In this document: positions 1-64,000 of the stretch, one piece after another | How positions within the stretch are numbered: position 1 is the stretch's first letter | Layout: the number at the start of each line of letters is the position of its first letter | Source: Fibrobacter sp. | GTDB lineage: Bacteria; Fibrobacterota; Fibrobacteria; Fibrobacterales; Fibrobacteraceae | Assembly: GCA_017412605.1 (NCBI GenBank) | Contig: JAFPWY010000012.1 | Span: 124,001-188,000 of the forward strand | Reading direction: 5' to 3' | DNA length: 64,000 nt | The notes under the pieces: generated by a model | Told to the model about the DNA's origin: nothing | What the model saw: only the letters and a program-made list of their open reading frames with translations | The model's database searches: none | Program-made: the position numbers and the translations under genes

Positions 1-1209
1 CCCGATGACTTGAAGCAGATGGAGGAGGAACTGGTCAAGACGAACCAGCTGAAGGACGAATGCATTGCAAACCAGCTGTACGAAGAGGCTGCAAAGCATC
101 GCGACAAGGCTGAGGAACTGGAAAAGAGCATTGCTGACCGCAAGAGTTCTTTGGCTGAAGATGCCAAGGCCAACACGCCTGTAGTCGACGAAAATGTTAT
201 CCGTGATGTCATCAGCAAGATGACGGGGATTCCCGTGAGCCGCCTTGCTGGTGAGGAAGCGCAGAAACTTTTGCACCTTGGCGAGGAAATCAAGCAGCGC
301 GTCATTGGCCAGGACCAGGCCGTCGATGCGATTGTCAAGTCCATTCGCCGTACCCGAGCCGGAATCCGCAGCAGCAAGCGCCCGATGGGCAGCTTCCTTT
401 TCCTTGGGCCTACAGGTGTGGGCAAGACGGAACTTGCGAAGGTGCTGAGCCTGAGCCTTTTCGGCAGCGAAGATTCCATGATCCGTATCGACATGAGCGA
501 GTACATGGAAAAGCACAGCATCAGCCGCTTGATCGGTGCGCCTCCGGGATATGTGGGCTACGAGGAAGGCGGCGGACAGCTCACCGAGAAGGTGCGCAAG
601 CATCCGTATTCCGTTGTGCTGCTCGACGAAATCGAGAAGGCCCACCCGGACATCTACAACCTTCTGTTGCAGATTCTCGATGACGGCATTTTGACGGACA
701 GCTATGGCCGCAAGATCAACTTCAAGAATACTATCATCATCATGACGAGCAACGCCGGCGCGCGCGAAGTGCGCCACAGCAGTGGTATGGGATTTACCAA
801 GATGGGGGAGACCGACGACTACGACCGCATGGAAGCTGCCATCAGGGACGAAGTCAAGCGCGTGTTCTCTCCGGAATTCCTGAACCGTATCGATGAACAG
901 ATTGTGTTCCGCCCGCTTTCGAAGAAGGACTTGGTCTCGGTGGTGGATATCCAGATGGGGTTCTTGCAGAAGAACATTTCCGATCGCGGCATCCTGCTGG
1001 AAATCAGCCAGGAGGCGAAGGAACTCATTGTGAACCACAATTACGATTCCGCACTGGGTGCTCGTCCCATCCGCCGTTCCATCCAGAGTCTCGTGGAAGA
1101 CGAGATTGCCGAAGGGCTCCTGCTTGGGAAACTCCATGACTTCACGACAATATCCATCGGAGTCGAGGACGGTAAACTCAAGTTCACTTCCGAGGCGCTG
1201 CCCAGTTAG
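1..1209 (+). CDS. clpC: ATP-dependent Clp protease ATPase subunit ClpC, C-terminal part (5' end outside window)
   Basis: The reading frame is open to the left edge, so only the C-terminal part (about 400 residues) is seen. It starts inside a charged helical UVR-like segment (KHRDKAEELEKS), which points to the ClpC type rather than ClpA or ClpB. The second AAA+ domain follows: Walker A GPTGVGKTEL (nt ~408-437), Walker B VVLLDEIEKAHP (nt ~613-648), sensor region MTSNAGARE, and a D2-small domain with the GARPIRRSIQ signature. ClpC is a hexameric unfoldase that feeds substrates to ClpP and works with adaptor proteins in the cytoplasm. No stress-operon neighbours (ctsR, mcsAB) are visible on this side. 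Certainty is high for the family and slightly lower for ClpC versus another Clp. Confidence 0.93.
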   Translation, partial: PDDLKQMEEELVKTNQLKDECIANQLYEEAAKHRDKAEELEKSIADRKSSLAEDAKANTPVVDENVIRDVISKMTGIPVSRLAGEEAQKLLHLGEEIKQRVIGQDQAVDAIVKSIRRTRAGIRSSKRPMGSFLFLGPTGVGKTELAKVLSLSLFGSEDSMIRIDMSEYMEKHSISRLIGAPPGYVGYEEGGGQLTEKVRKHPYSVVLLDEIEKAHPDIYNLLLQILDDGILTDSYGRKINFKNTIIIMTSNAGAREVRHSSGMGFTKMGETDDYDRMEAAIRDEVKRVFSPEFLNRIDEQIVFRPLSKKDLVSVVDIQMGFLQKNISDRGILLEISQEAKELIVNHNYDSALGARPIRRSIQSLVEDEIAEGLLLGKLHDFTTISIGVEDGKLKFTSEALPS

Positions 1210-1217
1210 TTTTTTTC

Positions 1218-1225
1218 TATCTTTG
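1218..1225 (+). promoter_or_regulatory. -10 element TATCTTTG upstream of adk
   Basis: TATCTTTG lies 38 nt before the adk start and matches the TAnnTTTG -10/-7 element of Bacteroidota promoters. The same octamer recurs before several genes here. No clear -35/-33 box is seen. Confidence 0.5.
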
Positions 1226-1263
1226 TTCCCGAATTTCAACAATCAAACCCAAGAGGTCTAACA

Positions 1264-1920
1264 ATGGCTAAAATTCCTGCAGTCCTTATCTTTGGCGCAC
1301 CGGGTTCCGGCAAGGGTACCGTCGGCGCAAAGCTCGCTGCTACCACTTCCCTCAAGCACATTTCCACGGGTGACATCTTCCGTGGCATTGCTCCTTCCAG
1401 CGAATCCGGCAAGCTCCTCGCTTCTTACTCCAGCAAGGGCCTTTTGGTTCCGGACGAAGCCACTGTCGAAATCTTCGGCCGCTTCATTGAAGGCCTCATC
1501 AATACGAACAAGGTAAACCCGGATAAGGACACCCTCCTCCTCGACGGTATTCCCCGCACGGTCGCCCAGGTCAAGCTCATCGAATCCGTTGTCGACGTGA
1601 AGCACATTTTTGTGCTCGACATCAAGGACGAGAAGACCATCGTGGCCCGCCTCCTGAACCGTGCCAAGATCGAAGGCCGCAAGGACGACGCCGACGAAGC
1701 CGTCATCAAGAACCGTCTCAAGGTTTACAAGGAATCTACCGCCAAGGTTCTCGGCAAGTACAGCAAGTCCATCATCAGCCGCATCAACGGCGACAACACC
1801 CCGGACGAAGTCTTCTGCGACACCCTCGCTGCCTACGTGAAGTTCTGCAAGTCTGCTTGCAAGTGCACGAAGGCCTGCAAGAAGGCTCCGGCCAAGAAGA
1901 CTGTTAAAAAAGCCAAGTAA
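1264..1920 (+). CDS. adk: Adenylate kinase with a basic, Cys-containing C-terminal tail
   Basis: Adenylate kinase converts AMP + ATP to 2 ADP in the cytosol. The P-loop GAPGSGKGT is at residues ~11-19, the AMP-binding HISTGDIFRG at ~36-45, and DGIPRT at ~98-103. The LID is the short type (RAKIEGRKDDADEAVIKNRL) with no Cys4 zinc site. Residues ~194-218 form a Lys/Cys-rich tail (KSACKCTKACKKAPAKK) that goes beyond the usual ~190-215 aa kinase fold; its role is unknown. A Shine-Dalgarno AGAGG precedes the ATG. It stands alone between clpC and a lipoprotein gene and ends in a hairpin repeat plus terminator. Confidence 0.92.
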   Translation: MAKIPAVLIFGAPGSGKGTVGAKLAATTSLKHISTGDIFRGIAPSSESGKLLASYSSKGLLVPDEATVEIFGRFIEGLINTNKVNPDKDTLLLDGIPRTVAQVKLIESVVDVKHIFVLDIKDEKTIVARLLNRAKIEGRKDDADEAVIKNRLKVYKESTAKVLGKYSKSIISRINGDNTPDEVFCDTLAAYVKFCKSACKCTKACKKAPAKKTVKKAK

Positions 1921-2005
1921 GGCGTGTGTCGCGACGGCAAGCTAGCTTGCCGGCATGACCGAGCCGATTGGCTTGCGTCACGAAGTGACGCCAGGCCAAG
2001 TAAGG
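1912..2005. repeat. Hairpin element flanked by direct repeats that include the adk stop codon
   Basis: GCCAAGTAAGG occurs at 1912-1922 (last adk codons plus stop) and again at 1995-2005. Between them lie an 18-nt perfect palindrome CGGCAAGCTAGCTTGCCG (1935-1952), the string ATGACCGAGCCG, and a hairpin GCGTCAC-GAA-GTGACGC (1975-1991). The same architecture occurs at 61927-62022. Confidence 0.8.
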
Positions 2006-2054
2006 AGTGCGCCGCACAGGTAAATTTGAGCGGCATCACATCTTTTTGAACTTA

Positions 2055-2082
2055 GCCCCGGCTCGTCCGGGGCCTTTTGTTT
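2055..2082 (+). terminator. Rho-independent terminator after adk
   Basis: Perfect stem GCCCCGG (2055-2061) / CCGGGGC (2067-2073), 5-nt loop, followed by CTTTTGTTT. It lies in the 293-bp gap between adk and the next gene, downstream of the hairpin repeat. Confidence 0.85.
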
Positions 2083-2213
2083 CTAACACTTTACATCGCT
2101 TGCGCGTTGAAAAAAATGTTGTTTTGACTTCAACGGAAATTGGGCGGAAACAGCGCTTATTTTCGGGTATTGAATCCATGAATCTATATTACAAAACAAT
2201 GGAGGATTGTTTC

Positions 2214-4208
2214 ATGAAGTCAATGAAGTGGCCCGTTTTAGCCGTTTCCGCAGTTTTAAGTTTTGTGGCTTGTTCCGAAGAAAGTTCGGTCGCGCAACCC
2301 GGTAATGAAGCTATAAATCCGATAGAGTCGTCGTCTGCTGGTGATAATCTTGGTGGCGACGTTTTAGGCGCTGGAGAGTCTAGCTCCAGCATGGGTGCTT
2401 CTGGCAACGAAACTCCGGCTTCAAGCAATGGTACTCCTGCCGGTAACGTGTCTAGCTCCGGCACTGTAGTTCCTGGCGATGGCGCTTCCAGTTCTAGCAT
2501 GGCGGGCTCCAGTAACCAGACTCCTGACAATGCAGTTTCCAGTTCCAGCGGCATCGTCCCAACCAGTACACCTTCGGGTAACGGTGAAGCCGGCGACGAC
2601 GAGAACGATAACGAAGACGCAAGAACTTTAAACGGAACCCAGATTCTTTTGAAGGTTTCCGGCACCACGGCTACAGTCGAAAACAACAACGGCTGTGTCG
2701 AGGTGGCGGACAAGAGCGCGACGATTACCTGTCCGGGCGCCTACTACGTGACTGGCGAATCCTCTGATTTCCAGGTCGTGGTGAATACCCCGGCTGCCGA
2801 AAACGAAGGTAATACCGGCATCTATCTCCACAATGCAACCCTGAAAAGCTCCAATTCCCCGATTCTCGTGAAGAACGCTGACAAGGCGGTCATCCATCTG
2901 GTCAAGGGAACGACCAACGTTTTGGAAGACGGTAATGGCAGCCATGCGTTTACGAACGTTGGCGGAAAGCCGGATACATCCAAGGCAGTAATCTATGCCA
3001 AGGATGACATGAACATCAAGGGCGCCGGAAAGCTCACAGTCACAAGTAAGTTCAAGAACGGCATCCAGTCCACCAACGATCTCAAGATCAAGAATGGCGA
3101 AATCACCGTCGTCGCACCCGAAAATGCAATCAAGGGCAAGGGTAGCCTCCAGATTTCTGGCGGCACCTTGAATCTCACCGCCCAAAAGGGCGACGGCCTT
3201 GAAAGCGACGAATGCGAGAAGGACAATCGAGATTCCTGCATCAACATCGTCGAAGGCAAGGGCTTTGTTGAAATTAGTGGCGGAAACATCACCATCAAGG
3301 CGGGTGATGACGGTATCCAGGCAACCAATTACATTACTGTTAGCGATTCCACCGTGGAATCGAAAATCAAGGTCGAATCGACCGGCAAGGGCTTTGTCGC
3401 CCGCAAGTATATCGACATCAACGGCGGCACCATCGACGTGAAATCCGATGACGATGGCTTGCATACCCATTGGCAGGTTCGCATGAATGCAGGCAACGTG
3501 ACCATCAATACGAAGGACGACGGCATCCATGCCGATTCCGCCCTGTACCTGAAGGGTTCCACGGTCAACGTCGTTACGGCTTACGAAGGCCTTGAAGCGT
3601 ACAAGATTTTCGCTGAGGGCGGCGTGTCTGCCGTGTTTGCAACAAACGACGGCTGGAATGCTGCGGGCGGCGCCAAGGAAAATGCTGGCGGGTACTCCAT
3701 GTTCAGCGAATCCAGCGGCCACGCCGTGATTAGCGGCGGTCACCACTACATCGCCTCGAAGGGCAACATGATTGACGTGCTCGACGCGAACGGTTCCGCC
3801 AAGATGAGCGGCGGTGTGCTTATCCTCGAGATTACTGGCCAGAGCTACGAAAGCCAGGGTGGCGGCATGGGCATGGGTATGGGCTTTCCGGGCATGGGTG
3901 GCCAGCAGGGCGGCGGCAACGGATGCCCCTCCAACATGGCCGGCGGCCTCATCGACACCGATACTGGTTTCGAAATTACTGGCGGCGTGCTGCTCGCTTT
4001 CGGTGACTACTCGACCGACACTCCGAACTGCGCTTCTGTAAGCTTCACCAGCGACAACTGGTACGGTTCTGACAATGCAGCCTTCAAGCCGGAATACAAA
4101 GGCAGCACCATCTTCTACGGTGGCGACGTGAAGTCCGTGAGCCAGGTGAACACCGCCGGAATGCAGGAATTCAAGTTCCCCAACGGCAAGGTGTACATGT
4201 ACAAGTAA
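2214..4208 (+). CDS. Cthe_2159-type beta-helix carbohydrate-binding lipoprotein
   Basis: The start was set at 2214 because GGAGG lies at 2201-2205 and the frame then gives a lipoprotein signal peptide MKSMKWPVLAVSAVLSFVAC. Residues ~22-140 are a Ser/Gly/Asn-rich linker (repeated SSS and GNETPASS-like stretches). The rest is a right-handed beta-helix-like domain with repeated GG-I-x-I/V-x-A/S-x-D-D-G-I rungs (for example AGDDGIQATN, KDDGIHADS), matching the Cthe_2159/DUF4353 family, whose founder binds cellulose and pectin-like glycans. A Met/Gly-rich loop (GGGMGMGMGFPGMGG) lies near residue ~550. It is likely anchored in the outer membrane and involved in plant-polymer attachment. A paralogue is at 27901-29904. 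A terminator follows. Confidence 0.8.
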   Translation: MKSMKWPVLAVSAVLSFVACSEESSVAQPGNEAINPIESSSAGDNLGGDVLGAGESSSSMGASGNETPASSNGTPAGNVSSSGTVVPGDGASSSSMAGSSNQTPDNAVSSSSGIVPTSTPSGNGEAGDDENDNEDARTLNGTQILLKVSGTTATVENNNGCVEVADKSATITCPGAYYVTGESSDFQVVVNTPAAENEGNTGIYLHNATLKSSNSPILVKNADKAVIHLVKGTTNVLEDGNGSHAFTNVGGKPDTSKAVIYAKDDMNIKGAGKLTVTSKFKNGIQSTNDLKIKNGEITVVAPENAIKGKGSLQISGGTLNLTAQKGDGLESDECEKDNRDSCINIVEGKGFVEISGGNITIKAGDDGIQATNYITVSDSTVESKIKVESTGKGFVARKYIDINGGTIDVKSDDDGLHTHWQVRMNAGNVTINTKDDGIHADSALYLKGSTVNVVTAYEGLEAYKIFAEGGVSAVFATNDGWNAAGGAKENAGGYSMFSESSGHAVISGGHHYIASKGNMIDVLDANGSAKMSGGVLILEITGQSYESQGGGMGMGMGFPGMGGQQGGGNGCPSNMAGGLIDTDTGFEITGGVLLAFGDYSTDTPNCASVSFTSDNWYGSDNAAFKPEYKGSTIFYGGDVKSVSQVNTAGMQEFKFPNGKVYMYK

Positions 4209-4230
4209 GGCTTGCTTGAATCGCTTAAAA

Positions 4231-4262
4231 TGCGGCGCTTGGACGGCGTCGCGTTTTTTTTC
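4231..4262 (+). terminator. Rho-independent terminator after the beta-helix lipoprotein gene
   Basis: Stem GCGGCGC (4233-4239) / GCGTCGC (4247-4253) with one G-U pair, followed by eight T (4255-4262). Confidence 0.8.
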
Positions 4263-4276
4263 TTATACTAAATTTC

Positions 4277-4284
4277 TATCTTTA
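4277..4284 (+). promoter_or_regulatory. -10 element TATCTTTA just before cimA
   Basis: TATCTTTA ends 5 nt before the cimA ATG at 4290, and no Shine-Dalgarno lies between. If active, transcription would start at or next to the ATG. Confidence 0.5.
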
Positions 4285-4289
4285 CGCGC

Positions 4290-6011
4290 ATGAAAGTTTT
4301 TTTATACGACACGACCCTCCGCGACGGTAACCAAGACCGTAAGATAAGCCTTTCTCTCGCCGACAAGTTGCAGATTGCGCGAATTCTTGACCATTTCGGT
4401 TTTGACTACATCGAAGGGGGCTGGCCCAATCCGAGCAACCCGACCGACGAGGAATTCTTCCAGAAGATCAAGGAAGTCAAGCTGAAGCATGCGAAGATTG
4501 CTGCATTCGGTTCCACGCGCCGCCCGAAGGTGCTGCCCGAGAAGGACCCGTTGCTGCAGGCGCTCGTGAAGTCGGGCGCTCCGGTCAAGACGATTTTTGG
4601 AAAGAGCTGGGATTTGCACGTTACGGACGTCATCCGCACGACGCTCGAAGAGAACCTCGACATGATTGAGTCATCCGTCGACTACCTCAAGGACCATTCC
4701 GAAGAGGTGATTTACGATGCGGAACATTTCTTTGACGGTTACAAGGCGAACCCGGAATACGCTCTCGAGACGCTGAAGGCGGCTGAACGCGGCCGCGCGG
4801 ACTTTATCGTGCTTTGCGACACGAACGGCGGCACGATGCCGTGGGAACTCGAGAAGATTGTGAAGGACGTGAAGAAGGTCGTTTCGACGCCTATCGGCAT
4901 CCACGTGCATAACGACGCGGGCCTGGGCGTGTGCAACAGCCTGTTTGCCGTGAAGAGCGGCGCTACCATGGTGCAGGGCGTGGTGAACGGTTACGGCGAG
5001 CGTTGCGGAAATGCGAACCTCACGACGATTGCTGCCGACCTGCATTTCAAGATGGGCGCGAAGTTCTTTGCCGCCAAAAAGATTGCAAGGCTCCGCCAGC
5101 TGAGCAGCAACGTGGACCAGATTGTGAACCTGCCGAGCGACGTGCATGCCCCGTACGTGGGCGATGCGGCGTTTGCGCACAAGGGCGGTGCCCATATCGA
5201 CGGCGTGATGAAGGTCAGCCGTAGTTTCGAGCATATCGACCCGCACGAAGTCGGCAACGACCGCGTGTTCGTCACGAGCGACCAGGCGGGCGGTTCCCTC
5301 GTCGTGGAAAAGCTCAAGGCCATCAAGCCGGGCATCGACAAGAAGGACCCGGTGGTGGGCAAGCTCCTCACGCTCATCAAGGAACGCGAGAACGCCGGCT
5401 GGCACTTTGACAGTGCCGAGGCGAGCTTCAAGCTGCTCGTGTACCGCCACTTGGGCATGGTGCAGGAACCGTTCAAGGTGCTGGGCTACCGCGTGATTGA
5501 AGACAAGACCCCACAGGGCGTGTCCGTTTCGCAGGCGACCGTCAAACTCCAGATTGGTGACAAGATCAGCCATCAGGTGAGCGAAGGCGACGGCCCGGTG
5601 AACGCTCTCGATGCGGCGCTGCGCAAGGCGTTGCTCCCGTTCTTCCCGAACATGGCGAAGGTCAAGCTCGACGACTACAAGGTGCGCGTGCTCGGTTCCA
5701 AGGTGGCATCCGACGCTACCGTGCGCGTGTGGACGACGTTTGGCGACGAGAGGGGCTACTGGAACGTGGTCGGCGTCTCGAGCAACATCATCGAGGCGAG
5801 CTGGATGGCGTTTGTCGACGGCCTGACATACAAGATTCTCGTGGACGAGAAAGTCATCGAAAGTGCGTACAAGCATATCGACGTGAAGCCGGTTGCCACG
5901 AAGGCCGCCGTGAAGGAAGAAGAACCCGCTCCCGAGAAGGCCAAGAAGTTGAGTGCCCGCAAGGTGAGGAACCTTGCCGACATTACCCGTTCTGCGAAGA
6001 AGAGGAAGTAG
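4290..6011 (+). CDS. cimA: (R)-citramalate synthase
   Basis: It condenses pyruvate and acetyl-CoA to citramalate, the threonine-independent entry to isoleucine. The N-terminal TIM barrel opens with YDTTLRDGNQD (residues ~5-15), the DRE-TIM metallolyase signature, and has HVHNDAGLGV with metal-binding His residues at ~205. The C-terminal half matches the LeuA-type regulatory dimer domain (residues ~395-525). Length (573 aa) is slightly above CimA/TIGR00977 proteins because of a charged tail (residues ~535-573, ending ITRSAKKRK). Isopropylmalate synthase is the alternative, but the opening and the NPSNPTDEEFF region fit CimA better. hisD follows after 3 bp, so the two are probably co-transcribed. 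Confidence 0.88.
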   Translation: MKVFLYDTTLRDGNQDRKISLSLADKLQIARILDHFGFDYIEGGWPNPSNPTDEEFFQKIKEVKLKHAKIAAFGSTRRPKVLPEKDPLLQALVKSGAPVKTIFGKSWDLHVTDVIRTTLEENLDMIESSVDYLKDHSEEVIYDAEHFFDGYKANPEYALETLKAAERGRADFIVLCDTNGGTMPWELEKIVKDVKKVVSTPIGIHVHNDAGLGVCNSLFAVKSGATMVQGVVNGYGERCGNANLTTIAADLHFKMGAKFFAAKKIARLRQLSSNVDQIVNLPSDVHAPYVGDAAFAHKGGAHIDGVMKVSRSFEHIDPHEVGNDRVFVTSDQAGGSLVVEKLKAIKPGIDKKDPVVGKLLTLIKERENAGWHFDSAEASFKLLVYRHLGMVQEPFKVLGYRVIEDKTPQGVSVSQATVKLQIGDKISHQVSEGDGPVNALDAALRKALLPFFPNMAKVKLDDYKVRVLGSKVASDATVRVWTTFGDERGYWNVVGVSSNIIEASWMAFVDGLTYKILVDEKVIESAYKHIDVKPVATKAAVKEEEPAPEKAKKLSARKVRNLADITRSAKKRK

Positions 6012-6014
6012 TTT

Positions 6015-7304
6015 ATGCAAATTGTTAAGGTTACTCCGAAATCTGCTGAAATTGAACGCATTTGCGGGCGCGAAGTCGCCCCGAGCAAGGAAATTCACGA
6101 CAAGGTGATGCAGATTCTTGCCGACATCAAGAAGGGCGGAATCGCAAAGGCGACCGAATACGCCCAGAAGTTTGACGGCCTCAAAGGCAAGAACCTCCGC
6201 GTTCCGGCTTCCGCCATCGCGAAGTCTGCTGCCAAGTGCCCGAAGGAACTCCAGAAGGCACTAAAGCAGGCCATCAAGAACGTGCGCGATTTCCATCAGA
6301 ACCAGATGGAAGAATCCTGGCTCATGGAAGGGAAGGACGGCGTGGTTCTCGGCCAGCGTATCCGCCCGATGAAGCGCGTGGGCCTCTACGTGCCGGGCGG
6401 TGCGGGCATCTACCCGAGCACCGTCATCATGAACGCGGTCCCGGCTCTCGTTGCCGGCGTGGAAGACATCGTGGTTGTCACACCCATCAAGGGCGAAATC
6501 AACCGCGCTGTGGCTTTCGTGCTCCAGGAACTCGGCATTGATGAAGTCTACCACATCGGTGGCGCTCAGGCGATTGGCCTGCTTGCCTACGGTGCGAAGG
6601 ATGCGAAGGGCAAGACTGTCGTAGAACGCGTCGACAAGATTGTGGGCCCGGGCAACGTGTTTGCCGCCATCGCCAAGAAGGAAGTCTTCGGCGTCGTGGA
6701 TATCGACATGGTGGCTGGCCCCAGCGAAGTGCTCGTGATGGCTGACAATACTTGCGATCCGGACTTTGTCGCGGCTGACTTGCTCTCTCAGGCGGAACAC
6801 GGTTCCGGCTTCGAGGCTGCCATCTGCATTACCGACAACATGGAAACCGCCCAGATGATTAGCGCCTGTGTGGACATCCAGGTCGAAAATTCCCCGAAGC
6901 GCGAACTCCTCGAGAAGGTGCTCGGCAACTTCGGCCGCATCCTTCTGGTGAAGGACTGGTTCGACGGCGTGGAAATTGCGAACCGCATCGCTCCGGAACA
7001 CTTGGAAGTGATGACTAGCGAAGCCGAATCCATGGCGGCCCAGATCGAGAATGCGGGTGCCGTGTTTATCGGCCCGTGGTCCTCTGAACCGGTGGGCGAC
7101 TACTTCGCGGGCCCGAACCACGTGCTGCCTACGAACGGCACGGGTCGCTTCTTCAGCCCGCTCGGTGTGTACGACTTCCTCAAGCGCATGAGCATCATCC
7201 GCTACAGCGAGAAGGCCATCAAGAAGAACGCGAAGGCCATTGCCGCTGTCGCGAACGAAGAAGGCTTTATCCACCACGCTGCAGCAGTACTCAAGAGACT
7301 GTAG
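6015..7304 (+). CDS. hisD: Histidinol dehydrogenase
   Basis: It catalyses the last two NAD-dependent oxidations of histidine synthesis, L-histidinol to L-histidine, with zinc. Full length (429 aa) with the family signatures: VGLYVPGGAGIYPST near residue 120, GGAQAIGLLAYGA near 185, KIVGPGNVFAA near 210, and DLLSQAEHGSG near 255 that carries the zinc-binding Gln and His. The catalytic Glu-His pair lies in RIAPEHLEV (~325). The Shine-Dalgarno AGAGGAAG overlaps the 3' end of cimA, which supports co-translation. No other his genes are in the window, so it is separated from a his operon. Confidence 0.95.
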   Translation: MQIVKVTPKSAEIERICGREVAPSKEIHDKVMQILADIKKGGIAKATEYAQKFDGLKGKNLRVPASAIAKSAAKCPKELQKALKQAIKNVRDFHQNQMEESWLMEGKDGVVLGQRIRPMKRVGLYVPGGAGIYPSTVIMNAVPALVAGVEDIVVVTPIKGEINRAVAFVLQELGIDEVYHIGGAQAIGLLAYGAKDAKGKTVVERVDKIVGPGNVFAAIAKKEVFGVVDIDMVAGPSEVLVMADNTCDPDFVAADLLSQAEHGSGFEAAICITDNMETAQMISACVDIQVENSPKRELLEKVLGNFGRILLVKDWFDGVEIANRIAPEHLEVMTSEAESMAAQIENAGAVFIGPWSSEPVGDYFAGPNHVLPTNGTGRFFSPLGVYDFLKRMSIIRYSEKAIKKNAKAIAAVANEEGFIHHAAAVLKRL

Positions 7305-7552
7305 TTAGGCACGAGGCTCGAGAATACCTTTGACCACTTAGTGCTTTTATACGATACTTGGTGCTTTAGCACCTTAGTAGAGTTATCCCCTTTGGGGAAG
7401 CACTTATGTGGGCATGGCCCCTTTTGGGGGAGGCTAGAGGCTAGTGAAAAGAATCACGCACTTCGTGCGTCAATATAAGACGGCGAAGCCGTGATATTTC
7501 TCCCTAGTCTCTAGATTCTAGCCCCTAGATCCTCAACTCTCACTTACACAAG

Positions 7553-7580
7553 AAAAGCCCCGCATGCGGGGCTTCTTAAG
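7553..7580. terminator. Probable bidirectional terminator between hisD and typA
   Basis: A perfect palindrome GCCCCGCATGCGGGGC (7557-7572) extended by AA/TT, with a T-rich run on both strands (TTCTTAAGTTTTT to the right, TTTTCT in the minus direction). Confidence 0.75.
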
Positions 7581-7586
7581 TTTTTG

Positions 7587-7623
7587 TAGATTGCTTCGGG
7601 GTTTTCACCCCTCGCAATGACAA
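7587..7623. repeat. Palindromic repeat of the ATTGCTTC...GCAATGACA type
   Basis: On the minus strand it reads TTGTCATTGCGAGGGG, then GTGAAAA, then CCCCGAAGCAATCTA. It is an imperfect inverted repeat resembling the TCATTGCGAGG...GAAGCAATC intergenic palindromes seen in many unrelated bacterial phyla. Confidence 0.6.
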
Positions 7624-7683
7624 TTCCGAGAACCTCCTAGCCTCTAGATTCTAACCTCTAGATCCTAGTCTCTAGCCTCTCAC

Positions 7684-9516
7684 TTACTCTTCTTCAGCGG
7701 GGCGCTTCGAGAGCTGCTTTCTCCTGATGGGGTCGAGTTCTGTCTTGCGCAGACGCAGCACTTCCGGCGTGACTTCGATGCATTCGTCTTCGTTGATGAA
7801 GGTGACGCATTCTTCGAGAGTCATGCGACGGTAGGGGGTCAGCTGAATCATGTCGTCGGCGGACTTGGATCGCATGTTGGTGAGGTGCTTGCCCTTCGTG
7901 ACGTTCACGGTGATGTCCACGTCGCGGTTGTGTTCACCCACGATCATGCCCGGATAGACTTCTGCACCGGGGCCGATGATCAGGTAACCACGGTCTTCCA
8001 GGTTGGAAAGCGCGTAGCTGGCGGCTTCGCCCGGTTCCTTAGCGATGAGCACGCCGTTGATGCGTGTCGGGATTTCTCCCTTGTACGGCTGGTATTCCTT
8101 GAAGAAGGACTGCGTGACGGCATAACCCTTGGAAAGGGACAGGAGTTTCGGACGGATACCGATAAGGCCACGGCTCGGCACGATGAACTCGAGAGAGACG
8201 CGGTCGTTGTCGTCGGTGACCATGTTGACCATTTCGCCCTTGCGCTGCTGGATTTCCTGGATGCAGGCGCCGCTGAATTCGTTCGGCACTTCGACCTTGA
8301 AGTCTTCGACCGGTTCGAGGAGCTTGCCGTTCTCGTCGTTTTGGAAAATCACCTGCGGGGATCCGATGGTGAATTCGTAAAGTTCGCGCCTCATGTTCTC
8401 TACGAGGATGGTGAGGTGCAGAATGCCACGGCCCGACACCTTGAACGTGGATGCGCCGTCGACCTTTTCGACCAGGAGGGCGGGGTCCGCCATGTGGGCG
8501 CGTTCCAGGCGTTCCTGGAGCTGGTTACCTGTCATGAACTTTCCGCCGTACTTGCCGGCGAGCGGCGAGGTATTCACGGTGAAGATCATGGAGATGGTGG
8601 GCGGGTCGATATGGATACGGGGCAGGTGCTTCGGGTTGCTGGTGGCGCTGATGGTGTCACCGATATCAAAGGTGTCGAGACCTGCGATGAGAATGATTTC
8701 GCCCGGACCGGCTTCGTCGACCGGCTTCGGGGTGAGGCCTTCATAGCGGAGAATCTTCTGCGGGCGGATGGTCTTCACGGTGCCATCGGTGAAGGCCTGG
8801 GCATAGGTCTGGTTCGGCTTGATTGTACCCTGTTGCACGCGGCCCACGGCCAGGCGGCCGAGGAACGTGGAGTATTCGAGCGAGGCAATCTGCAGCAGGG
8901 GTTCGGCGGCGGGGTCGCCCTTCGGAGCCGGAATGCGCTCGATAATCTTGTCCATGAGAATGCTGAAGTCGCCGTCCGGATCTTCCATTTCGGCCTTGCA
9001 GATGCCCTTGCGGCCAGAGCCGAACACCTTGTCGAAGTCCAGCTGTTCCTCGTTGGCGTCCAATTCGCAGAACAGGTCGAATACCTTGTCGAGAGCGCCG
9101 TGGGGGTTGCAGCCGTCGCGGTCGATTTTGTTTACCACCACGATGGGGATGAGTCCGAGTTCAAGAGCCTTCTGGGTCACAAAACGCGTCTGGGCCATAG
9201 GGCCTTCGAACGCATCGACAACCAGAAGCACACCGTCAACCGTGCCGAGCACGCGTTCCACCTGGCCACCGAAGTCGGCGTGCCCCGGGGTATCGACGAT
9301 GTTCACGCGATATCCCTTGTACATGACGCTCGTGTTTTTGGAGAGGATGGTGATGCCGCGTTCGCGTTCAAGGTTGTCGGAGTCCATCACGCGCTCGTTG
9401 ACTTCTTCACCTTCGTGGAAGGTTCCGCACTGCTTGAGAAGTTGATCCACCAGGGTCGTTTTACCGTGGTCGACGTGGGCGATGATGGCTACGTTTCTGA
9501 TTTTTGTTTGATCCAT
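7684..9516 (-). CDS. typA: Ribosome-associated translational GTPase TypA/BipA
   Basis: Full-length (610 aa) translational GTPase with G1 [10 protein letters not shown] (residues ~14-23), G3 [10 protein letters not shown] (~76-85) and G4 [10 protein letters not shown] (~130). Elongation-factor domains II, III and V follow, with the typical BipA C-terminal domain ([14 protein letters not shown]). BipA binds the 70S ribosome and supports large-subunit assembly and growth under cold or stress. AAGAAGAG precedes the ATG. Its 3' end is embedded in a CTAG-rich repeat. Confidence 0.95.
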
Positions 9517-9612
9517 ATTGCTCTTCTTGAAAGAAAACGTTCAATTTGGGCGCAATTTAGAAATTTTGCGCCACTTTTGCAATATCAAGAAGGGCTGGAT
9601 TTCTTGCCTTGG

Positions 9613-10863
9613 CTAGAATCCGAGGCTGATTTGGCCCATATAGATGCGTTCTTCGTCCTGTCCGGTGTAGTAGCCGCGTTCTTCGGCCCATGTGGCGAAT
9701 TCGAGCGTGAGTACGTGGAGTACTTCGACGCCTGCACCGAAGGTTGGATACCCGCCCTTGAAACCGGCTGCCAGACGGCCGGAAAGAGCCCTGAGCTGGT
9801 TGTTGAGTCCCGGCCAGGCGAGGAGCACTTGCTCAATTTCGAAACCGAAGTTGAAGTGGTGCATGAGCTTGTAGTTGCGGTCGCTGTCAAAGGCGTCGGC
9901 AAAGTCGCAGGCGATGTTGAACTTGCGGGCGTAGGCCGTGTTCACATTGAAAAACCTGGGGCTGTAGTTCACGCCCACCGTGAGGTCCGGAGTAATCTTG
10001 TCGCCGGCCAGTTCCTTGAAGTATACGTCGCGGAGGGAGAGGCCCAGGCGCACTTCGCGGGTGGCCTGCCACAGCGTACCGAAGTCCATGCCCATGGAAA
10101 TGGTTTTCTTGTCGAAAATGTGTTTCTCTGCATCGTCAAAGCGGTCTTGCAGCGTGTCGTTGATGGTCTCGTAGTTTGCGATGTCCATGACGATCATTTC
10201 GACCTTCTGGCGTTTTGCGCCCTTGACGCCGATACCGATCGAGAACTCGTTGGTGAAGTCGTAGGCGATACCGCCCTGCATCACGGCGTCCACGTAGAAC
10301 GTGTCGATGGTGAGGTAGGGGAGAACGAGACCTGCGTCGATGTAGGGGGCTACGTTTCCGTCGACCCAGATGGCTCCGCCAAAGTTGTGCAGTGCCAGTT
10401 CCGCGTCCATCTTGAGTTTCATGGAGAGGGCCTTGTGGTCGTAGCTGTTGAGCGTATGCACCAGTTCCGGGTGGGCGGCGAGCGTGTCGAGCAACAGGTT
10501 GGTTCGTGAAAGTCCTGTCTCGTCGGCAGCCTTGTTCACGCGGTTGTAAAGCTTCTGCAGATCCTTCGCATCCTGGTAGGTGGAGAAATACGATTCGAAC
10601 GGACCGGCCCCGCCGGCGTTGAGTCGCATGTCGAAGTAGTTGCGCGGGTAGTATCCCTGTTCGGGGCGCTTCTCGTAGTTGCCCAGACGGTTGATTTGCG
10701 AGAGGCCTGCGTAGTTGAAGTAGATGGCTTCCTTGTCGTCCACGACGGCGACATGGGCGTTACCCATGGATTCGGCGCGGATGGAATGGTGCGTAGGAGC
10801 CTTTGCGGCGAAGGCTGCTGTGGAAAGGGCGAGAGCGAAGAGCAGTACAATCGTTTTTTTCAT
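9613..10863 (-). CDS. Outer-membrane beta-barrel protein, PorV/TraF-like
   Basis: The signal peptide MKKTIVLLFALALSTAAFA is followed by AESMGNAHVAVVDDKEAIYFNYAGL, the start typical of UPF0164/PorV/TraF_2-type barrels (MGNA-hVAvvDD-A-yfNyAGL). Alternating amphipathic strands run to a C-terminal GQISLGF ending in Phe. It is predicted to sit in the outer membrane; its ligand or role is unknown. A Shine-Dalgarno GGGAGGA lies within the 3' end of the upstream lipoprotein gene, and the two are 3 bp apart, so they form an operon and probably work together. Confidence 0.7.
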   Translation of the reverse strand: MKKTIVLLFALALSTAAFAAKAPTHHSIRAESMGNAHVAVVDDKEAIYFNYAGLSQINRLGNYEKRPEQGYYPRNYFDMRLNAGGAGPFESYFSTYQDAKDLQKLYNRVNKAADETGLSRTNLLLDTLAAHPELVHTLNSYDHKALSMKLKMDAELALHNFGGAIWVDGNVAPYIDAGLVLPYLTIDTFYVDAVMQGGIAYDFTNEFSIGIGVKGAKRQKVEMIVMDIANYETINDTLQDRFDDAEKHIFDKKTISMGMDFGTLWQATREVRLGLSLRDVYFKELAGDKITPDLTVGVNYSPRFFNVNTAYARKFNIACDFADAFDSDRNYKLMHHFNFGFEIEQVLLAWPGLNNQLRALSGRLAAGFKGGYPTFGAGVEVLHVLTLEFATWAEERGYYTGQDEERIYMGQISLGF

Positions 10864-10866
10864 TGC

Positions 10867-12159
10867 CTAGTTCCTCCCTTGGAACCAGTTGATGAAGTCT
10901 GATTCGCTGTAGTTCTCCCAGCATCCGCCGATGTTGGCCTTGCGCCAGGCGAGGTCGTAGCGGATGTTGTTTATGTCGTTGTCCAGTCGGGCGAGTTCCT
11001 TGTTCTTGACCATGTCGCCGCCCGGGCCAGGTACGAAGTTGATCTTCTTGGCGAATTTCAGGCGGTGGTTCTTGTGCGAGTTGCGGTCATCCGGGTTGGC
11101 GTAGACGAATTCCCATTCGTCGGTTTCCTTCGCCGTTCCATTCATGTCGATGTCTAGCGTTTCGTATATGCTCCCTTCGGGAATCTTCAAGGAGGCGACT
11201 GCGCGTCGGTCTGTATGGCTCTTGTAGACGAGCACCGATCCAGGACGCTGGTCCTCGTCGATTTCTCCGTCTCCGTCGTTGTCTTGCCCATCCCAGACTT
11301 CTTCGTCGACGCATCCGTCTCCGTCGTCGTCTATTCCGTTTCCGGCCCTGATGAACACTTCGGCACGGTCCGGATTTTCGTTCAGGTTGTCGGACATATT
11401 GATAATTTGGTCGGTGACGGCAAGAGATCCTTCTCTAAACTCGTCGTCCGGGACGGTGTCCGCACCGGGTAGGAAACTGCGGAAGATGGGGAAGGTGTTG
11501 TCCGGGTCGGCCTTGAGGGCTTCGGCGCTTGCGGCAAGCGAGGTTACCGTCTGCATGGCTTCGTCTGTTGGCAGATTATGGAGGCTGCTCCAGTCGATGG
11601 CTATCTGGTTGGACGAACCGTCGTAGCTGAACATGGTTTCGGCGTCGGAGTTAGCCTTGCGGATCAGAATGGCGACGTTTGTCAGCTGGAGTATGGTATA
11701 GCTGTTTGCGACGGTAGAAAAGCGGATTTTCTTGTCTGTGCGGTTCGTCGTGTCGCGGTCGATGAACTGGTCAAGAACCTTGAGCACGGTGTCAATGCCT
11801 ACGCGGTATTTCTCTACGGATTCGTCAGGCATTGTCATGAACCCGTTGGTGTTGTTCTCCGTCTTGGAGTACTTGAGCATTTCGAATACGTTCAGGCCAT
11901 ACTGGTTTAGAACCGCCTTGGCCAGTCCGTACCAAGCCTTGGAACATGAGGAGTCGGACTTGATGGCTTTCGAAAAATTCTGGGCTGCTCGGGTATATTC
12001 CGATTTCTGGATGTCGATGTACCCTTCGTAGACGAGGGCGTCCGTATCGTCATCACTGATATGCTCCTTGCCGCCGGGATTGAAAATGTTGCATCCGACG
12101 ACACTGGTCGCAATTAATGCGGCGAGTGCAAAAAATTGAACATACTTAGCGCGTCTCAT
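10867..12159 (-). CDS. TPR-like lipoprotein with Asp-rich Ca-binding-type loops
   Basis: The start at 12159 gives signal peptide MRRAKYVQFFALAALIATSVVGC with a lipobox Cys. Upstream lie GGAG and, further back, TATCTTTA (12194-12187), which rules out the in-frame ATG at 12186. Residues ~40-80 look like one tetratricopeptide repeat (YEGYIDIQKSEYTRAAQNFSKAIKSD). Residues ~270-305 hold paired Asp-rich loops (GNGIDDDGDGCVDEE, DGQDNDGDGEIDED) like thrombospondin type-3 calcium sites. It is probably an outer-membrane lipoprotein partner of the downstream barrel. No family name can be given. Confidence 0.7.
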   Translation of the reverse strand: MRRAKYVQFFALAALIATSVVGCNIFNPGGKEHISDDDTDALVYEGYIDIQKSEYTRAAQNFSKAIKSDSSCSKAWYGLAKAVLNQYGLNVFEMLKYSKTENNTNGFMTMPDESVEKYRVGIDTVLKVLDQFIDRDTTNRTDKKIRFSTVANSYTILQLTNVAILIRKANSDAETMFSYDGSSNQIAIDWSSLHNLPTDEAMQTVTSLAASAEALKADPDNTFPIFRSFLPGADTVPDDEFREGSLAVTDQIINMSDNLNENPDRAEVFIRAGNGIDDDGDGCVDEEVWDGQDNDGDGEIDEDQRPGSVLVYKSHTDRRAVASLKIPEGSIYETLDIDMNGTAKETDEWEFVYANPDDRNSHKNHRLKFAKKINFVPGPGGDMVKNKELARLDNDINNIRYDLAWRKANIGGCWENYSESDFINWFQGRN

Positions 12160-12186
12160 ATTTTTTCTCGACACTCCTGTTTCCAT

Positions 12187-12194
12187 TAAAGATA
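12187..12194 (-). promoter_or_regulatory. -10 element TATCTTTA for the TPR lipoprotein operon
   Basis: On the minus strand TATCTTTA ends 27 nt before the chosen start at 12159, leaving a short leader that contains GGAG. Confidence 0.5.
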
Positions 12195-12289
12195 ACATTT
12201 TAATTCAAAAATATTTGTTTTTTGTTACAAGTGCCCGATTTTTTTTGCTAAAAAGGAGTATGCGGGTAGTTTTGGGCTTTTCATAAAAA

Positions 12290-12297
12290 TATATTTG
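12290..12297 (+). promoter_or_regulatory. -10 element TATATTTG just before the cysteine-cluster gene
   Basis: TATATTTG ends 7 nt before the ATG at 12305. No Shine-Dalgarno is present, so a leaderless or near-leaderless transcript is likely. Confidence 0.5.
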
Positions 12298-12304
12298 GTC
12301 AAAG

Positions 12305-13057
12305 ATGGACATGTATCGCGATTATTTCCCCACAAAGGCCTACCGGCATGCCGAAATGCGCCTTTCTGCCCTCTTGCTTGCCGAGAGGGACCGCCTTGAT
12401 GCCTTGGCTAAGGCTCTTGGGAGGGAAAACGCTATCGGACCGGATAATTTGTCCGAGCAGATGCCCGAAATAATTGCATTCACCAAGGCGTTCCACGAGA
12501 ACTTTGCCCGCTACTTGGCTGCCGTGTTGCCCCAGCAACCGCGTCCTATCCAGTGCAGGGCCGCCTGCGGTAACTGCTGCCACCATTACCCCATGTCGGT
12601 CTCGCCGTTCGAACTGATTTATATATACGGGGAACTGCGCCGTCACGATAGCCTCGTTTCCGTGATGGAGGCCTGCCAGGCGCGTTCTGCGCTTTTCGAG
12701 AAGATTTTCAACAAGTTCCATGAGGAGAACCCTTCCGAGGACGAGTCCGAGGACCTGGCTCTCCACGGGTATTTCTCCGAGTGGGTGCCGTGCCCCTTCT
12801 CCGACGGGAAGGGCGACTGCAACATCTATCCCATACGGCCCGTCTCCTGCCGCATGTACTTCAGCGAGACCGATCCCAAGTATTGCACGCCCGAGTTCCT
12901 CAAGACGGAGAAGAACGACAGCTACATCGTGTACCTGCCCGACAACATCGAGGACGCAATTTACGGCATCTCCGAACATTACGCCCCGCTCATGCTTCCT
13001 GAATCCTTTTTTGGAGGGCTTCTTTCGATGAATGCCTTCGAAGGGGCGCTGCGCTGA
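12305..13057 (+). CDS. YkgJ-type cysteine-cluster protein
   Basis: The 250-aa protein carries CRAACGNCC (residues ~80-88), then CPFSDGKGDCNIYPIRPVSC (~162-181) and a further Cys near SETDPKYC. This spacing is that of the YkgJ/CxxCxxCC family, thought to bind a metal or Fe-S cluster; the reaction is unknown. The stop codon overlaps the next start (TGATG), so it is translationally coupled to the SprT-like gene. A TATATTTG -10 box 7 nt before the ATG and absence of a Shine-Dalgarno suggest leaderless expression. Confidence 0.8.
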   Translation: MDMYRDYFPTKAYRHAEMRLSALLLAERDRLDALAKALGRENAIGPDNLSEQMPEIIAFTKAFHENFARYLAAVLPQQPRPIQCRAACGNCCHHYPMSVSPFELIYIYGELRRHDSLVSVMEACQARSALFEKIFNKFHEENPSEDESEDLALHGYFSEWVPCPFSDGKGDCNIYPIRPVSCRMYFSETDPKYCTPEFLKTEKNDSYIVYLPDNIEDAIYGISEHYAPLMLPESFFGGLLSMNAFEGALR

Positions 13058-13854
13058 TGGGCCTGCTTGATTTCCAGATGGACCTGTTCGGTGCGCCTAA
13101 GGCGGATCCCGAGGCTGCGCGCAATTCAGGCATCTCGCCGAACTGCTCGGCCAACGGGCTCGTGCGCTTCCACTACAGTCCGCTATTGAAGAAGAGCATT
13201 CGCTGCAAGGGGGCGTTCCTTTTCGGTCACCCGGAGGTGGTGCTCCCCGAATACATGAAGGGCCCGGAGTTCGCGCCGGCGCGAGAGCTGGCTGCAGAAT
13301 GGGCCGAGCATGCTGTTCGTCGCAAGACGGCGAAGAACAAGGCTTTGACGAAGGACCTCGTGACGCGCTTCTGGGCCGTTGTGGACCAGGTCCTGGTCGA
13401 TCGTGGAGACAAGCCTGTCGAGAGCAAGGGCCGCATTCCGCCGATTTGCCCGCAGGGCAAGTACCACAACTTGTCCCAGGTGTTGGCCGCCATCAACGAG
13501 ACTTATTTTGAGGGCGCGCTGTCGTGCCGCATCACGTGGAGCAACCGCGTCGGCGGTCTCAGCTTCCATTCGCTCCGCAAGGATCCCATCACGGGCGAAG
13601 ATTTCCACTTGATTAGCATCAGCAGGGGCTACGACGCCGCGAACTGCCCGTTCTATGCGGTGGCTGGCGTCGTTTACCATGAGTGCCTGCATATTGTCGT
13701 TCCGGTTGAAGAACGAGGGGGACGCCGGGTCGTCCATGGTCGGACGTTCCGGCAGCGCGAACGGCATTACATCTATTACGATGAATGGATCAAGTGGCAC
13801 AAGGAAGTGCTTCCGAAGAATATCCGCGCCATGCGCCGCGGCAAACCGTTGTAG
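13057..13854 (+). CDS. SprT-like putative zinc metalloprotein
   Basis: The zinc-protease motif HECLH (in VVYHECLHIV) lies near residue ~208 and is preceded by NETYFEGALSCRITWS, which resembles the SprT-like domain start (N-x2-yF-g-L). After HECLH come HGRTFRQRERHY with possible third ligands. The 265-aa length and single domain fit SprT-like proteins, but eukaryotic-type SprTN partners are absent. Its start overlaps the stop of the cysteine-cluster gene, suggesting joint function. Substrate unknown. Confidence 0.65.
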   Translation: MGLLDFQMDLFGAPKADPEAARNSGISPNCSANGLVRFHYSPLLKKSIRCKGAFLFGHPEVVLPEYMKGPEFAPARELAAEWAEHAVRRKTAKNKALTKDLVTRFWAVVDQVLVDRGDKPVESKGRIPPICPQGKYHNLSQVLAAINETYFEGALSCRITWSNRVGGLSFHSLRKDPITGEDFHLISISRGYDAANCPFYAVAGVVYHECLHIVVPVEERGGRRVVHGRTFRQRERHYIYYDEWIKWHKEVLPKNIRAMRRGKPL

Positions 13855-14027
13855 AAAAAATTCCAAAAATCCCTTGATAAAAAAACTTCGTACAACTTGG
13901 AATAATGCTTTTTTGTGTATTGACATTTTTTTGCAAATAATTAAAAAACATATTTCATTTGGATTTTTTTGTGATAGATTAATTCTAGGCTTTTTCCCAT
14001 AATCAATCTGCCCAAAATGAGGTCCAC

Positions 14028-16394
14028 ATGATCACGATTCCAAGCTATTGGTATTTCGTTCCTGTTGCTGCCGTACTGGCCTTGTGCATGGCTTACAATT
14101 TCTTCAAGAAAATGATAAAGCAACCGTCCGGCACCGACAAGATGCGATCCATTGCTCGGTATGTCCGCATGGGTGCCTACGCTTATCTGAGGCGGCAGTA
14201 CAAGACGGTGTCGATTGTGTTTGTCGCGCTGTTCCTCATTTTCGTGGCACTTGCCTTCTTCAAGATCCAGAACCCGTTCGTGCCGGTGGCCTTCCTTACG
14301 GGCGGCTTTTTCAGCGGTCTTTGCGGTTTTCTGGGCATGAAGACGGCCACCTACGCGAGCGCCCGTACGGCGCAGGGGGCGATAAGTAGCCTGAACCGCG
14401 GGCTGGTTATCGCGTTCCGCAGCGGTGCGGTGATGGGCCTTGTCGTTGTGGGCTTCGGCCTGCTCGACATTTCGGCCTGGTTCTTCGCGCTCAACTACAT
14501 CTACGACAACAATGTGTTCGGTTTCGGTGCGGATATCGCCGCCAAGCTTTCGCTAGGCGGCTGGTCGGATGCGCTTGTCAATAACGAGGCATGGCGCCAC
14601 GGCAAGATGGTCGAGATTACGACGACGATGCTTACTTTCGGCATGGGCGCATCACTCCAGGCGCTGTTCGCGCGTGTGGGTGGCGGCATCTACACGAAGG
14701 CGGCGGATGTCGGCGCCGATCTTGTCGGCAAGGTGGAAGCCGGTATTCCGGAAGATGACCCGCGCAACCCGGCGACGATTGCGGACAACGTGGGCGACAA
14801 CGTCGGCGACGTGGCCGGCATGGGTGCCGACCTCTACGAATCTTACTGCGGCTCCATCCTCGCGACGGCTGCGCTGGGTGCAGCGCTTCCAGGCGGGTTG
14901 ACTTACGTGATTTCGCCGATGCTCGTCGCTGCCATCGGCATCGTTCTCTCGATTGTCGGAATTTTCATGGTGCGGACCAAGGAAGATGCCGACACCAAGT
15001 CGCTGCTGCGCTCGCTTTTGACGGGAACACTCGGCTCGTCCATCCTGGTGCTGATTACGCTCTTTGTACTTGTGAAACTGGATTTCATCTCGCTCGGCAT
15101 CTTTGGCTCCGTGCTCTCGGGGCTTGCCGCGGGCGTGCTGATTGGCCAGTTCACCGAATACTACACTTCCGACGCCTACAAGCCCACCCGCGGGATTGCG
15201 GGGCAGGCCAAGCTCGGAGCCGCGACGACGATTATCGACGGTATTTCCGTGGGCATGTTCTCGACAGGGCTTCCCGTGGTGACGATTGTCATCGGCATTA
15301 TTGCCGCGTTCGGCTGTGCGGGCGGCTTCCAGAACATGGCCATGGGCCTTTACGGTGTCGGTTTTGCCGCGGTCGGTATGCTCAGTACGTTGGGCATCAC
15401 GCTGGCCACGGATGCGTTCGGCCCGATTGCCGATAATGCTGGCGGTAATGCCGAGATGGCTGGGCTTGACGAGAAGGTACGTGCGCGTACCGACGAACTC
15501 GACCAGCTCGGGAATACGACGGCGGCAACGGGCAAGGGCTTCGCTATCGGCTCTGCGGCCTTGACTGCGATGGCGTTGCTTGCGTCTTACGTTGAAGAAA
15601 TCAAGATTTGGATTGGCCACCTCGCGTCTTCCGCCGAAGGCGTATGGCGCGTGGGGAGCGTTGCGTTCGTGAACCACGCCGACGACCTCTTGAAGGTTGT
15701 CGGGAATATCCCCGGCGTGAAGCTTTTGGACGAGGGCACCCGTGCCATTTCGGCTAACGGCGACCTGATTGGCATGGTGGCGAGCCGTGTCAACTACACG
15801 GATTTCATGCATGTGTACAATCTTAATCTCATGAACCCGATGCTGCTCGGCGGTCTCTTTATCGGCGCGATGATGGGATTCATTTTCTGCGCGCTGACTA
15901 TCAAGGCCGTGGGCCGTGCCGCGAGTGCCATGGTGGAAGAAGTTCGCCGTCAGTTCCGCGAGATTCCTGGAATCATGGACGGCACGGGACGTCCCGATTA
16001 TGCGCGTTGTGTCGAGATATCGACTGCCGGTGCGCAGCGCGAGATGGTGCTTCCGTCGTTGATTGCCGTGGTCGTCCCGGTCGTTGTCGGCCTGTTCATG
16101 GGTGTCGCGGGTGTGTTCGGCTTGCTTGTCGGCGGTCTTGCCAGCGGCTTTGCCCTTGCGACGATGCTCAACAATGCGGGCGGAGCGTGGGACAATGCGA
16201 AGAAGTATGTCGAGAAGGGCAACTACGGCGGCAAGGGCTCCGAGACGCACAAGTCCGCCGTCGTGGGCGATACCGTGGGCGATCCGTTTAAGGATACCGC
16301 AGGTCCTTCGCTGAATATCCTCATCAAGCTTATGACCATGGTCAGCGTGGTTTTTGCCGGCGTCATCGCCCGTTTTGGCGGTTTTCTGTTCTAA
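14028..16394 (+). CDS. hppA: Membrane-bound ion-pumping pyrophosphatase, K+-dependent type
   Basis: A polytopic membrane protein (788 aa, about 16 helices expected) that couples pyrophosphate hydrolysis to H+ or Na+ export. Key motifs are present: [20 protein letters not shown] near residue 225-245, [20 protein letters not shown] at ~252-271, [17 protein letters not shown] at ~463-479, and a C-terminal [16 protein letters not shown] (~742-757). The segment [10 protein letters not shown] has Ala rather than Lys at the determinant position, which in this family marks K+-dependent enzymes. Whether it moves H+ or Na+ cannot be decided by eye. GAGG precedes the start. Confidence 0.93.
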
Positions 16395-16417
16395 ATCCGG
16401 ACATTCCCCAAAAATGA

Positions 16418-16447
16418 AGAAGTCGACCTATTGCTAGGTCGGCTTCT
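16418..16447 (+). terminator. Stable hairpin after hppA
   Basis: AGAAGtCGACCTA / TAGGTCGgCTTCT with loop TTGC, 13 pairs including one T-G. No T-run follows, so it may protect the 3' end rather than act as an intrinsic terminator. The remaining bases to 16645 are AT-rich with no gene seen. Confidence 0.55.
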
Positions 16448-16645
16448 ATGGGGTTGGTTTGGAGTATGATTTTAATATAGGAAATAAATTTCGATGTTTT
16501 GTCACGTTTTTGTATAAAAGTTTACTTTTTTTTGATTTTTGTTGAAAAAATCATAACTTGAAACACTTGTTTGTAAATTTGAGTTTACGAGAATTGACGG
16601 TAGTTGGCGGAGAAAAGTCAAAAATCGGCTTGAATTTGTCTGGAA

Positions 16646-17146
16646 TTATACCTTGTTTTCGCATACGAAGTCCGAAAGCGTCACTTTTTTCTCGTTCAGG
16701 AGGGCTTCGGTCAGGGTGCTTCCCTTGTATGTCAGCTTGAGCGAGAAGAACGGCTCGCCCCTTTCGAGCAGGGCGAGGAAAATCAGGTCGCCGTCCCAGT
16801 GGGGGAGTTCGCGGACCTTCGCCTTGTCGACCCATTCCAGGTTCCCCTCGTCGCATTCCTTGAGTTCCCCCGAGAATTCCGTGGCCGTAAACAGATGCAT
16901 GAATTCCGTCTGGTCCATACCGTCGCTGATGAACGTGACGATACCGCGGTACTTGGGCCGGATCAGGGTGAGGCCCGTTTCTTCGAGGCATTCCCTGCGG
17001 ATGCAGTCCTCCGGGGATTCCCATTCCATAAACTTCCCGCCAATACCGATCCACTTGTCCTTGTTGATGTCGTTCTTTTTCTTGACGCGGTGCAGGAGCA
17101 GGTATTTTCCGTCTTGTTCGATATAGCAGAGTGTGGTGTTGATCAT
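16646..17146 (-). CDS. Nudix hydrolase, MutT/8-oxo-dGTPase-like
   Basis: A 166-aa single-domain protein with a complete Nudix box, GGKFMEWESPEDCIRRECLE followed by ETG (residues ~39-61; G-x5-E-x7-REUxEExGU). It resembles MutT-like 8-oxo-dGTP diphosphatases that clean oxidised nucleotides; the actual substrate is not determined by sequence. It starts with MINTTLCYIEQDGKYLLLHR, typical of the group. AGGA lies upstream. It is monocistronic, between hppA and a FISUMP lipoprotein gene. Confidence 0.8.
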   Translation of the reverse strand: MINTTLCYIEQDGKYLLLHRVKKKNDINKDKWIGIGGKFMEWESPEDCIRRECLEETGLTLIRPKYRGIVTFISDGMDQTEFMHLFTATEFSGELKECDEGNLEWVDKAKVRELPHWDGDLIFLALLERGEPFFSLKLTYKGSTLTEALLNEKKVTLSDFVCENKV

Positions 17147-17170
17147 GGATTTTGTCCTTTGGTTAAAATA

Positions 17171-17200
17171 TAAAAAAAGGAGGCGTCAACGCGCCCCCTT
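17171..17200 (-). terminator. Terminator of the FISUMP lipoprotein gene
   Basis: On the minus strand GGGGGCG-CGTTGA-CGCCTCC is followed by TTTTTTTA. Confidence 0.75.
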
Positions 17201-17227
17201 CACGGAAAGTAGTTTGAAGTGTTATGA

Positions 17228-19435
17228 TTAAATACTGTTCTTGTTCTTCAGGCAGCGGGCATAGTGAAGATCACCAGCAAGCGATTGCTTTTTAAACGAT
17301 GCAGATGTCGCATCCAAAGAGAAATAACGGGCATTGGGTGAATTAATACCCACATTTTTATCCAATTTTATCCAGAATGTACTTTCAACGCCCATGTCGG
17401 CCACTGTTTTACGGTTGGAGTATGTATTTTCATATCCAGCAGGGTACGCATGGAATCCGAAACGGTCCGTTCCGGCGGCGTTCTTTTCTATCCATCCATT
17501 TTTCGACTTCAAGGAAGTGGCCACATCTTCGTCGCCATTAAACAGGTCCACATAATCCATCAATTCTTCAAACTCGGCTGCACTCGGGATATGGAAGCCT
17601 ACCGGGCAAATTCCCTGGTGTTCTTCTTGTAGAATGCATTTACCATTCATAACGCCACAATAGTTGACGTTATCCCCTGTAGGATTTCTATACTCGTTTG
17701 AATTTGGATCAAATTCAACTGCGTCATGGAATGCGGCAATCTCAAACGTAGCGCCAAAACCTTCACAATTCTCGGCATCTCGCTCGAAGCAGTAGAATCT
17801 ATTATTTAAATAGTACTTCACATTTTCGGCCATCCAGACCTGGCCTCCAATACCGACAGTATTGTAGACATGGTCATCGAAACCGTCTTTCACGGTTCCC
17901 TTTTCGGAATTTGCCAAATCAAATTCCCACAAGCCATTCGTGCAGGTATAAGCGGAATGTTCATGCTTGAAAGTTTTTCCTTCAATCGCTTCCGTGCAGC
18001 CTTTGTTCAAATATTTTTCACGGTCCCCTGCAGGTCTGAAGGCTCCATCGTCAAACACATACAAGCTATCCTTGTTGACGATGCCCTTGTGCGTTTCACC
18101 TTCTTCGAAATCGCGGCCAAGGTTCGCAGTATCCTTTTCGATATCATCGGCAATGCGCCAAACTTTACCGACCGAGGCAGAATCCACACAGGTGTAGCGG
18201 ACTTCTTTATCTTTCACGGCAACACCTTTAGGCATGTTCTTTACCGTGCCAACGGGAACGTCGATGCTGCCACAATCGTCTAGGCCGAAGTAAGTGGACC
18301 AGAAGTGACGCACATATTTTTCAAAGTCAGGCACGTCGCCGCTTATTTTCCAGGAAAGGACGTTCTTCCTGATTGTCGGCATTTTTCCACCCAAGTCAAT
18401 TTCTTGTGCCCAGAAGGCCAATGAATCCAGCGTTTTTTTGTCATCCCAGGTTCCGTCTTCGGCCATGTCCTCGCTCAATGCGGTAAGGCGTTCCATAATT
18501 TCGCTTGAGGAGAGGCCGGTCGGCAGAATCACGGAGACCGCAAGCAGGGCCGCATTGGCTTTGTCTGTTCCGAAAATATCCAGGTCTTCTGAATAGCCGA
18601 ACTCGTCCGCATCAATATAGAACATCGCAAAGATTTCCTTTTCTGCTTGTTCCTTGGCTTTGGCAAGCGTCATCTTGGGATTTTCGTCGAGGAGGTTCGC
18701 CACGCGGTCGTATTCCAGGTGCGTTATCAGGTTCACGTTCACGTTGGTGCGGTCGCCGTCCAAGTCCGAAAGGGCGCGGAGCGTGATGTTTTTGTCTGAT
18801 TTTTTTCCAGTCATTTCGTCACGGAACGTTCCTGTTGCCGTTAGATGCACATACGAAGATACAAGGGAAACGTTCTTGATTTTGAATGAGCCGTCATCCG
18901 AAGAAATCGTCCCATTGAAGGAGCGCCCAGTCTGCTTCAACTCGTTCGAGCCATCCAGTTCAAAAGCGGTCACGCTGGAGCCCTTCGCAAAAGGGCCCTT
19001 CTGCGATACGCCGGTGATTGCGGCGTTTTCGATGACAAACTCCGTTTTTTCAGCATCCGCAGAATCCTTGACAAAGACCGTGTCCTTTGTTTTTACGGAA
19101 TCCTTGAGAACGACCGTGTCCTTGACAACAACCGTATCTTTGACCTTCTCCGTATCCTTGTTCTTCTCTGAATCTTTATCCTTTGCCGAATCTTTATCTT
19201 TCGCCGAATCCTTGTCCTTCGTAGAATCTTTTTCCTTCGTCGAAGTTTTGTCCTTGGCCGAATCCTTGTCTTTCACCTTGACATCTACCGAGTCGCGGCT
19301 AAAGACGGAGTCCTGTTCAGCAATTTTGTCGGAGTCACTGGTCGTGTAATTGGTTGCCGAATCCCCGGAACACGCCATGAGCATCGCACTCGAACAGACC
19401 GCGGCCAAGAAGAGATTCTTGTGCATCTTTTTCAT
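17228..19435 (-). CDS. FISUMP-domain lipoprotein with a Lys-Asp repeat linker
   Basis: The signal peptide MKKMHKNLFLAAVCSSAMLMAC has a lipobox and AGGGGAA upstream. Residues ~45-130 are a highly repetitive linker of KDKDSA/KDTVVV-like units. Residues ~135-215 resemble a carboxypeptidase-regulatory or prealbumin-like surface module (ITGVSQKGPFAKGSSVTAFELD). The C-terminal part (~535-735) is a Fibrobacter succinogenes major paralogous domain: VYNTVGIGGQVWMAENVKYY, then GICPVGFHIPSAAEFEEL, ending YARCLKN. These proteins are surface-exposed and of unknown function. Confidence 0.85.
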   Translation of the reverse strand: MKKMHKNLFLAAVCSSAMLMACSGDSATNYTTSDSDKIAEQDSVFSRDSVDVKVKDKDSAKDKTSTKEKDSTKDKDSAKDKDSAKDKDSEKNKDTEKVKDTVVVKDTVVLKDSVKTKDTVFVKDSADAEKTEFVIENAAITGVSQKGPFAKGSSVTAFELDGSNELKQTGRSFNGTISSDDGSFKIKNVSLVSSYVHLTATGTFRDEMTGKKSDKNITLRALSDLDGDRTNVNVNLITHLEYDRVANLLDENPKMTLAKAKEQAEKEIFAMFYIDADEFGYSEDLDIFGTDKANAALLAVSVILPTGLSSSEIMERLTALSEDMAEDGTWDDKKTLDSLAFWAQEIDLGGKMPTIRKNVLSWKISGDVPDFEKYVRHFWSTYFGLDDCGSIDVPVGTVKNMPKGVAVKDKEVRYTCVDSASVGKVWRIADDIEKDTANLGRDFEEGETHKGIVNKDSLYVFDDGAFRPAGDREKYLNKGCTEAIEGKTFKHEHSAYTCTNGLWEFDLANSEKGTVKDGFDDHVYNTVGIGGQVWMAENVKYYLNNRFYCFERDAENCEGFGATFEIAAFHDAVEFDPNSNEYRNPTGDNVNYCGVMNGKCILQEEHQGICPVGFHIPSAAEFEELMDYVDLFNGDEDVATSLKSKNGWIEKNAAGTDRFGFHAYPAGYENTYSNRKTVADMGVESTFWIKLDKNVGINSPNARYFSLDATSASFKKQSLAGDLHYARCLKNKNSI

Positions 19436-19499
19436 ATTTTCCCCTTTTCCATTTTTTTAGCTTGGACGAAATCCATACCGGATTTCTCTGATCGGACAA

Positions 19500-19507
19500 C
19501 AAATATA
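19500..19507 (-). promoter_or_regulatory. -10 element TATATTTG upstream of the FISUMP lipoprotein
   Basis: TATATTTG on the minus strand, about 64 nt upstream of the start at 19435. Confidence 0.45.
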
Positions 19508-19563
19508 AACGAATTTTGAAAAAGCTGTCAACGTGTTAGAATGTGAATCAGCTGATTTATACG

Positions 19564-19593
19564 AAAAATCCCGGCGACCGAAGCCGCCGGGAT
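19564..19593 (-). terminator. Terminator of the GH5 cellulase gene
   Basis: On the minus strand ATCCCGGCG-GCTTCGGT-CGCCGGGAT followed by TTTTTCG; a 9-bp perfect stem. Confidence 0.85.
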
Positions 19594-19615
19594 GCCTCTC
19601 TCTCATTATGAAAAT

Positions 19616-21082
19616 TTATTTAAGTGTGACACCCGCTTGCGACAAGGATTGTCCCTGGCTGACTTGTACCACGTATTTCCCAGCGGGCAGGCCCTTCAGC
19701 TCGACGTTGTGCGTTCCGCCGGAAAGCTGTAGGGTCTGCGCCATCCGGGCGTGTCCGAGCGCGTCGAACACTTTTACCTTGACCGTGCCGTTTTTGTTGA
19801 TGATGAAGGATACGGTCCGGTCATGGATGGTTAACGCGGCCGGGGCAGCGGCGATGGGGTGGAGGGCATCTGCGCTGCTTTTGGGGGTGGGGGAACTGCT
19901 TGTCGGGGCGGGAGTTGAACTTGTCGGTGCGCTGCTGCTGGAGGCCGGTTTCTGCTCTTCGGCTGGTGCGGAAGACGAAGCGGGCGCCTTTGTCGGGCAG
20001 AGCGTATAGGTTTCCGCGTTCGTGCTCAGGTATCTCTTGAGCGTGTCGCCGGATTTGGTAAATGTGAGGCTTGTCGGGGTGGCTGTGGCGGAGTCGAACG
20101 CGGCGGAGCCTTCGTTGATCCTCGATGCCGACCAGTTCGCCCAGGAGAGCTTGTGCTCGTTCATCCAGTTTTGCCAGCCGTCGTTGTCGCCCGCGACGCT
20201 GCCCTTGCCGTCGGAGGTCGTGACGCCCCATTCGCTCACGAACACGGAGAGGCCCGCTTTCATTGCTTCTACGGCGTTTTCGCCTTCGCAGGGCCAGCTC
20301 TGCCCGAACATGCCTTCGTGCTTTCCGCTAAAGCAGTGCGTTCCGGCATAGTAGTGGAACGTATAGGCGGTGTTCTGCTTGGGGTCGTTGATTTCGCTGC
20401 CGATGACGCGGTTGGGGTACTGGTCCCATTCCGGCGTGCCCACGAGAATCAAGTTGTCGGAATATTTGCGGATTTCGGCCACCACGGCGTCGGCGTAGGT
20501 CTTGATGACGCTCCACTCGATTTTCTGTGGCTCGTTGAAAACTTCGAAAATGACGTTGTCGTACTGGCCGTAGGCCTGGGCCATCTCGCCGAAGAACTTG
20601 ACCGCGTTTTGAGTCTGCGTGTTTGCTGTATGCGAATGCCAGTCGATGATGACGTAGATGTCCTGTTTGATGGCCGCCTCGACGACTCTTTTTACAAATT
20701 GAGTCTGCGAATCGGGTTGGACAGCGTAACCGATGTACTTGCCCTTGGTCCAGTTTTCGTTGCCGGCTGCCATGGCCGCGCGCACAATCTGGATTTTCAT
20801 GTCTTTCACCATGGTGGTTATACCGTCTTCGCTCCAGAAGTCGAGGGCCTCGTCCATGAGGCTCCAGTAGAGACTCATGCCGCGCACCTGCACCTCGGCG
20901 CCGTCCTTGACGCCTTCGCAGCTGCCGTAAATTTGTCCTTTGTTCTGGCTATTTTTGCCTGCGATGAGCTTGCCGTACTGGCTCACGGGACCCACACGGG
21001 TCGGCGTGATGTCTGCCGCCATGGCGCTCGCGCAGAATGCCGCTGCGATGGCTATCGTCGTATATTTGAACCAGGTTTTCAT
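19616..21082 (-). CDS. Secreted GH5 endoglucanase with type-9-like C-terminal sorting domain
   Basis: The start at 21082 has GGAG 6 nt upstream and gives signal peptide MKTWFKYTTIAIAAAFCASAMA. The catalytic domain (~35-355) shows the GH5 landmarks: QIVRAAM (Arg), IDWHSH, EVFNEPQ (acid/base Glu), HYYAGTH and VSEWGVT (nucleophile Glu). The layout is like bacterial GH5_2 cellulases, which hydrolyse internal beta-1,4-glucan bonds. A Pro/Ser/Thr-rich linker (~360-415) leads to a beta-sandwich tail ending LPAGKYVVQVSQGQSLSQAG, resembling T9SS type A sorting domains. It stands alone with its own terminator. Confidence 0.9.
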   Translation of the reverse strand: MKTWFKYTTIAIAAAFCASAMAADITPTRVGPVSQYGKLIAGKNSQNKGQIYGSCEGVKDGAEVQVRGMSLYWSLMDEALDFWSEDGITTMVKDMKIQIVRAAMAAGNENWTKGKYIGYAVQPDSQTQFVKRVVEAAIKQDIYVIIDWHSHTANTQTQNAVKFFGEMAQAYGQYDNVIFEVFNEPQKIEWSVIKTYADAVVAEIRKYSDNLILVGTPEWDQYPNRVIGSEINDPKQNTAYTFHYYAGTHCFSGKHEGMFGQSWPCEGENAVEAMKAGLSVFVSEWGVTTSDGKGSVAGDNDGWQNWMNEHKLSWANWSASRINEGSAAFDSATATPTSLTFTKSGDTLKRYLSTNAETYTLCPTKAPASSSAPAEEQKPASSSSAPTSSTPAPTSSSPTPKSSADALHPIAAAPAALTIHDRTVSFIINKNGTVKVKVFDALGHARMAQTLQLSGGTHNVELKGLPAGKYVVQVSQGQSLSQAGVTLK

Positions 21083-21198
21083 CTTCCACTCCATTTTCAA
21101 CCTTACCATAATTTACGTGTTTTTTCGCATTTTGGGCAAAAAATAGGGCGGAAAGTGTATACCACAGGAACCAGGTGCAAAATGTTCGGGTAATTTCA

Positions 21199-21232
21199 AA
21201 AAAATCCCGAGAAAATTGCTTTTCTCGGGGTG
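21199..21232 (-). terminator. Terminator of the 133-aa unknown gene
   Basis: On the minus strand a long perfect stem CCCGAGAAAAG / CTTTTCTCGGG-type hairpin is followed by ATTTTTTTG. Confidence 0.85.
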
Positions 21233-21273
21233 TTTTGGGCGTTTTTTGTGCCCGGTGATGTCGGCGTTATTGC

Positions 21274-21675
21274 CTATTTGACGAATGCGCTCAGCAGCTT
21301 TTTGGCCTCGTCACCTGCGGCGAAGCGGATTTCGCCTATGGTGTGGTACTCGAATCCTGAGAACTGCTGCAGGTGCAGTGCGGCGAACTCGCGGTCCTGC
21401 GAGTAGCACAGGTTCAGGCGGAAATTCCCGTTGGCGCTTGTCTCCGGACGGCCCTCTTTTTTGAGGACGGCAAAGAGTTCGCTTTGTGTAGCTTCGAGAA
21501 TCGCCTTGACCTTTTGGCCTTCGGCGGGGCTGTAATCCAGGCAAACTCCCACGACGGGCGTGTTTGTCGGGGTGTAGGTGACTTTGGTCATGAGACCGAA
21601 GCACTTTTTTTCGGTCTTGATATAGATTTGGTTGAAGAGGGCGCTCGCCATCTCCATTTTGGAAATGTTTTCCAT
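21274..21675 (-). CDS. Unknown cytoplasmic protein, 133 aa
   Basis: I do not recognise this protein. It has no signal peptide or membrane segment and is mixed alpha/beta in character, with FGLMTKVTYTPTNTPVVGVCLDY in the N-terminal third and FRLNLCYSQDREFAALHLQQF in the C-terminal half. GGAGAAAG precedes the ATG and a strong terminator follows, so it is a real gene. It lies on the same strand as the operon upstream (24967-21784), 108 bp away, and may be its last member. Confidence 0.6.
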   Translation of the reverse strand: MENISKMEMASALFNQIYIKTEKKCFGLMTKVTYTPTNTPVVGVCLDYSPAEGQKVKAILEATQSELFAVLKKEGRPETSANGNFRLNLCYSQDREFAALHLQQFSGFEYHTIGEIRFAAGDEAKKLLSAFVK

Positions 21676-21783
21676 TTTCTTTCTCCGACGGAATAAACCG
21701 TCTTGTTAAATTATTTGATTTTTTTCGCTGTTGATTCTGTTGACCGGTGGTCTCCAGAATGGCAATGTGGAGAAAGAATCTTG

Positions 21784-22218
21784 TTAACAGAGAATCCGTT
21801 TTAGCGTGAATACGTAATAATCTTTGGGTGCTTGGTATGCGAGCGGGGTAGGGAACCCGTTGTGTGCGGTAATGCGGGGTGTGCAGTGGATGCCCGCAGG
21901 TGCCGCGGCTCGTCTGGAAAATCCGGAATCGCGCCCGCCGAATCCTTGGAAGTTGCCGCTCCGGAATGTCCGCGAAAGCGTCTGTTGGCCAGGTCTGCGG
22001 GTGAGTAAAACGGCTTCCGATGTCGTCTCGCGGGAGAGGAATAACGGCTCGCCAGCAAAGTCGTTGGCGAGAAGGTCGTGGCTTGCGCCGTCTGAAACCT
22101 GGACCGCATCGGAGGAATTCCCGTAATCGTAAACAAAAGACCCTTCGACAACAGCGGCACCAATCGCGAATACTGCGACCGCAATCATCGAGAGGATATT
22201 TTGCCTAAGGAATTTCAT
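21784..22218 (-). CDS. Unknown small secreted or membrane-anchored protein
   Basis: The start overlaps the upstream stop codon (ATGA), which argues for a genuine coupled gene. The N-terminus MKFLRQNILSMIAVAVFAIGAAVVEG is a signal peptide or membrane anchor. The mature part is Arg/Gly/Ser-rich with no recognised domain and ends PKDYYVFTLKRILC. The low-complexity middle makes function and even reading-frame reality somewhat uncertain. Confidence 0.45.
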   Translation of the reverse strand: MKFLRQNILSMIAVAVFAIGAAVVEGSFVYDYGNSSDAVQVSDGASHDLLANDFAGEPLFLSRETTSEAVLLTRRPGQQTLSRTFRSGNFQGFGGRDSGFSRRAAAPAGIHCTPRITAHNGFPTPLAYQAPKDYYVFTLKRILC

Positions 22219-23075
22219 TTTACCTCAGTGCCGTTTACGCGGCTTATTTTTCCATCAAAATAGATAAAATCGCCGTCCTTGTTCTTCCATACGGCGCGGA
22301 AGACGGTCGGGCGCCTGATTCCATCCGAGTATTCCTTGTAATTTACGCACTGCGCTTCCCAGGGAGTGTATACGATGCTCCCGTCGGGGGCGATTTGCCC
22401 GCGGTCATTCGTCGTGAACGAGATCATCTCGTAGGAATCGTTGAAGTGGAAAACTCCGGATGTGCTCACGCCCTTGTTCGTGATGGTGGCTTCTACGGTA
22501 TGCTCGTCAACTTGCTTGAACGTGATGAAATCTTTCAGGAGCGCTTCCGGCAAGAAGAATGCTTCGGCAAGGTAGGTGATGAGACATGCCTTGTCCATTT
22601 CGGGGCCAGTCTGGTCGAATAGAGTAAAGAGTTTCACGAGGACGCCCTTCATGCCGCCCTTGCCATCCATGTAGTAATCGTATCCCTGGAAGGGAATGCC
22701 GAACATCTTGCTATCGATAAATGCAAGCCTGTCTGGGGAATCGGCAAAGTCTGTGTGCGTGTAATCAATCTTGAGGCGAGGCTTGTTTACGCCCAAGCCG
22801 AAATTGACATCCCTGTATTCCATCGATAAGACGTTCTGCCGCTTTGCTCCGATGTAGCCGTTCAATTCCAGATACTTTTGAATTGTTGGCGGCAAGTCCT
22901 TGAAATCGTCTGCTGTATATTTATCGCTGGCGACGGCTGCGATTTTTTGCGTCCTTGCTTCGACATCCGTTTTGAACTGTGATTTGACGGGCGAATAGGG
23001 AATATTGAACCACACCGCTAGAATCAAGATGAGAGCGGCAACAACAATTAGGACTATCATAAACTTTTTCTTCAT
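22215..23075 (-). CDS. Membrane-anchored protein resembling DUF6544
   Basis: One N-terminal transmembrane helix (MIVLIVVAALILILAVWFNI) is followed by a ~265-aa extracytoplasmic domain. The segment DLPPTIQKYLELNGYIG and the later beta-rich part resemble the DUF6544/DUF6920 group (LPpPVrryL start). No catalytic motif is visible. It starts at the base next to the stop of the U32-like gene and overlaps the following gene by 4 nt, so it is translated as part of one operon. Confidence 0.55.
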   Translation of the reverse strand: MKKKFMIVLIVVAALILILAVWFNIPYSPVKSQFKTDVEARTQKIAAVASDKYTADDFKDLPPTIQKYLELNGYIGAKRQNVLSMEYRDVNFGLGVNKPRLKIDYTHTDFADSPDRLAFIDSKMFGIPFQGYDYYMDGKGGMKGVLVKLFTLFDQTGPEMDKACLITYLAEAFFLPEALLKDFITFKQVDEHTVEATITNKGVSTSGVFHFNDSYEMISFTTNDRGQIAPDGSIVYTPWEAQCVNYKEYSDGIRRPTVFRAVWKNKDGDFIYFDGKISRVNGTEVK

Positions 23076-23996
23076 CTAGAACAAATCCAGTGAGCTGTCC
23101 AGGTAGATTTCTTCGCGCACCTTGAGCTGGTGCTCGGGCCTAGTCATGTAGTAAAGTAGAAATTCCAGGATGATGGCGCTGCCGAGGCTGCGGCCCTCGA
23201 TTTTGAAGTGACGGAATCCCGCGGGAGCGTACACGTTCTGGATGTCGTTTATCCCGATAAAGCCGGGGTTCTTCATCGCGTCGGAGAAGCGGTAGCCTCT
23301 TTGGGCGGTGGGCGAGACGCATTCATGGTCAGCGCAGTCTTCGCCGAGGCTTTTGCGGCTCACGTTCTCGTAGCAGTTCTTGCGGTCGTAACAGCCGAAC
23401 CAGCAGCATTCATTGCACAGGAATTCGACCTTCTTTTTTTGCACATCCGTGAGTGTGCTCAGTTTGTCGAATTGCTTGTTCAGTCGGAAGTCCGGCACGA
23501 CAAATTTGAATTCATCGCGGCTTAGTTCGGCAACAAACTGCTCAAAGTCTGTAATTACTTTCGTGGTCGAAGATACAAAATAGAATCCGGGATACTTTGC
23601 CTTGATGTAGTCGAGCAGGTGGTCCGAGTGAACGATGATGCCGGCACGGTCTTTGCCCGCGCCATTGTCTGCGCCGTTATCCGCGCAACATTCGAACATC
23701 TTGCACAACGCATTGCCCCGCGCGTCATCAAGGTGTTCTTCGCGAATCAATGAATTGCTGAAGGTAAGCCGAGGTGAAATCCCGTATTCCTTTATGAGTG
23801 CGGCAACCTTATCCGGGTCGGCATCGCCGAAACCGACGCGTCCGCCGCCCCAGATGCAGTCCTTCGGCGCTCCATAGATGGAGCCGATATCGCACCAGTC
23901 ATAAAAATATTCCCGGTGCTCGCGCCAAAGCGGCAAGAAGGCCTTGTACAGGTCATAAAATTCGAACAGTCCGGGAAGGTGGTAAAAGATTTTCAT
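23076..23996 (-). CDS. U32-peptidase-like Cys-rich protein
   Basis: The 306-aa protein has an alpha/beta barrel-like pattern (LTFSNSLI near residue 80, IIVHSDHLLDYIKAKYPG near 120, FYFVSSTTKV near 138) as in U32-type proteins. A Cys cluster follows: CNECCWFGCYDRKNCYENV (~190-208), then C in GEDCADHEC. U32 family enzymes use such cysteines for Fe-S clusters and act on RNA or ubiquinone substrates; the substrate here is unknown. It sits 2 bp after the CBM-like secreted protein gene and directly before the DUF6544-like gene. Confidence 0.55.
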   Translation of the reverse strand: MKIFYHLPGLFEFYDLYKAFLPLWREHREYFYDWCDIGSIYGAPKDCIWGGGRVGFGDADPDKVAALIKEYGISPRLTFSNSLIREEHLDDARGNALCKMFECCADNGADNGAGKDRAGIIVHSDHLLDYIKAKYPGFYFVSSTTKVITDFEQFVAELSRDEFKFVVPDFRLNKQFDKLSTLTDVQKKKVEFLCNECCWFGCYDRKNCYENVSRKSLGEDCADHECVSPTAQRGYRFSDAMKNPGFIGINDIQNVYAPAGFRHFKIEGRSLGSAIILEFLLYYMTRPEHQLKVREEIYLDSSLDLF

Positions 23997-23998
23997 TA

Positions 23999-24967
23999 CT
24001 ACTTCAGGACAATTTTGCCGCTGAAATCAACAGACTTGTTGGAAATACGGACTATGTAGACGCCCGCATCAAGGGCGGATAGGTCAAGAGAGGAAGTTCC
24101 CGTCACGGAACCCTTCTTGACAATCTTACCCTGGAGATTGGCAATCTTGACGGAAGCGCTGGACGTAATCCCGGTGAAGGAAACCTTTCGGCCTGCAACG
24201 ATCGTGTTTACGCTTGAAACTGTTCGGTGGATCTTGAGCGCGTTCTCCTTATGAGGGCATGCGTCTAATGACCCGATTTGGGATATGTAGAAGTCTCCTT
24301 CCGTACTTTCCTTAGCTTGGACCTTGAACTTGATGGCAACGAGCTTAGCGGCAGCTTCCGGGCCGGTAATTTTGTCACTCTTGCCAAAACCGGCCTGCGC
24401 GAAACTTTCCCAAGGAAATCTCTTTGTTGTGCCGTCGTAGCTATCCCAAGGATATCCCTTTGTAGTGCTGTCTTTGTACTCGGGAAGCTCGACAACTGGC
24501 GTATCGTAATTCAAAGCTTTGTCGATGTCCTCGCCGAGACTCAATTCAAGCGTGGCAGGGAGGGTAGAAGAATAACGAATGCAAATACCACCCCACATAG
24601 TAGCATCACCTGCTACCGGGGTGCTGTCCGTTGGGCTGGCGTAGCCGACGACGTTGAAGCCGACTCCGACGAACGGGTCGTAGGTCGTGTCTGCTCTAGA
24701 TAGTATGATATGGCCGCAAATGCCTTGACAGTGTTCAATCACGGGTTGAAAGGAGTTCTCGTTCCCTTCCATACCCTTATCGACCGGCCATATGATTTTG
24801 GACTGGCCGTTGTGAATGGAATCGTTGAACTCGAACCAATAACCTTCTGTTTTGGTTTCGTTTTCAAGTTCTGTACGGACCCTTTCTGAGTAGCCCTCCC
24901 AAAGCTGGAAGGCCATTGCCACTGCGGACAATGCTGCCACGGTAGTGTATAATAGTCTGATATTCAT
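23999..24967 (-). CDS. Secreted CBM11-like protein with type-9-like C-terminal sorting domain
   Basis: Signal peptide MNIRLLYTTVAALSAVAMA; AGGAGGG upstream. Residues ~20-225 form a jelly-roll-like module with EGYWFEFNDS, MWGGICIRYSS, ATLELSLGED and a final AIKFKVQAK, similar in pattern to CBM11-type glucan-binding modules. Residues ~240-322 form a sorting domain ending SALDAGVYIVRISNKSVDFS, like T9SS type A. It is first in an operon with the U32-like and DUF6544-like genes. Ligand not provable by eye. Confidence 0.65.
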   Translation of the reverse strand: MNIRLLYTTVAALSAVAMAFQLWEGYSERVRTELENETKTEGYWFEFNDSIHNGQSKIIWPVDKGMEGNENSFQPVIEHCQGICGHIILSRADTTYDPFVGVGFNVVGYASPTDSTPVAGDATMWGGICIRYSSTLPATLELSLGEDIDKALNYDTPVVELPEYKDSTTKGYPWDSYDGTTKRFPWESFAQAGFGKSDKITGPEAAAKLVAIKFKVQAKESTEGDFYISQIGSLDACPHKENALKIHRTVSSVNTIVAGRKVSFTGITSSASVKIANLQGKIVKKGSVTGTSSLDLSALDAGVYIVRISNKSVDFSGKIVLK

Positions 24968-24980
24968 AACGCCCTCCTGT

Positions 24981-24988
24981 CAAAGATA
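24981..24988 (-). promoter_or_regulatory. -10 element TATCTTTG for the CBM-like operon
   Basis: TATCTTTG on the minus strand, 13 nt upstream of the ATG at 24967, with AGGAGGG between them. Confidence 0.5.
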
Positions 24989-25092
24989 ACATAAAAAGTC
25001 TAGGTGGCTTATTTGAAAATTCAAGGAAAATGCTTAATTCTGTGATTTTAACGGCACTTTATTGCTTTTTTTATTTTTGTATCATGAAAGTA

Positions 25093-25121
25093 TTGACTGA
25101 TGATACAAAATGGGTTATATT
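25093..25121 (+). promoter_or_regulatory. Strong promoter of the TIGR02147/lipoprotein module
   Basis: -35 TTGACT (25093-25098), 17-bp spacer, -10 TATATT (25116-25121), about 39 nt upstream of the TIGR02147 start at 25160. Confidence 0.75.
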
Positions 25122-25159
25122 AATAGCACTGAATGAACCGTTTCGTGTTAGGAGTCTTT

Positions 25160-25984
25160 ATGAAACCAATAACGGAATATAATGATTATCGCTGCTGCAT
25201 GCAGGACTTTTACGATGAATGTAAGAGGACGGGGTCGTTTACATGGCGTGAATTTGCGCGTCTAGCAGGCTTCACTTCGCCAACGTACTTAAAGTTAGTG
25301 TGCGAAGGGAAAAGCAGCCTCAGCGAACTTGGAATCGAAAGGGTCGCGTCGGCCATGAACTTGGGTGGCTTCGAATGTGCTTATTTCCGCTATTTGGTGC
25401 GGTATAATCAGGCTAAGGATGACGAAACTAAAAAGAACGCCTTCGCCAGCATGAAGGATATCGCGAACGCCAACAAGATTCGTGTGGTTGACGCAGACGC
25501 TTTCACTTATTTTGAATCTTGGAAAAATCCGGTTTTGCGTGAACTCGTGGCGATGATGCCGGGGGCCACTCCCGAGGCTGTTGCCGAAATGTGCTGGCAG
25601 CCAATTACTGCTGATGAAGTCCGTAAATCCTTGGACTTTATGGTGAGTGTCGGAATTTTGAAGCGCAAGTCCAAGAATGTCTATGTGCAGACGGATAAGG
25701 GCCTGGTCGGAAATTCCGAAGTGATGCCTTTGGTGGTCCGCTCCATGCACCGTGAAATGGCGGGCTTTGCGCAGAAGGCTATTGACGCATTTGATATCCA
25801 GGAACGTGATGTTTCCGGCGTGACCATGGGGATTGACCGCGATGCCTATGAACAGATTGTGCGGGAGTTGGACTCCTGCCGCAGAAAGATTGTGGCTATT
25901 GCCAACATGAGTAAGGAACCTTGTCAAGTTTATCGCTTGAACTTGCAGATGTTCCCATTGTCAAAAAATACACTGAATAAATAG
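25160..25984 (+). CDS. TIGR02147 family putative regulator
   Basis: The start at 25160 is fixed by GGAG five bases upstream. The 274-aa soluble protein matches the TIGR02147 family, largely restricted to Fibrobacter and relatives: MKPITEYNDYRCCMQDFYDE, FTWREFARLAGFTSPTYLKL (helix-turn-helix-like, residues ~25-55), FESWKNPVLREL (~115), and a C-terminal FPLSK. It is thought to be a transcription regulator. The lipoprotein gene begins 10 bp downstream. A close paralogue at 57319 is also followed by lipoproteins. Confidence 0.85.
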   Translation: MKPITEYNDYRCCMQDFYDECKRTGSFTWREFARLAGFTSPTYLKLVCEGKSSLSELGIERVASAMNLGGFECAYFRYLVRYNQAKDDETKKNAFASMKDIANANKIRVVDADAFTYFESWKNPVLRELVAMMPGATPEAVAEMCWQPITADEVRKSLDFMVSVGILKRKSKNVYVQTDKGLVGNSEVMPLVVRSMHREMAGFAQKAIDAFDIQERDVSGVTMGIDRDAYEQIVRELDSCRRKIVAIANMSKEPCQVYRLNLQMFPLSKNTLNK

Positions 25985-25994
25985 GAGGGATGAC

Positions 25995-27827
25995 ATGTCT
26001 AACTATATAAAAACAAATATTCTTTGCTTGGGCTTGTTATGTGCCCTTTCATTGATCGCGTGCACGGAGACTTCCGAAAATGCACAAAATTACGGAACGA
26101 CCGAAGAAAAGAATGCCTTCTGGGATGAAGCGTCGAATCTTAAGGCTTGGAATGTCATGGAGGGTTCCGAAATTAAGCTGGAAGCGAACAAAAAGACCTT
26201 GTCGGGTCGAGTATCCTTCGAGAAATCAGGAAATGATAGCAGTCGTGCCGGAATTGTCTCTGACGTTTCCAACACGGATGGTTCTCCAACCGATCTTTCT
26301 TTGGATAATGACGGCTTGTGCATTGTGTACCAGTCCGACTTTATCGTGGAAGTTCGCCTTGATACGGCAGACTATGCCAGTTCTTCTGTGGACAAGGATT
26401 TGCCTTTTGTTCGCCTGAGTGAAAAGGATTTGGTGACCGGAAGTCATTGCGTATCTTGGATGGATTTCAAGATGAAAAATTCGGATGACGTAGATGGATC
26501 TATGTATGTCAAGAATGTGCGTTCTGTGCAGTTGGTCTTTGTGGGCAAGTCGGGTTCATCGGGTAACTTTGACATTCAGCGGCTGACTCCTTATGTTCGC
26601 TCGGATTTGTGGTTTGGTAAATTATCGGCTGCTCAAGTAGAGACCGGTTTTGCTAAAGGCGATGAAGGAACTTCTGGCGAGATGATCTTCATTGAAGATT
26701 CTTCTCAAGCCTATATTGATTGGAAATATGACATATTTGACATCGACCCCGATATGCCGCCTTACTCCGAAATAGATGCCAATATTGTATTCAGTGACTC
26801 CAATTCCAATCCGGATGTCGGTTTTGAATTCCTTGTTGCGGGTAAAACAACTAAAAACGACCAAGACTTTATTTACACGGCGGACGTGTCTGATTTGTGG
26901 ATGGGTATGTGTCTTGAATATAAATCGCAAATGGATATTGTAATGGAACTTGTTCCTGGGGATTCTTTGACAGGAACCCTTGAAAATAACGTCAAGACAA
27001 TGACTTTTGCGAAAAATAATAGTCAGGAAAATACTTGTATTGAATTCGCCGAGATCTTTTCGGGTTCCGATAGTGAAATCCTGAAGCATCTGGCAAAGAT
27101 CCGCGTTCTGTTCGCGAAGGAAAACAGGGCTGGTACGAGTTTATATCTTAGGCGGATCAGTGCTTTGGTGCCGGAAAATCTTTCTGTTAAGAAATATGGC
27201 GAATACAGAGAAGTAATACCTACGGATTCTTCTGAATATAAGTCTGGAAAAAGTTTTTTGTGGAATGGTGCCGTTGATGGAGCTCATGTGAATCTCGGCA
27301 TTGCAAATGCTCCTTCTGGAGGAATTTGGACAAATGCTCCTGAGCAACCTGATATGTTTCTTTACTTGTTCCCCGATGACGTGGTGGCCGATGATGAGGG
27401 AAATTTCATACCGTCCTTGGTTAGCAAGTATCATGGCATCACACTTAATATGAAAGGTGGAACAACGACGAGATGTCCTGATATCGATTGTTATGGGACT
27501 ATAGGTTTTAATACTGTTAGTTCAAATTTGGAACCGGCTGATATCAGCGCATGGGATGGCTTCTGCATACATTATCGTACTGGTAATAAAATTATAATTG
27601 TCATTTTTACAGACGTTTCTGAAAAAAAATACTGGACTGCTGATGTTGAATATTCCGATGATATGGTATGGGGTAAAGTATCTTGGGATGCTTTCAAAAA
27701 TAACGATAAAAAATCGAATGAAAAAATTGAGGATGCTTTAGGGAAGATTACTAAGATTCTGTTGCTTCCTTATAAAGGAAAAACTTTCGTCGACAAGTTC
27801 GGTTCCTACGACCAATGCGGTGATTAA
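25995..27827 (+). CDS. Large lipoprotein with three jelly-roll-like repeats
   Basis: AGGAGG precedes the ATG. The signal peptide MSNYIKTNILCLGLLCALSLIAC has a lipobox. Three diverged ~170-200-aa modules are visible (approx. residues 35-205, 205-395, 410-600). Each contains an LCIVY/MCLEY/FCIHY-like strand followed by CVSW/CIEF/VSWDAF and a late VQLVFVGK/IRVLFAKE/ILLLPYKG strand, a pattern like CBM11-type beta-sandwiches. The gene is visibly more AT-rich than its neighbours. It is the partner of the upstream TIGR02147 gene; function unknown. Confidence 0.7.
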   Translation: MSNYIKTNILCLGLLCALSLIACTETSENAQNYGTTEEKNAFWDEASNLKAWNVMEGSEIKLEANKKTLSGRVSFEKSGNDSSRAGIVSDVSNTDGSPTDLSLDNDGLCIVYQSDFIVEVRLDTADYASSSVDKDLPFVRLSEKDLVTGSHCVSWMDFKMKNSDDVDGSMYVKNVRSVQLVFVGKSGSSGNFDIQRLTPYVRSDLWFGKLSAAQVETGFAKGDEGTSGEMIFIEDSSQAYIDWKYDIFDIDPDMPPYSEIDANIVFSDSNSNPDVGFEFLVAGKTTKNDQDFIYTADVSDLWMGMCLEYKSQMDIVMELVPGDSLTGTLENNVKTMTFAKNNSQENTCIEFAEIFSGSDSEILKHLAKIRVLFAKENRAGTSLYLRRISALVPENLSVKKYGEYREVIPTDSSEYKSGKSFLWNGAVDGAHVNLGIANAPSGGIWTNAPEQPDMFLYLFPDDVVADDEGNFIPSLVSKYHGITLNMKGGTTTRCPDIDCYGTIGFNTVSSNLEPADISAWDGFCIHYRTGNKIIIVIFTDVSEKKYWTADVEYSDDMVWGKVSWDAFKNNDKKSNEKIEDALGKITKILLLPYKGKTFVDKFGSYDQCGD

Positions 27828-27852
27828 TAAACTTTGAGGGTTGTTGAATGAG

Positions 27853-27881
27853 AAAAAGCCACGAGAAATCGTGGCTTTTTT
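27853..27881. terminator. Bidirectional terminator
   Basis: AAAAAGCCACGA-GAAA-TCGTGGCTTTTT, perfect stem with A/T runs both sides, between the convergent lipoprotein genes. Confidence 0.9.
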
Positions 27882-27900
27882 GTGCTATACGAAATAAGGA

Positions 27901-29904
27901 TTACTTGTAGTACACGCAGTTCGTGGTGCTGCTTCCGAAGCATTGTTTCTGCATGCCGTCGACGCTGCTCACGGCGGCGGGCTGGCCTACGTTCGAGACC
28001 ATCTTGCTGCCGTTGAATGTCGGCTTGAAGGTGATTTCGGAGGTGCCGTAGTAGTTCTCGGAGGTGAAGGTCACGCTGTACTGCGTGCCCTCTTCGGAGT
28101 TGTTCGTGCCGAAGCCGAGCATCTTGCCGCCCTTGATATTTGTCTCGCCGTTGGAATCGACCATGCCGCCCATGCCGCCGTTCATGCGGCATTCGATGAT
28201 GACGACTCCTCCGGTCATGTCGATATCGCCGTTGCTGTCCATGCCGTCGGTGTCGCCCGTGCCCACATAGAGGTAGTGGAAGCCGCCGGTAACCTTGATC
28301 TTGCTGCCGTCGCTGCCGAAACCGAAGCCGCCACCGCCGCCCGGGCGTCCGCCGTTGTTCCCGCCGGTGCTGCTCGATGCGTTCGCTCCGGCCGCATTCC
28401 AGGCATCGTTCGTGGTGACCACGCTCGTGACGCCGCCCTCGAAGTTCATATAGGCCGCTTCCATGCCCTCGTAGGCCATGGTGACTTCGACGGTGCCGCC
28501 CTTGATGGTCAACGTCTGTTCGGCGTGGATGCCGTCGTCGTCGGACTTGACAGTCGCGAAACCGCCGGTGATGGTGAGGTCACCGTCGCTGTGGATGCCG
28601 TCGTCACGGCTGTTGATTTCGATTTTGCCTGCCTCGATGACGATGTTCGAGTCTGCCTTGAAGCCCTTCATGCTGGAGTCGGGGGAGCAGGAGTTGCCTT
28701 CCATGCCAAATCCCATGCCGCCGCCCGGGCGTCCGCCCTGGCCGCCGGTGCTGTTGCCGAGGCATGTCTGGCCGCCGCCCGCCGTAATCTTGATGGTCGG
28801 TTCGTCGGTGGTTTCGCCCTTGGTGATAAGCACGGTGTTGTTCGCGCTGATGCCGTCGTAGCCCGCCGTGATGGTGATGGTGCCGCCGGCAATCTTGACG
28901 TTGCCCTTGCCCTGCGCGAGCGCTGCGGCGTCATCTTCGTCGCTCTTGATGCCGTCGCCCTTGGCCGCGTTCACGATGATGGTGCCGCCGTTGATGGTGA
29001 GCGAGGCTTTACCCTTGATGCCGCAGTTTGCCGCCGTTACGTTCAGGGAGCCGGTGCTTTTCTTGATCTTGAGGTCGTTGCTCGTGTGGATGCCGTTGTT
29101 GTAGTTTGCCTTGACGGTGAGGCTTCCGCTGCCCTTGATGCTCAAGTCGTCTTTTGCATAGATGGCGGCCTTCGTCGTATCTGTTCCGCTGTTGCCCGTG
29201 TACGTCTTGGAGCGCGTCGCGCCGTCCTCGACGGAGTTCGTGGTGCCCTTGACCAGGTGGAGTTCGGCCTTTTCGGCATTTTGCACGTAGATGGGCGCGT
29301 CGCTGCTCTTGAGCGAAACCCCGTTCAAGAACAGGTCGACCTTGCCGGTGTCGGTCGCCGCGGTGTTCACGATGACCTGGTAGTCGCTCGCTGTGCCCGT
29401 GAGGTAGTAGTTACCGGAGCACTTGACGGTGACGACTCCGGCCGCCTTCTCGAGGCATCCGTTATCGTTGGTGATGGTGACGTCGGTGCCGCTGAAAGTA
29501 AGGGTTGTCTCGGAACCATCGAGATTCACGTTGTCGTCTTCTTCGTTGTCGTCGGTGTTTCCGCCAGGCTGGGGGTGGATTTCCGGCGTGGTCTGGGATG
29601 CAGAACTAGTTGTGCTGGGGTCTGTATTTGTGGCCTGAGCCGAGGAGTCGGGCTTTTTTCCTGTGCTGTCGGGCTGTGAACCTGAACTGGTCGGGCTTGT
29701 GGCTTGCATCTTGTCTTCGGCTGAAGATTTGGAAGTGTCCTGCTGAGTGCCGGAGGAGTCCGTTGTCGCTCCGCTTGAAATTTCGATAGCGGTGTCGTCG
29801 TCTTGGAGGGCAGATTCTTGCGGTGATACGCTGGAGGAACTGTCGCTACAGGCAATGATGAATACGGATGCGATACCGAATGGGATAGTCTTGAGAATAC
29901 TCAT
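27901..29904 (-). CDS. Cthe_2159-type beta-helix carbohydrate-binding lipoprotein (paralogue)
   Basis: Lipoprotein signal MSILKTIPFGIASVFIIAC, then a long Ser/Thr/Pro/Gln linker (~20-130). The beta-helix (~130-667) has the same rungs as the 2214-4208 protein (for example SDDDGIHAEQTLTIKGGTVE, SRDDGIHSDGDLTITGG). It also shares LHLVKGTTN and AIYAKDDLSIKGSG. Gly-rich loops (GGNNGGRPGGGGGFGFG) interrupt the helix. It is probably surface-exposed and plant-glycan binding. The C-terminus NCVYYK parallels VYMYK in the paralogue. No clear Shine-Dalgarno precedes the ATG. Confidence 0.8.
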   Translation of the reverse strand: MSILKTIPFGIASVFIIACSDSSSSVSPQESALQDDDTAIEISSGATTDSSGTQQDTSKSSAEDKMQATSPTSSGSQPDSTGKKPDSSAQATNTDPSTTSSASQTTPEIHPQPGGNTDDNEEDDNVNLDGSETTLTFSGTDVTITNDNGCLEKAAGVVTVKCSGNYYLTGTASDYQVIVNTAATDTGKVDLFLNGVSLKSSDAPIYVQNAEKAELHLVKGTTNSVEDGATRSKTYTGNSGTDTTKAAIYAKDDLSIKGSGSLTVKANYNNGIHTSNDLKIKKSTGSLNVTAANCGIKGKASLTINGGTIIVNAAKGDGIKSDEDDAAALAQGKGNVKIAGGTITITAGYDGISANNTVLITKGETTDEPTIKITAGGGQTCLGNSTGGQGGRPGGGMGFGMEGNSCSPDSSMKGFKADSNIVIEAGKIEINSRDDGIHSDGDLTITGGFATVKSDDDGIHAEQTLTIKGGTVEVTMAYEGMEAAYMNFEGGVTSVVTTNDAWNAAGANASSSTGGNNGGRPGGGGGFGFGSDGSKIKVTGGFHYLYVGTGDTDGMDSNGDIDMTGGVVIIECRMNGGMGGMVDSNGETNIKGGKMLGFGTNNSEEGTQYSVTFTSENYYGTSEITFKPTFNGSKMVSNVGQPAAVSSVDGMQKQCFGSSTTNCVYYK

Positions 29905-30051
29905 GTTTTAACCAACCAATAAGTGTGCTTGTTTCTTCAGAAAATAAGTTTTTCCCTATAACAGCCATATGGGCGAAAAAAATTTTTTTACACCCGATGT
30001 GAAGGATTTCACGGGTTTTTGATTGGTTTTTGGGCGGAATGGGGGCTTTGG

Positions 30052-31485
30052 TTACATTTTTTTGATGAAACGGAGGGCTTTCTGGATGGCCGCCTGGGCT
30101 CCAGCCTTGCCGTAGGGGGCGCGGAAGAACCGGATGACGTCGAATCCCCACTGTTTCATCACGTTCCTTTCGTGGCTGAACGTCTTGAAGCCGTAAAAGC
30201 CGTGGTAATTGCCGATGCCGCTATTGCCGACACCGCCGAACGGGACCGACAAGTTCTCTATCTGGATGACGCAGTTGTTGACGCAAGTGGAGCCTGCCGT
30301 GGTCTGTGCGATGATGGACCGGATTGCCTTAGGTGACTTGCCGAAGATGTAGAGTGCGAGGGGCTTGGGGTTGTCTTGCACGTAGTGGATGGCTTCTTCG
30401 GGCGAATTGTAGGCGAGAATCGGGAGGATTGGGCCGAATATTTCGCCGGACATCACCTTCATCTGGGGCGTTATATCCTTGAGTACGGTGGGGGCCACGT
30501 AGCGTTCGCCGATGTCGCACTTTCCACCGATGGCGACGGCGGCGCCTTTTCCCACGGCGTCGTAGATAAGGTCCTGGAGTTTTTCGGTTGCCCGTTTATC
30601 GATAATCCTTGCGAAGTCCTTGTTCTTTTTGCGGTCTTCCTCGGTTTCGCCATACATGGCCTTGATGCTGTTGGCAATCTCGTTGGCTAGGGAATCGACC
30701 TTGTTGCTGGCGCAGAGAACGTAATCCGGGGCAATGCAGGTCTGTCCCGCATTGATTAGCTTGCCCCATGCGATTTTTGGGGCGGCGTCCTTTATGTCGG
30801 CATCGTCAAGGACAATAGCCGGAGATTTCCCGCCCAGTTCAAGTGTGAGCCCGGCGTGGATCTTTTGACTCATTTCACCGACGTGCGCACCGACTTCTGG
30901 GCTGCCGGTAAAGAAAACGTGGTCGAAGGGAAGGCGCAGGAGAATGTCTCCGGCGATGGCTCCGGACGCCTCGATGATGGCGATTTCGTCCCTTTCGAAC
31001 AGGGACTCGAAAAGCGATGCGAGGAATGCGCTCACGTTGGGCGTCTTGTTGCTCGGCTTTGCGATGATGACGTTTCCGGCGGCGATGGCCGATACTATCG
31101 GGGATACGCAAAGCAACAGGGGATAGTTCCACGGGGCCATGATGAGCACGCGGCCCTTGGGCTCGAATCTGGAGTAGCTGCGCGTTGTCGGCAGGATGAG
31201 GGTACGCTTGGCGGGCTTGTCCTTCATCCATTTCTTGAGGTGTCTTGTGGCGTAGTCTATCTCTTCGATGGCGGGGAGGAGTTCAGTCGTCCAGGCTTCG
31301 AAACGGCTCTTGTGAAAATCTTTCCAGATGGCGTCAAAAAATTCTTCTTTCCGTTTTACGAGGGCCTTGCGGAGTCGCTTGAGCTTGGCAATTCGTTCGC
31401 CGGAGGATGTGGCGGCAATAGCCCAGCGTTTTTGACCCTGGTTTTCAAAAAGGGCGTTAATTTGTCTTAAATCGATGGATTGCAT
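30052..31485 (-). CDS. Aldehyde dehydrogenase (ALDH3-like)
   Basis: NAD(P)-dependent oxidation of an aldehyde to an acid. The 477-aa length and motifs fit class 3: LIMAPWNYPLLLCVSPIVSA (~115), FTGSPEVGAHVGE (~185), TLELGGKSPAIV with the general-base Glu (~208) and NAGQTCIAPDYVLC with the nucleophile Cys (~242). The C-terminus has VPFGGVGNSGIGNYHGFYGF, typical of ALDH3. The substrate is unknown, probably medium or long aliphatic aldehydes. Divergent from the gamma-carbonic anhydrase-like gene. Confidence 0.9.
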   Translation of the reverse strand: MQSIDLRQINALFENQGQKRWAIAATSSGERIAKLKRLRKALVKRKEEFFDAIWKDFHKSRFEAWTTELLPAIEEIDYATRHLKKWMKDKPAKRTLILPTTRSYSRFEPKGRVLIMAPWNYPLLLCVSPIVSAIAAGNVIIAKPSNKTPNVSAFLASLFESLFERDEIAIIEASGAIAGDILLRLPFDHVFFTGSPEVGAHVGEMSQKIHAGLTLELGGKSPAIVLDDADIKDAAPKIAWGKLINAGQTCIAPDYVLCASNKVDSLANEIANSIKAMYGETEEDRKKNKDFARIIDKRATEKLQDLIYDAVGKGAAVAIGGKCDIGERYVAPTVLKDITPQMKVMSGEIFGPILPILAYNSPEEAIHYVQDNPKPLALYIFGKSPKAIRSIIAQTTAGSTCVNNCVIQIENLSVPFGGVGNSGIGNYHGFYGFKTFSHERNVMKQWGFDVIRFFRAPYGKAGAQAAIQKALRFIKKM

Positions 31486-31540
31486 GGCAGTTGTGGTGGT
31501 GGAGATATTGTTAAAGTAGCATTATTTTGGGAAAGGGAAC

Positions 31541-31569
31541 TTATTGTTTGCTTCTTTTTTTTGTACATT
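31541..31569 (+). promoter_or_regulatory. Promoter directly abutting the gamma-carbonic anhydrase-like gene
   Basis: -35 TTATTG (31541-31546), 17-bp spacer, -10 TACATT (31564-31569), only 6 nt before the ATG at 31576; no Shine-Dalgarno. Confidence 0.5.
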
Positions 31570-31575
31570 AGAAAT

Positions 31576-32091
31576 ATGTCTTCATTAATCGATTATAAAG
31601 GAAAAACGCCCAAGATTGGGGAACGTGTCTTTATCGCCGAAGGGGCGAGAATTATCGGCGATGTGGAAATCGGCGATGATTCCTCCGTGTTCTACAATGC
31701 GGTCCTTAGGGCCGACCTTGCCGAGATCCGCGTTGGCAAGCGTTCCAACATCCAGGACAATGTGACGGTTCACCTTTCTACGAATGTCGGTGTTTACATC
31801 GGCGATGACGTGATTGTCGGTCACAACGCCGTGCTGCACGCCTGCAAGGTGGATGACCGCGTGCTTGTTGGCATGGGGGCTATCATCATGGATGGTGCGC
31901 ATATCCAGCCGGACAGCATTGTCGGTGCCGGTGCCTTGGTCACGCAAGACAAGGAATTCCCGGCGCGTTCCCTGATTGTCGGATCTCCGGCACATGTCGT
32001 GCGCGAACTTTCGGAAACCGAAATCCGCAAGGCCCACGAGAACGCTTCCCATTATCTTGAAATTAAGGATGCTTTGTTGAAGGCTCGGTGA
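31576..32091 (+). CDS. Gamma-carbonic anhydrase family protein (YrdA-like hexapeptide protein)
   Basis: The start at 31576 (MSSLIDYKGKTP) removes an unnatural 32-residue extension. The 171-aa protein is a left-handed beta-helix of hexapeptide repeats (VEIGDDSSVFYNAVLRAD). Three His that would bind metal are present, in VTVHLSTN and VGHNAVLHAC. It may hydrate CO2, or be an acyltransferase-like relative of unknown role. A -10-like TACATT ends 6 nt before the ATG, which suggests a leaderless mRNA. The lipid kinase gene follows on the same strand. Confidence 0.85.
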   Translation: MSSLIDYKGKTPKIGERVFIAEGARIIGDVEIGDDSSVFYNAVLRADLAEIRVGKRSNIQDNVTVHLSTNVGVYIGDDVIVGHNAVLHACKVDDRVLVGMGAIIMDGAHIQPDSIVGAGALVTQDKEFPARSLIVGSPAHVVRELSETEIRKAHENASHYLEIKDALLKAR

Positions 32092-32115
32092 AATTTCTTA
32101 TTTTTGAAAGAAGAT

Positions 32116-33078
32116 ATGTATAAGTTTGTTTTTCTCATCAATCCGATAAGCGGCGGCGGCCAAGGGAAGGTCATCTACAAGTTCCTTCCCGAGATCATGG
32201 AGTCCATGAATCACAAGGACTCCGAGTGGAAGGCCGAATTTACCGACAAGGACCGGATGGAAGAACAGACCCGTGAGGCTCTGGCCAGTACGGAAACGTT
32301 GATTGCCGTTGGCGGCGACGGTACTGTATCGGCAGTTCTTTCCACGATGCTTTTGAGCGGCTTTGCGAGCAAGGTGAAGATTGGTCTTATCCCGCTTGGG
32401 ACGGGTAATGACCTTGCCCGAGTGCTGCACCTGTACAAGCCTTTTGTCGACCGGGGGCTCCTGTTCCTGGTCCGCAGGCTGCTTCTTGCCAAGCCCCGTC
32501 CGTTCGACCTGTGGCAGGTGAACGGAAAACTGGCCATGGCGAATTATTTCTCCGGCGGCATTGATGCCCGTATCGCTCACGATTTCAACCAGGACCGTGC
32601 GACGGGTGTCATCGCCTCGAATTCTGTGTTTTTGAACAAACTGCATTATGTGCGTCGTTTCTTTGCCGATAGGTCTTACCATCTCAAGACGACCAAGGTC
32701 CACTATGTGGACGATGCAGGAACTGCCAAGACCGTGGATATTTCCGGTAACCGCACAGTTATCATTGGCAATATCCCGAGTTACGCCAGCGGCAGCAATC
32801 CGTTCTTCGGTTCCGACATGGCCGATGGGCTGCTTGACCTAGTCGTTGTGCCCAATATGTTCAACTTTCTTTCATCTATTGCCTTGGGCACCGTTCCCGT
32901 TGTTGGTTACCTCTTCAAGAAGTTTGTCCTGAAGTCTATCAAGGTGCAGTCCATCCAGATAGACCTCGATTCCCAGGAATTTTTACAGCTTGATGGGGAA
33001 GACGTGAGTGGAAAACTCGGTGACCGCATCGTCATCAAGTATGCAAGCCAGGTGCAGATGCTTTCGTTGGGGGCTTGA
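32116..33078 (+). CDS. Diacylglycerol kinase family lipid kinase (YegS/DagK-like)
   Basis: It phosphorylates a lipid such as diacylglycerol at the inner membrane. The start is taken at ATG 32116 (MYKFVFLINPISGGGQGK) rather than the TTG 12 nt earlier. Motifs: NPISGGG (~9-15), LIAVGGDGTVSAVL (~61-74) and GLIPLGTGNDLARVL (~91-105), all of the DAGK catalytic domain; the C-terminal beta-sandwich ends in LDGEDVSGKLGDRIVIK. TATTTTTG at 32099-32106 is a possible -10. The stop overlaps lpxD by one base, so it heads the envelope block. Confidence 0.85.
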   Translation: MYKFVFLINPISGGGQGKVIYKFLPEIMESMNHKDSEWKAEFTDKDRMEEQTREALASTETLIAVGGDGTVSAVLSTMLLSGFASKVKIGLIPLGTGNDLARVLHLYKPFVDRGLLFLVRRLLLAKPRPFDLWQVNGKLAMANYFSGGIDARIAHDFNQDRATGVIASNSVFLNKLHYVRRFFADRSYHLKTTKVHYVDDAGTAKTVDISGNRTVIIGNIPSYASGSNPFFGSDMADGLLDLVVVPNMFNFLSSIALGTVPVVGYLFKKFVLKSIKVQSIQIDLDSQEFLQLDGEDVSGKLGDRIVIKYASQVQMLSLGA

Positions 33079-34106
33079 TGCACCCGGTAAGGCTTTCCGA
33101 GATACTTTCTTTTGTTGACCGTCTTGAAGGGACTGCTTATGCGCAGGATGCCGCTTCGCGTTCTGTCGATTTTGAACTTACGGGGTTTGCTCCGGTTGGA
33201 TCGGCGGGCGGGGGCGATGTTTCTTTTTGGACCGGCGATGCTACCGTCGAGACGGGGCTTGCCGGGAATGCTGGCGGCGTGAGCGTTGCGAACCTTGAAT
33301 CGATTCGTGCCGGGTTGCTGTTCGTTCCGCCTGCCGATGCGACCGGTGCCGATTTCGTATCCAGGTTCCCGAACGTGAAGTACGCCTGCGCCGTGGAAAA
33401 TCCCTACCATGCCATGGTCCAGTTCCTGAACAATTTTGCTGCTGCCGAATCCGTGGGCGAGGCTTTTATTCCCGCGTCTGCCAGGGTACACCCGAGCGCA
33501 GTCGTCGAGGGCCGCCTGGGCGAGAATGTGATTGTCGGGCCGGGATGTGTGGTGATGGGCGGCTCTGAGATTGGAGACGGCTGCGCGCTGGAAGCCAACG
33601 TGACTGTCTACTCGCACGTGAAAGTCGGCAAGGGATGCGTGTTCCAGGCCGGTTCCGTCATTGGCAGTCGCGGGTTCGGATTTTACGGGTACAGGGGCCG
33701 CAAGATGATGGTCCCGCACCTCGCTGGCGTCGTTATCGGCGATGGCTGCAGCTTCGGTGCCAACTGTGTTGTTGCTGCGGGATTCCTCTCGCCGACGGTC
33801 ATCGGCGACAATTGCCATTTTGATTCTTTTGTACAGGTCGCCCACAATTGCACGTTGGGTAACAACATCTTCATGGCGTCGCAGTCGGGCTTGGCCGGCT
33901 CCGTCGTGGTCGAAGACGACGTGGAACTTGCCGGTGGGGCGCAGTCCGCCGGGCACTTGACGATTGGGAAGGGCGCCAAGGTGGCGGCCAAGGCCGGTAT
34001 CACCAAGAGCATCCCCGCGAATGCCGTGTACGCCGGATTTCCTGCCGAGGATATCGCCGTGTGGAGGCGTTCCGTGGTCCGCTTGCGTCAGATGGGGAAG
34101 AAGTGA
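33078..34106 (+). CDS. lpxD: UDP-3-O-acylglucosamine N-acyltransferase
   Basis: Third step of lipid A synthesis: transfers a 3-hydroxyacyl chain from ACP to the 2-amino group of UDP-3-O-acylglucosamine. The 342-aa protein has the N-terminal uridine-binding domain and, from residue ~130, a hexapeptide beta-helix (HPSAVVEGRLGENVIVGPGC). It carries the typical GSVIGSRGFGFYGYRG, the catalytic-His region QVAHNCTLGNN and SGLAGSVVVEDDVELAGGAQ. Start and stop overlap the adjacent genes by one base each (TGATG), so it is tightly coupled to the lipid kinase and lpxC. Confidence 0.92.
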   Translation: MHPVRLSEILSFVDRLEGTAYAQDAASRSVDFELTGFAPVGSAGGGDVSFWTGDATVETGLAGNAGGVSVANLESIRAGLLFVPPADATGADFVSRFPNVKYACAVENPYHAMVQFLNNFAAAESVGEAFIPASARVHPSAVVEGRLGENVIVGPGCVVMGGSEIGDGCALEANVTVYSHVKVGKGCVFQAGSVIGSRGFGFYGYRGRKMMVPHLAGVVIGDGCSFGANCVVAAGFLSPTVIGDNCHFDSFVQVAHNCTLGNNIFMASQSGLAGSVVVEDDVELAGGAQSAGHLTIGKGAKVAAKAGITKSIPANAVYAGFPAEDIAVWRRSVVRLRQMGKK

Positions 34107-35008
34107 TGGGCAAGGGAAATGGCAATAAGGATCGCCGGGTGCAATTCGCGTCCCCCTCGCTCAGCTATCGTTCCACCTCCGTCGAGGTGACGCTCCGCGA
34201 TGCGAGCGTGACAAGCGCACCGGGCGTGAACTGGTATGTAGATGGACATCCGTTTTACAGCACTTCCGCGCACAAACTTTATGGAGAATTGCTCCATTCC
34301 GTGAGCCGGACGACAATCTATGAACTTGATGACGGCTTAGGCAGTGCCGGAAAGCTCCGCCTTTGTTCGCCGGAGCATCTTGCTCCCGTTTTCTTGATGT
34401 GGCCGGGACGCATTTTCGACGTGAACCTGTTGAATGCCGAGGAACCCGAGGTCCCGATGATGGACGGCAGTGCATTGCCGTTCTTTAGCCGACTGCGTCG
34501 TGAGGCGGGCGTGCCGCAGGAACTTTCTTTTTACGACGCTCCGGTGCGTGCGGAGTGGGAACTGTCCCGCCCCGGCGAGACTGCGTACGGATGCGTTCGC
34601 ATCGCGCCTTCGGAAGCATTCGAGGTGGATTACCGGCTGACGTCAGTCGATTCCGCCGTCTCGGTGGCGATCTATTCTGCCGAGGACCTTTTCGCCGAAT
34701 TCATGGCGCGCACGTTCATTACCGAAAAAGATTACAGGGAGGCCCGTGCGGCGGGGCTCCTGGCCGGTGTCGACGAAACCTGCGGCCTTTTGCTGCAGGA
34801 CGGCTCTGCAAACAAGAATTTGTACCGCGTGGACGAGGAACCGGCGAGGCACAAGGTGCTTGACCTGCTCGGCGACATCGCGTTCGTCTGCCCCTCGCTT
34901 CCCAGGATACGTATCGAAATTTTAAACGGAGGCCATGTGGCCCATCACCAAATAGTAAGGAGGTTGTTACCTTATGTCGCTCTTAGAAACCCTTCGCAAG
35001 TCGGATAA
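34106..35008 (+). CDS. lpxC: UDP-3-O-acyl-N-acetylglucosamine deacetylase
   Basis: First committed, zinc-dependent step of lipid A synthesis. The start at 34106 overlaps the lpxD stop. Motifs: CSPEHLAPVF with the zinc-binding His and neighbouring Glu (~90), MMDGSALPFF (~127), ARHKVLDLLGDIAFV with the H-x3-D ligand pair (~250), and GGHVAHHQIVRRLL (~278). At 300 aa it is the usual LpxC size. Its last 35 bp overlap fabZ in another frame, which recalls the LpxC-FabZ fusion of Bacteroidota. Confidence 0.9.
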   Translation: MGKGNGNKDRRVQFASPSLSYRSTSVEVTLRDASVTSAPGVNWYVDGHPFYSTSAHKLYGELLHSVSRTTIYELDDGLGSAGKLRLCSPEHLAPVFLMWPGRIFDVNLLNAEEPEVPMMDGSALPFFSRLRREAGVPQELSFYDAPVRAEWELSRPGETAYGCVRIAPSEAFEVDYRLTSVDSAVSVAIYSAEDLFAEFMARTFITEKDYREARAAGLLAGVDETCGLLLQDGSANKNLYRVDEEPARHKVLDLLGDIAFVCPSLPRIRIEILNGGHVAHHQIVRRLLPYVALRNPSQVG

Positions 35009-35480
35009 GCCGGGAATCCTTTACGACGCCGATGTCGTCCATGAACTTTTGCCGCAGAAGTTCCCCTTCGCCTTTGTCGACGAAGTCGTTTCGCTCGAAG
35101 TGGGCAAGGATGCCACCGAAGGCGCTGAAGCCGTGAATCCGAGCATTGTCGCAAACTTCCACCTGACCGGCGAGGAAGGTTTCCTGAAGGGACATTTCCC
35201 CGGCAATCCGGTGATGCCCGGTGTCATCCAGATCGAGGCGATGGCCCAGGCGGCAACCGTCCTCACGCTGATCGTGAAGGAAGCCGAAGTCGCGGGCAAG
35301 CGTCCTGCGTTCATGGGTGTCGAGGAATGCCGGTTCCGTGCCCCGGTCATCCCGAAGGCCGACCTTACGCTCAAGGCTACGCTCATCCTTGCCCGTCGCG
35401 GCATCTACAAGTACACCGGTGAAATCTATCAGGGCGATACGCTCATGAGCAAGGCTAGCTTCAGCGCAGCCATGGTGTAA
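34974..35480 (+). CDS. fabZ: 3-hydroxyacyl-ACP dehydratase FabZ
   Basis: Dehydrates 3-hydroxyacyl-ACP in fatty acid elongation and competes with LpxD for 3-hydroxyacyl-ACP. The 168-aa hot-dog protein carries LLPQKFPFAFVDEV and the active-site string GHFPGNPVMPGVIQIEAMAQ with catalytic His and Glu. GGAGG lies at ~34962, inside lpxC. The gene starts 35 bp before the lpxC stop, so translation is coupled. The next gene follows after 2 bp. Confidence 0.93.
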   Translation: MSLLETLRKSDKPGILYDADVVHELLPQKFPFAFVDEVVSLEVGKDATEGAEAVNPSIVANFHLTGEEGFLKGHFPGNPVMPGVIQIEAMAQAATVLTLIVKEAEVAGKRPAFMGVEECRFRAPVIPKADLTLKATLILARRGIYKYTGEIYQGDTLMSKASFSAAMV

Positions 35481-35482
35481 AG

Positions 35483-36358
35483 ATGAACGTCCTTATCCTG
35501 GCTGCCGGTCTCGGGACGCGCCTGCGCCCCCTGACAAGCGATGTGCCCAAGCCGCTGGTGCGTGTGGTGGATGCTCCGATCCTCGAGTTGCAGGTGCAGA
35601 AGGCGCGGGCGCTCGGGAATGTCGCCCTGCATGCCAATGCGCACTATTTGGCCGACCAGATTGTGGCCGAGGGGGCACGCCTCGGTTTCGAGAAGGTGTG
35701 GGTCGAACCCGAAATACTCGGCACGGCGGGGCCACTCAGCCGCATCTACCGCAGCGGCTACCGTGGCGGCCTCCTCGTGATGAACAGCGATGCCTACTGC
35801 CAGTTTGACTTGGCGCGGTTCGTTGCCGGGGCGGAATCGTCGGGGGCGGACTTCGCCCTCCTCGGCGTCGATTTCCCGAAGGTGAATTCTCTCCGCGTGG
35901 GCGGAGACGGCAAGCTCTCCGGTGTGCTGCGGCGCTTCGGCACCGACGCGGGGGAGGCGGTGACCTTCTCCGGGGTCTCGTGGTACAGCGACGCGGCCCT
36001 GTCGAGAATCGAGCCCGGCGAGTTCGACATCCTCAAGTTCTGGGAAAAGGAAGTCGCGGACGGCCGTGCTCCCTTTGTGGACATGAGCCAGAAGGACGCT
36101 CTCTGGATCGATATGGGAAGCCCGGAAGGCCTCAAGGCCGCCTGCGACGCCCGCCGCAAGGATTTGGGCGTGGATAGCTGGGTGGGCGACGCCCCTTCTG
36201 CCGATCTGCGCTTTGTCCGTTCGGTGGTGGAGTGCGCTGCGGATATCCCGGCCGACGCAACGCTGACCGATTCGGTCATTTTCGCCGGAGCGGAAGTTTT
36301 TCCCGGCGAGAAAGTGGTCCGCGAAATCCGGGGTAAGGGGTTCTGCTGGAAAGTTTAG
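35483..36358 (+). CDS. MurNAc-1-phosphate uridylyltransferase-like nucleotidyltransferase (MurU-like)
   Basis: Nucleotidyltransferase fold: LILAAGLGTRLRPLTSDVPKPL (residues 4-25, G-x-G-T-R and K of the sugar-nucleotide pyrophosphorylases), NSDAYCQFDL (~98) and WIDMGSPEGL near the C-terminus. The 291-aa size without a beta-helix extension is like MurU, which makes UDP-MurNAc from MurNAc-1-P in cell-wall recycling. Pairing with the following AmgK-like kinase supports that role. A mannose-1-P guanylyltransferase or glucose-1-P thymidylyltransferase is the alternative. Confidence 0.75.
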   Translation: MNVLILAAGLGTRLRPLTSDVPKPLVRVVDAPILELQVQKARALGNVALHANAHYLADQIVAEGARLGFEKVWVEPEILGTAGPLSRIYRSGYRGGLLVMNSDAYCQFDLARFVAGAESSGADFALLGVDFPKVNSLRVGGDGKLSGVLRRFGTDAGEAVTFSGVSWYSDAALSRIEPGEFDILKFWEKEVADGRAPFVDMSQKDALWIDMGSPEGLKAACDARRKDLGVDSWVGDAPSADLRFVRSVVECAADIPADATLTDSVIFAGAEVFPGEKVVREIRGKGFCWKV

Positions 36359-36443
36359 GCTTCGTTTCTTGTGATTCGTCACAGGATAGACCATTTTTAG
36401 CGCTTTTTTCTAAAAAAAACTGTTTTACGTGCTTTTGAAAACA

Positions 36444-36449
36444 TATATT
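36444..36449 (+). promoter_or_regulatory. -10 element TATATT directly before the AmgK-like gene
   Basis: TATATT ends 6 nt before the ATG at 36456; no Shine-Dalgarno intervenes, which suggests a leaderless start. Confidence 0.4.
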
Positions 36450-36455
36450 GAACGT

Positions 36456-37469
36456 ATGAATAAAGAAGAACTTGTCATATCCCCCAAAATCAACACTTAT
36501 CTTTTTGCTCACGGCTATTCCGACGGCTTTGAGGTTGAGCCCATTGCCGGTGCTGGTTCCGGCCGCCGTTATTACAGAATCAAGAATTCGGAACGCTCCT
36601 GCGTCTTGCAGGTTTCCCCTGCGGTGAATGACGATTTCAACCGTTTTGTCGAGTATTCCAAGACATTCCTCGATTACAAGCTTCCCGTACCGCGTGTCTA
36701 TTGCGTCGATACGACGGATTGCCAAATCCTGCAGGAAGACCTGGGCAAACGCAGCCTTTATGATTACGTGGCTCCCGAGAACCATTCCGGGAGCATCCGC
36801 ATCCTTTATCCGGAAGTCATCGAAGCCCTGATTCGGTGGCAGAACGCCTCGCAGTCGCTGTTCAGCAGCCATACGAACATTTGGCTTTACCGATTCGATT
36901 TTGCCTCGCTCAAGTGGGAGACGGATTACTTTACCCAGAACTACTTGAAGGACTACAAGGGCATTCAGGAAATTCCGTCTGCTGTCCAGAACTTCTATTC
37001 TCTGTTGGCTGTTTCTGTGGAAGCGCAGACCAAGGTGCTCATGCACCGCGATTTCCAGTCGCAGAACATCATGGTGCGTCCGAACTCCGAAATCGCTTTT
37101 GTTGATTTCCAGGGAGCTCGTCGCGGTTCCATGTTCTACGACATCGCTTCGCTGCTCTGGGACCCTTACGTTTGCCTGCCCCTTGACATGATCAAGGATT
37201 TCTTCGAGTACTGGCACACCTATTATGCCGGCGCGAGAATCTATTCCAAGGAAGATGCCTGGATGTGCTTCATCCATGCAAGCCTCCAGCGCGTGATGCA
37301 GGCCTTGGGTGCTTACTGCTTCCTTTCGAGGCAGAAAAAGATTGAAAAGTTTGCACAGTATATTGAACCGGGCAAAAAGCAACTGCTTGCCTTGTTCAAC
37401 GAATTCAAGCTCATCGCCAATGCAACGGACAAGGAACTCTTCCCGTTCATGGAAGAAGCCCTTGCGTAG
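36456..37469 (+). CDS. AmgK-like sugar kinase (aminoglycoside phosphotransferase fold)
   Basis: The start at 36456 is preferred over an upstream GTG at 36429. APH-fold motifs: GSGRRYYRI (~30), VLMHRDFQSQNIMV with catalytic Asp (~190-203) and IAFVDFQGARRG with the metal-binding Asp (~208-219). AmgK phosphorylates the anomeric hydroxyl of MurNAc/GlcNAc; together with MurU it bypasses de novo UDP-MurNAc synthesis. Size 337 aa fits. Its position after the MurU-like gene is the main support for substrate. The next gene is 5 bp downstream. Confidence 0.72.
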   Translation: MNKEELVISPKINTYLFAHGYSDGFEVEPIAGAGSGRRYYRIKNSERSCVLQVSPAVNDDFNRFVEYSKTFLDYKLPVPRVYCVDTTDCQILQEDLGKRSLYDYVAPENHSGSIRILYPEVIEALIRWQNASQSLFSSHTNIWLYRFDFASLKWETDYFTQNYLKDYKGIQEIPSAVQNFYSLLAVSVEAQTKVLMHRDFQSQNIMVRPNSEIAFVDFQGARRGSMFYDIASLLWDPYVCLPLDMIKDFFEYWHTYYAGARIYSKEDAWMCFIHASLQRVMQALGAYCFLSRQKKIEKFAQYIEPGKKQLLALFNEFKLIANATDKELFPFMEEALA

Positions 37470-37474
37470 CCCTC

Positions 37475-37897
37475 ATGAAACCGGTATCTTGTAAGCTTTA
37501 TTCTGAGTCTGTGGATTTTGGGCGTGCGTTGGGTCTCGCTTACGAGGCCCTAGTCAATACTCCTCATGAATTCGATTCCATTGCTGCGTGGACCAAACTT
37601 TCGGAACGCGTGTCGCAGGGTGTCTACATGGGGGATGGCCTGCTGTTGCCGCATACGCGCGTCCCGGGGCTGTCAGCACCGTTGATGGCTTTTGTCGTTG
37701 CTCCGGAAGGCTTTTCGGGAGTGACCATTCCCGGCAGGGAAACGGCGCAGTTCATGTGCCTGCTCCTTTCACCGGCTGAATCTGCGACTGTGCATACCCA
37801 GGCCATTGCCGAAATGGCTCGCCTCATTCTGGATAAGGAATGGAAGGCGAAGGCGCTTGCCTGCCGTGACGATGCGGAAATAGCCGCCCTTTTCTAG
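37475..37897 (+). CDS. PTS EIIA-like (PtsN/fructose-type) domain protein
   Basis: A single EIIA type-2 domain of 140 aa with the phosphorylatable His in LLLPHTRVPGLSAP (~53-66) and a C-terminal LLLSPAES...HTQAIAEMARLIL segment. No EIIB or EIIC genes are nearby, so a regulatory role like PtsN (nitrogen-type PTS) is more likely than sugar transport. It ends the plus-strand envelope block and converges on the Wzi-like gene with a 4-bp overlap. Confidence 0.75.
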   Translation: MKPVSCKLYSESVDFGRALGLAYEALVNTPHEFDSIAAWTKLSERVSQGVYMGDGLLLPHTRVPGLSAPLMAFVVAPEGFSGVTIPGRETAQFMCLLLSPAESATVHTQAIAEMARLILDKEWKAKALACRDDAEIAALF

Positions 37898-39336
37898 AAC
37901 TGTATCGATCCGGATAACGTTGCCCGGAATCCTTCGTAGTCGCCGAAGAAGCGCGTGTACGACGTCTTTAGCGTTGCCCAGTACCACGGGGTAATGGCCA
38001 ATGCGCCGCCGAGTTCTTCGTAGCGGATGGAGGAATCGTCGTCCAGGAACTTCTTGTCGGTGCGGTCCTCGGGGCCGTGGATGTCGGCGATGTTCCCGCC
38101 GAAAGCCGTGTCCTTGGCGACAGCGCCTGCGATAAGCGTTCCCTTGACAAATTTCCATGAAGCGCTCAGCTCGCTGTGGATTTCTTGGGCGTTGGGGCCG
38201 AGGTCGCTGCCTAGGCTCTGAGCGTAGTTCGCATAAGTGTATCCGCCGCCCTTGTGGTGCGTGTACACCCAGGGCTCGATTCGGGTATATTCCGCAAACC
38301 AGTCCAGCATTACGGGGCCGAGTTTCAGGTTGTCGCGGGCGAGCCCGACAGTTGCCGCCCACTTGTTTCCCCACCAGGAGTCATCGAACATGGATGTCGG
38401 TGACTTCATGTCGTCCCAGAGGAGTTCCGCATAGAATTCCCAGTTCCGGATGGTCTTTACGCTCAGGTCGAACGCTAGCGAGATGTTATCCTGGTCGCCG
38501 AGGAGGTGCTCCTCGAAAACATAGGGGACGAACGGGATGACGTATGCCCATTCCATTTCGCGCGAGGCGTATTCGGCGTCGGCATTCGGGTTGGTTCCCG
38601 GGTCTTCTGTTGTGGTTCCGTAGAGTGCCGTTTCGGAAAGCCCGAACGTGATGTCGAAGGGCAGGTTCATTGCAAGGCGGTGGTTGTGGAAGTACTTGCC
38701 TGCACCCTTCTTTTCGTATAGCTTGGCGGCGTGCTGTGTGTAAGTTAGGGGGCCCAACGTGAATTCGTAGCCGAAGTACGGGGTTGGTGCCGGGTCGTAT
38801 ATGCGGCTGCTGCTGTCTTGCCACGGACGGTAGAAACTGCGTTCCCCGCGCATGATCACATGGTGACGGCGTGCGGGGCCGGCTTCGAGGTAGTCAAATC
38901 CGGCGAGCAGGCCGAGCGGAGCGATGTCGTAGCGTGCGTTTGCAGCGAAAATGTCCCATGTGCGCTTGTTGTCGCTCTGCTTGTTGTAGGGAATGCCTTC
39001 GTTCGGGTTGTAGAAGTGGTCGGCTATATCCCTGTTCGTGTGGTCCGTGCTCACCTTGACACGGGCAGCGAAGTTGAAGGCGTCGGTGAATTTCCCGTCG
39101 AGGAAAATTCGAACCGATGCGGAATTGTCATAGTGTGTCGGAGCCCCCGAAAGGTTCGTGATGGCCGCGGAATCGATCAGTTGCGCGTGGATGTTCACCG
39201 CTGCGCCGCGCGAGGAGTCCGCGAGCGTGAACGCCGTGGAATCGTCAAAGCCCTCGAAGGCAAGCGCCTGTGATGCCAGCGAAAGAGCCAAGGAGGCCGA
39301 GAAAATTGTAAACGGAGTGCGTTTTAGTGAACTCAT
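37894..39336 (-). CDS. Outer-membrane beta-barrel resembling the Wzi capsule-assembly family
   Basis: The start is placed at 39336 (MSSLKRTPFTIFSASLALSLASQALA), overlapping the upstream glycosyltransferase stop by ATGA. The 480-aa protein has a clear signal peptide, repeated amphipathic strands (FAARVKVSTDH, HHVIMRGERSFYRP, GYEFTLGPLTYTQHAAKLY) and a terminal aromatic SGSIQF, typical of barrels. The pattern and context next to glycosyltransferases are like Wzi, which tethers surface polysaccharide. Not provable by eye. Confidence 0.6.
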   Translation of the reverse strand: MSSLKRTPFTIFSASLALSLASQALAFEGFDDSTAFTLADSSRGAAVNIHAQLIDSAAITNLSGAPTHYDNSASVRIFLDGKFTDAFNFAARVKVSTDHTNRDIADHFYNPNEGIPYNKQSDNKRTWDIFAANARYDIAPLGLLAGFDYLEAGPARRHHVIMRGERSFYRPWQDSSSRIYDPAPTPYFGYEFTLGPLTYTQHAAKLYEKKGAGKYFHNHRLAMNLPFDITFGLSETALYGTTTEDPGTNPNADAEYASREMEWAYVIPFVPYVFEEHLLGDQDNISLAFDLSVKTIRNWEFYAELLWDDMKSPTSMFDDSWWGNKWAATVGLARDNLKLGPVMLDWFAEYTRIEPWVYTHHKGGGYTYANYAQSLGSDLGPNAQEIHSELSASWKFVKGTLIAGAVAKDTAFGGNIADIHGPEDRTDKKFLDDDSSIRYEELGGALAITPWYWATLKTSYTRFFGDYEGFRATLSGSIQF

Positions 39337-40250
39337 AGGGCTTCCTTTAGCAGGGTCAGGTGGTTCTTGGCGTATTCTGCGAATTTTCTGTTGAACAGGG
39401 CGAAGACGCACACGGGGAGCATGCGTGCAAAACTGCGACAGATGCGGAAACTCTTGGAAAGGATAACTCCTTTTTTGCCCATGTGCTTGCCGAAAACGTA
39501 TTCCTGCGATCTGTCGTGCTGGAGCGCCCGGCTCAAGTTGCTCTTGGCCGATCCGCCGCCCAGGTGGATGATGCTGCACTTGCTCTGGATGTAAAAACGG
39601 TAGCCGATCTTGATGGCGCGGTGAGCGAGGTCCCAGTCTTCGTAATACATGAAGATGTTCTCGTCGAATCCGCCCAGCATGCCGTACAGGTTTGCGGGCA
39701 TCATCCAGCACACAGCGCTCGCCCAGTATGTTTCGTAGAACGTGGTTTCGGGGCAAAGCTTGGGCGTACCTTCCAGATAGCGCGCTGCACCAGATTCCAT
39801 CCGGAAGGCGTTCAGGAAAAATTGCAGCGGGCTGATTTTCGCGAAATAGTTGTGCTGTGGCGTGCCGTCGCTGTTGCGCACGGTGGGAACCACGATGACG
39901 TCGCCGAAATGGGTCTGTGCCTCGGTCAGGGACTTGCGCAGTTCGATGATTGTTGCCGGGTCGAGGCGCGTATCGTTGTTCAGAAGGCAGATGGCGTCGA
40001 ACTTGATGCCGTCGTCCTTGAGCCCTTGGACGGCAGCATTGTTGGCCCGGCCGAAACCCAGGTTCTCTGCTTGGGGATACACCTTCACGTGCGGGAACTG
40101 GCTGCGGATGTTTTCCACGGTCCCGTCGGTGCTTGCGTTGTCGGCCACGGCGATGACGAAGTCGTCTTGCGGGAGTGCGGCGAGGTCGGCAAGGCAGTTT
40201 TCCGTGATGGGCCAGCCGTTGTATGTGACCATGATAATGGCTGTCTTCAT
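39333..40250 (-). CDS. Family 2 glycosyltransferase
   Basis: GT-A fold enzyme of 305 aa: IIMVTYNGWPITENCLADL (5-23), ADNASTDGTVENI (~36-48), ENLGFGRANNAAVQG (~62-76), LLNNDTRLDP with the metal-binding DxD-like site (~90-99), and GGFDENIFMYYEDWDLAHRA (~193-212). This set is that of rhamnosyl/galactofuranosyl transferases that build surface polysaccharides. It overlaps the upstream GT4 gene and the downstream Wzi-like gene by 4 nt each. Confidence 0.9.
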   Translation of the reverse strand: MKTAIIMVTYNGWPITENCLADLAALPQDDFVIAVADNASTDGTVENIRSQFPHVKVYPQAENLGFGRANNAAVQGLKDDGIKFDAICLLNNDTRLDPATIIELRKSLTEAQTHFGDVIVVPTVRNSDGTPQHNYFAKISPLQFFLNAFRMESGAARYLEGTPKLCPETTFYETYWASAVCWMMPANLYGMLGGFDENIFMYYEDWDLAHRAIKIGYRFYIQSKCSIIHLGGGSAKSNLSRALQHDRSQEYVFGKHMGKKGVILSKSFRICRSFARMLPVCVFALFNRKFAEYAKNHLTLLKEAL

Positions 40251-41362
40251 CGGCTTTCCCCCTTTTGGATAAGGGATTCGAACAGGCGTAGCAATGCTCT
40301 GGCCGAATTTTCCCAGCTGTAGCGGGCCAGCAGTTCGTTTAGCTTGGCGGATTCCTGCCGTAACTTCTGTTCGGCTGCTTCCCTGTTGCTGTAGAACGAC
40401 CGGATTGCATCTGCGATGGATGTTGGGTCGTTTGCGTCGAAATATATGGCGAATTCACCGGTGATTTCTTCCATCGAACTGCCCTTGGTTGTGAGAAGCG
40501 GGGCCCTGTGGGCCAGCGCCTCGATGGCGGGAAGCCCGAATCCTTCGTATAGCGAAGGAAATACCACGGCTGCACAGGTGTCGTAGAGTTCGCCGAGCGT
40601 GGAATCGTCGACATAGCCCAGGTGCGTTATGTTATTGGCGATGGGAGTCTTTGAAAGAATGTCGTGGATGGACTTGTTCCTCCAGCCTTTGGGCCCTGTC
40701 ATTGTCAGGGGAATGTCCATTCCTTCGTCGTGCAATATTTCCAGTGCTCGGATCAGGGTGGGTAGGTTCTTGCGAGGTTCCAGACTGCCCACGAAGAGTA
40801 GGTTTTCGCCCCTCCGCTGCGGTTTTGGCTCTGTTGTTCCGGTTTCCGTTCCGCAACAGACCAGGTGCATCTTGTCCTTGTTTATCTCAGGATAAAAATG
40901 GGCGATTTCGTTTTGCGTGAACTTGGAAACGGGGCAGATGGCATCGGCCACTTCTATCGACTTGTTGCCGAAAATCTTGTTGACCCAGAGGACGCTCTTG
41001 GCCATTGTTTCTGGGAAACGCTTGTATACAAGGTCGTGTACGGTCAGCACGCGGATGGTTTTTCCGGTATTGCCGACAGGGAGCGTCTGTTCCGGTCCCC
41101 AGAAAATGTCTATTGCATTCTCGCGGATGATTCCGGGGAGCGTGCTCTGCTGCCACAGGATTCCCGGGAGCTTGATTTCGCTCTTGCAGACTTTCACCTT
41201 GAAGTTTGGGGCGGTAGGCTCGAACGGGGCTTCGGTCGGCGCAAACAGCAGGTATTCGTTCTGACTGTCGATCTTTTGCAGTGCGTCGAGAATGCAGCGC
41301 AGGTAACGCCCGATGCCGGCGTTGTTGTAGCGGAGGCACTTTATGTCGATTCCGATGCGCAT
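40247..41362 (-). CDS. Family 4 (GT-B) glycosyltransferase
   Basis: GT-B fold, 371 aa. MRIGIDIKCLRYNNAGIGRYLRCIL at the N-terminus, LLFVGSLEPRKNLPTLIRAL (~188-207) and VFPSLYEGFGLPAIEALAHRAPLLT with the E-x7-E motif (~268-292) place it among GT4 retaining transferases such as mannosyltransferases. It transfers a nucleotide-sugar residue in surface-glycan assembly. It overlaps the next gene by 4 nt and the previous by 1 nt. Confidence 0.9.
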   Translation of the reverse strand: MRIGIDIKCLRYNNAGIGRYLRCILDALQKIDSQNEYLLFAPTEAPFEPTAPNFKVKVCKSEIKLPGILWQQSTLPGIIRENAIDIFWGPEQTLPVGNTGKTIRVLTVHDLVYKRFPETMAKSVLWVNKIFGNKSIEVADAICPVSKFTQNEIAHFYPEINKDKMHLVCCGTETGTTEPKPQRRGENLLFVGSLEPRKNLPTLIRALEILHDEGMDIPLTMTGPKGWRNKSIHDILSKTPIANNITHLGYVDDSTLGELYDTCAAVVFPSLYEGFGLPAIEALAHRAPLLTTKGSSMEEITGEFAIYFDANDPTSIADAIRSFYSNREAAEQKLRQESAKLNELLARYSWENSARALLRLFESLIQKGESR

Positions 41363-42303
41363 CAGTCCTTACCGAAAAATTTTTGGGCGAGGGGGAGCCC
41401 GATGGCCGTGAAGAGGACCCGCTGGAGTGTCTTGATGGTGTCTGCCTTCAAGAAAAGAAAGTTGCGGTTCGCGAATACCCAGGGCACGATGGAGGGAATA
41501 AAGCTTTCCACCTGGCGGCGGAGGGTGATTTCAAGGAGTCTTTCGGCGAAGCGAGTTTCGCCGTTGGAAAGTCGCATATCGTGCCTGTGGCAGAGGATTT
41601 CCTCGATCCATTTCTGCTGCGTCGAGAGAGTCTCGCTCATGGAAGGCTGGCGTGCGCCCCCGACGGCGTTGTTTCCGTGAATCCTGTATTGGGCGACCTT
41701 TTGCGGGATGGCCTTGATTCCCCCGTTTTTCTGGGCGTACATGGCAATCCAGCGGTCGTGAACCGTGACGTTTTCAGAAATGGGGAGTATCAAGGGCAGG
41801 AGGCTTGCACGGAACAGCGAAAGGCATCCCGTGACGTTGTTGATTCCGGCAATCTGGCGCCGCATGCTGTTGTGCGTGTCGATATTTGAGTATGCCCGCC
41901 ACGACGGTGCGATGAGTTCGCCTTTTCCGTCGATGACCTCGGCATCACCGTAAACGAGGGCGGCCTCATCGATTTCTCTTTCAAGGGTCTCGAGCTTTTC
42001 GGGAAGCCAGATGTCGTCCTGGTCGGCAAGTGCGATATAGTCGTCGTTGCCCAATCGATGGCGTGCCTCTTCGAGCCCCCTGGAGAATGCGGCCCGGTGC
42101 CCCTGGTTTTTGGGGGAGCGGACGATTTCCATCGGGAGCCTGTCCAGGTTCTGCTCCAAAATGCTCATGGTGGAATCGGTGGAACCGTCGTCCACGGCGA
42201 TAATCATGTCTGCTGGTCGAGTTTGCGCCACCAGGGAATCGAGCATCTCCTGGAGATACTTTTTCCCGTTGTAGGTTGCAAGGACGATGCAGATTCTAGC
42301 CAT
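41362..42303 (-). CDS. Family 2 glycosyltransferase
   Basis: The start at 42303 (MARICIVLATYNGKKYLQEML) fits GT2 proteins; an upstream ATG would add 16 unrelated residues. Motifs: IAVDDGSTDST (~33-43), NQGHRAAFSRGLEEA (~65), DYIALADQDDIWLPEKLE (~83-100) typical of rhamnosyltransferase-like GT2. Total 313 aa. First gene of the minus-strand glycosyltransferase operon; a GT4 gene diverges from it at 42414. Confidence 0.9.
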   Translation of the reverse strand: MARICIVLATYNGKKYLQEMLDSLVAQTRPADMIIAVDDGSTDSTMSILEQNLDRLPMEIVRSPKNQGHRAAFSRGLEEARHRLGNDDYIALADQDDIWLPEKLETLEREIDEAALVYGDAEVIDGKGELIAPSWRAYSNIDTHNSMRRQIAGINNVTGCLSLFRASLLPLILPISENVTVHDRWIAMYAQKNGGIKAIPQKVAQYRIHGNNAVGGARQPSMSETLSTQQKWIEEILCHRHDMRLSNGETRFAERLLEITLRRQVESFIPSIVPWVFANRNFLFLKADTIKTLQRVLFTAIGLPLAQKFFGKD

Positions 42304-42363
42304 GTTTTGAATATAGTTAATAATGTACACCAATGTTGTGATTGAAGACACCCGTTTTTGATT

Positions 42364-42371
42364 TATATTTG
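42364..42371 (+). promoter_or_regulatory. -10 element TATATTTG for the divergent GT4 gene
   Basis: TATATTTG 43 nt upstream of the start at 42414, with TTGAAG about 16 nt further upstream as a possible -35. Confidence 0.45.
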
Positions 42372-42413
42372 TATTTTGTTTTACATTAAGTAAAAGGATT
42401 GCTGCAGAGGCCG

Positions 42414-43532
42414 ATGATGAACGCTCGAAAGAAGGTTTTGCTCGTTTGCGACAAGAACGAATGCACTAGTTTCGGTCGCCTTGCGCTGTCTATCATGCAC
42501 GCCTTGGAGCCGGATTTTGACGTTGACACGCTTTGGCTCAAGACGCCTAAGTTCTTCGGGAAAAATGCAACTCGCAACAATCTTGAAATTTGGGCGCCGT
42601 CCCTGCACGTGGGGTTTTTCACGTTCCGCCACCCCTTCAAGAAGATTCTCCGGCGGGAATGTCCCGACGTTGTCTTCTTTATCCGTCCGGAACTTGGTTT
42701 CCTTGTGCCTGTCGCAAAATCAGCCTGTGCGGCAAAGGTTGTCATGTTCGTTCACGACACGTTTGCCGAAACGCTCTATCCGGACAGCCTCAAGTTCAAG
42801 GTCTTAAATCGCTTCTTTATCCGCGATACGGTCAAGTCGGATTACTACGTGTACAATTCCCGTTGGACGCGAGGTGAGGCCGAGGCGCATTTCGGTACTG
42901 CCGGAACTCGGGGCAAGGTTATTGGATGCCCTATCGATTCGAACTTGTTTTGCCCGCCAGAACAACCGGTGGATGACGCTGCACGCGATGCGTTCCGTAG
43001 GAAGTTCGGCTTGGCATCTTATAGGGCTGTGTGCCTGAACGTTAGTTTGGACGAGCCCCGGAAGAATATCGAGACGTATTTCGAAATGGCTCGTCAGTGC
43101 CCGGACGTGGCGTTTGTGAGGGTGGGAAGACTCTCGGAACGTTTGTCTCAGATTATCAATCGAGACAAACTGACGAACGTGTTCCATTTTCCCGAGTTCA
43201 AGGCGCACGAACTGTGCGACTTCTACCGCCATGCTGACCTGATGGTTTACCCGTCCCTGCTGGAAGGCTTTGGCATGCCGCCCATCGAGGCGCTTTCTTG
43301 CGGAACGCCTTCTGTTGCCGCCGCGACGTCTGCCATGAAGGAAAACCTGGATGGCGTTGTGCCGTTGGTGGATCCGCCGACGGATGTCGATGCGTATGTG
43401 GAGATTCTCAAGCGTGTCCTTGCTGGCGAAAATGTCGTTGACGATGCGAAAAAAACGCAGTTGCTAGAATACTGTTCCAACGAATCCTTTGCTCGTCGCG
43501 TGGGCGAGGCCTTGGCAGAATCTCTTGAATGA
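42414..43532 (+). CDS. Family 4 (GT-B) glycosyltransferase
   Basis: GT-B fold, 372 aa from the first ATG of the pair at 42414/42417. Motifs: LNVSLDEPRKNIETYFEMAR (~205-225), MVYPSLLEGFGMPPIEALSC with E-x7-E (~278-297). The N-terminal half (KVLLVCDKNECTSFGRLALSIM) is a less conserved acceptor domain. It is the only plus-strand member of the polysaccharide block. A short GC-rich inverted repeat lies between it and the convergent gene at 43568. Confidence 0.85.
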   Translation: MMNARKKVLLVCDKNECTSFGRLALSIMHALEPDFDVDTLWLKTPKFFGKNATRNNLEIWAPSLHVGFFTFRHPFKKILRRECPDVVFFIRPELGFLVPVAKSACAAKVVMFVHDTFAETLYPDSLKFKVLNRFFIRDTVKSDYYVYNSRWTRGEAEAHFGTAGTRGKVIGCPIDSNLFCPPEQPVDDAARDAFRRKFGLASYRAVCLNVSLDEPRKNIETYFEMARQCPDVAFVRVGRLSERLSQIINRDKLTNVFHFPEFKAHELCDFYRHADLMVYPSLLEGFGMPPIEALSCGTPSVAAATSAMKENLDGVVPLVDPPTDVDAYVEILKRVLAGENVVDDAKKTQLLEYCSNESFARRVGEALAESLE

Positions 43533-43567
43533 CGTCTGCGGCACTGCGCCGCATGATTGAATAGGAC

Positions 43568-44317
43568 TTATTCGCGAATGTCCTTGAGCATTTCGGGGGT
43601 CATCTTGCTGAGCGAGATGGCTGCCTCCCTCTTGGCGTTCAGCGCCTTGTGTTCCTTGAAAAGGGCGAGCCAAGCCCGAGGGTGCCTTAGGGCGAACTTG
43701 CCGGCGGCGGCGATGCCGAGACTCTTGTACAAAGTTCTGACGCAGCCCGCATCGTATTCTTTGGGGTCAAGCGGGCTAGCCGTCGGGTTTCCGTCGATGA
43801 CTAGGTAGGGAACGCTCAGCATCCTTCCGCCAGCATGGAGCATTCGGAGCGAATAGTCCGTGAGCTGGAACTGTGCAGGGAGCGTCGTGTCGACCCGGCC
43901 TGTGCGCTGGATGATGCGGCGGCTGAATGCCGCGACGTCAGGATGCGGGCCCGCGACAAAGCGGATGGGGGCATTCTCTGAAATTTGTTCGAAATCGCCG
44001 TTTTTGGCGATGATTGAGCCGCCCAGGAATTTTCCGGCCGCTTTGATTCGCGGGGCCAACGCGTCCGCCATGGGGAAGGACGCGTTGCATTCAGCCAGGT
44101 TGTTCAGGAAGTCTCGCGTTATCTCGACATTTTCCGTGGCGACGACAATCCATTCCGCCTCGCTCGCCTCCAGGCCCTTGTTGATGTCGTCCACGAAAAA
44201 CCAGCCGAGCGATGGGTCGGTAAACGGCGGTATGTTTTGTTGTGTGTCTTGTGCGGAATTTGTTATGTCCGCCTTGAAGCGTTCGCTCACGACGATGACG
44301 TCGAACTGGCGGAGCAT
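43568..44317 (-). CDS. GT2-like glycosyltransferase, short
   Basis: The 249-aa protein has a GT-A-like layout: LGWFFVDDINKGLEASEAEWIVVAT (~38-62), RIKAAGKFLGGSII (~90) and AGPHPDVAAFSRRIIQRTGRVD (~125-146), then an STDYSL-like QLTDYSLRMLHAG. The usual N-terminal VxVxxxN motif is diverged (FDVIVVSERFKADI), so it may have an altered donor or be degenerate. It follows the PorQ-like gene by 10 bp in the same direction. Confidence 0.65.
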   Translation of the reverse strand: MLRQFDVIVVSERFKADITNSAQDTQQNIPPFTDPSLGWFFVDDINKGLEASEAEWIVVATENVEITRDFLNNLAECNASFPMADALAPRIKAAGKFLGGSIIAKNGDFEQISENAPIRFVAGPHPDVAAFSRRIIQRTGRVDTTLPAQFQLTDYSLRMLHAGGRMLSVPYLVIDGNPTASPLDPKEYDAGCVRTLYKSLGIAAAGKFALRHPRAWLALFKEHKALNAKREAAISLSKMTPEMLKDIRE

Positions 44318-44327
44318 GCTGGAATCC

Positions 44328-45344
44328 CTAGAATCCTACTCGCAAGCCGATGCGGTGCTCCATCCCGAGGCCTTCGGCCAGGTAGGAGAATGCGTAATCG
44401 AGGGCGAACAGGTTGGAACTGTAGCCGAGGCCAAGGCTGAGCAGCCTTGCCGTATTGGCTTCGTCGGGACGGCTGTTGGATGCAGCGAGTTCCTTGATGT
44501 CGCGTACGAGGTCTAGCCAGCTGCGTGTCCAGCCGCCTCGTATGGTAAAGCTTGTCCCCAGTGCATATTCGGCGCCGATGTCAAGAATCGGGGGCGTGAA
44601 ACGAGGAAATTCTGTTGCCGTGTAGATGGTCAGGCGGCGGATGCTCTTGGGCTTGAAAAATCCGGATGCAGTGAATGTCTGGCTCATCGCGTAGAAGTCG
44701 TCCTGCCCATCGTCCGTGTAGTCGCGTAGCATGGATCCGAAGTCCTTGCCCGCCAAAGAGAAGCCAAGGCTGTTGCTTGTGTTCTGCCAGGCTATGCCCC
44801 AGTCGAATGCCGCGCCGATGGCCGTACGGTCGGTATTGCGTTCTTCGGCGAGCTTTTCAGCCACGACTTTGAGGCCTGCACCGAACTGGATGTGCTTCAT
44901 CGGGAAGGCAAGCCCTGCCGTGAACAGGTGTCCGAAGGGGTTGTACTCCTTGTTGGTGTACTCGCCGTTCTCATCGACACCCTGGATTGCACCGACATCG
45001 TACCAGTTGTACGAAATTTGGATGGCATAGTCCCTGTACTTTGTCGTGTAGAACAGGGAACCCTGGTTTTCGGCAAAGTCTCCGGTCTGCCAGTGGGCTT
45101 CCACGACGTGTTTTTTCCCTTCTTGCATGCGGAGAGCAGCCATGTTCATCTGCGAAACGGTGGGATCCGTGCTGGGCATGGCTCCTGCGGAGTGTTCTAG
45201 GGCGGCGTTGCGCGGGCTGTCAAACGTGCTTACGAAAGAGAACGCTTCTTCGCCGGAATTGTCTTGCGAAAAATAGGCATGGCACAAGGCCGGTGCGGCT
45301 GACGCAAGCGCGGCACAAAACGTAACTCTTTTCAACAGGTCCAT
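44328..45344 (-). CDS. PorQ/PorV-like outer-membrane protein
   Basis: Signal peptide MDLLKRVTFCAALASAAPALCHA, then FSFVSTFDSPRNAALEHSAGAMPSTDPTVSQMNMAAL, which resembles the N-terminus of PorQ/UPF0164-type barrels associated with type 9 secretion. Alternating strands end in HRIGLRVGF. PorV or PorQ in Bacteroidota shuttle cargo to the surface, which would fit the sorting domains on proteins in this window. TAGATTTA ends 4 nt before the ATG and no Shine-Dalgarno is present. Confidence 0.65.
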   Translation of the reverse strand: MDLLKRVTFCAALASAAPALCHAYFSQDNSGEEAFSFVSTFDSPRNAALEHSAGAMPSTDPTVSQMNMAALRMQEGKKHVVEAHWQTGDFAENQGSLFYTTKYRDYAIQISYNWYDVGAIQGVDENGEYTNKEYNPFGHLFTAGLAFPMKHIQFGAGLKVVAEKLAEERNTDRTAIGAAFDWGIAWQNTSNSLGFSLAGKDFGSMLRDYTDDGQDDFYAMSQTFTASGFFKPKSIRRLTIYTATEFPRFTPPILDIGAEYALGTSFTIRGGWTRSWLDLVRDIKELAASNSRPDEANTARLLSLGLGYSSNLFALDYAFSYLAEGLGMEHRIGLRVGF

Positions 45345-45348
45345 GCTC

Positions 45349-45356
45349 TAAATCTA
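45349..45356 (-). promoter_or_regulatory. -10-like TAGATTTA abutting the PorQ-like start
   Basis: On the minus strand TAGATTTA ends 4 nt before the ATG at 45344; it may give a leaderless transcript. Confidence 0.35.
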
Positions 45357-45408
45357 GAAAAATCCCCAAAACTTGATGGTCCTAAAAAGCATTTTTTTGC
45401 CTTCTGCC

Positions 45409-45439
45409 TTTACAAATTTTGCGTTTTTTTGTATATTTG
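45409..45439 (+). promoter_or_regulatory. Promoter of tRNA-Lys
   Basis: -35 TTTACA (45409-45414), 17-bp spacer, -10 TATATTTG (45432-45439). The tRNA begins 8 nt later. Confidence 0.75.
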
Positions 45440-45447
45440 GTTCGCTC

Positions 45448-45520
45448 GGGCTATTAGCTCAGTTGGTAGAGCAACGCCCTTTTAAGGCGTGGGTCGAAGG
45501 TTCGAGCCCTTCATAGCTCA
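45448..45520 (+). tRNA. tRNA-Lys (anticodon TTT)
   Basis: 73-nt cloverleaf: acceptor GGGCTAT / ATAGCTC with one G-U, D-arm with AGCTCAGTTGGTAGAGC, anticodon stem ACGCC / GGCGT around loop CTTTTAA (anticodon TTT), T-arm GGTTCGAGCCC. Discriminator base A; the CCA end is not encoded. A terminator follows at once, then mfd. Confidence 0.97.
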
Positions 45521-45556
45521 GAAAACCGGCTCCGAAGTCTCGGGGCCGGTTTTTAG
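45521..45556 (+). terminator. Terminator after tRNA-Lys
   Basis: AAAACCGGC..CCGA / CGG..GCCGGTTTTT hairpin directly after the tRNA and 12 nt before the mfd start; mfd may depend on read-through or on a start within this region. Confidence 0.75.
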
Positions 45557-45567
45557 TTTGGTCTTTT

Positions 45568-48500
45568 ATGGAAACTTTATCGGAATTTCTTCAGGAGTCG
45601 GCCAGCGGGTCCATTGCGCTTTTCGATGGCATGGATTCCGGTTCGATGCATGTGTGCGGGGCGAGTGTCCCCATGCTTGCCATGGCGGTCGCGAGCCGTT
45701 TCCTGAAGCGTCCCGAGCCCGTGCTCGTAGTCGCGAAAGACTACCGGAGTGCCGAAGTCTGGGTCGAGAACCTGGAAAGCCTCGTGGGCGAGGATTTTGT
45801 CCGGTTTTTCCCTTCTCTCGGGCTCAAGCCCTACGAGTCCAAGATTCCGTTTGAAGGCGTACTTGAAGAACGCCTCAAGTTTTTTCGCGATATAGCCCGC
45901 AAGGACATCCCGCTTGTCGTGGTATGCCCGCTTGATGCTTTGCTTGCGAAGCTCCCGAAGCCGGGAAGCGTGCTTGAATCCATTTTGAAGATAAAGGTGG
46001 GCGATGTCATCGAGCCCGCAAAGCTCAGGCCCTGGTTCCTGGATCATGGGTTCGTCGAACAGCCTGTGGTGAGCGGTGTGGGCGAGTTCTCCATCCGCGG
46101 CTGCATTGTGGACGTGAACTGCCTTTTGTACCCGCACCCCATCCGTATCGAGTTCTTTGGCGACGAGGTGGAGTCCATCCGTTCCTTCGACATTTTTAGC
46201 CAGCGTTCCGTTGAAGAGAAAAAGTTTGTCGACCTGTTCCCGATGGGCGAGTTCACGATTCCTGAGCGGGAAGCAGCCTTGATGGGCGAGGGCGTACACG
46301 ACATCTGGTGGCGTAGGGATCGTTACCAGCCGCTCACGTCGAGCCTTTTGGACTATTTGCCGGGCGCTGCGCTTGTGTTCGAGGAACTTTCCGTCCTCTC
46401 CGAAACGGCGAGCAAGCTCTACCTGGCATACGAGGCCGCCTACGAGAACGCACGCGGCCCCGAATCCCAAGTTTCGTCGCCCAATGCGTTCTGGTTCAAG
46501 ATGGGCGAACTCTCCGCTAACTTCGCCATGCGCCCGTGCCTCGACATGACCAACGTCGAGACCGACGCCTCGAACTGGTACAAGGTCAACCTCAAGAAAC
46601 AGGACTTCTCCTCGACCGGGACCGACGCCGTCGCAAAAGAAATCGAGAATTTTTACGCCACCGGCGGGCGAGTCTACGTCGTGGCACCGACGCAAGGCGG
46701 CCTGACCCGCCTGCAGCACTATTTCGAGGACTTGCCGATAGAAGGTTACTTTGTCGGCAACATCACCGAAGGTTTCTGGCTCGAAGACGACAAGGTCGCC
46801 TTCTTGACGGAGACGCGCATCTTCAACCGCCACCCCAACAAGGCCCGCAAGCGCAAGATCTCCGGCTCGGTATCCAGCGCGCTGATGGTCGAGTCGCTGA
46901 ACCGCGGCGACTTCGTCGCCCACGAGGATCACGGAATCGGCCGCTACCTGGGACTTGTCCGCGTGGAAGTGAACGGCGGTATGGTGGACTGCGCCCTGCT
47001 CGAGTACGAGGGCGGTGACCGCCTCAAGTTCCCCGTGGCCGACCTCCAGAAGATAGAGAAGGTCGACTCCCCGCAGGACAACCCGCTCAAGCTCGACCGA
47101 CTGGGTTCCAAGAACTGGGAAAACAAGAAAAAGCGCATGAAGCAGAAGGTCGTGCAGATTGCGCGCGAACTTGTGGACCTTTATGCCCGCCGCGAACTCG
47201 TGGAAGGTTTTGGCTTCCCGCCCGATGGCAAGTTCCAGAAGGAATTCGAGGACGCCTTCGAGTACGAGCCCACTCCGGATCAGGTCAAGGCCACGGCCGA
47301 CATCAAGCGTGACATGGAAGCCCGCAAGCCTATGGACCGCCTCATTTGCGGAGACGTCGGGTTCGGCAAGACGGAAGTCGCCATGCGCGCCGCCTTCAAG
47401 TGCATCCTCGCCAAGAAACAGGTGGCCGTCCTCGTGCCGACGACCATCCTCGCCGCCCAGCATTACGAAAATTTCTGCGACCGCTTCGCCGCCTTCCCGG
47501 CAGTGAACATAGCTTTGGTCAACCGCTACAAGAGCCCCAAGGAAAAGAAGGAAATCCTCAAGCGCGTGAGCGAGGGCAAGGTCGACATCGTCATCGGAAC
47601 GCATGCGCTGCTCTCGGCCAAGAACGAGTTCAAGGACCTGGGCCTCCTCATCATCGACGAAGAACAGAAGTTCGGCGTGAAGCAGAAGGAAAAGCTCCGC
47701 GAACTGCGTCTCGCCGTCGACACGCTCAGCATGAGCGCTACGCCTATCCCGCGTTCCTTGCACCTCAGCATGACCGGCGTCCGCGACATCTCGCTCATCA
47801 ACACTCCTCCCGTGAACCGCCTGCCCGTCGAGACCGTCATGCTCAAGCGTGACGACGAGGTCATCAAGAACGCAATTCTCGACGAGCTGGCCCGCGGCGG
47901 CCAGGTGTTCATCGTGAACGACCGCGTGCAGACGATTTATACTTTGGCCGAAGAAATCGAGGCGCTCGTGCCGCAGGCCCGCATCGCCGTCGCGCACGGC
48001 CAGATGGACGACCACGACCTGGAACGCGTGATGGATGCCTTCCTCAGCCGCAAGTTCGATGTCCTCGTGAGCACGAGCATCATCGAGTCCGGCCTCGACG
48101 TGCCCAACGCGAATACCATCATCGTCATCAACGCGCACCATTTTGGCATCAGCCAGCTTTACCAGATGCGCGGTCGCGTCGGGCGCAGCAGCGTGCTTGC
48201 GAAGGCGTTCCTCGTCATCCCCGCCCGCGGCGAGATTTCGCAGGAATCTATGACCCGCCTAAAGGCCCTCGAGCAGTTCTCCGACCTCGGCAGCGGCTAC
48301 CAGCTCGCCATGCGCGACCTCGAAATCCGCGGGGCCGGCAATCTCCTGGGCCAGGAACAGCACGGCTTCATCGCCGAAGTCGGCTTCGAGACGTACGTCC
48401 GCCTCGTCAAGGAGGCTGTCGAGGCCCTTCGCGGCGGAAGCCCGCTCGACAAGCCCGTGCAGACCCGCGTGGAACTGGGCGTGGACGCCTACCTCCCCGA

Positions 48501-48924
48501 GGACTACATCCAGGACGGCCTCACGCGCATCTCGCTGTACCAGCGCATCTCGCGCACCCGCTCCACGGCCGAAGTCGAGAGCATATCGCAGGAACTCGTG
48601 GACCGCTTCGGCCCGCTGCCCGTCGCCACGAAGATGCTCCTCGCCGTCACCGAGATCGGGCTTTTGGCCGGACGCCTGCGCATCCAGGGCTTGGTGCAGC
48701 GCAAGGGCATGCTCGCCGCGACATTCACGGAATTCCCGCCGCCCGACCTGCGCGTCGTCTCGGAGATGACCTCGCTTTGCCCGTTCCCCATCCGCATCCT
48801 CGGCAGCACGCCCATGCAGGCCGTCATCGAGCTCGGCAACGGTACGCCCAACATCTACGCCGAAAAGACGCTCGAAGCGTTCCGGGCGTTCGCACCTATC
48901 GAGATCACTCCCGCTAAACTTTGA
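45568..48924 (+). CDS. mfd: Transcription-repair coupling factor Mfd
   Basis: A DNA translocase that removes RNA polymerase stalled at lesions and recruits UvrA. Full length (1118 aa). N-terminal UvrB-homology module (PSLGLKPYESKIPFE, GEFSIRGCIVDV), RNA-polymerase-binding domain (FVAHEDHGIGRYLG, ~454), superfamily-2 helicase motor with Walker A CGDVGFGKTEVAMR (~594), DEEQ box IIDEEQKFGVKQ (~693), SATPIPRSLH (~729), QMRGRVGRSS (~868) and the TRG-like segment after it. The C-terminal TRCF domain ends near ITPAKL. The last 11 bp overlap the convergent TatD-like gene. Confidence 0.97.
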   Translation: METLSEFLQESASGSIALFDGMDSGSMHVCGASVPMLAMAVASRFLKRPEPVLVVAKDYRSAEVWVENLESLVGEDFVRFFPSLGLKPYESKIPFEGVLEERLKFFRDIARKDIPLVVVCPLDALLAKLPKPGSVLESILKIKVGDVIEPAKLRPWFLDHGFVEQPVVSGVGEFSIRGCIVDVNCLLYPHPIRIEFFGDEVESIRSFDIFSQRSVEEKKFVDLFPMGEFTIPEREAALMGEGVHDIWWRRDRYQPLTSSLLDYLPGAALVFEELSVLSETASKLYLAYEAAYENARGPESQVSSPNAFWFKMGELSANFAMRPCLDMTNVETDASNWYKVNLKKQDFSSTGTDAVAKEIENFYATGGRVYVVAPTQGGLTRLQHYFEDLPIEGYFVGNITEGFWLEDDKVAFLTETRIFNRHPNKARKRKISGSVSSALMVESLNRGDFVAHEDHGIGRYLGLVRVEVNGGMVDCALLEYEGGDRLKFPVADLQKIEKVDSPQDNPLKLDRLGSKNWENKKKRMKQKVVQIARELVDLYARRELVEGFGFPPDGKFQKEFEDAFEYEPTPDQVKATADIKRDMEARKPMDRLICGDVGFGKTEVAMRAAFKCILAKKQVAVLVPTTILAAQHYENFCDRFAAFPAVNIALVNRYKSPKEKKEILKRVSEGKVDIVIGTHALLSAKNEFKDLGLLIIDEEQKFGVKQKEKLRELRLAVDTLSMSATPIPRSLHLSMTGVRDISLINTPPVNRLPVETVMLKRDDEVIKNAILDELARGGQVFIVNDRVQTIYTLAEEIEALVPQARIAVAHGQMDDHDLERVMDAFLSRKFDVLVSTSIIESGLDVPNANTIIVINAHHFGISQLYQMRGRVGRSSVLAKAFLVIPARGEISQESMTRLKALEQFSDLGSGYQLAMRDLEIRGAGNLLGQEQHGFIAEVGFETYVRLVKEAVEALRGGSPLDKPVQTRVELGVDAYLPEDYIQDGLTRISLYQRISRTRSTAEVESISQELVDRFGPLPVATKMLLAVTEIGLLAGRLRIQGLVQRKGMLAATFTEFPPPDLRVVSEMTSLCPFPIRILGSTPMQAVIELGNGTPNIYAEKTLEAFRAFAPIEITPAKL

Positions 48925-49726
48925 GATTGTCCCAGAGGGACTTCGTGGCAAGCCAGCGCTCTTTGAGCGACTGGACGACCTGCTCCACTCCGTATTCCGC
49001 CGCAGCGTCGCCATTTGCGGCACCCCGGCCGTCGCCCGCGAACGTGTTTTCTTTGGTCGCGAACGTTGTCTCGTCGGCGTCCGTCTCGAACCGCACGTTT
49101 TGTTCTGGAATCAGGGGGATGGCTGCGAGCGTCGACTTTTTCTTGAAACTGTCCGCGTGCAGGCTGAAAATCGCCCCCATCGGGAGGGCCGCCCGCACGA
49201 TGCCCGCATCGCCGCCGAACCTATGGAAAACGGGCCTTGGCACCGAATTTGCCGAACCCGACAGCCTTGCCACTTCTGAAAATTTTGCCGAACCCGACAG
49301 CCCAGCAGCATCCGGAAACTTTGCCGCCTTTAGCAGTGCCACGATCCTACCATAGTCGCCCACGCAATGAATCTGCAGGTTGCGTCGGAGGTCCCTGGCC
49401 AGTTCCACCTGTCGCATGAAGACCGCTTCCTGCATGCCGTTCTCGCCGTATCCCGGGTAGCGCTTGTCCAGCCCGCATTCGCCGACGGATGCCGACGGAT
49501 CGCTGCGCAAGTAGCCCTCGAGTTTTTTGAAATCGTCTTCCGAAACCTGCATCGCCACCATCGGATGGATGCCGAAGGCCTTGTTGTTTGTGTCCATGGT
49601 AGACACAGCCTCCCATTCCCAAGGCTCGCATGCAATGGCGACAAAACAGTAATCGGCAGCCTTGAATGCGCCGATAAGCTTTTCTGGGTGGGGGAGCCTG
49701 GCCGGATGCAGGTGAAAGTCGAACAT
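48914..49726 (-). CDS. TatD-like metal-dependent hydrolase with an internal repeat insertion
   Basis: The start at 49726 (MFDFHLHPARLPHPEKL) gives the family DxHxH motif at the N-terminus; a TATATT box overlaps the alternative ATG at 49735. Other motifs: FGIHPMVAMQV (~53), ASVGECGLDKRYPG with Glu (~80), LQIHCVG (~120) with His and a C-terminal RFETDADE with Asp (~217). TatD proteins are Mg-dependent nucleases. An unusual insertion (LSGSAKFSEVARLSGSA, ~145-165) is encoded by a duplicated DNA string and lies just before the third His region (VFHRFGG). Confidence 0.75.
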   Translation of the reverse strand: MFDFHLHPARLPHPEKLIGAFKAADYCFVAIACEPWEWEAVSTMDTNNKAFGIHPMVAMQVSEDDFKKLEGYLRSDPSASVGECGLDKRYPGYGENGMQEAVFMRQVELARDLRRNLQIHCVGDYGRIVALLKAAKFPDAAGLSGSAKFSEVARLSGSANSVPRPVFHRFGGDAGIVRAALPMGAIFSLHADSFKKKSTLAAIPLIPEQNVRFETDADETTFATKENTFAGDGRGAANGDAAAEYGVEQVVQSLKERWLATKSLWDNLKV

Positions 49727-49733
49727 ATGGAAC

Positions 49734-49739
49734 AATATA
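49734..49739 (-). promoter_or_regulatory. -10 element TATATT just before the TatD-like start
   Basis: On the minus strand TATATT ends 7 nt before the ATG at 49726, with no Shine-Dalgarno. Confidence 0.4.
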
Positions 49740-49793
49740 ATTCCCGAAAAATGATGATTTTTGCCCTGAAAATATTTTCTTTACTTTTTTTGC

Positions 49794-49822
49794 TTGTTTT
49801 TTTGGAATAAAAAGCCTAGTTT
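49794..49822 (+). promoter_or_regulatory. Promoter of the 65-aa orphan gene
   Basis: -35 TTGTTT (49794-49799), 17-bp spacer, -10 TAGTTT (49817-49822), giving a ~45-nt leader with AAGGAG before the ATG. Confidence 0.55.
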
Positions 49823-49873
49823 AAAGGGGCCCAGGGCCGTGATTCCCTGTGTCTAAATAAAAAGGAGTTTTTA

Positions 49874-50071
49874 ATGCGAGACCTTCTTGAAAAAGTTCTT
49901 AAAAAGGGCCTGAATATAACGTTCTCCGAAGAAAATGGTTTTTCTGTTATTCGAATCTGCAAAGGCGACGAAGTCGTGGCGAGCTGCAGCCTGGGTGCCG
50001 CGAGTTTCAGGGATTCTGTCGAGGAATCTCTGCAGGCGCTTCTGATGGATCTGGACAGGAAGGGAATCTAG
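49874..50071 (+). CDS. Orphan 65-aa protein, unknown
   Basis: A small acidic/basic protein (MRDLLEKVLKKGLNITFSEE...) with predicted helix-strand-strand-helix order and no membrane segment or Cys motif (one Cys in ICKGDEVVASCS). AAGGAG precedes the ATG by 7 nt. It has its own promoter-like element and a strong terminator, so it is an independent transcription unit. I do not recognise the family. Confidence 0.65.
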   Translation: MRDLLEKVLKKGLNITFSEENGFSVIRICKGDEVVASCSLGAASFRDSVEESLQALLMDLDRKGI

Positions 50072-50105
50072 CTGGATTCTACTGAACGTCGAACAAAACT
50101 CAAAC

Positions 50106-50136
50106 AAAAAAAAGCTCCCTTGCGGGAGCTTTTTTG
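50106..50136. terminator. Terminator after the orphan small gene
   Basis: AGCTCCC-TTGC-GGGAGCT with A-run before and T-run after; it can also serve the convergent porin gene. Confidence 0.9.
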
Positions 50137-50164
50137 CTGTCTATTCCCTTTCGGGGAGACTCGC

Positions 50165-51784
50165 TTAGTTGATTCTGCCGATCAGGTTGCCAGAGAGGGC
50201 AAAGTCCTTCGTGCAGCCGAAGCTGTGGAAACCAGCAGACAGGCTGAAGCGGTCGGTGAATGCCTTTTCGAGGTAGAGGGCGCCGAGCACATCCTTGATG
50301 TGGTTCGGGTTCTCGAGTCCCCAGTAGGCCGGATGTTCCTGACGGTCGCCGATGTATTCCGCTTCGAGGATGATGCGGTCCACGACCTTCGTCTGGAACA
50401 GGAAACCGCCCGTCAGCGGGATAACCATGTCGTCGTCGCTGGAGATGTCGAGCAGAGCGGCTTCGGCAAAGAGGCTAACAGCGTTCTTGACAAGCGGGAG
50501 GCTGGCCTTCAAGGAAGCGTTGTGCTTGATCTTGGAGTCAGAGTCGTAGACTTCGTCGAAGAGGTTGCTGCGGTATGCCAACTGGATCTTCAGCTCGTTG
50601 ATGCCTTCGAGACCGTGGAAGCTGAAAGCTGCACGGAGGTCGCCGTTATCCAGGTTCTGGGCCTTGCTGATGAGGGCGAGTGTGAAGTCCAGGTTGTCTG
50701 TCGGGGAGATACCGAACTGCAACTGGTTCTCGGGCTTCTGAGTGGAAAGGAAGCCAGTCAGGTAGCCGTCGACGTAACCACCGAAGAAGTCTCCGTTCTT
50801 GTCGGTGTTGTCCCAACGACCGACCTTGAAGTTGAACAGGTCGGTGCTCTGGTAGGCCCAGGCTTCGTCAAGGGAGAAGTAATCGTCAAGGTTGCCGTTC
50901 TCGTTGCGACGGAGGGCTTCCTGCTTGGCGTCCTTGCCGCCGAAGTTTTCGTCCCTGAGGTCGCCCGGGTAGAAGGCCAGGGCCAACTTGCCCTTGAAGT
51001 TCTCGCCTTCGGCAAGGATGGCAAAGTTGGCTTCGCCCTGCCAGGTTTCGAAGTTGTCGTTGTTGACGTCATCTTCACCGTTCCAGAACACCTTTTCGGC
51101 GCTCAATTCGAAGTCGGCGAGAATGCCGAATTCGGCCTTGTCCGTAGAGATAACGGCGTTTTCAACCAATTTTTTCTTTTTGCGGCGTTTTTTCTTCTTG
51201 GGCTTGTCCTGCGGGTCCTGCTTTTCCGGAGCCGAGATGAAGCCCTGGTCGTCGGTGTTTGCTGCAATCTGGGCTTCGGAGACCTTTGCCGTGTCCTTTG
51301 CGGCGACTTCGGCTGCGGGTTCGGCCTTGGTTTCTTCGGCCGGAGCGGCGGCAGGAGCCGGTTCTTCGGCCTTTGCCGTGTCAGCCGGAGCGGCTACGGG
51401 AGCGGCAGCCTGTTCGGCAGGCTTTGCTTCGGCAGCCGGAGTAGCCTTTGCATCCTTGGCCGGTTCAGCCTTGGCAGGTGCAGCAGCCGGAGCAGCCTTC
51501 GCGTCCTTAGCCGGTTCAGCCTTGGCGGGTGCGGCAGCAGGAGCAGCGGCAGCCGGGGCTGCGGCCGGAGCGGCAGCGGGTTTTGCGGCTTCTGCAGCGG
51601 GAGCAGCCTTTGCATCCTTAGCCGGAGCGGCAGGAGCAGCCTTTGCAGGCGCAGCAGCAGGTGCAGCGGCCGGGGCTGCTGCGGGAGCGGCCTTGGCCGG
51701 AGCGGCATTTGCATTAGCAGCAGCCTGCGGAGCGGCAAACACAGAGGCTGCCAGCATGCAGGATGCTAGGAAAATTTTCTTCAT
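50165..51784 (-). CDS. Porin-like outer-membrane protein with an Ala/Pro/Lys-rich periplasmic tether
   Basis: Signal peptide MKKIFLASCMLAASVFA and AAGGAG upstream. Residues ~20-165 are almost only Ala, Pro, Lys, Glu and Asp in repeats (AAPAKAEPAKDAKAAPA). Residues ~190-205 are a poly-basic cluster (KPKKKKRRKKKK), followed by a ~330-aa beta-barrel (AEFGILADFELSAEKVF, NFKGKLALAFYPGDLRDENF, FNFKVGRWDNTDKNGDFFGG) ending FALSGNLIGRIN. The tether could span the periplasm to bind peptidoglycan or an inner-membrane partner. Substrate unknown. Confidence 0.72.
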   Translation of the reverse strand: MKKIFLASCMLAASVFAAPQAAANANAAPAKAAPAAAPAAAPAAAPAKAAPAAPAKDAKAAPAAEAAKPAAAPAAAPAAAAPAAAPAKAEPAKDAKAAPAAAPAKAEPAKDAKATPAAEAKPAEQAAAPVAAPADTAKAEEPAPAAAPAEETKAEPAAEVAAKDTAKVSEAQIAANTDDQGFISAPEKQDPQDKPKKKKRRKKKKLVENAVISTDKAEFGILADFELSAEKVFWNGEDDVNNDNFETWQGEANFAILAEGENFKGKLALAFYPGDLRDENFGGKDAKQEALRRNENGNLDDYFSLDEAWAYQSTDLFNFKVGRWDNTDKNGDFFGGYVDGYLTGFLSTQKPENQLQFGISPTDNLDFTLALISKAQNLDNGDLRAAFSFHGLEGINELKIQLAYRSNLFDEVYDSDSKIKHNASLKASLPLVKNAVSLFAEAALLDISSDDDMVIPLTGGFLFQTKVVDRIILEAEYIGDRQEHPAYWGLENPNHIKDVLGALYLEKAFTDRFSLSAGFHSFGCTKDFALSGNLIGRIN

Positions 51785-51929
51785 GACACGATCTCCTTAT
51801 GGGTGATATTTTACGAATACTCCAATTGTAAAATTCAATTAGAATTATAAAAATATTGTTTCCATGTAGGTTTAAAATATTACCTTTTTTGAGTAAATGA
51901 GGTGCTTTTTTTGTTATAAGAGGCGGAAT

Positions 51930-52985
51930 TTGAAAAAATTACTTGTTTTTTTGATTGTATTCGGATGCGCTTTCTGTTTTGGACAAGAGACTTTGCCCGT
52001 TTATAAGAAAGTCAACCATGAGGTCGACGAAGCTAATCCTATCGGATCGCTTTCCAAGTCGGACTGGATCAAGGAGTTGCCCCTGCCGCCGGATTCCATC
52101 AAGCATGTTCGTGAAGAAAAGACGCGCCGCGAAGTCGTAGGAAAGAACGGCAAGAAGAAAATCCAGAAGGTCACCAAACGCTACATCTCCTGGGAAGTCC
52201 GCAAGCCGAAGGAACCCCCGCGCTTTGTTCCTATCGAATGTAAACTGGGCAAGAAGGTTTACGTGAAGCGCGCCGAACTGGCCCGATTCCAACAGGAGGC
52301 GAAGGACCTCAGCGGTGAATACGCATCTTCCACAGGCAGCGTGTTCCTGAGGAAATCCCCGAACAATCCCAAGCGGTTCGACGTGATTATCCAGAACGGG
52401 CCCGCTACGGAACGTTCGGAAATCGAGATGGGTAATCTGGAAATTCAAGAGAGCAATGGCCACGCAAGGCTTTCTTACCATGAAGAAGGTTGCAATATTG
52501 AAATAGGCGTATTCAACCGTCAGGTGAAGGTCGCGCAACGTGGCTGCTATGAATACAACATCGGTAAGTACAAGCTCGAAGGTGAATATCCCACGTACAA
52601 GGGCAACACCCGCAAGACAGAGGTGTTCAACATGCCGGAGCAGCAGTTCAAGTTCAAGAAGTACCTGTGGTGCGGTAGCGGCTTTGACAGCTGCGAGAAG
52701 GTGAAGGACGACAACGGCGTTATCACTATCACCTGGAGCAAGGACGGTAACGGCTTTGTCGAGAGACAGGCGGGCGAGGAGGTGCACACCTACCGTCCGT
52801 TCGAGCACATGATTCCGCACAAGCGCGATTACTACAAGGGCGAAAAGCCCATTGCCATCAAGACCAAGCGCACCGACATGAGTGGCGAGTGGATGATTTG
52901 GTATTTCTACCCGAAGGCCGAACGCCTCAAGATGGTCCGCGCCGGCATGCGCGAAGATATCGCCTACATGGAAATTTACGAATGA
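51930..52985 (+). CDS. Unknown secreted protein, 351 aa
   Basis: A TTG at 51930 is preferred as start: it gives a clean signal peptide (MKKLLVFLIVFGCAFCFG) and AGGCGG lies 4 nt upstream; an ATG at 51897 would add 11 residues without a Shine-Dalgarno. The mature protein is rich in Lys and Tyr and has beta-strand-like segments (GEYASSTGSVFLRKSPNNP, NIGKYKLEGEYPTY, HTYRPFEHMIPHKRDYYKG). It resembles no family I know. Its last 4 bases overlap the PIN-domain gene. Confidence 0.6.
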   Translation: MKKLLVFLIVFGCAFCFGQETLPVYKKVNHEVDEANPIGSLSKSDWIKELPLPPDSIKHVREEKTRREVVGKNGKKKIQKVTKRYISWEVRKPKEPPRFVPIECKLGKKVYVKRAELARFQQEAKDLSGEYASSTGSVFLRKSPNNPKRFDVIIQNGPATERSEIEMGNLEIQESNGHARLSYHEEGCNIEIGVFNRQVKVAQRGCYEYNIGKYKLEGEYPTYKGNTRKTEVFNMPEQQFKFKKYLWCGSGFDSCEKVKDDNGVITITWSKDGNGFVERQAGEEVHTYRPFEHMIPHKRDYYKGEKPIAIKTKRTDMSGEWMIWYFYPKAERLKMVRAGMREDIAYMEIYE

Positions 52986-53431
52986 TAAATTCCATTGAGC
53001 AAAGCCGGATACTGTTCCTCGATTCCGGACCGCTGGTCCGGCTGTTGCAGATGCACCCGGACTTTTATCCGGCGGTGTCGGGCGTACTCGACATGGTGTA
53101 CGAGAAGAATATGCAGGTTCTCGTGTCTTCTGTTACTTTGTTTGAAATTAGCCAGAAAGCGTTCGGCTCGAACGAAGGCGTGCTTGCCCGGCAGTACCGC
53201 GAGTTTTTCGAACATTCCGCGAACGTGAAGGTGTGCCCGGTAGATGCCGAGGTTTCTGTAAAGGCTGCCGAACTGTGGGCCTACGCAAACCGCACGAACC
53301 ACAAGCTGACCGAGGCGGAGTCTCTGCGCCTTGCGACGGCGTTTGTGAACGGCGCCGACTGCATTCTCACGGAATGTGAATTTTTCCGCGATGCGACCGA
53401 CATTGCGGCCTTTATGTTGGACGAGATTTAG
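52982..53431 (+). CDS. PIN-domain protein (VapC-like), no visible antitoxin
   Basis: The start at 52982 overlaps the stop of the secreted-protein gene (ATGATAA). The 149-aa protein has FLDSGPLVRLL with the first acidic residue (~12), LVSSVTLFEISQKA with Glu (~50), AELWAYAN and a late LRLATAFVNGADCILTECEFF. In VapC toxins the last part is usually DxxLTxDxxF; here it is TECEFF, so one acidic ligand is a Glu or shifted. No antitoxin-like gene is adjacent. Confidence 0.7.
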   Translation: MINSIEQSRILFLDSGPLVRLLQMHPDFYPAVSGVLDMVYEKNMQVLVSSVTLFEISQKAFGSNEGVLARQYREFFEHSANVKVCPVDAEVSVKAAELWAYANRTNHKLTEAESLRLATAFVNGADCILTECEFFRDATDIAAFMLDEI

Positions 53432-53433
53432 TT

Positions 53434-53441
53434 TATCTTTA
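53434..53441 (+). promoter_or_regulatory. -10 element TATCTTTA before the second FISUMP lipoprotein
   Basis: TATCTTTA lies 22 nt before the TTG start, with AAGGAGG between. Confidence 0.5.
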
Positions 53442-53463
53442 CCGACATAGAAGGAGGTTGGTT

Positions 53464-55077
53464 TTGAAAAGGTTTTTTATTGCAGCATCTTTGTTGTTTT
53501 TCCCTGTTTTTTTTGGTTGTGACGATGGCAAGGGGTCTGAATCGGCAATCGTCATTGCATCCGATGAACCGGAAAGTTCCAGCAGCTTTATAATTCCGTC
53601 CAGTTCTTCTGAAAAAATAGTGAGTTCGTCGAACGAGGTTTCCAGTTCGTCTGTTTCGATTAAACGGTCTTCCAGCAGCATTGCGAGCAGTTCGTCCTTT
53701 GCAGGGGCTTGTAAGTCTGTCGACGAATGCCTGAACCCGGATATAAGGTACAGAACGTTTATCGATGAACGCGATGGGCATGAGTACAGGTTCGTATATA
53801 TCAACAACCGTTTCTGGATGGCCGAGAACCTGAACTATTTTGACACTGTTGCAGTTCCGGAACTCAAAGGGAACACATGGTGCTATGGTGATGACCCCAA
53901 GAATTGCGAAAGATATGGCAGGCTTTACAACTGGACTGCCGCTTCTAACTTTAACACGCAGCCACTCATATACGACACTATTCAAGGAATTTGCCCGTCC
54001 GGTTGGCATCTGCCCATATATGAGGATTATTATTCCTTGCTGAGCGAGGTCGAAGAACTTGATGGAAACAGTGGATATGTCATTAAAGCCTTGAGGACCA
54101 AGAATGGCTGGTTGAAAAATGATGGTTCGGATTTATTCGGCTTTTCGGCTATCCCTGCGGGATACAGGAACAATTTTGGACTTTTCGAAGATGAAAATGA
54201 GAGCGCAGCGTTCTGGAATCTTAATTGGAACTCGGGAACCCATCCCTATGCGTTTGCATTCAGTAACTTTGAAAATGCCGCGTATGGGAACTTAAGTTAC
54301 GACAAGATTGAAAATGATACTTCCGCCTTCTCTATCCGCTGTATCAAAAATATCGGTCGCGATGAGCCCTCGCTCGTACCGAAGGATTCCATCGTAGATG
54401 AACGCGACGGCAAGGTTTATAAAACCGTCGTGATTGGCAACCAGACATGGATGGCTCAAAATCTGGACTATGCGGATTCGGTGGCGGTTCCCGAGATTGC
54501 GACGCGCTCCAGGTGCTTTACGGAGGCGGACAGTTCATGCGAACTGTTCGGTCGCCTTTACGCGTTCTCCGTGGCAATTGACTCGACGGCTTTGGCCAAT
54601 GATCCAGACAATCCGCAAACTTGCGGAAGTTTTGTAATGTGCCCGGCGATATCGGATTCTGCGACGAGTCCCGTTAGGGGACTTTGCCCAGCGGGGTGGC
54701 ATATTCCGAACAAGGGCGAATGGGATGAACTGCTGCGCTATCTAACGGAGGACCTGAATCTGGACAGCAACACTGTGAATAGAGGCCTGAAAGCTGAATA
54801 TTCCTGGCGTTTCAGTGATCGTGGCACCGACGAGTTCGGTTTCACGGCTCTGCCAATCTCGGTCGATAATTTTGAAAGGGGTGCTTCTTATGACAAATCT
54901 TATGGAGAACAAATATCAATCTTTATGTCTTCGACATTGATGGCGTATCCCTCTGGATTAAGCCAGAACTATTATGTCGTCTGCATGGTGTTGTTCGAAA
55001 ACGTTTTCGATGCAAATCCGCGTGTTGGTGATATTGAGTCCCGTTACAAGTTCCCGATTCGTTGTATAAAGGACTAG
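53464..55077 (+). CDS. Lipoprotein with two FISUMP domains
   Basis: A TTG start at 53464 is set by AAGGAGG six bases upstream and yields lipoprotein signal MKRFFIAASLLFFPVFFGC. A Ser-rich linker (~35-85) is followed by two tandem Fibrobacter major paralogous domains. The first (~95-300) has RFVYINNRFWMAENLNYF and GICPSGWHLPIYEDYYSL; the second (~305-535) has KTVVIGNQTWMAQNLDYADS and GLCPAGWHIPNKGEWDELL. Each ends in SIRCIKN/PIRCIKD. Surface location, function unknown. Confidence 0.88.
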   Translation: MKRFFIAASLLFFPVFFGCDDGKGSESAIVIASDEPESSSSFIIPSSSSEKIVSSSNEVSSSSVSIKRSSSSIASSSSFAGACKSVDECLNPDIRYRTFIDERDGHEYRFVYINNRFWMAENLNYFDTVAVPELKGNTWCYGDDPKNCERYGRLYNWTAASNFNTQPLIYDTIQGICPSGWHLPIYEDYYSLLSEVEELDGNSGYVIKALRTKNGWLKNDGSDLFGFSAIPAGYRNNFGLFEDENESAAFWNLNWNSGTHPYAFAFSNFENAAYGNLSYDKIENDTSAFSIRCIKNIGRDEPSLVPKDSIVDERDGKVYKTVVIGNQTWMAQNLDYADSVAVPEIATRSRCFTEADSSCELFGRLYAFSVAIDSTALANDPDNPQTCGSFVMCPAISDSATSPVRGLCPAGWHIPNKGEWDELLRYLTEDLNLDSNTVNRGLKAEYSWRFSDRGTDEFGFTALPISVDNFERGASYDKSYGEQISIFMSSTLMAYPSGLSQNYYVVCMVLFENVFDANPRVGDIESRYKFPIRCIKD

Positions 55078-55117
55078 AAACCGGGACTTGAAGAACCACG
55101 TATCCCGTCTAAATTTC

Positions 55118-55125
55118 TATCTTTT
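55118..55125 (+). promoter_or_regulatory. -10 element TATCTTTT upstream of gatB
   Basis: TATCTTTT preceded by AAATTTC, the same context as before cimA; 23 nt before the gatB ATG, with GGAG in the leader. Confidence 0.45.
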
Positions 55126-55148
55126 CCCCGTAAAATTACGGAGTTTTT

Positions 55149-56603
55149 ATGTCCAACTATTGTCCTGTTATCGGTCTTGAAATCCATTGCCAGCTTGCGA
55201 CGAAGACGAAGATGTTCTGCGGCTGCGAAATCGAAGTGAATACGACCCCGAACAAGCACGTTTGCCCCGTTTGCCTCGGTATGCCGGGTGCCATGCCCGT
55301 GCCGAACAAGAAGGCGGTGGAATACGCCATTCGCTTAGGCCTTGCGCTGAACTGCGAAATCGACCTGAACGCGATGTGGACCCGCAAGAACTACTTCTAC
55401 CCGGACCTGCCGAAGGGCTACCAGATTACCCAGACGGGCGGACTTCCGGTGTACGACCACCCGATTTGCAAGAACGGCTGGCTCGAAATCGTCAAGGAAG
55501 ACGGCACCAAGAAGCGCGTGGGCATTACCCGTATCCACATGGAAGAAGACGCCGGCAAGCTCATCCACGACATGAGCCCGACCGATTCCCACTTCGACGC
55601 GAACCGCTGCGGCACCCCGCTCTGCGAAATCGTGACCGAACCGGATATCCGTAGCCCCGAAGAAGCCGTGCTCGTCTTGAAGAAGATCAAGCAGACGCTC
55701 GAATACACGCGCGTTTCCAACGCCAATATGGAAAACGGCAACATGCGCTGCGATGGCAACATTTCTCTGCGCGCTAGCGAAGACGCTCCGTTCGGTATCC
55801 GCGCCGAAATCAAGAACCTGAACAGCTTTACGAACCTCGAGAAGGCTCTCTACTGCGAAATGAACCTGCAGGCCTCGACGCTCGATGCCGGCAAGGAAGT
55901 GGAACAGTGCACCAAACGTTACGACCCCAACGCGGACAAGACCATCGTCATCCGCAGCAAGGAAGACGCTCACGACTATAAGTACTTCCCGGAACCGGAT
56001 ATGGTCCGCCTCGTGACCGACCCGGCCTTTGTGGAAGAAATCCGTCGCACGCTTCCGGAACTGCCGGATGCCCGCCGCAAGCGCTTCATGGACGACTTCG
56101 GTGTTTCCGAATATGACGCCATGGTGCTGACCGAAGACCGCGACGTGAGCGAATGGTACGACACCGCCGCTAAGAACTGCAAGAACGGCAAGGTGCTCGC
56201 CAACTGGGTGATTACGGAACTTTTGGCCAAGGTGAAGGAACTCGAAGGTGGCCTCAGTGCCCTCAAGATCAAGCCCGAAGACCTCTGCAAGCTCGTGAAC
56301 CTCATCGCCGACAACACCATCAACGGAAAGATTGCAAAGACCGTCTTCGCCGAGATGTTCGAGACCGGCAAGGATCCCGAAGCCATCGTGAAGGAAAAGG
56401 GCCTCGTGCAGGTGACCGACACCGGCGCCATCGAAGAAGTGGTCCGCGCTGTCTGCGCCGAAAATGCTGCCCAGTTCGCCGAATTCAAGGCTGGCAAGGT
56501 TGCGCTGAAGGGCTTCTTGGTCGGTATGACCATGCGCAAGTCCGGCGGCAAGGCCAACCCGGGCCTCGTGAACCAGATCCTCGACAAGCTCGCGAAGGAA
56601 TAA
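55149..56603 (+). CDS. gatB: Asp/Glu-tRNA(Asn/Gln) amidotransferase subunit B
   Basis: It transamidates misacylated Glu-tRNA(Gln) and Asp-tRNA(Asn) with GatA and GatC. Full length (484 aa): IGLEIHCQLATKTKMFCGC (~9-27, with the zinc/Mg region), VCPVCLGMPGAMPVPN (~38-53), YFYPDLPKGYQITQ (~84), RCDGNISLR (~199), then the helical domain and the C-terminal YqeY-like domain ending RKSGGKANPGLVNQILDKL. gatA and gatC are not in the window. Confidence 0.96.
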   Translation: MSNYCPVIGLEIHCQLATKTKMFCGCEIEVNTTPNKHVCPVCLGMPGAMPVPNKKAVEYAIRLGLALNCEIDLNAMWTRKNYFYPDLPKGYQITQTGGLPVYDHPICKNGWLEIVKEDGTKKRVGITRIHMEEDAGKLIHDMSPTDSHFDANRCGTPLCEIVTEPDIRSPEEAVLVLKKIKQTLEYTRVSNANMENGNMRCDGNISLRASEDAPFGIRAEIKNLNSFTNLEKALYCEMNLQASTLDAGKEVEQCTKRYDPNADKTIVIRSKEDAHDYKYFPEPDMVRLVTDPAFVEEIRRTLPELPDARRKRFMDDFGVSEYDAMVLTEDRDVSEWYDTAAKNCKNGKVLANWVITELLAKVKELEGGLSALKIKPEDLCKLVNLIADNTINGKIAKTVFAEMFETGKDPEAIVKEKGLVQVTDTGAIEEVVRAVCAENAAQFAEFKAGKVALKGFLVGMTMRKSGGKANPGLVNQILDKLAKE

Positions 56604-56638
56604 TTTTAGAGATTAGGATCTAGGGGCTAGAGGCTGGC
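56604..56638. repeat. CTAG-rich repeat between gatB and the small membrane protein gene
   Basis: ATTAGGATCTAGGGGCTAG followed by AGGCTGGCG; same family as the strings at 7504-7683. Its end (TAGAGGCTGGC) also lies where the Shine-Dalgarno of the next gene would be. Confidence 0.65.
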
Positions 56639-56998
56639 GTGAATAACGAAGTTAAAAAGGAACAGCCCCGCAGGGGCGTGGCAATCCAGGGCAGTCTGTT
56701 GCTTGTGGTCTTGCTTGCCCTGTTCTTCGCGATTCCTGCCGCAGCCGACAAACTCGACCAGTACGACAGCGCCTACGTGAACACGCTGAACATGACTGAT
56801 GAAGAAATTGCGGAACTGTACGGAGTGGACTCGACCAAGTTGAACAAGGGTCCGACCCTCCAGGAACTCAACGAAGAAGACCCCAAGTACGTCAAGCGCG
56901 ATTACGACCACCGCCAGCAAGTCATTGTCGGAAGCGTCGTGATGTTTTGCGTCGCGCTCGCGATGGTCTTGATGAATAATTATAACCCGAAACGGTAA
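56639..56998 (+). CDS. Unknown two-helix membrane protein
   Basis: A GTG start at 56639; AGAGG from the CTAG repeat lies 5-8 nt upstream. The 119-aa protein has two hydrophobic segments, GSLLLVVLLALFFAIPAAA (~19-37) and VIVGSVVMFCVALAMVLM (~94-111), separated by an acidic loop (DEEIAELYGVDSTKL). No known family. Same strand as gatB, but the repeat separates them. Confidence 0.6.
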   Translation: MNNEVKKEQPRRGVAIQGSLLLVVLLALFFAIPAAADKLDQYDSAYVNTLNMTDEEIAELYGVDSTKLNKGPTLQELNEEDPKYVKRDYDHRQQVIVGSVVMFCVALAMVLMNNYNPKR

Positions 56999-57180
56999 AA
57001 CGCAGCCATCCCCTAAGAGATTAGTGGCTAGTATTCAGTGGTTAGGGGCGCATTGCGCCTTTGAGGTGATTGATAATTGATAATGGATGATTGATGATGT
57101 GGGATGAGGCTCGCTTCTCCTTGACCACTAACCACCAACCACAGTCTGCTTCCTACTATCGACGCTAGAGAACGTTTTTT
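56999..57180. repeat. Degenerate CTAG/TTAGTGG-type repeats and small hairpin, no gene
   Basis: It holds AAGAGATTAGTGGCTAG, hairpin GGCGC-ATT-GCGCC (57047-57059), a GATTGATAATTGATAATGG run and TTGACCACTAACCACCAACC. The rest to 57318 (319 bp without a gene in total) is AT-rich promoter DNA. Confidence 0.6.
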
Positions 57181-57194
57181 TGTATTATACATAA

Positions 57195-57320
57195 TGTATA
57201 GTATTTTCAATTTATCATCATAGAATTACTAGAATTTTATGATTTTTGCATAAAAAACTTGATTTTGTATAGTATTTTCTATTTGCATTTTTCAAAAATA
57301 TAACGTATATTATATAGTAT
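57195..57320 (+). promoter_or_regulatory. AT-rich control region with direct repeats before the TIGR02147 gene
   Basis: TGTATAGTATTTTC(A/T)ATTT occurs at 57195-57213 and 57266-57284; the core TATAGTAT recurs at 57313-57320 across the start codon. A -35 TTGCAT (57283-57288), 17-bp spacer and -10 TATATT (57306-57311) end 7 nt before the ATG. The repeats overlap the -35 side and the start site, so they are good operator candidates. Confidence 0.6.
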
Positions 57321-58152
57321 GAAGCCGATTCTCGAATATAAGGACTACCGCCTGTATATACAGGACTACTACGACGAGCGCAAGCGCTTGGGTGCGTTCT
57401 CGTGGCGTGAGTTCTGCAAGAGTGCCGGTTTTTCTTCGCCGAATTTCTTGAAGCTCGTTTGCCTGGGCGAAAGCAGGCTCGGTACGCCGAAAATTGAAAA
57501 TGTCGCGAACGCCATGGGACTTGTCGGTTACGAAAAGGATTACTTCCGCGAAATGGTCACGTTCTGCAACGCCAAGAAGGATTCCGTCAGGAAGGCTGCC
57601 CTTCTTGAAATGGAAAAAATCGCGCGCGAACACAGAATGCGCGTCGTCGACGGCGAGGCATTCCAGTATTACGAATCCTGGAAGTATCCAGTCTTGAGGG
57701 AACTGGCCCCGATGATGCCGGGAGCCAACCCACGCGATATCGCCGAAGAATGCAAGGAGCATGTGTCCGCCGAAGAGGTGCGCGACATCCTCAGTTTCTT
57801 GGTCAAGGCCGGGTTCCTGAAGAAGGACGGGGACAAGGTCTATTCCCGGACGGAACAGAACGTCATCGGCTCCAACGAGGCGTTGCCCATCGCCATCCGC
57901 GCCATGCACAAGGAGATGGCGAACATGGCGGCCCGCGCCGTCGACCGCTATTCTCCGAAAGAACGCTATTTTACCGGACTGACAATCGGCGTGAACGAGG
58001 AAGCGAGCAACAGGATTATCAACGAGATTGACGCCTGCTGCAAGAAGGTGCTCTCTATCGCCAACGAATATGACGATTCCGACCAGGTCTGTCGAATTAA
58101 TTTCCAATTTTTCCCGTTCACGGACAAGATAAAGGAGGCTTCGCATGCTTAA
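57319..58152 (+). CDS. TIGR02147 family putative regulator (paralogue)
   Basis: 277 aa, colinear with the protein at 25160: MKPILEYKDYRLYIQDYYDE, FSWREFCKSAGFSSPNFLKL, YESWKYPVLRELAPMMPG, MHKEMANMAARA and C-terminal FQFFPF. No membrane segment. There is no Shine-Dalgarno before the ATG and the -10 ends 7 nt upstream, so it may be leaderless. Its 3' end overlaps the start of the first of three lipoprotein genes by 8 bp, so the regulator and lipoproteins share a transcript. Confidence 0.87.
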   Translation: MKPILEYKDYRLYIQDYYDERKRLGAFSWREFCKSAGFSSPNFLKLVCLGESRLGTPKIENVANAMGLVGYEKDYFREMVTFCNAKKDSVRKAALLEMEKIAREHRMRVVDGEAFQYYESWKYPVLRELAPMMPGANPRDIAEECKEHVSAEEVRDILSFLVKAGFLKKDGDKVYSRTEQNVIGSNEALPIAIRAMHKEMANMAARAVDRYSPKERYFTGLTIGVNEEASNRIINEIDACCKKVLSIANEYDDSDQVCRINFQFFPFTDKIKEASHA

Positions 58153-58939
58153 GAATCTTGCTCTTGCCGCATGGTCACTCTCCTTGATGCTTGTCGTTGC
58201 GTGCTCTAGCGATGTGGATGTCGCTGGGGGAGGAACCATTGATCCCAACGCCAATAATAATACCGGTGTTGTAAACGGTTCAGAGATGAGCAGCTCGTCG
58301 GACGCTTCAATTAATTTATCTAATAATAGTGTGGATAACCCTGCCAGTAGCAGTGCCAAAACAGAAAGTCGTAACTCCGAAACAAAAAGCAGTTCTTCTG
58401 AAAAAAGAAGCAGTTCCTCAAAAGATAGAGGGTCGAATAATTTTGTCCCGGACATACCTTTATCTTCGTCTGATGATGAAGGTGATTCTATTCCTTCTCT
58501 GGACCCGTTCCCTAATCCTTCTATCCCGGACACAATTTATTACCAGGCAAGGAATTTCTCCGCCCAGTGCATCATCGACTATGTCAAAGTGGATTCGGCC
58601 GAACTTGTTCCCGTTACGGACGAACCGGTTGCCGCTGCGGACGTTCTGGGCGCATCAGCGTACAAGTCCGTCGACGGGGATTCCGTGAACATCTACCTGG
58701 ATGGCGCATATCTTAATACTCCCTGCGATTCGGCAGAAGAGGTTCAATTCTTCGAAGAAATCAATTCCGGAAACAAGATCCCTGTCGGCCTGGTGAACGA
58801 TACATTGTCGATGACCCTTCGCTGGGATAAAACTTGCGCCTGCGCCGCGACGGTCTCCTTTACGCTGGACAAGCCGGACACTGATTTCAACTACATCATT
58901 TTTGACTTATGGATGCCTATCCTGTTCCAGGAAAGGTAA
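58145..58939 (+). CDS. Lipoprotein 1 of the TIGR02147 cassette
   Basis: AAAGGAGG lies inside the regulator gene. Signal MLKNLALAAWSLSLMLVVAC with lipobox. Ser/Asn-rich linker (~40-125). The C-terminal domain (~135-264) contains NDTLSMTLRWDKTCACAATVSFTL, the D-T-L...C-x-C...F pattern shared with the two following lipoproteins. Unknown function; likely outer-membrane surface. Confidence 0.75.
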   Translation: MLKNLALAAWSLSLMLVVACSSDVDVAGGGTIDPNANNNTGVVNGSEMSSSSDASINLSNNSVDNPASSSAKTESRNSETKSSSSEKRSSSSKDRGSNNFVPDIPLSSSDDEGDSIPSLDPFPNPSIPDTIYYQARNFSAQCIIDYVKVDSAELVPVTDEPVAAADVLGASAYKSVDGDSVNIYLDGAYLNTPCDSAEEVQFFEEINSGNKIPVGLVNDTLSMTLRWDKTCACAATVSFTLDKPDTDFNYIIFDLWMPILFQER

Positions 58940-58952
58940 AGGGGGTTGACAT

Positions 58953-60542
58953 ATGAAGAAGGTTCTTGCAAACATTGCCATCTCGGCACTCATTCCGTTG
59001 ACCCTCGCCCTTGTGGCCTGCGGGGACGAAAAGACTTCAAGCGTGATTGAAGTGGATTCGCCTGCCATCTCCGAGGGCGATACCGCCAAGAGCGTGACGA
59101 ATCAAGAAACGGATGTCGTCTCCAAGGATGATACGACCCCGGACACTACCGTCCAGAAATCGGATTCGACATCCGATAAAACGGTAATTGCCAATTCGGG
59201 CCCTTGTAGCTTGAATCATAACGGAGACTGGCATACGGCTTACTTGGTTAATAACGAAAAAGTCGGTTACCAGATTGTTATTCCGGATGCATCTGCCATT
59301 GGATATTACACAAATAAAGAACTTTATGCCGAACGCGTGGGGGATACCCTGCATGTCTGGGAAAACGAAACAATTGCCATATTGGCTTGGATATGTTATG
59401 TGTATTACACCTTTAATATTCCGGCAGAAGATGCGGATATCAAGTATTTTAAATACTTTGAGAGAGTTTTCAAAGTTGTTCCTGGCCCCGCTCCCGAAAA
59501 ATCACCGGATACGCTAAGTATTCTTGCTCCACGCCTGGGGGCAGACGGAGATACAGTTCCATATCTGGGACCAGACGGAAATCTTCTGCCCGAGGCATTG
59601 GATACACTCTATAGAATATGCACAATCAGCCCGTCTGCCGAGGGAATTTACGATTCCAAATGTGTCACAATCCCGTCAGACATCCATGAAGTCACTTCGT
59701 CCAATTCGACGGCAAGGTCATCGTCGTCTGTTTCGGCAAAAAGTTCGTCCTCGTCTGCAGCAAAAGTTGCGGGCACGCACCAGGTCATTACGGATGCCCA
59801 AAACCAATGCACAGCAAATACAGATACAACCGCCGCACGTTATGCGTACAGGTATGTCAGCACCGAGCGCACGGGTTTTACCTTGGAGAACCTTAAGCTT
59901 ACCTACGGCATTGTCGCCGATACGCTGGATGTCGACGTGTCGGGGGACACGGTTTACGTGAAGGCGGTGTTCGATTTCACGAATGCGGAGAGAATGTATT
60001 GCCAATCCCAAATACATTTTTCCGTAGAGAACAATCCGGCCTTTTCGCATGCAAAGTTTGTCGCATTCTTTGACAGTCGTGATGACGCCGAACCAGTCAT
60101 ATTGGAAATCTACGATATGGATGTGATTACGGTTGAAGAAGCGACACGCCAGTATGCAAAAGACATAACGGTTGAATGCAAGAACGACAGGCAGACGCTC
60201 GACAGGCCGGCGCTGCAGGCAGTAACCCTGCTCCCGGATTTCGACACCACTTCGACGAAGCATATCGCCGGGAGAGTAGTCGGCGATGACGAGTTCGACA
60301 TGATTCTCATCAACGAACTCGACGTGGGTTGCGGCGTGGAGAACGTGAACTTCGAAGTCTCGGCCTCGAACGACACGCTGTACGTTCAGCCTTCCGCCGG
60401 ATTGTTTGGCACGAACTGCATTTGTCCGTCGCGAATCAATTTCAAGATAGAACAGAATTCCCGTTTCTCGAATACCAACGTTCTCGTATTCGGCCATTTT
60501 GAACCGATGCCGCTTGTGACAGCTGTTCCAATAAACAATTAA
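58953..60542 (+). CDS. Lipoprotein 2 of the TIGR02147 cassette, three copies of the shared domain
   Basis: Signal MKKVLANIAISALIPLTLALVAC. Three modules of the shared type: ~75-185 (GDTLHVWENET...EDADIKYFKYF...VVPGPAPE), ~275-385 (ADTLDVDVSGDTVYVKAVFDF...YCQSQIHFSVE) and ~395-529 (NDTLYVQPSAG...NCICPSRINFKIE). A Ser-rich linker (SSNSTARSSSSVSAKSSSSS) separates the first two. It follows lipoprotein 1 by 13 bp. Confidence 0.75.
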   Translation: MKKVLANIAISALIPLTLALVACGDEKTSSVIEVDSPAISEGDTAKSVTNQETDVVSKDDTTPDTTVQKSDSTSDKTVIANSGPCSLNHNGDWHTAYLVNNEKVGYQIVIPDASAIGYYTNKELYAERVGDTLHVWENETIAILAWICYVYYTFNIPAEDADIKYFKYFERVFKVVPGPAPEKSPDTLSILAPRLGADGDTVPYLGPDGNLLPEALDTLYRICTISPSAEGIYDSKCVTIPSDIHEVTSSNSTARSSSSVSAKSSSSSAAKVAGTHQVITDAQNQCTANTDTTAARYAYRYVSTERTGFTLENLKLTYGIVADTLDVDVSGDTVYVKAVFDFTNAERMYCQSQIHFSVENNPAFSHAKFVAFFDSRDDAEPVILEIYDMDVITVEEATRQYAKDITVECKNDRQTLDRPALQAVTLLPDFDTTSTKHIAGRVVGDDEFDMILINELDVGCGVENVNFEVSASNDTLYVQPSAGLFGTNCICPSRINFKIEQNSRFSNTNVLVFGHFEPMPLVTAVPINN

Positions 60543-60574
60543 GACGATTAACAAAAAAATCAAGGGGAGGAAAT

Positions 60575-61039
60575 ATGAAAAAGACGCTTGTATACGCTAT
60601 TGCACTGTCGCTTGCTCTTGTCGCCTGCGGAGACGACACCTCGTCGGGTCCTTCTGAGCAAAGTTCCGCACGAGAAGTGAGCATGTCCTTCAAGGGCTGC
60701 TACGAAAACCTTTCCAAGAAGGTATCCTTGTTGAAAGAGAGCTCGGAAGATTTGCCGTTGGCATATCTGTATAACGAAAACGGCCAATACCGGTTGATGA
60801 TTCCGAAAATGGATGACTATTGCGGATTTGACAAGGTGATGATGGACGTGGAACGTTCTGGCGATACGCTGCGAATCGATGTCACGGCGATGATTCCGAC
60901 AGCGTGCAAGTGCGTGAGCGACCATTGGTTCGATATAGAGGCAAGGGATGCGGATATCAAGTACTTTGCGCACGCTCCTTACAATAAAAAAGAGACGGTG
61001 TACGAGGTGGTCCCTGGCCCCGCGCCTGAAGATCTGTAA
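60575..61039 (+). CDS. Lipoprotein 3 of the TIGR02147 cassette, single domain
   Basis: GGGAGG precedes the ATG. Signal MKKTLVYAIALSLALVAC. The 154-aa protein is one copy of the shared domain: SGDTLRIDVTAMIPTACKCV, FDIEARDADIKYFAHAPY and YEVVPGPAPEDL, the last two nearly repeating lipoprotein 2's first module. It is the minimal form of the domain. A terminator follows at 61115. Confidence 0.75.
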   Translation: MKKTLVYAIALSLALVACGDDTSSGPSEQSSAREVSMSFKGCYENLSKKVSLLKESSEDLPLAYLYNENGQYRLMIPKMDDYCGFDKVMMDVERSGDTLRIDVTAMIPTACKCVSDHWFDIEARDADIKYFAHAPYNKKETVYEVVPGPAPEDL

Positions 61040-61114
61040 TAATTCTTTTTTGAGCATTGATTTCACGCACTATAGTCAATTGCCTTGAAGAAGCGAACTA
61101 AATTTTCCAAAACC

Positions 61115-61143
61115 AAAGGAGGCCCGGCCTCCTTTTTTTTATT
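61115..61143 (+). terminator. Terminator of the TIGR02147/lipoprotein cassette
   Basis: AAAGGAGGC-CCG-GCCTCCTTT, 9-bp perfect stem followed by TTTTTATTTTT. Confidence 0.9.
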
Positions 61144-61200
61144 TTTGTAACTGCAATGCGCCGAAGGCGCTCAAACCCCTAACCCTAGCTTCTAAGCCCT
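61144..61200. repeat. GAA-triloop hairpin plus CTAG-like repeat in front of the IMP cyclohydrolase gene
   Basis: GCGCC-GAA-GGCGC at 61158-61170, then CCCCTAACCCTAGCTTCTAAG. TATTTTTG at 61140-61147 is a possible -10; no Shine-Dalgarno precedes the ATG at 61201. Confidence 0.55.
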
Positions 61201-61935
61201 ATGAACTACACAGACGAAGCAAAACAGAATTTCAAAGCCCTCTCCAAGAACCCCTATCCCGGCCGTGGCATCGTCCTCGGCGAAAGCGCCGACGGCAAGT
61301 CCTACGTGCAGGTCTACTGGATCATGGGCCGCAGCGTCAACAGCCGTAACCGCGTTTTCGAAATGGAACCGAAAACCGGCTTCATGAAGACGAAGGCCTT
61401 CGACGAATCCAAGCTCACGGACCCGCACCTGATTATCTACTACCCGGCCCGCCACACCGCCGATGTCCAGATTATCACGAACGGTGACCAGACCGACACC
61501 ATTTACAACGCCATCAAGCTCGGCGGCACCTTCGAAAGCGCTCTCGCTACGCGCCAGTACGAAGACGACGCCCCGAACTTCACGCCGCGCATCTCGGGTA
61601 TTCACTACAAGAACGCCCAGCCCGCCGTGTACAAGCTCTCCATTCTCAAGAGCCGTAACAACTGCGAAGACGCCGGCTGCGAACGCATGACGTTTGAATA
61701 TGAGAAGGCTCTGCCGGGCCTCGGCCACTTCATCAGCACCTACGAAACCGATGGCAGCCCGATTCCTTCCTTTAACGGCTTCCCGAAACTGATGCCGATC
61801 TTCGACAACGCCGAAGACACGCTCAAGAAGTACTGGGCCGCCCTCGACAAGGACAACAAGGTTTCCCTGATGGTCAAGTGGATCGACAAGAAGACCTTCA
61901 AGGCCAAGACCTTGATCGTGAATAAGAACAAATAG
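61201..61935 (+). CDS. purO: IMP cyclohydrolase, archaeal PurO type
   Basis: It closes the ring of FAICAR to give IMP, the last step of purine synthesis. The 244-aa protein opens with SKNPYPGRGIVLGESADGKSY and YWIMGRSVNSRNRVFE, the PurO/IMP_cyclohyd signature, unlike the usual bacterial bifunctional PurH. IYYPARHTADVQIITNGDQTD and NFTPRISGI follow the family pattern. Other purine genes are not adjacent. The 3' end is duplicated by the hairpin repeat at 61927-62022. Confidence 0.85.
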   Translation: MNYTDEAKQNFKALSKNPYPGRGIVLGESADGKSYVQVYWIMGRSVNSRNRVFEMEPKTGFMKTKAFDESKLTDPHLIIYYPARHTADVQIITNGDQTDTIYNAIKLGGTFESALATRQYEDDAPNFTPRISGIHYKNAQPAVYKLSILKSRNNCEDAGCERMTFEYEKALPGLGHFISTYETDGSPIPSFNGFPKLMPIFDNAEDTLKKYWAALDKDNKVSLMVKWIDKKTFKAKTLIVNKNK

Positions 61936-62047
61936 CAAGGCGAGTGACGTGAGCAAGCTTGCTTGCTCATGACCGAGCCGCCGCATTGTGGCTCGCGAAG
62001 CGAGCAACAAATAGCAAGGCGAATGTCGCGGCAAAATGCTCGCGACC
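61927..62047. repeat. Hairpin element flanked by direct repeats that include the purO stop codon
   Basis: AACAAATAGCAAGGCGA occurs at 61927-61943 (end of purO, stop TAG) and 62006-62022. Between lie GAGCAAG-CTTG-CTTGCTC (61951-61968), ATGACCGAGCCG and GCTCGC-GAA-GCGAGC (61991-62005). A partial next unit with GTCGCG...CGCGAC runs to 62047. Same architecture as 1912-2005. Confidence 0.8.
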
Positions 62048-62054
62048 TTAAAGC

Positions 62055-63437
62055 TTATTTCTCCACCACGTTCCCGAGAATGTGGTGGATTTTGTTTTTG
62101 CCGATTTCGGGATTTTCCAGATAGTAGAACATCTGCTCCACAAGCGCGTCGGTGTTGAAATCGTAGCTCCGGATGCGCAGCAGGTAGCTTTCGGCGGAGT
62201 TGTCGAATGCGATGATGTGCGGCTGGTTCCTGTCGCCGGGCAGCGTACATTCGCCGTCTTCGGCCATTTCGATGAAGAGCCCCGCGACCTCGTCGTTGAC
62301 GCAAACCCACCAATCGTCGGGTGCCCATTCGTCCCGTGCAGGAATCAACGTCTTGAGCTTTTCTTTTAGCAGCCTGCGCGAGTAGGCTTCTACGGACTGC
62401 TTCGCGACGGAGGCGCGCGCAATTTGTCTGTAATCCCAGGGGCTTGCGAATTCCACGTCCACTTGGCTGTCCACTTGCAGTCCGGCCTTCTGTAGGCCCG
62501 TCAGGCGGTCCTTTGACCAGGAGCTGTTGTGGTACGGCGAGAAGAAGGTGACGTTTTGGATTTTGTTGTTGGCGAGATATTTTCCCACCTCGATTCCAGG
62601 CAGTTCACCGAAGGTCGAATTGAAAAATGCCCAGTGCGGCTTGTTCAGATAAAATTTCGGGATGCTGTCCACTGGCTGTTCCCACCAGACGGCGACGGGG
62701 AACTTGACTCCCGCGAAAAGTTGAAGGAGGGGGAGGGGTTTCTGCACGAGCAACGTGCTCAGCAGCGCTCCGATGGCGTGCGTGTAGTCTTGCAGGCGGA
62801 CAACTTGGCCGCTACGGTCAATCAGGTCGCCGCTGTTCTCGTCCATTCCCAGGAGGATGAGTTTGTACTTGCGGGCACCGGCTGTTTTATAGATAAGGCG
62901 CAAAAAGTCCAGTTCACGTTCGCTTTCTGCTGTAAAACCGCCCCAGCTATTGCATCGCGTGACAAAGATGAGTTCGCTGAGTCCGTTCCCGGAATTCCCG
63001 AAGGTATCCCTGTGGTTTTGGGCGAAAAAATAACGCCTGCCATTTTGCTGGAGGATTCCTGCCTCCATTTTCTGCGCAAGGAATTTGCGGAGGAGGGGGA
63101 GGCTCGCATGATAGCGTTCTGCCATCTCTTTCAAGAGGGGCAGCGGGTCGGTCGGCTTGTATTCCCCGTGCCTCCAGTCTTCTTCGAAAAGGCGGTTGAG
63201 CTTGGCGAGGACGCTTTCCCTGGGCTTGGGGAGTTGAATCTGCGTCGGCGAACTGCCCCAGAAACAACCTTTACCGCGGATGCAGTAAATCTGTCCGTTA
63301 TCCTGAAGCTGCCGGAGGACGGCCTGTACGGTTCCGGAACTCGCCTTGAACGTGGCCATGAGCATGCGGACGCTGGGCAACGCATCGTCACGTTTGTGCG
63401 GGGACTGGATTAATGCTTGCAGGATCTTGTTGCGCAT
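62055..63437 (-). CDS. GntR/LacI hybrid transcription regulator with two winged helices
   Basis: The N-terminal GntR winged helix is seen at ~1-62 (DDALPSVRMLMATFKASSGT, VQAVLRQLQDNGQIYCIRGK). A second, diverged winged-helix-like segment follows at ~70-140 (PLPLLKEMAERYHASLPLLR, KFLAQKMEAGILQQNGRRYF). Residues ~150-455 resemble a LacI/periplasmic-binding domain (LIFVTRCNSWGGF, KYLANNKIQNVTFFSPYHNS, WWVCVNDEVAGLFIEMAEDG). It likely binds a sugar or sugar-like effector and controls carbohydrate genes. It converges with purO across the hairpin repeat. Confidence 0.75.
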   Translation of the reverse strand: MRNKILQALIQSPHKRDDALPSVRMLMATFKASSGTVQAVLRQLQDNGQIYCIRGKGCFWGSSPTQIQLPKPRESVLAKLNRLFEEDWRHGEYKPTDPLPLLKEMAERYHASLPLLRKFLAQKMEAGILQQNGRRYFFAQNHRDTFGNSGNGLSELIFVTRCNSWGGFTAESERELDFLRLIYKTAGARKYKLILLGMDENSGDLIDRSGQVVRLQDYTHAIGALLSTLLVQKPLPLLQLFAGVKFPVAVWWEQPVDSIPKFYLNKPHWAFFNSTFGELPGIEVGKYLANNKIQNVTFFSPYHNSSWSKDRLTGLQKAGLQVDSQVDVEFASPWDYRQIARASVAKQSVEAYSRRLLKEKLKTLIPARDEWAPDDWWVCVNDEVAGLFIEMAEDGECTLPGDRNQPHIIAFDNSAESYLLRIRSYDFNTDALVEQMFYYLENPEIGKNKIHHILGNVVEK

Positions 63438-63461
63438 AGGCTCGGCACGGGAATCGGTGGA

Positions 63462-64000
63462 TTAGCGGTATTGTGCGCTCCAACGGCGCTTGAAACGCGG
63501 TTCGTCAAGAACCTTGGCCCAGATGAATCCCTTGCGTACGTCGGCGATGTTTTTCGTCGAAACGGCGGGGGCGCGGGATGGTTGCGTAACGTTTTCGGAT
63601 TCAGCGGCTGCAAGCGAAGCTAGATCCGTGCCGGCGGCTTCGCGGGCGGATTTGGCACGGCCTTCGAGTTCGTTCAGCTTGCGCTGGCGTTCCAACTCCA
63701 GGCGGCGCGCTTCTTCGCGCTCATCGCGCAAAGCCTGCTCGCGTTCCGCTTCGGCATCTTGTTCTTCTTGACGATGGGCTCGATTTAGGAGATTGTCCAG
63801 TTCGTCCATGTCGTGTACGAGCACGTCGCAGTCGCCTTCGCCCATGTCGTGGCCTACGATGCGGTGGGCTTGCAGCGCCATGAGCATTTCGGCGGCCGTA
63901 TTTTCGTCGACCTCGAATTCATCCATAAGGAATTCCAGATTGACTATATCGACACCGATAACGACTTCGGCAACATCGCGCAGCGTGATTGGTTTGTTCG
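63462..64000 (-). CDS. FtsK-gamma-like winged-helix plus coiled-coil protein (5' end outside window)
   Basis: The frame is open to the right edge (codons NKPITLRDVAEVV precede the first internal ATG at 63926), so the start is missing. The segment LEFLMDEFEVDENTAAEMLM, continuing ALQAHRIVG, looks like a winged helix of the FtsK-gamma sort. A strongly charged coiled coil (ERQRKL-, REQALRDEREEARRLELE) follows, then a Ser/Ala/Pro linker and a basic end FKRRWSAQYR. Function unknown; a DNA-binding accessory role is a guess. Confidence 0.55.
   Translation of the reverse strand, partial: NKPITLRDVAEVVIGVDIVNLEFLMDEFEVDENTAAEMLMALQAHRIVGHDMGEGDCDVLVHDMDELDNLLNRAHRQEEQDAEAEREQALRDEREEARRLELERQRKLNELEGRAKSAREAAGTDLASLAAAESENVTQPSRAPAVSTKNIADVRKGFIWAKVLDEPRFKRRWSAQYR

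Follow-up and report, generated by a model that had tools for sequence, protein, structure and literature searches.

Organization of the regulator–lipoprotein unit

The window analysed here is a stretch of 64,000 nucleotides from Fibrobacter sp. It contains a gene of the TIGR02147/DUF4423 family followed by three lipoprotein genes, all on the same strand (Table 1). The regulator ORF encodes 277 amino acids, and its 3' end overlaps the gene of lipoprotein 1 by 8 bp. Gaps of 13 nt and 32 nt separate lipoprotein 1 from lipoprotein 2 and lipoprotein 2 from lipoprotein 3, respectively. An intrinsic terminator closes the unit; three other terminator-like matches returned by the terminator scan in this region are weak. 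Genes and lipoproteins were called with home-made scripts and patterns, and lipoboxes were assigned by a pattern test.

The initial annotation had described a regulator overlapping a three-lipoprotein cassette (module B), and its coordinates, the 8-bp overlap, the short gaps and the closing terminator are all confirmed. It had also proposed that the regulator is a paralog of a second regulator in the window, that of module A (25160-25984), and the two proteins are indeed 47% identical. Module A (25160-27827) comprises its regulator and one lipoprotein of 610 aa.

Table 1. Positions in the window of the features assigned to the regulator–lipoprotein unit
Feature	Position	Strand	Basis
Distal candidate operator, imperfect palindrome TATTATACA-TAA-TGTATAGTA; its right arm starts the repeat word TGTATAGTATTTTC	57183-57203	.	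Palindrome scan
Repeat word TGTATAGTATTTTC, distal copy	57195-57208	+	Exact genome-wide word search
Repeat word TGTATAGTATTTTC, proximal copy, 71 bp downstream, directly upstream of the predicted -35	57266-57279	+	
Predicted -35, TTGCAT	57283-57288	+	Sequence; an overlapping register with an 18-nt spacer was also found
Predicted -10, TATATT, 7 nt before the start codon	57306-57311	+	Sequence-based prediction
TIGR02147/DUF4423 regulator with two predicted helix-turn-helix domains	57319-58152	+	Profile matches, structure model
Shine-Dalgarno sequence GGAGG of lipoprotein 1, within the regulator gene	58134-58138	+	Sequence
Lipoprotein 1: signal peptide, lipobox Cys20, tag, Ser-rich linker, beta domain with conserved cysteines	58145-58939	+	
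Tag VAGGGTIDPN, directly after the lipobox of lipoprotein 1	58220-58249	+	Motif statistics
Lipoprotein 2, three predicted beta-sandwich domains	58953-60542	+	Model, sequence comparison
Lipoprotein 3, homolog of the N-terminal domain of lipoprotein 2	60575-61039	+	Sequence comparison
Intrinsic terminator (hairpin and T-run) ending the unit	61115-61143	+	Sequence, terminator scan

Paralogs in the genome and in the phylum

The 3.53-Mb genome contains 33 TIGR02147 genes. Downstream of every one of them, a lipoprotein gene lies on the same strand at distances from -17 to +18 nt, and 18 of these pairs overlap; the lipoprotein of locus 31, which has an unusual lipobox, was read from the printed sequence. 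Since all 33 paralogs show the same arrangement, a chance layout is excluded.

Of 56 loci in other genera of the phylum, about 53 also show the pairing: an automatic test recognized 41 of them, and in about 12 more a signal-peptide ORF was read by eye in the printed frames. One automatic match (L209, gap 43) looks spurious. No recognizable lipoprotein gene lies directly downstream of the TIGR02147 gene in L201, L202 and L216 (G102, G051, genus g23). The family itself is present in 141 of 151 sampled genomes of the phylum, with up to dozens of copies each, many of the relatives being metagenome-assembled genomes. No plasmid or phage record matched TIGR02147, so that an origin from mobile elements is unsupported. 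Rfam and a defence-system search likewise gave no match.

In L029 (G000:C11:317870-318577, minus strand), the TIGR02147 copy lacks the N-terminal ~34 codons together with the start codon, and the lipoprotein gene is intact; judging from the sequence, this regulator may have decayed. L039 (G000:C6:145233-155394) harbors four tandem regulator–lipoprotein cassettes, whose regulators have Shine-Dalgarno sites and different repeat words. This array is an apparent recent local expansion.

Structure of the regulator

The regulator matches TIGR02147 over the full length of the profile (280.5 bits against a cut-off of 50; positions 1-271 of 272) and Pfam DUF4423 with 82.9 bits (cut-off 30). An AlphaFold2 model built from 33 paralogs reached a pLDDT of 86.5. 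Its N-terminal domain (residues 7-90) resembles HigA and the P22 c2 repressor with moderate strength; the best HigA alignment covers model residues 8-89 (Z 8.5, rmsd 2.5 over 74 residues), a moderate match that is not accompanied by a Pfam XRE match. Residues ~109-184 form a winged helix-turn-helix (HTH) of ArsR-type resemblance, again of moderate strength (Z ~7.4). Fold comparison of the model matched nothing convincing to the C-terminal part, a PDB sequence search gave nothing significant, and Foldseek returned E values no better than 0.18. As the fold matches are modest, the HTH assignment rests on the model in combination with weak matches. The TIGR02147 protein is predicted to be a cytoplasmic DNA-binding regulator with a lambda-repressor-like N-terminal HTH and a winged HTH.

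Two known classes were considered and rejected. In a HigA-type toxin–antitoxin module a toxin gene would be expected; it is absent, and the next downstream gene encodes a lipoprotein in all 33 loci. In the RRNPP class of peptide sensors, TPR-like helical repeats would be expected in the C-terminal part; after the winged HTH the model has only two long helices (189-210 and 227-249), and no TPR family matches.

Promoter and translation signals

A -10-like hexamer is found 6-9 nt before the ATG in about a dozen regulators, including that of module B. With a hexamer so near the start codon, a leaderless mRNA is predicted for the regulator, and the repeats described below would then be DNA elements. 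Control by an RNA leader was rejected, the repeats being located upstream of the predicted transcription start.

Among 32 loci, a Shine-Dalgarno site precedes lipoprotein 1 in 28 and the regulator in only 10. Translation of the module B regulator is probably weak, its predicted leaderless mRNA being devoid of such a site; the gene of lipoprotein 1 that overlaps it carries a strong site. A single autoregulated transcript would thereby yield little regulator and much surface lipoprotein.

Paired repeats upstream of the promoter

The word TGTATAGTATTTTC has two exact matches in the 3.53-Mb genome, both at the promoter of its own regulator. The same holds for the two nearest paralogs: each word of loci 26, 27 and 28 (module B and these two) occurs exactly twice genome-wide, both times at its own promoter. 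The genome-wide search covered these three words, which were picked after viewing the data. The words form direct repeats; they differ among loci and match inside one locus.

With a simple score, 11 of 32 loci of the genome reach at least 8 at a spacing of 71-74 bp, compared with 0.9 loci on average and never more than 5 in 200 dinucleotide shuffles. In a set of 71 relatives, 61 score at least 7 at 69-74 bp, and eleven other spacing windows give 1-9; these relatives are kin of one another, so that 61 of 71 is not a count of independent events. The scores of 7 and 8 and the spacing windows were chosen after viewing the data, and the set of 71 had also been viewed before its spacing window was fixed. 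Distal and proximal copies of the same locus pair better than random pairs (permutation p=1e-4). Several distal copies are palindromic in the palindrome scan, the best being those of loci 13, 19 and 28; that of module B is imperfect.

Paired sites are not detected in all paralogs, nor generally outside the family, where the site layout must be a different one, as far as the sequences indicate. No repeat pair of this layout is present upstream of module A (locus 16). There, GTATCAT precedes the -35, and the inverted form ATGATAC sits in the interval from the -35 to the -10, a layout unlike that of module B.

The regulator most likely recognizes a locus-specific site that occurs twice, as a palindrome in the distal position and as a half-site that adjoins the -35 region some seven helical turns further downstream. 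Within the genome it would control its own operon alone. Regarding the sign of regulation, we lean modestly towards activation, because both sites lie upstream of the -35, at about -47 and -118 from the predicted start, and an operator in this position is typical of activators. The regulator may instead be a repressor that brings the two sites together in a DNA loop until some signal relieves it, with the same layout and the opposite sign. The spacing in helical turns and the lambda-repressor-like fold would suit such a loop, and so would the near-consensus -35 and -10 hexamers of several promoters, which fit a repressor better than an activator; given the position of both sites, we rate repression as a sizeable possibility that falls short of an even chance.

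Co-variation of sites and HTH residues

The class of the site tracks the N-terminal HTH of the adjacent regulator. The comparison covered 53 regulators (50 relatives and loci 26-28), sorted into site classes according to bases 1-7 of the proximal site. Of the 25 protein positions that follow site class best, 13 fall within residues 25-70, a segment in which 27 of the 169 variable positions are located (hypergeometric p=4e-6). At position 51, Q occurs in 26 of 26 GTATAAT loci and K in 7 of 7 GTATCAT loci. These statistics ignore phylogeny, and the remaining positions of each protein act as an internal control; as all positions of one protein share one tree, the concentration in the HTH is informative. 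The regulator appears to read only its own promoter.

Alternatively, the repeats could be sites of a global regulator or a nucleoid protein, with the TIGR02147 protein acting elsewhere or on other targets. The high A+T content of these regions and a GTATCAT-like core common to many loci would fit this view. Nevertheless, the words are locus-specific yet match within a locus, three are unique to their own promoter genome-wide, and they co-vary with HTH residues of the adjacent protein, which makes this explanation improbable.

Tag and domains of the lipoproteins

The lipoboxes of lipoproteins 1, 2 and 3 read LVVAC, LALVAC and LALVAC. In lipoprotein 1, C20, G29, G30, D33 and P34 are invariant among relatives. 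Across the paralogs the tag, which follows the acylated cysteine, has roughly the motif [AG]G-x-[TS]-x-E-x-x-N. In the 33 lipoproteins 1, no column other than the cysteine is invariant, with one tag glycine nearly so. The motif places 27 of 33 lipoproteins 1 above the 95th percentile of 24 control lipoproteins (p ~1e-9), a separation that is somewhat flattering since the motif positions were fitted on the same set. Lipoproteins 2 and 3, both members of the control set, lack the tag.

In enterococci, lipoprotein-derived pheromones are sensed. By analogy, the tag or signal peptide of lipoprotein 1 might be processed to a peptide sensed by the regulator, for which the phylum-wide coupling of tag and regulator and weak Foldseek matches to PrgX and ComR could be cited. 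These matches are not significant (E about 1), the model has no TPR-type helical repeat and the operon no peptide importer, and we regard peptide sensing as very improbable.

Domains carried by the lipoproteins 1 of the genome include FISUMP (9 of 33), carboxypeptidase-regulatory-like (7), pectate lyase, concanavalin-like lectin and CBM_4_9. The FISUMP profile TIGR02145 has no match in the three lipoproteins of the unit. Elsewhere in the window, the gene at 53458-55077 encodes two FISUMP-like repeats and resembles several of the lipoproteins linked to TIGR02147; no TIGR02147 gene adjoins it.

Over 96 aa, lipoprotein 3 shares 39.6% identity with the N-terminal domain of lipoprotein 2 (E 6e-11). 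A model of lipoprotein 2 of moderate confidence (pLDDT 66) has three beta-sandwich regions, for which Foldseek gave nothing significant. In the clade of module B, the three lipoproteins combine related beta domains in mosaic fashion. Compared with the window lipoprotein 1, those of L089, L090 and L092 have an identical or near-identical C-terminal domain and a strongly different Ser-rich linker, suggesting recombination or uneven selection inside one gene. In a proteomic study of F. succinogenes, 40 of 49 quantified putative lipoproteins decrease on cellulose (PMC6851124); those genes could not be tied to TIGR02147.

Exchange of cargo between modules

The regulators had initially been read as conserved and their lipoprotein cargo as exchanged. 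Cargo does differ between modules: the lipoproteins 1 of modules A and B have no sequence similarity and may also, as initially proposed, differ in fold. The regulators of the nearest paralogs are 70-72% identical to that of module B, and homology of their lipoproteins 1 to lipoprotein 1 of module B is confined to the signal peptide and tag. Profile comparison of the window clade with the nearest-paralog clade aligns the first 45 residues alone (probability 97%), which places the swap after them. Nucleotide identity drops past the regulator and leader, without a sharp boundary. In L094, L098 and L099, the lipoprotein 1 slot holds a domain matching lipoprotein 2.

Over short distances cargo does follow the regulator, as 13 of 15 paralog pairs with at least 60% identity share cargo and orthologs have related lipoproteins. 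Much of the diversity is consequently duplication and divergence, along with domain shuffling. Ordinary tandem duplication, in which each regulator retains its own lipoprotein and cargo differences reflect fast divergence only, would explain these shared cargos. It sits poorly with the sharing of nothing beyond signal peptide and tag between the window module and its nearest paralogs, and with the lipoprotein 2-like domains in the slot of lipoprotein 1; as a full account we find it rather unlikely.

The accompanying proposal of a phase system is unsupported, no invertible or slipped-strand element having been noticed in an incidental look. We infer a nutrient-responsive role, also proposed, from the cargo domains as a possible one.

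Discussion

On balance, the unit probably belongs to a family of surface-lipoprotein cassettes that is present in many copies, each cassette autoregulated and privately addressed. This reading draws on the operon layout, the paired sites, the three unique words, the HTH co-variation, the tag and the change of cargo past it, all of them computed. The regulator would bind its sites and regulate its own operon in one or the other direction. Lipoprotein 1 starts with a signal peptide and the conserved tag; the domain that comes next is swapped among cassettes, and in the present unit two further lipoproteins back it. The lipoproteins are presumably exposed at the surface and may have a role in attachment to plant polysaccharides. 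Such a layout is found generally and points to insulated cassettes in which surface lipoproteins are under autoregulatory control.

The paired locus-specific repeats, the co-variation with the HTH, the tag of lipoprotein 1 and the change of cargo past signal peptide and tag are new. For TIGR02147/DUF4423, family models and a literature search yielded no assigned function; candidate operators, likely specificity residues and a constant lipoprotein partner now provide a first testable one. The phylum consists of fibre degraders, and the cassettes possibly explain how Fibrobacter manages its large surface-lipoprotein repertoire. Thirty-odd insulated regulator–operator pairs per cell would, if true, offer natural material for studying how cross-talk among paralogous regulators is avoided. 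More speculatively, and with considerable doubt on our part, cells throughout the phylum might each carry dozens of autoregulatory switches that are insulated from one another. Every switch would have an operator code of its own, read by its own HTH, and together they would set which tagged lipoproteins are displayed; with cargo swapped by recombination, surface identity would be combinatorial and possibly heterogeneous from cell to cell.

Comparison with known systems

The regulator is a full-length member of TIGR02147 (Fsuc_second)/DUF4423 above the curated cut-off, and like the family it occurs in many copies per genome. The family model comes without a function; the present analysis adds DNA binding as a predicted role, together with the paired sites and the constant association with a lipoprotein.

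Like the lambda CI and P22 c2 repressors and the HigA antitoxins, the regulator may have an N-terminal HTH fold, predicted with moderate strength, and its paired candidate sites near the own promoter recall cooperative autoregulation. It differs from them in the second, winged HTH, in the C-terminal part and in the linkage to lipoproteins, with neither a toxin nor a prophage.

One domain of lipoprotein 2 shows a weak likeness to NigD-like lipoproteins of Bacteroides (Z at most 4.3, VIA-align), with no sequence match, too weak to class lipoprotein 2 there. The local regulators of Bacteroides polysaccharide utilization loci (hybrid two-component systems and ECF sigma/anti-sigma pairs) offer a parallel in organization, since there, too, many paralogous regulators are located beside surface lipoprotein genes. 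Unlike those loci, the present unit has no membrane sensor, sigma factor or SusC/SusD pair, and its regulator is apparently cytoplasmic and encoded by the first gene of the operon.
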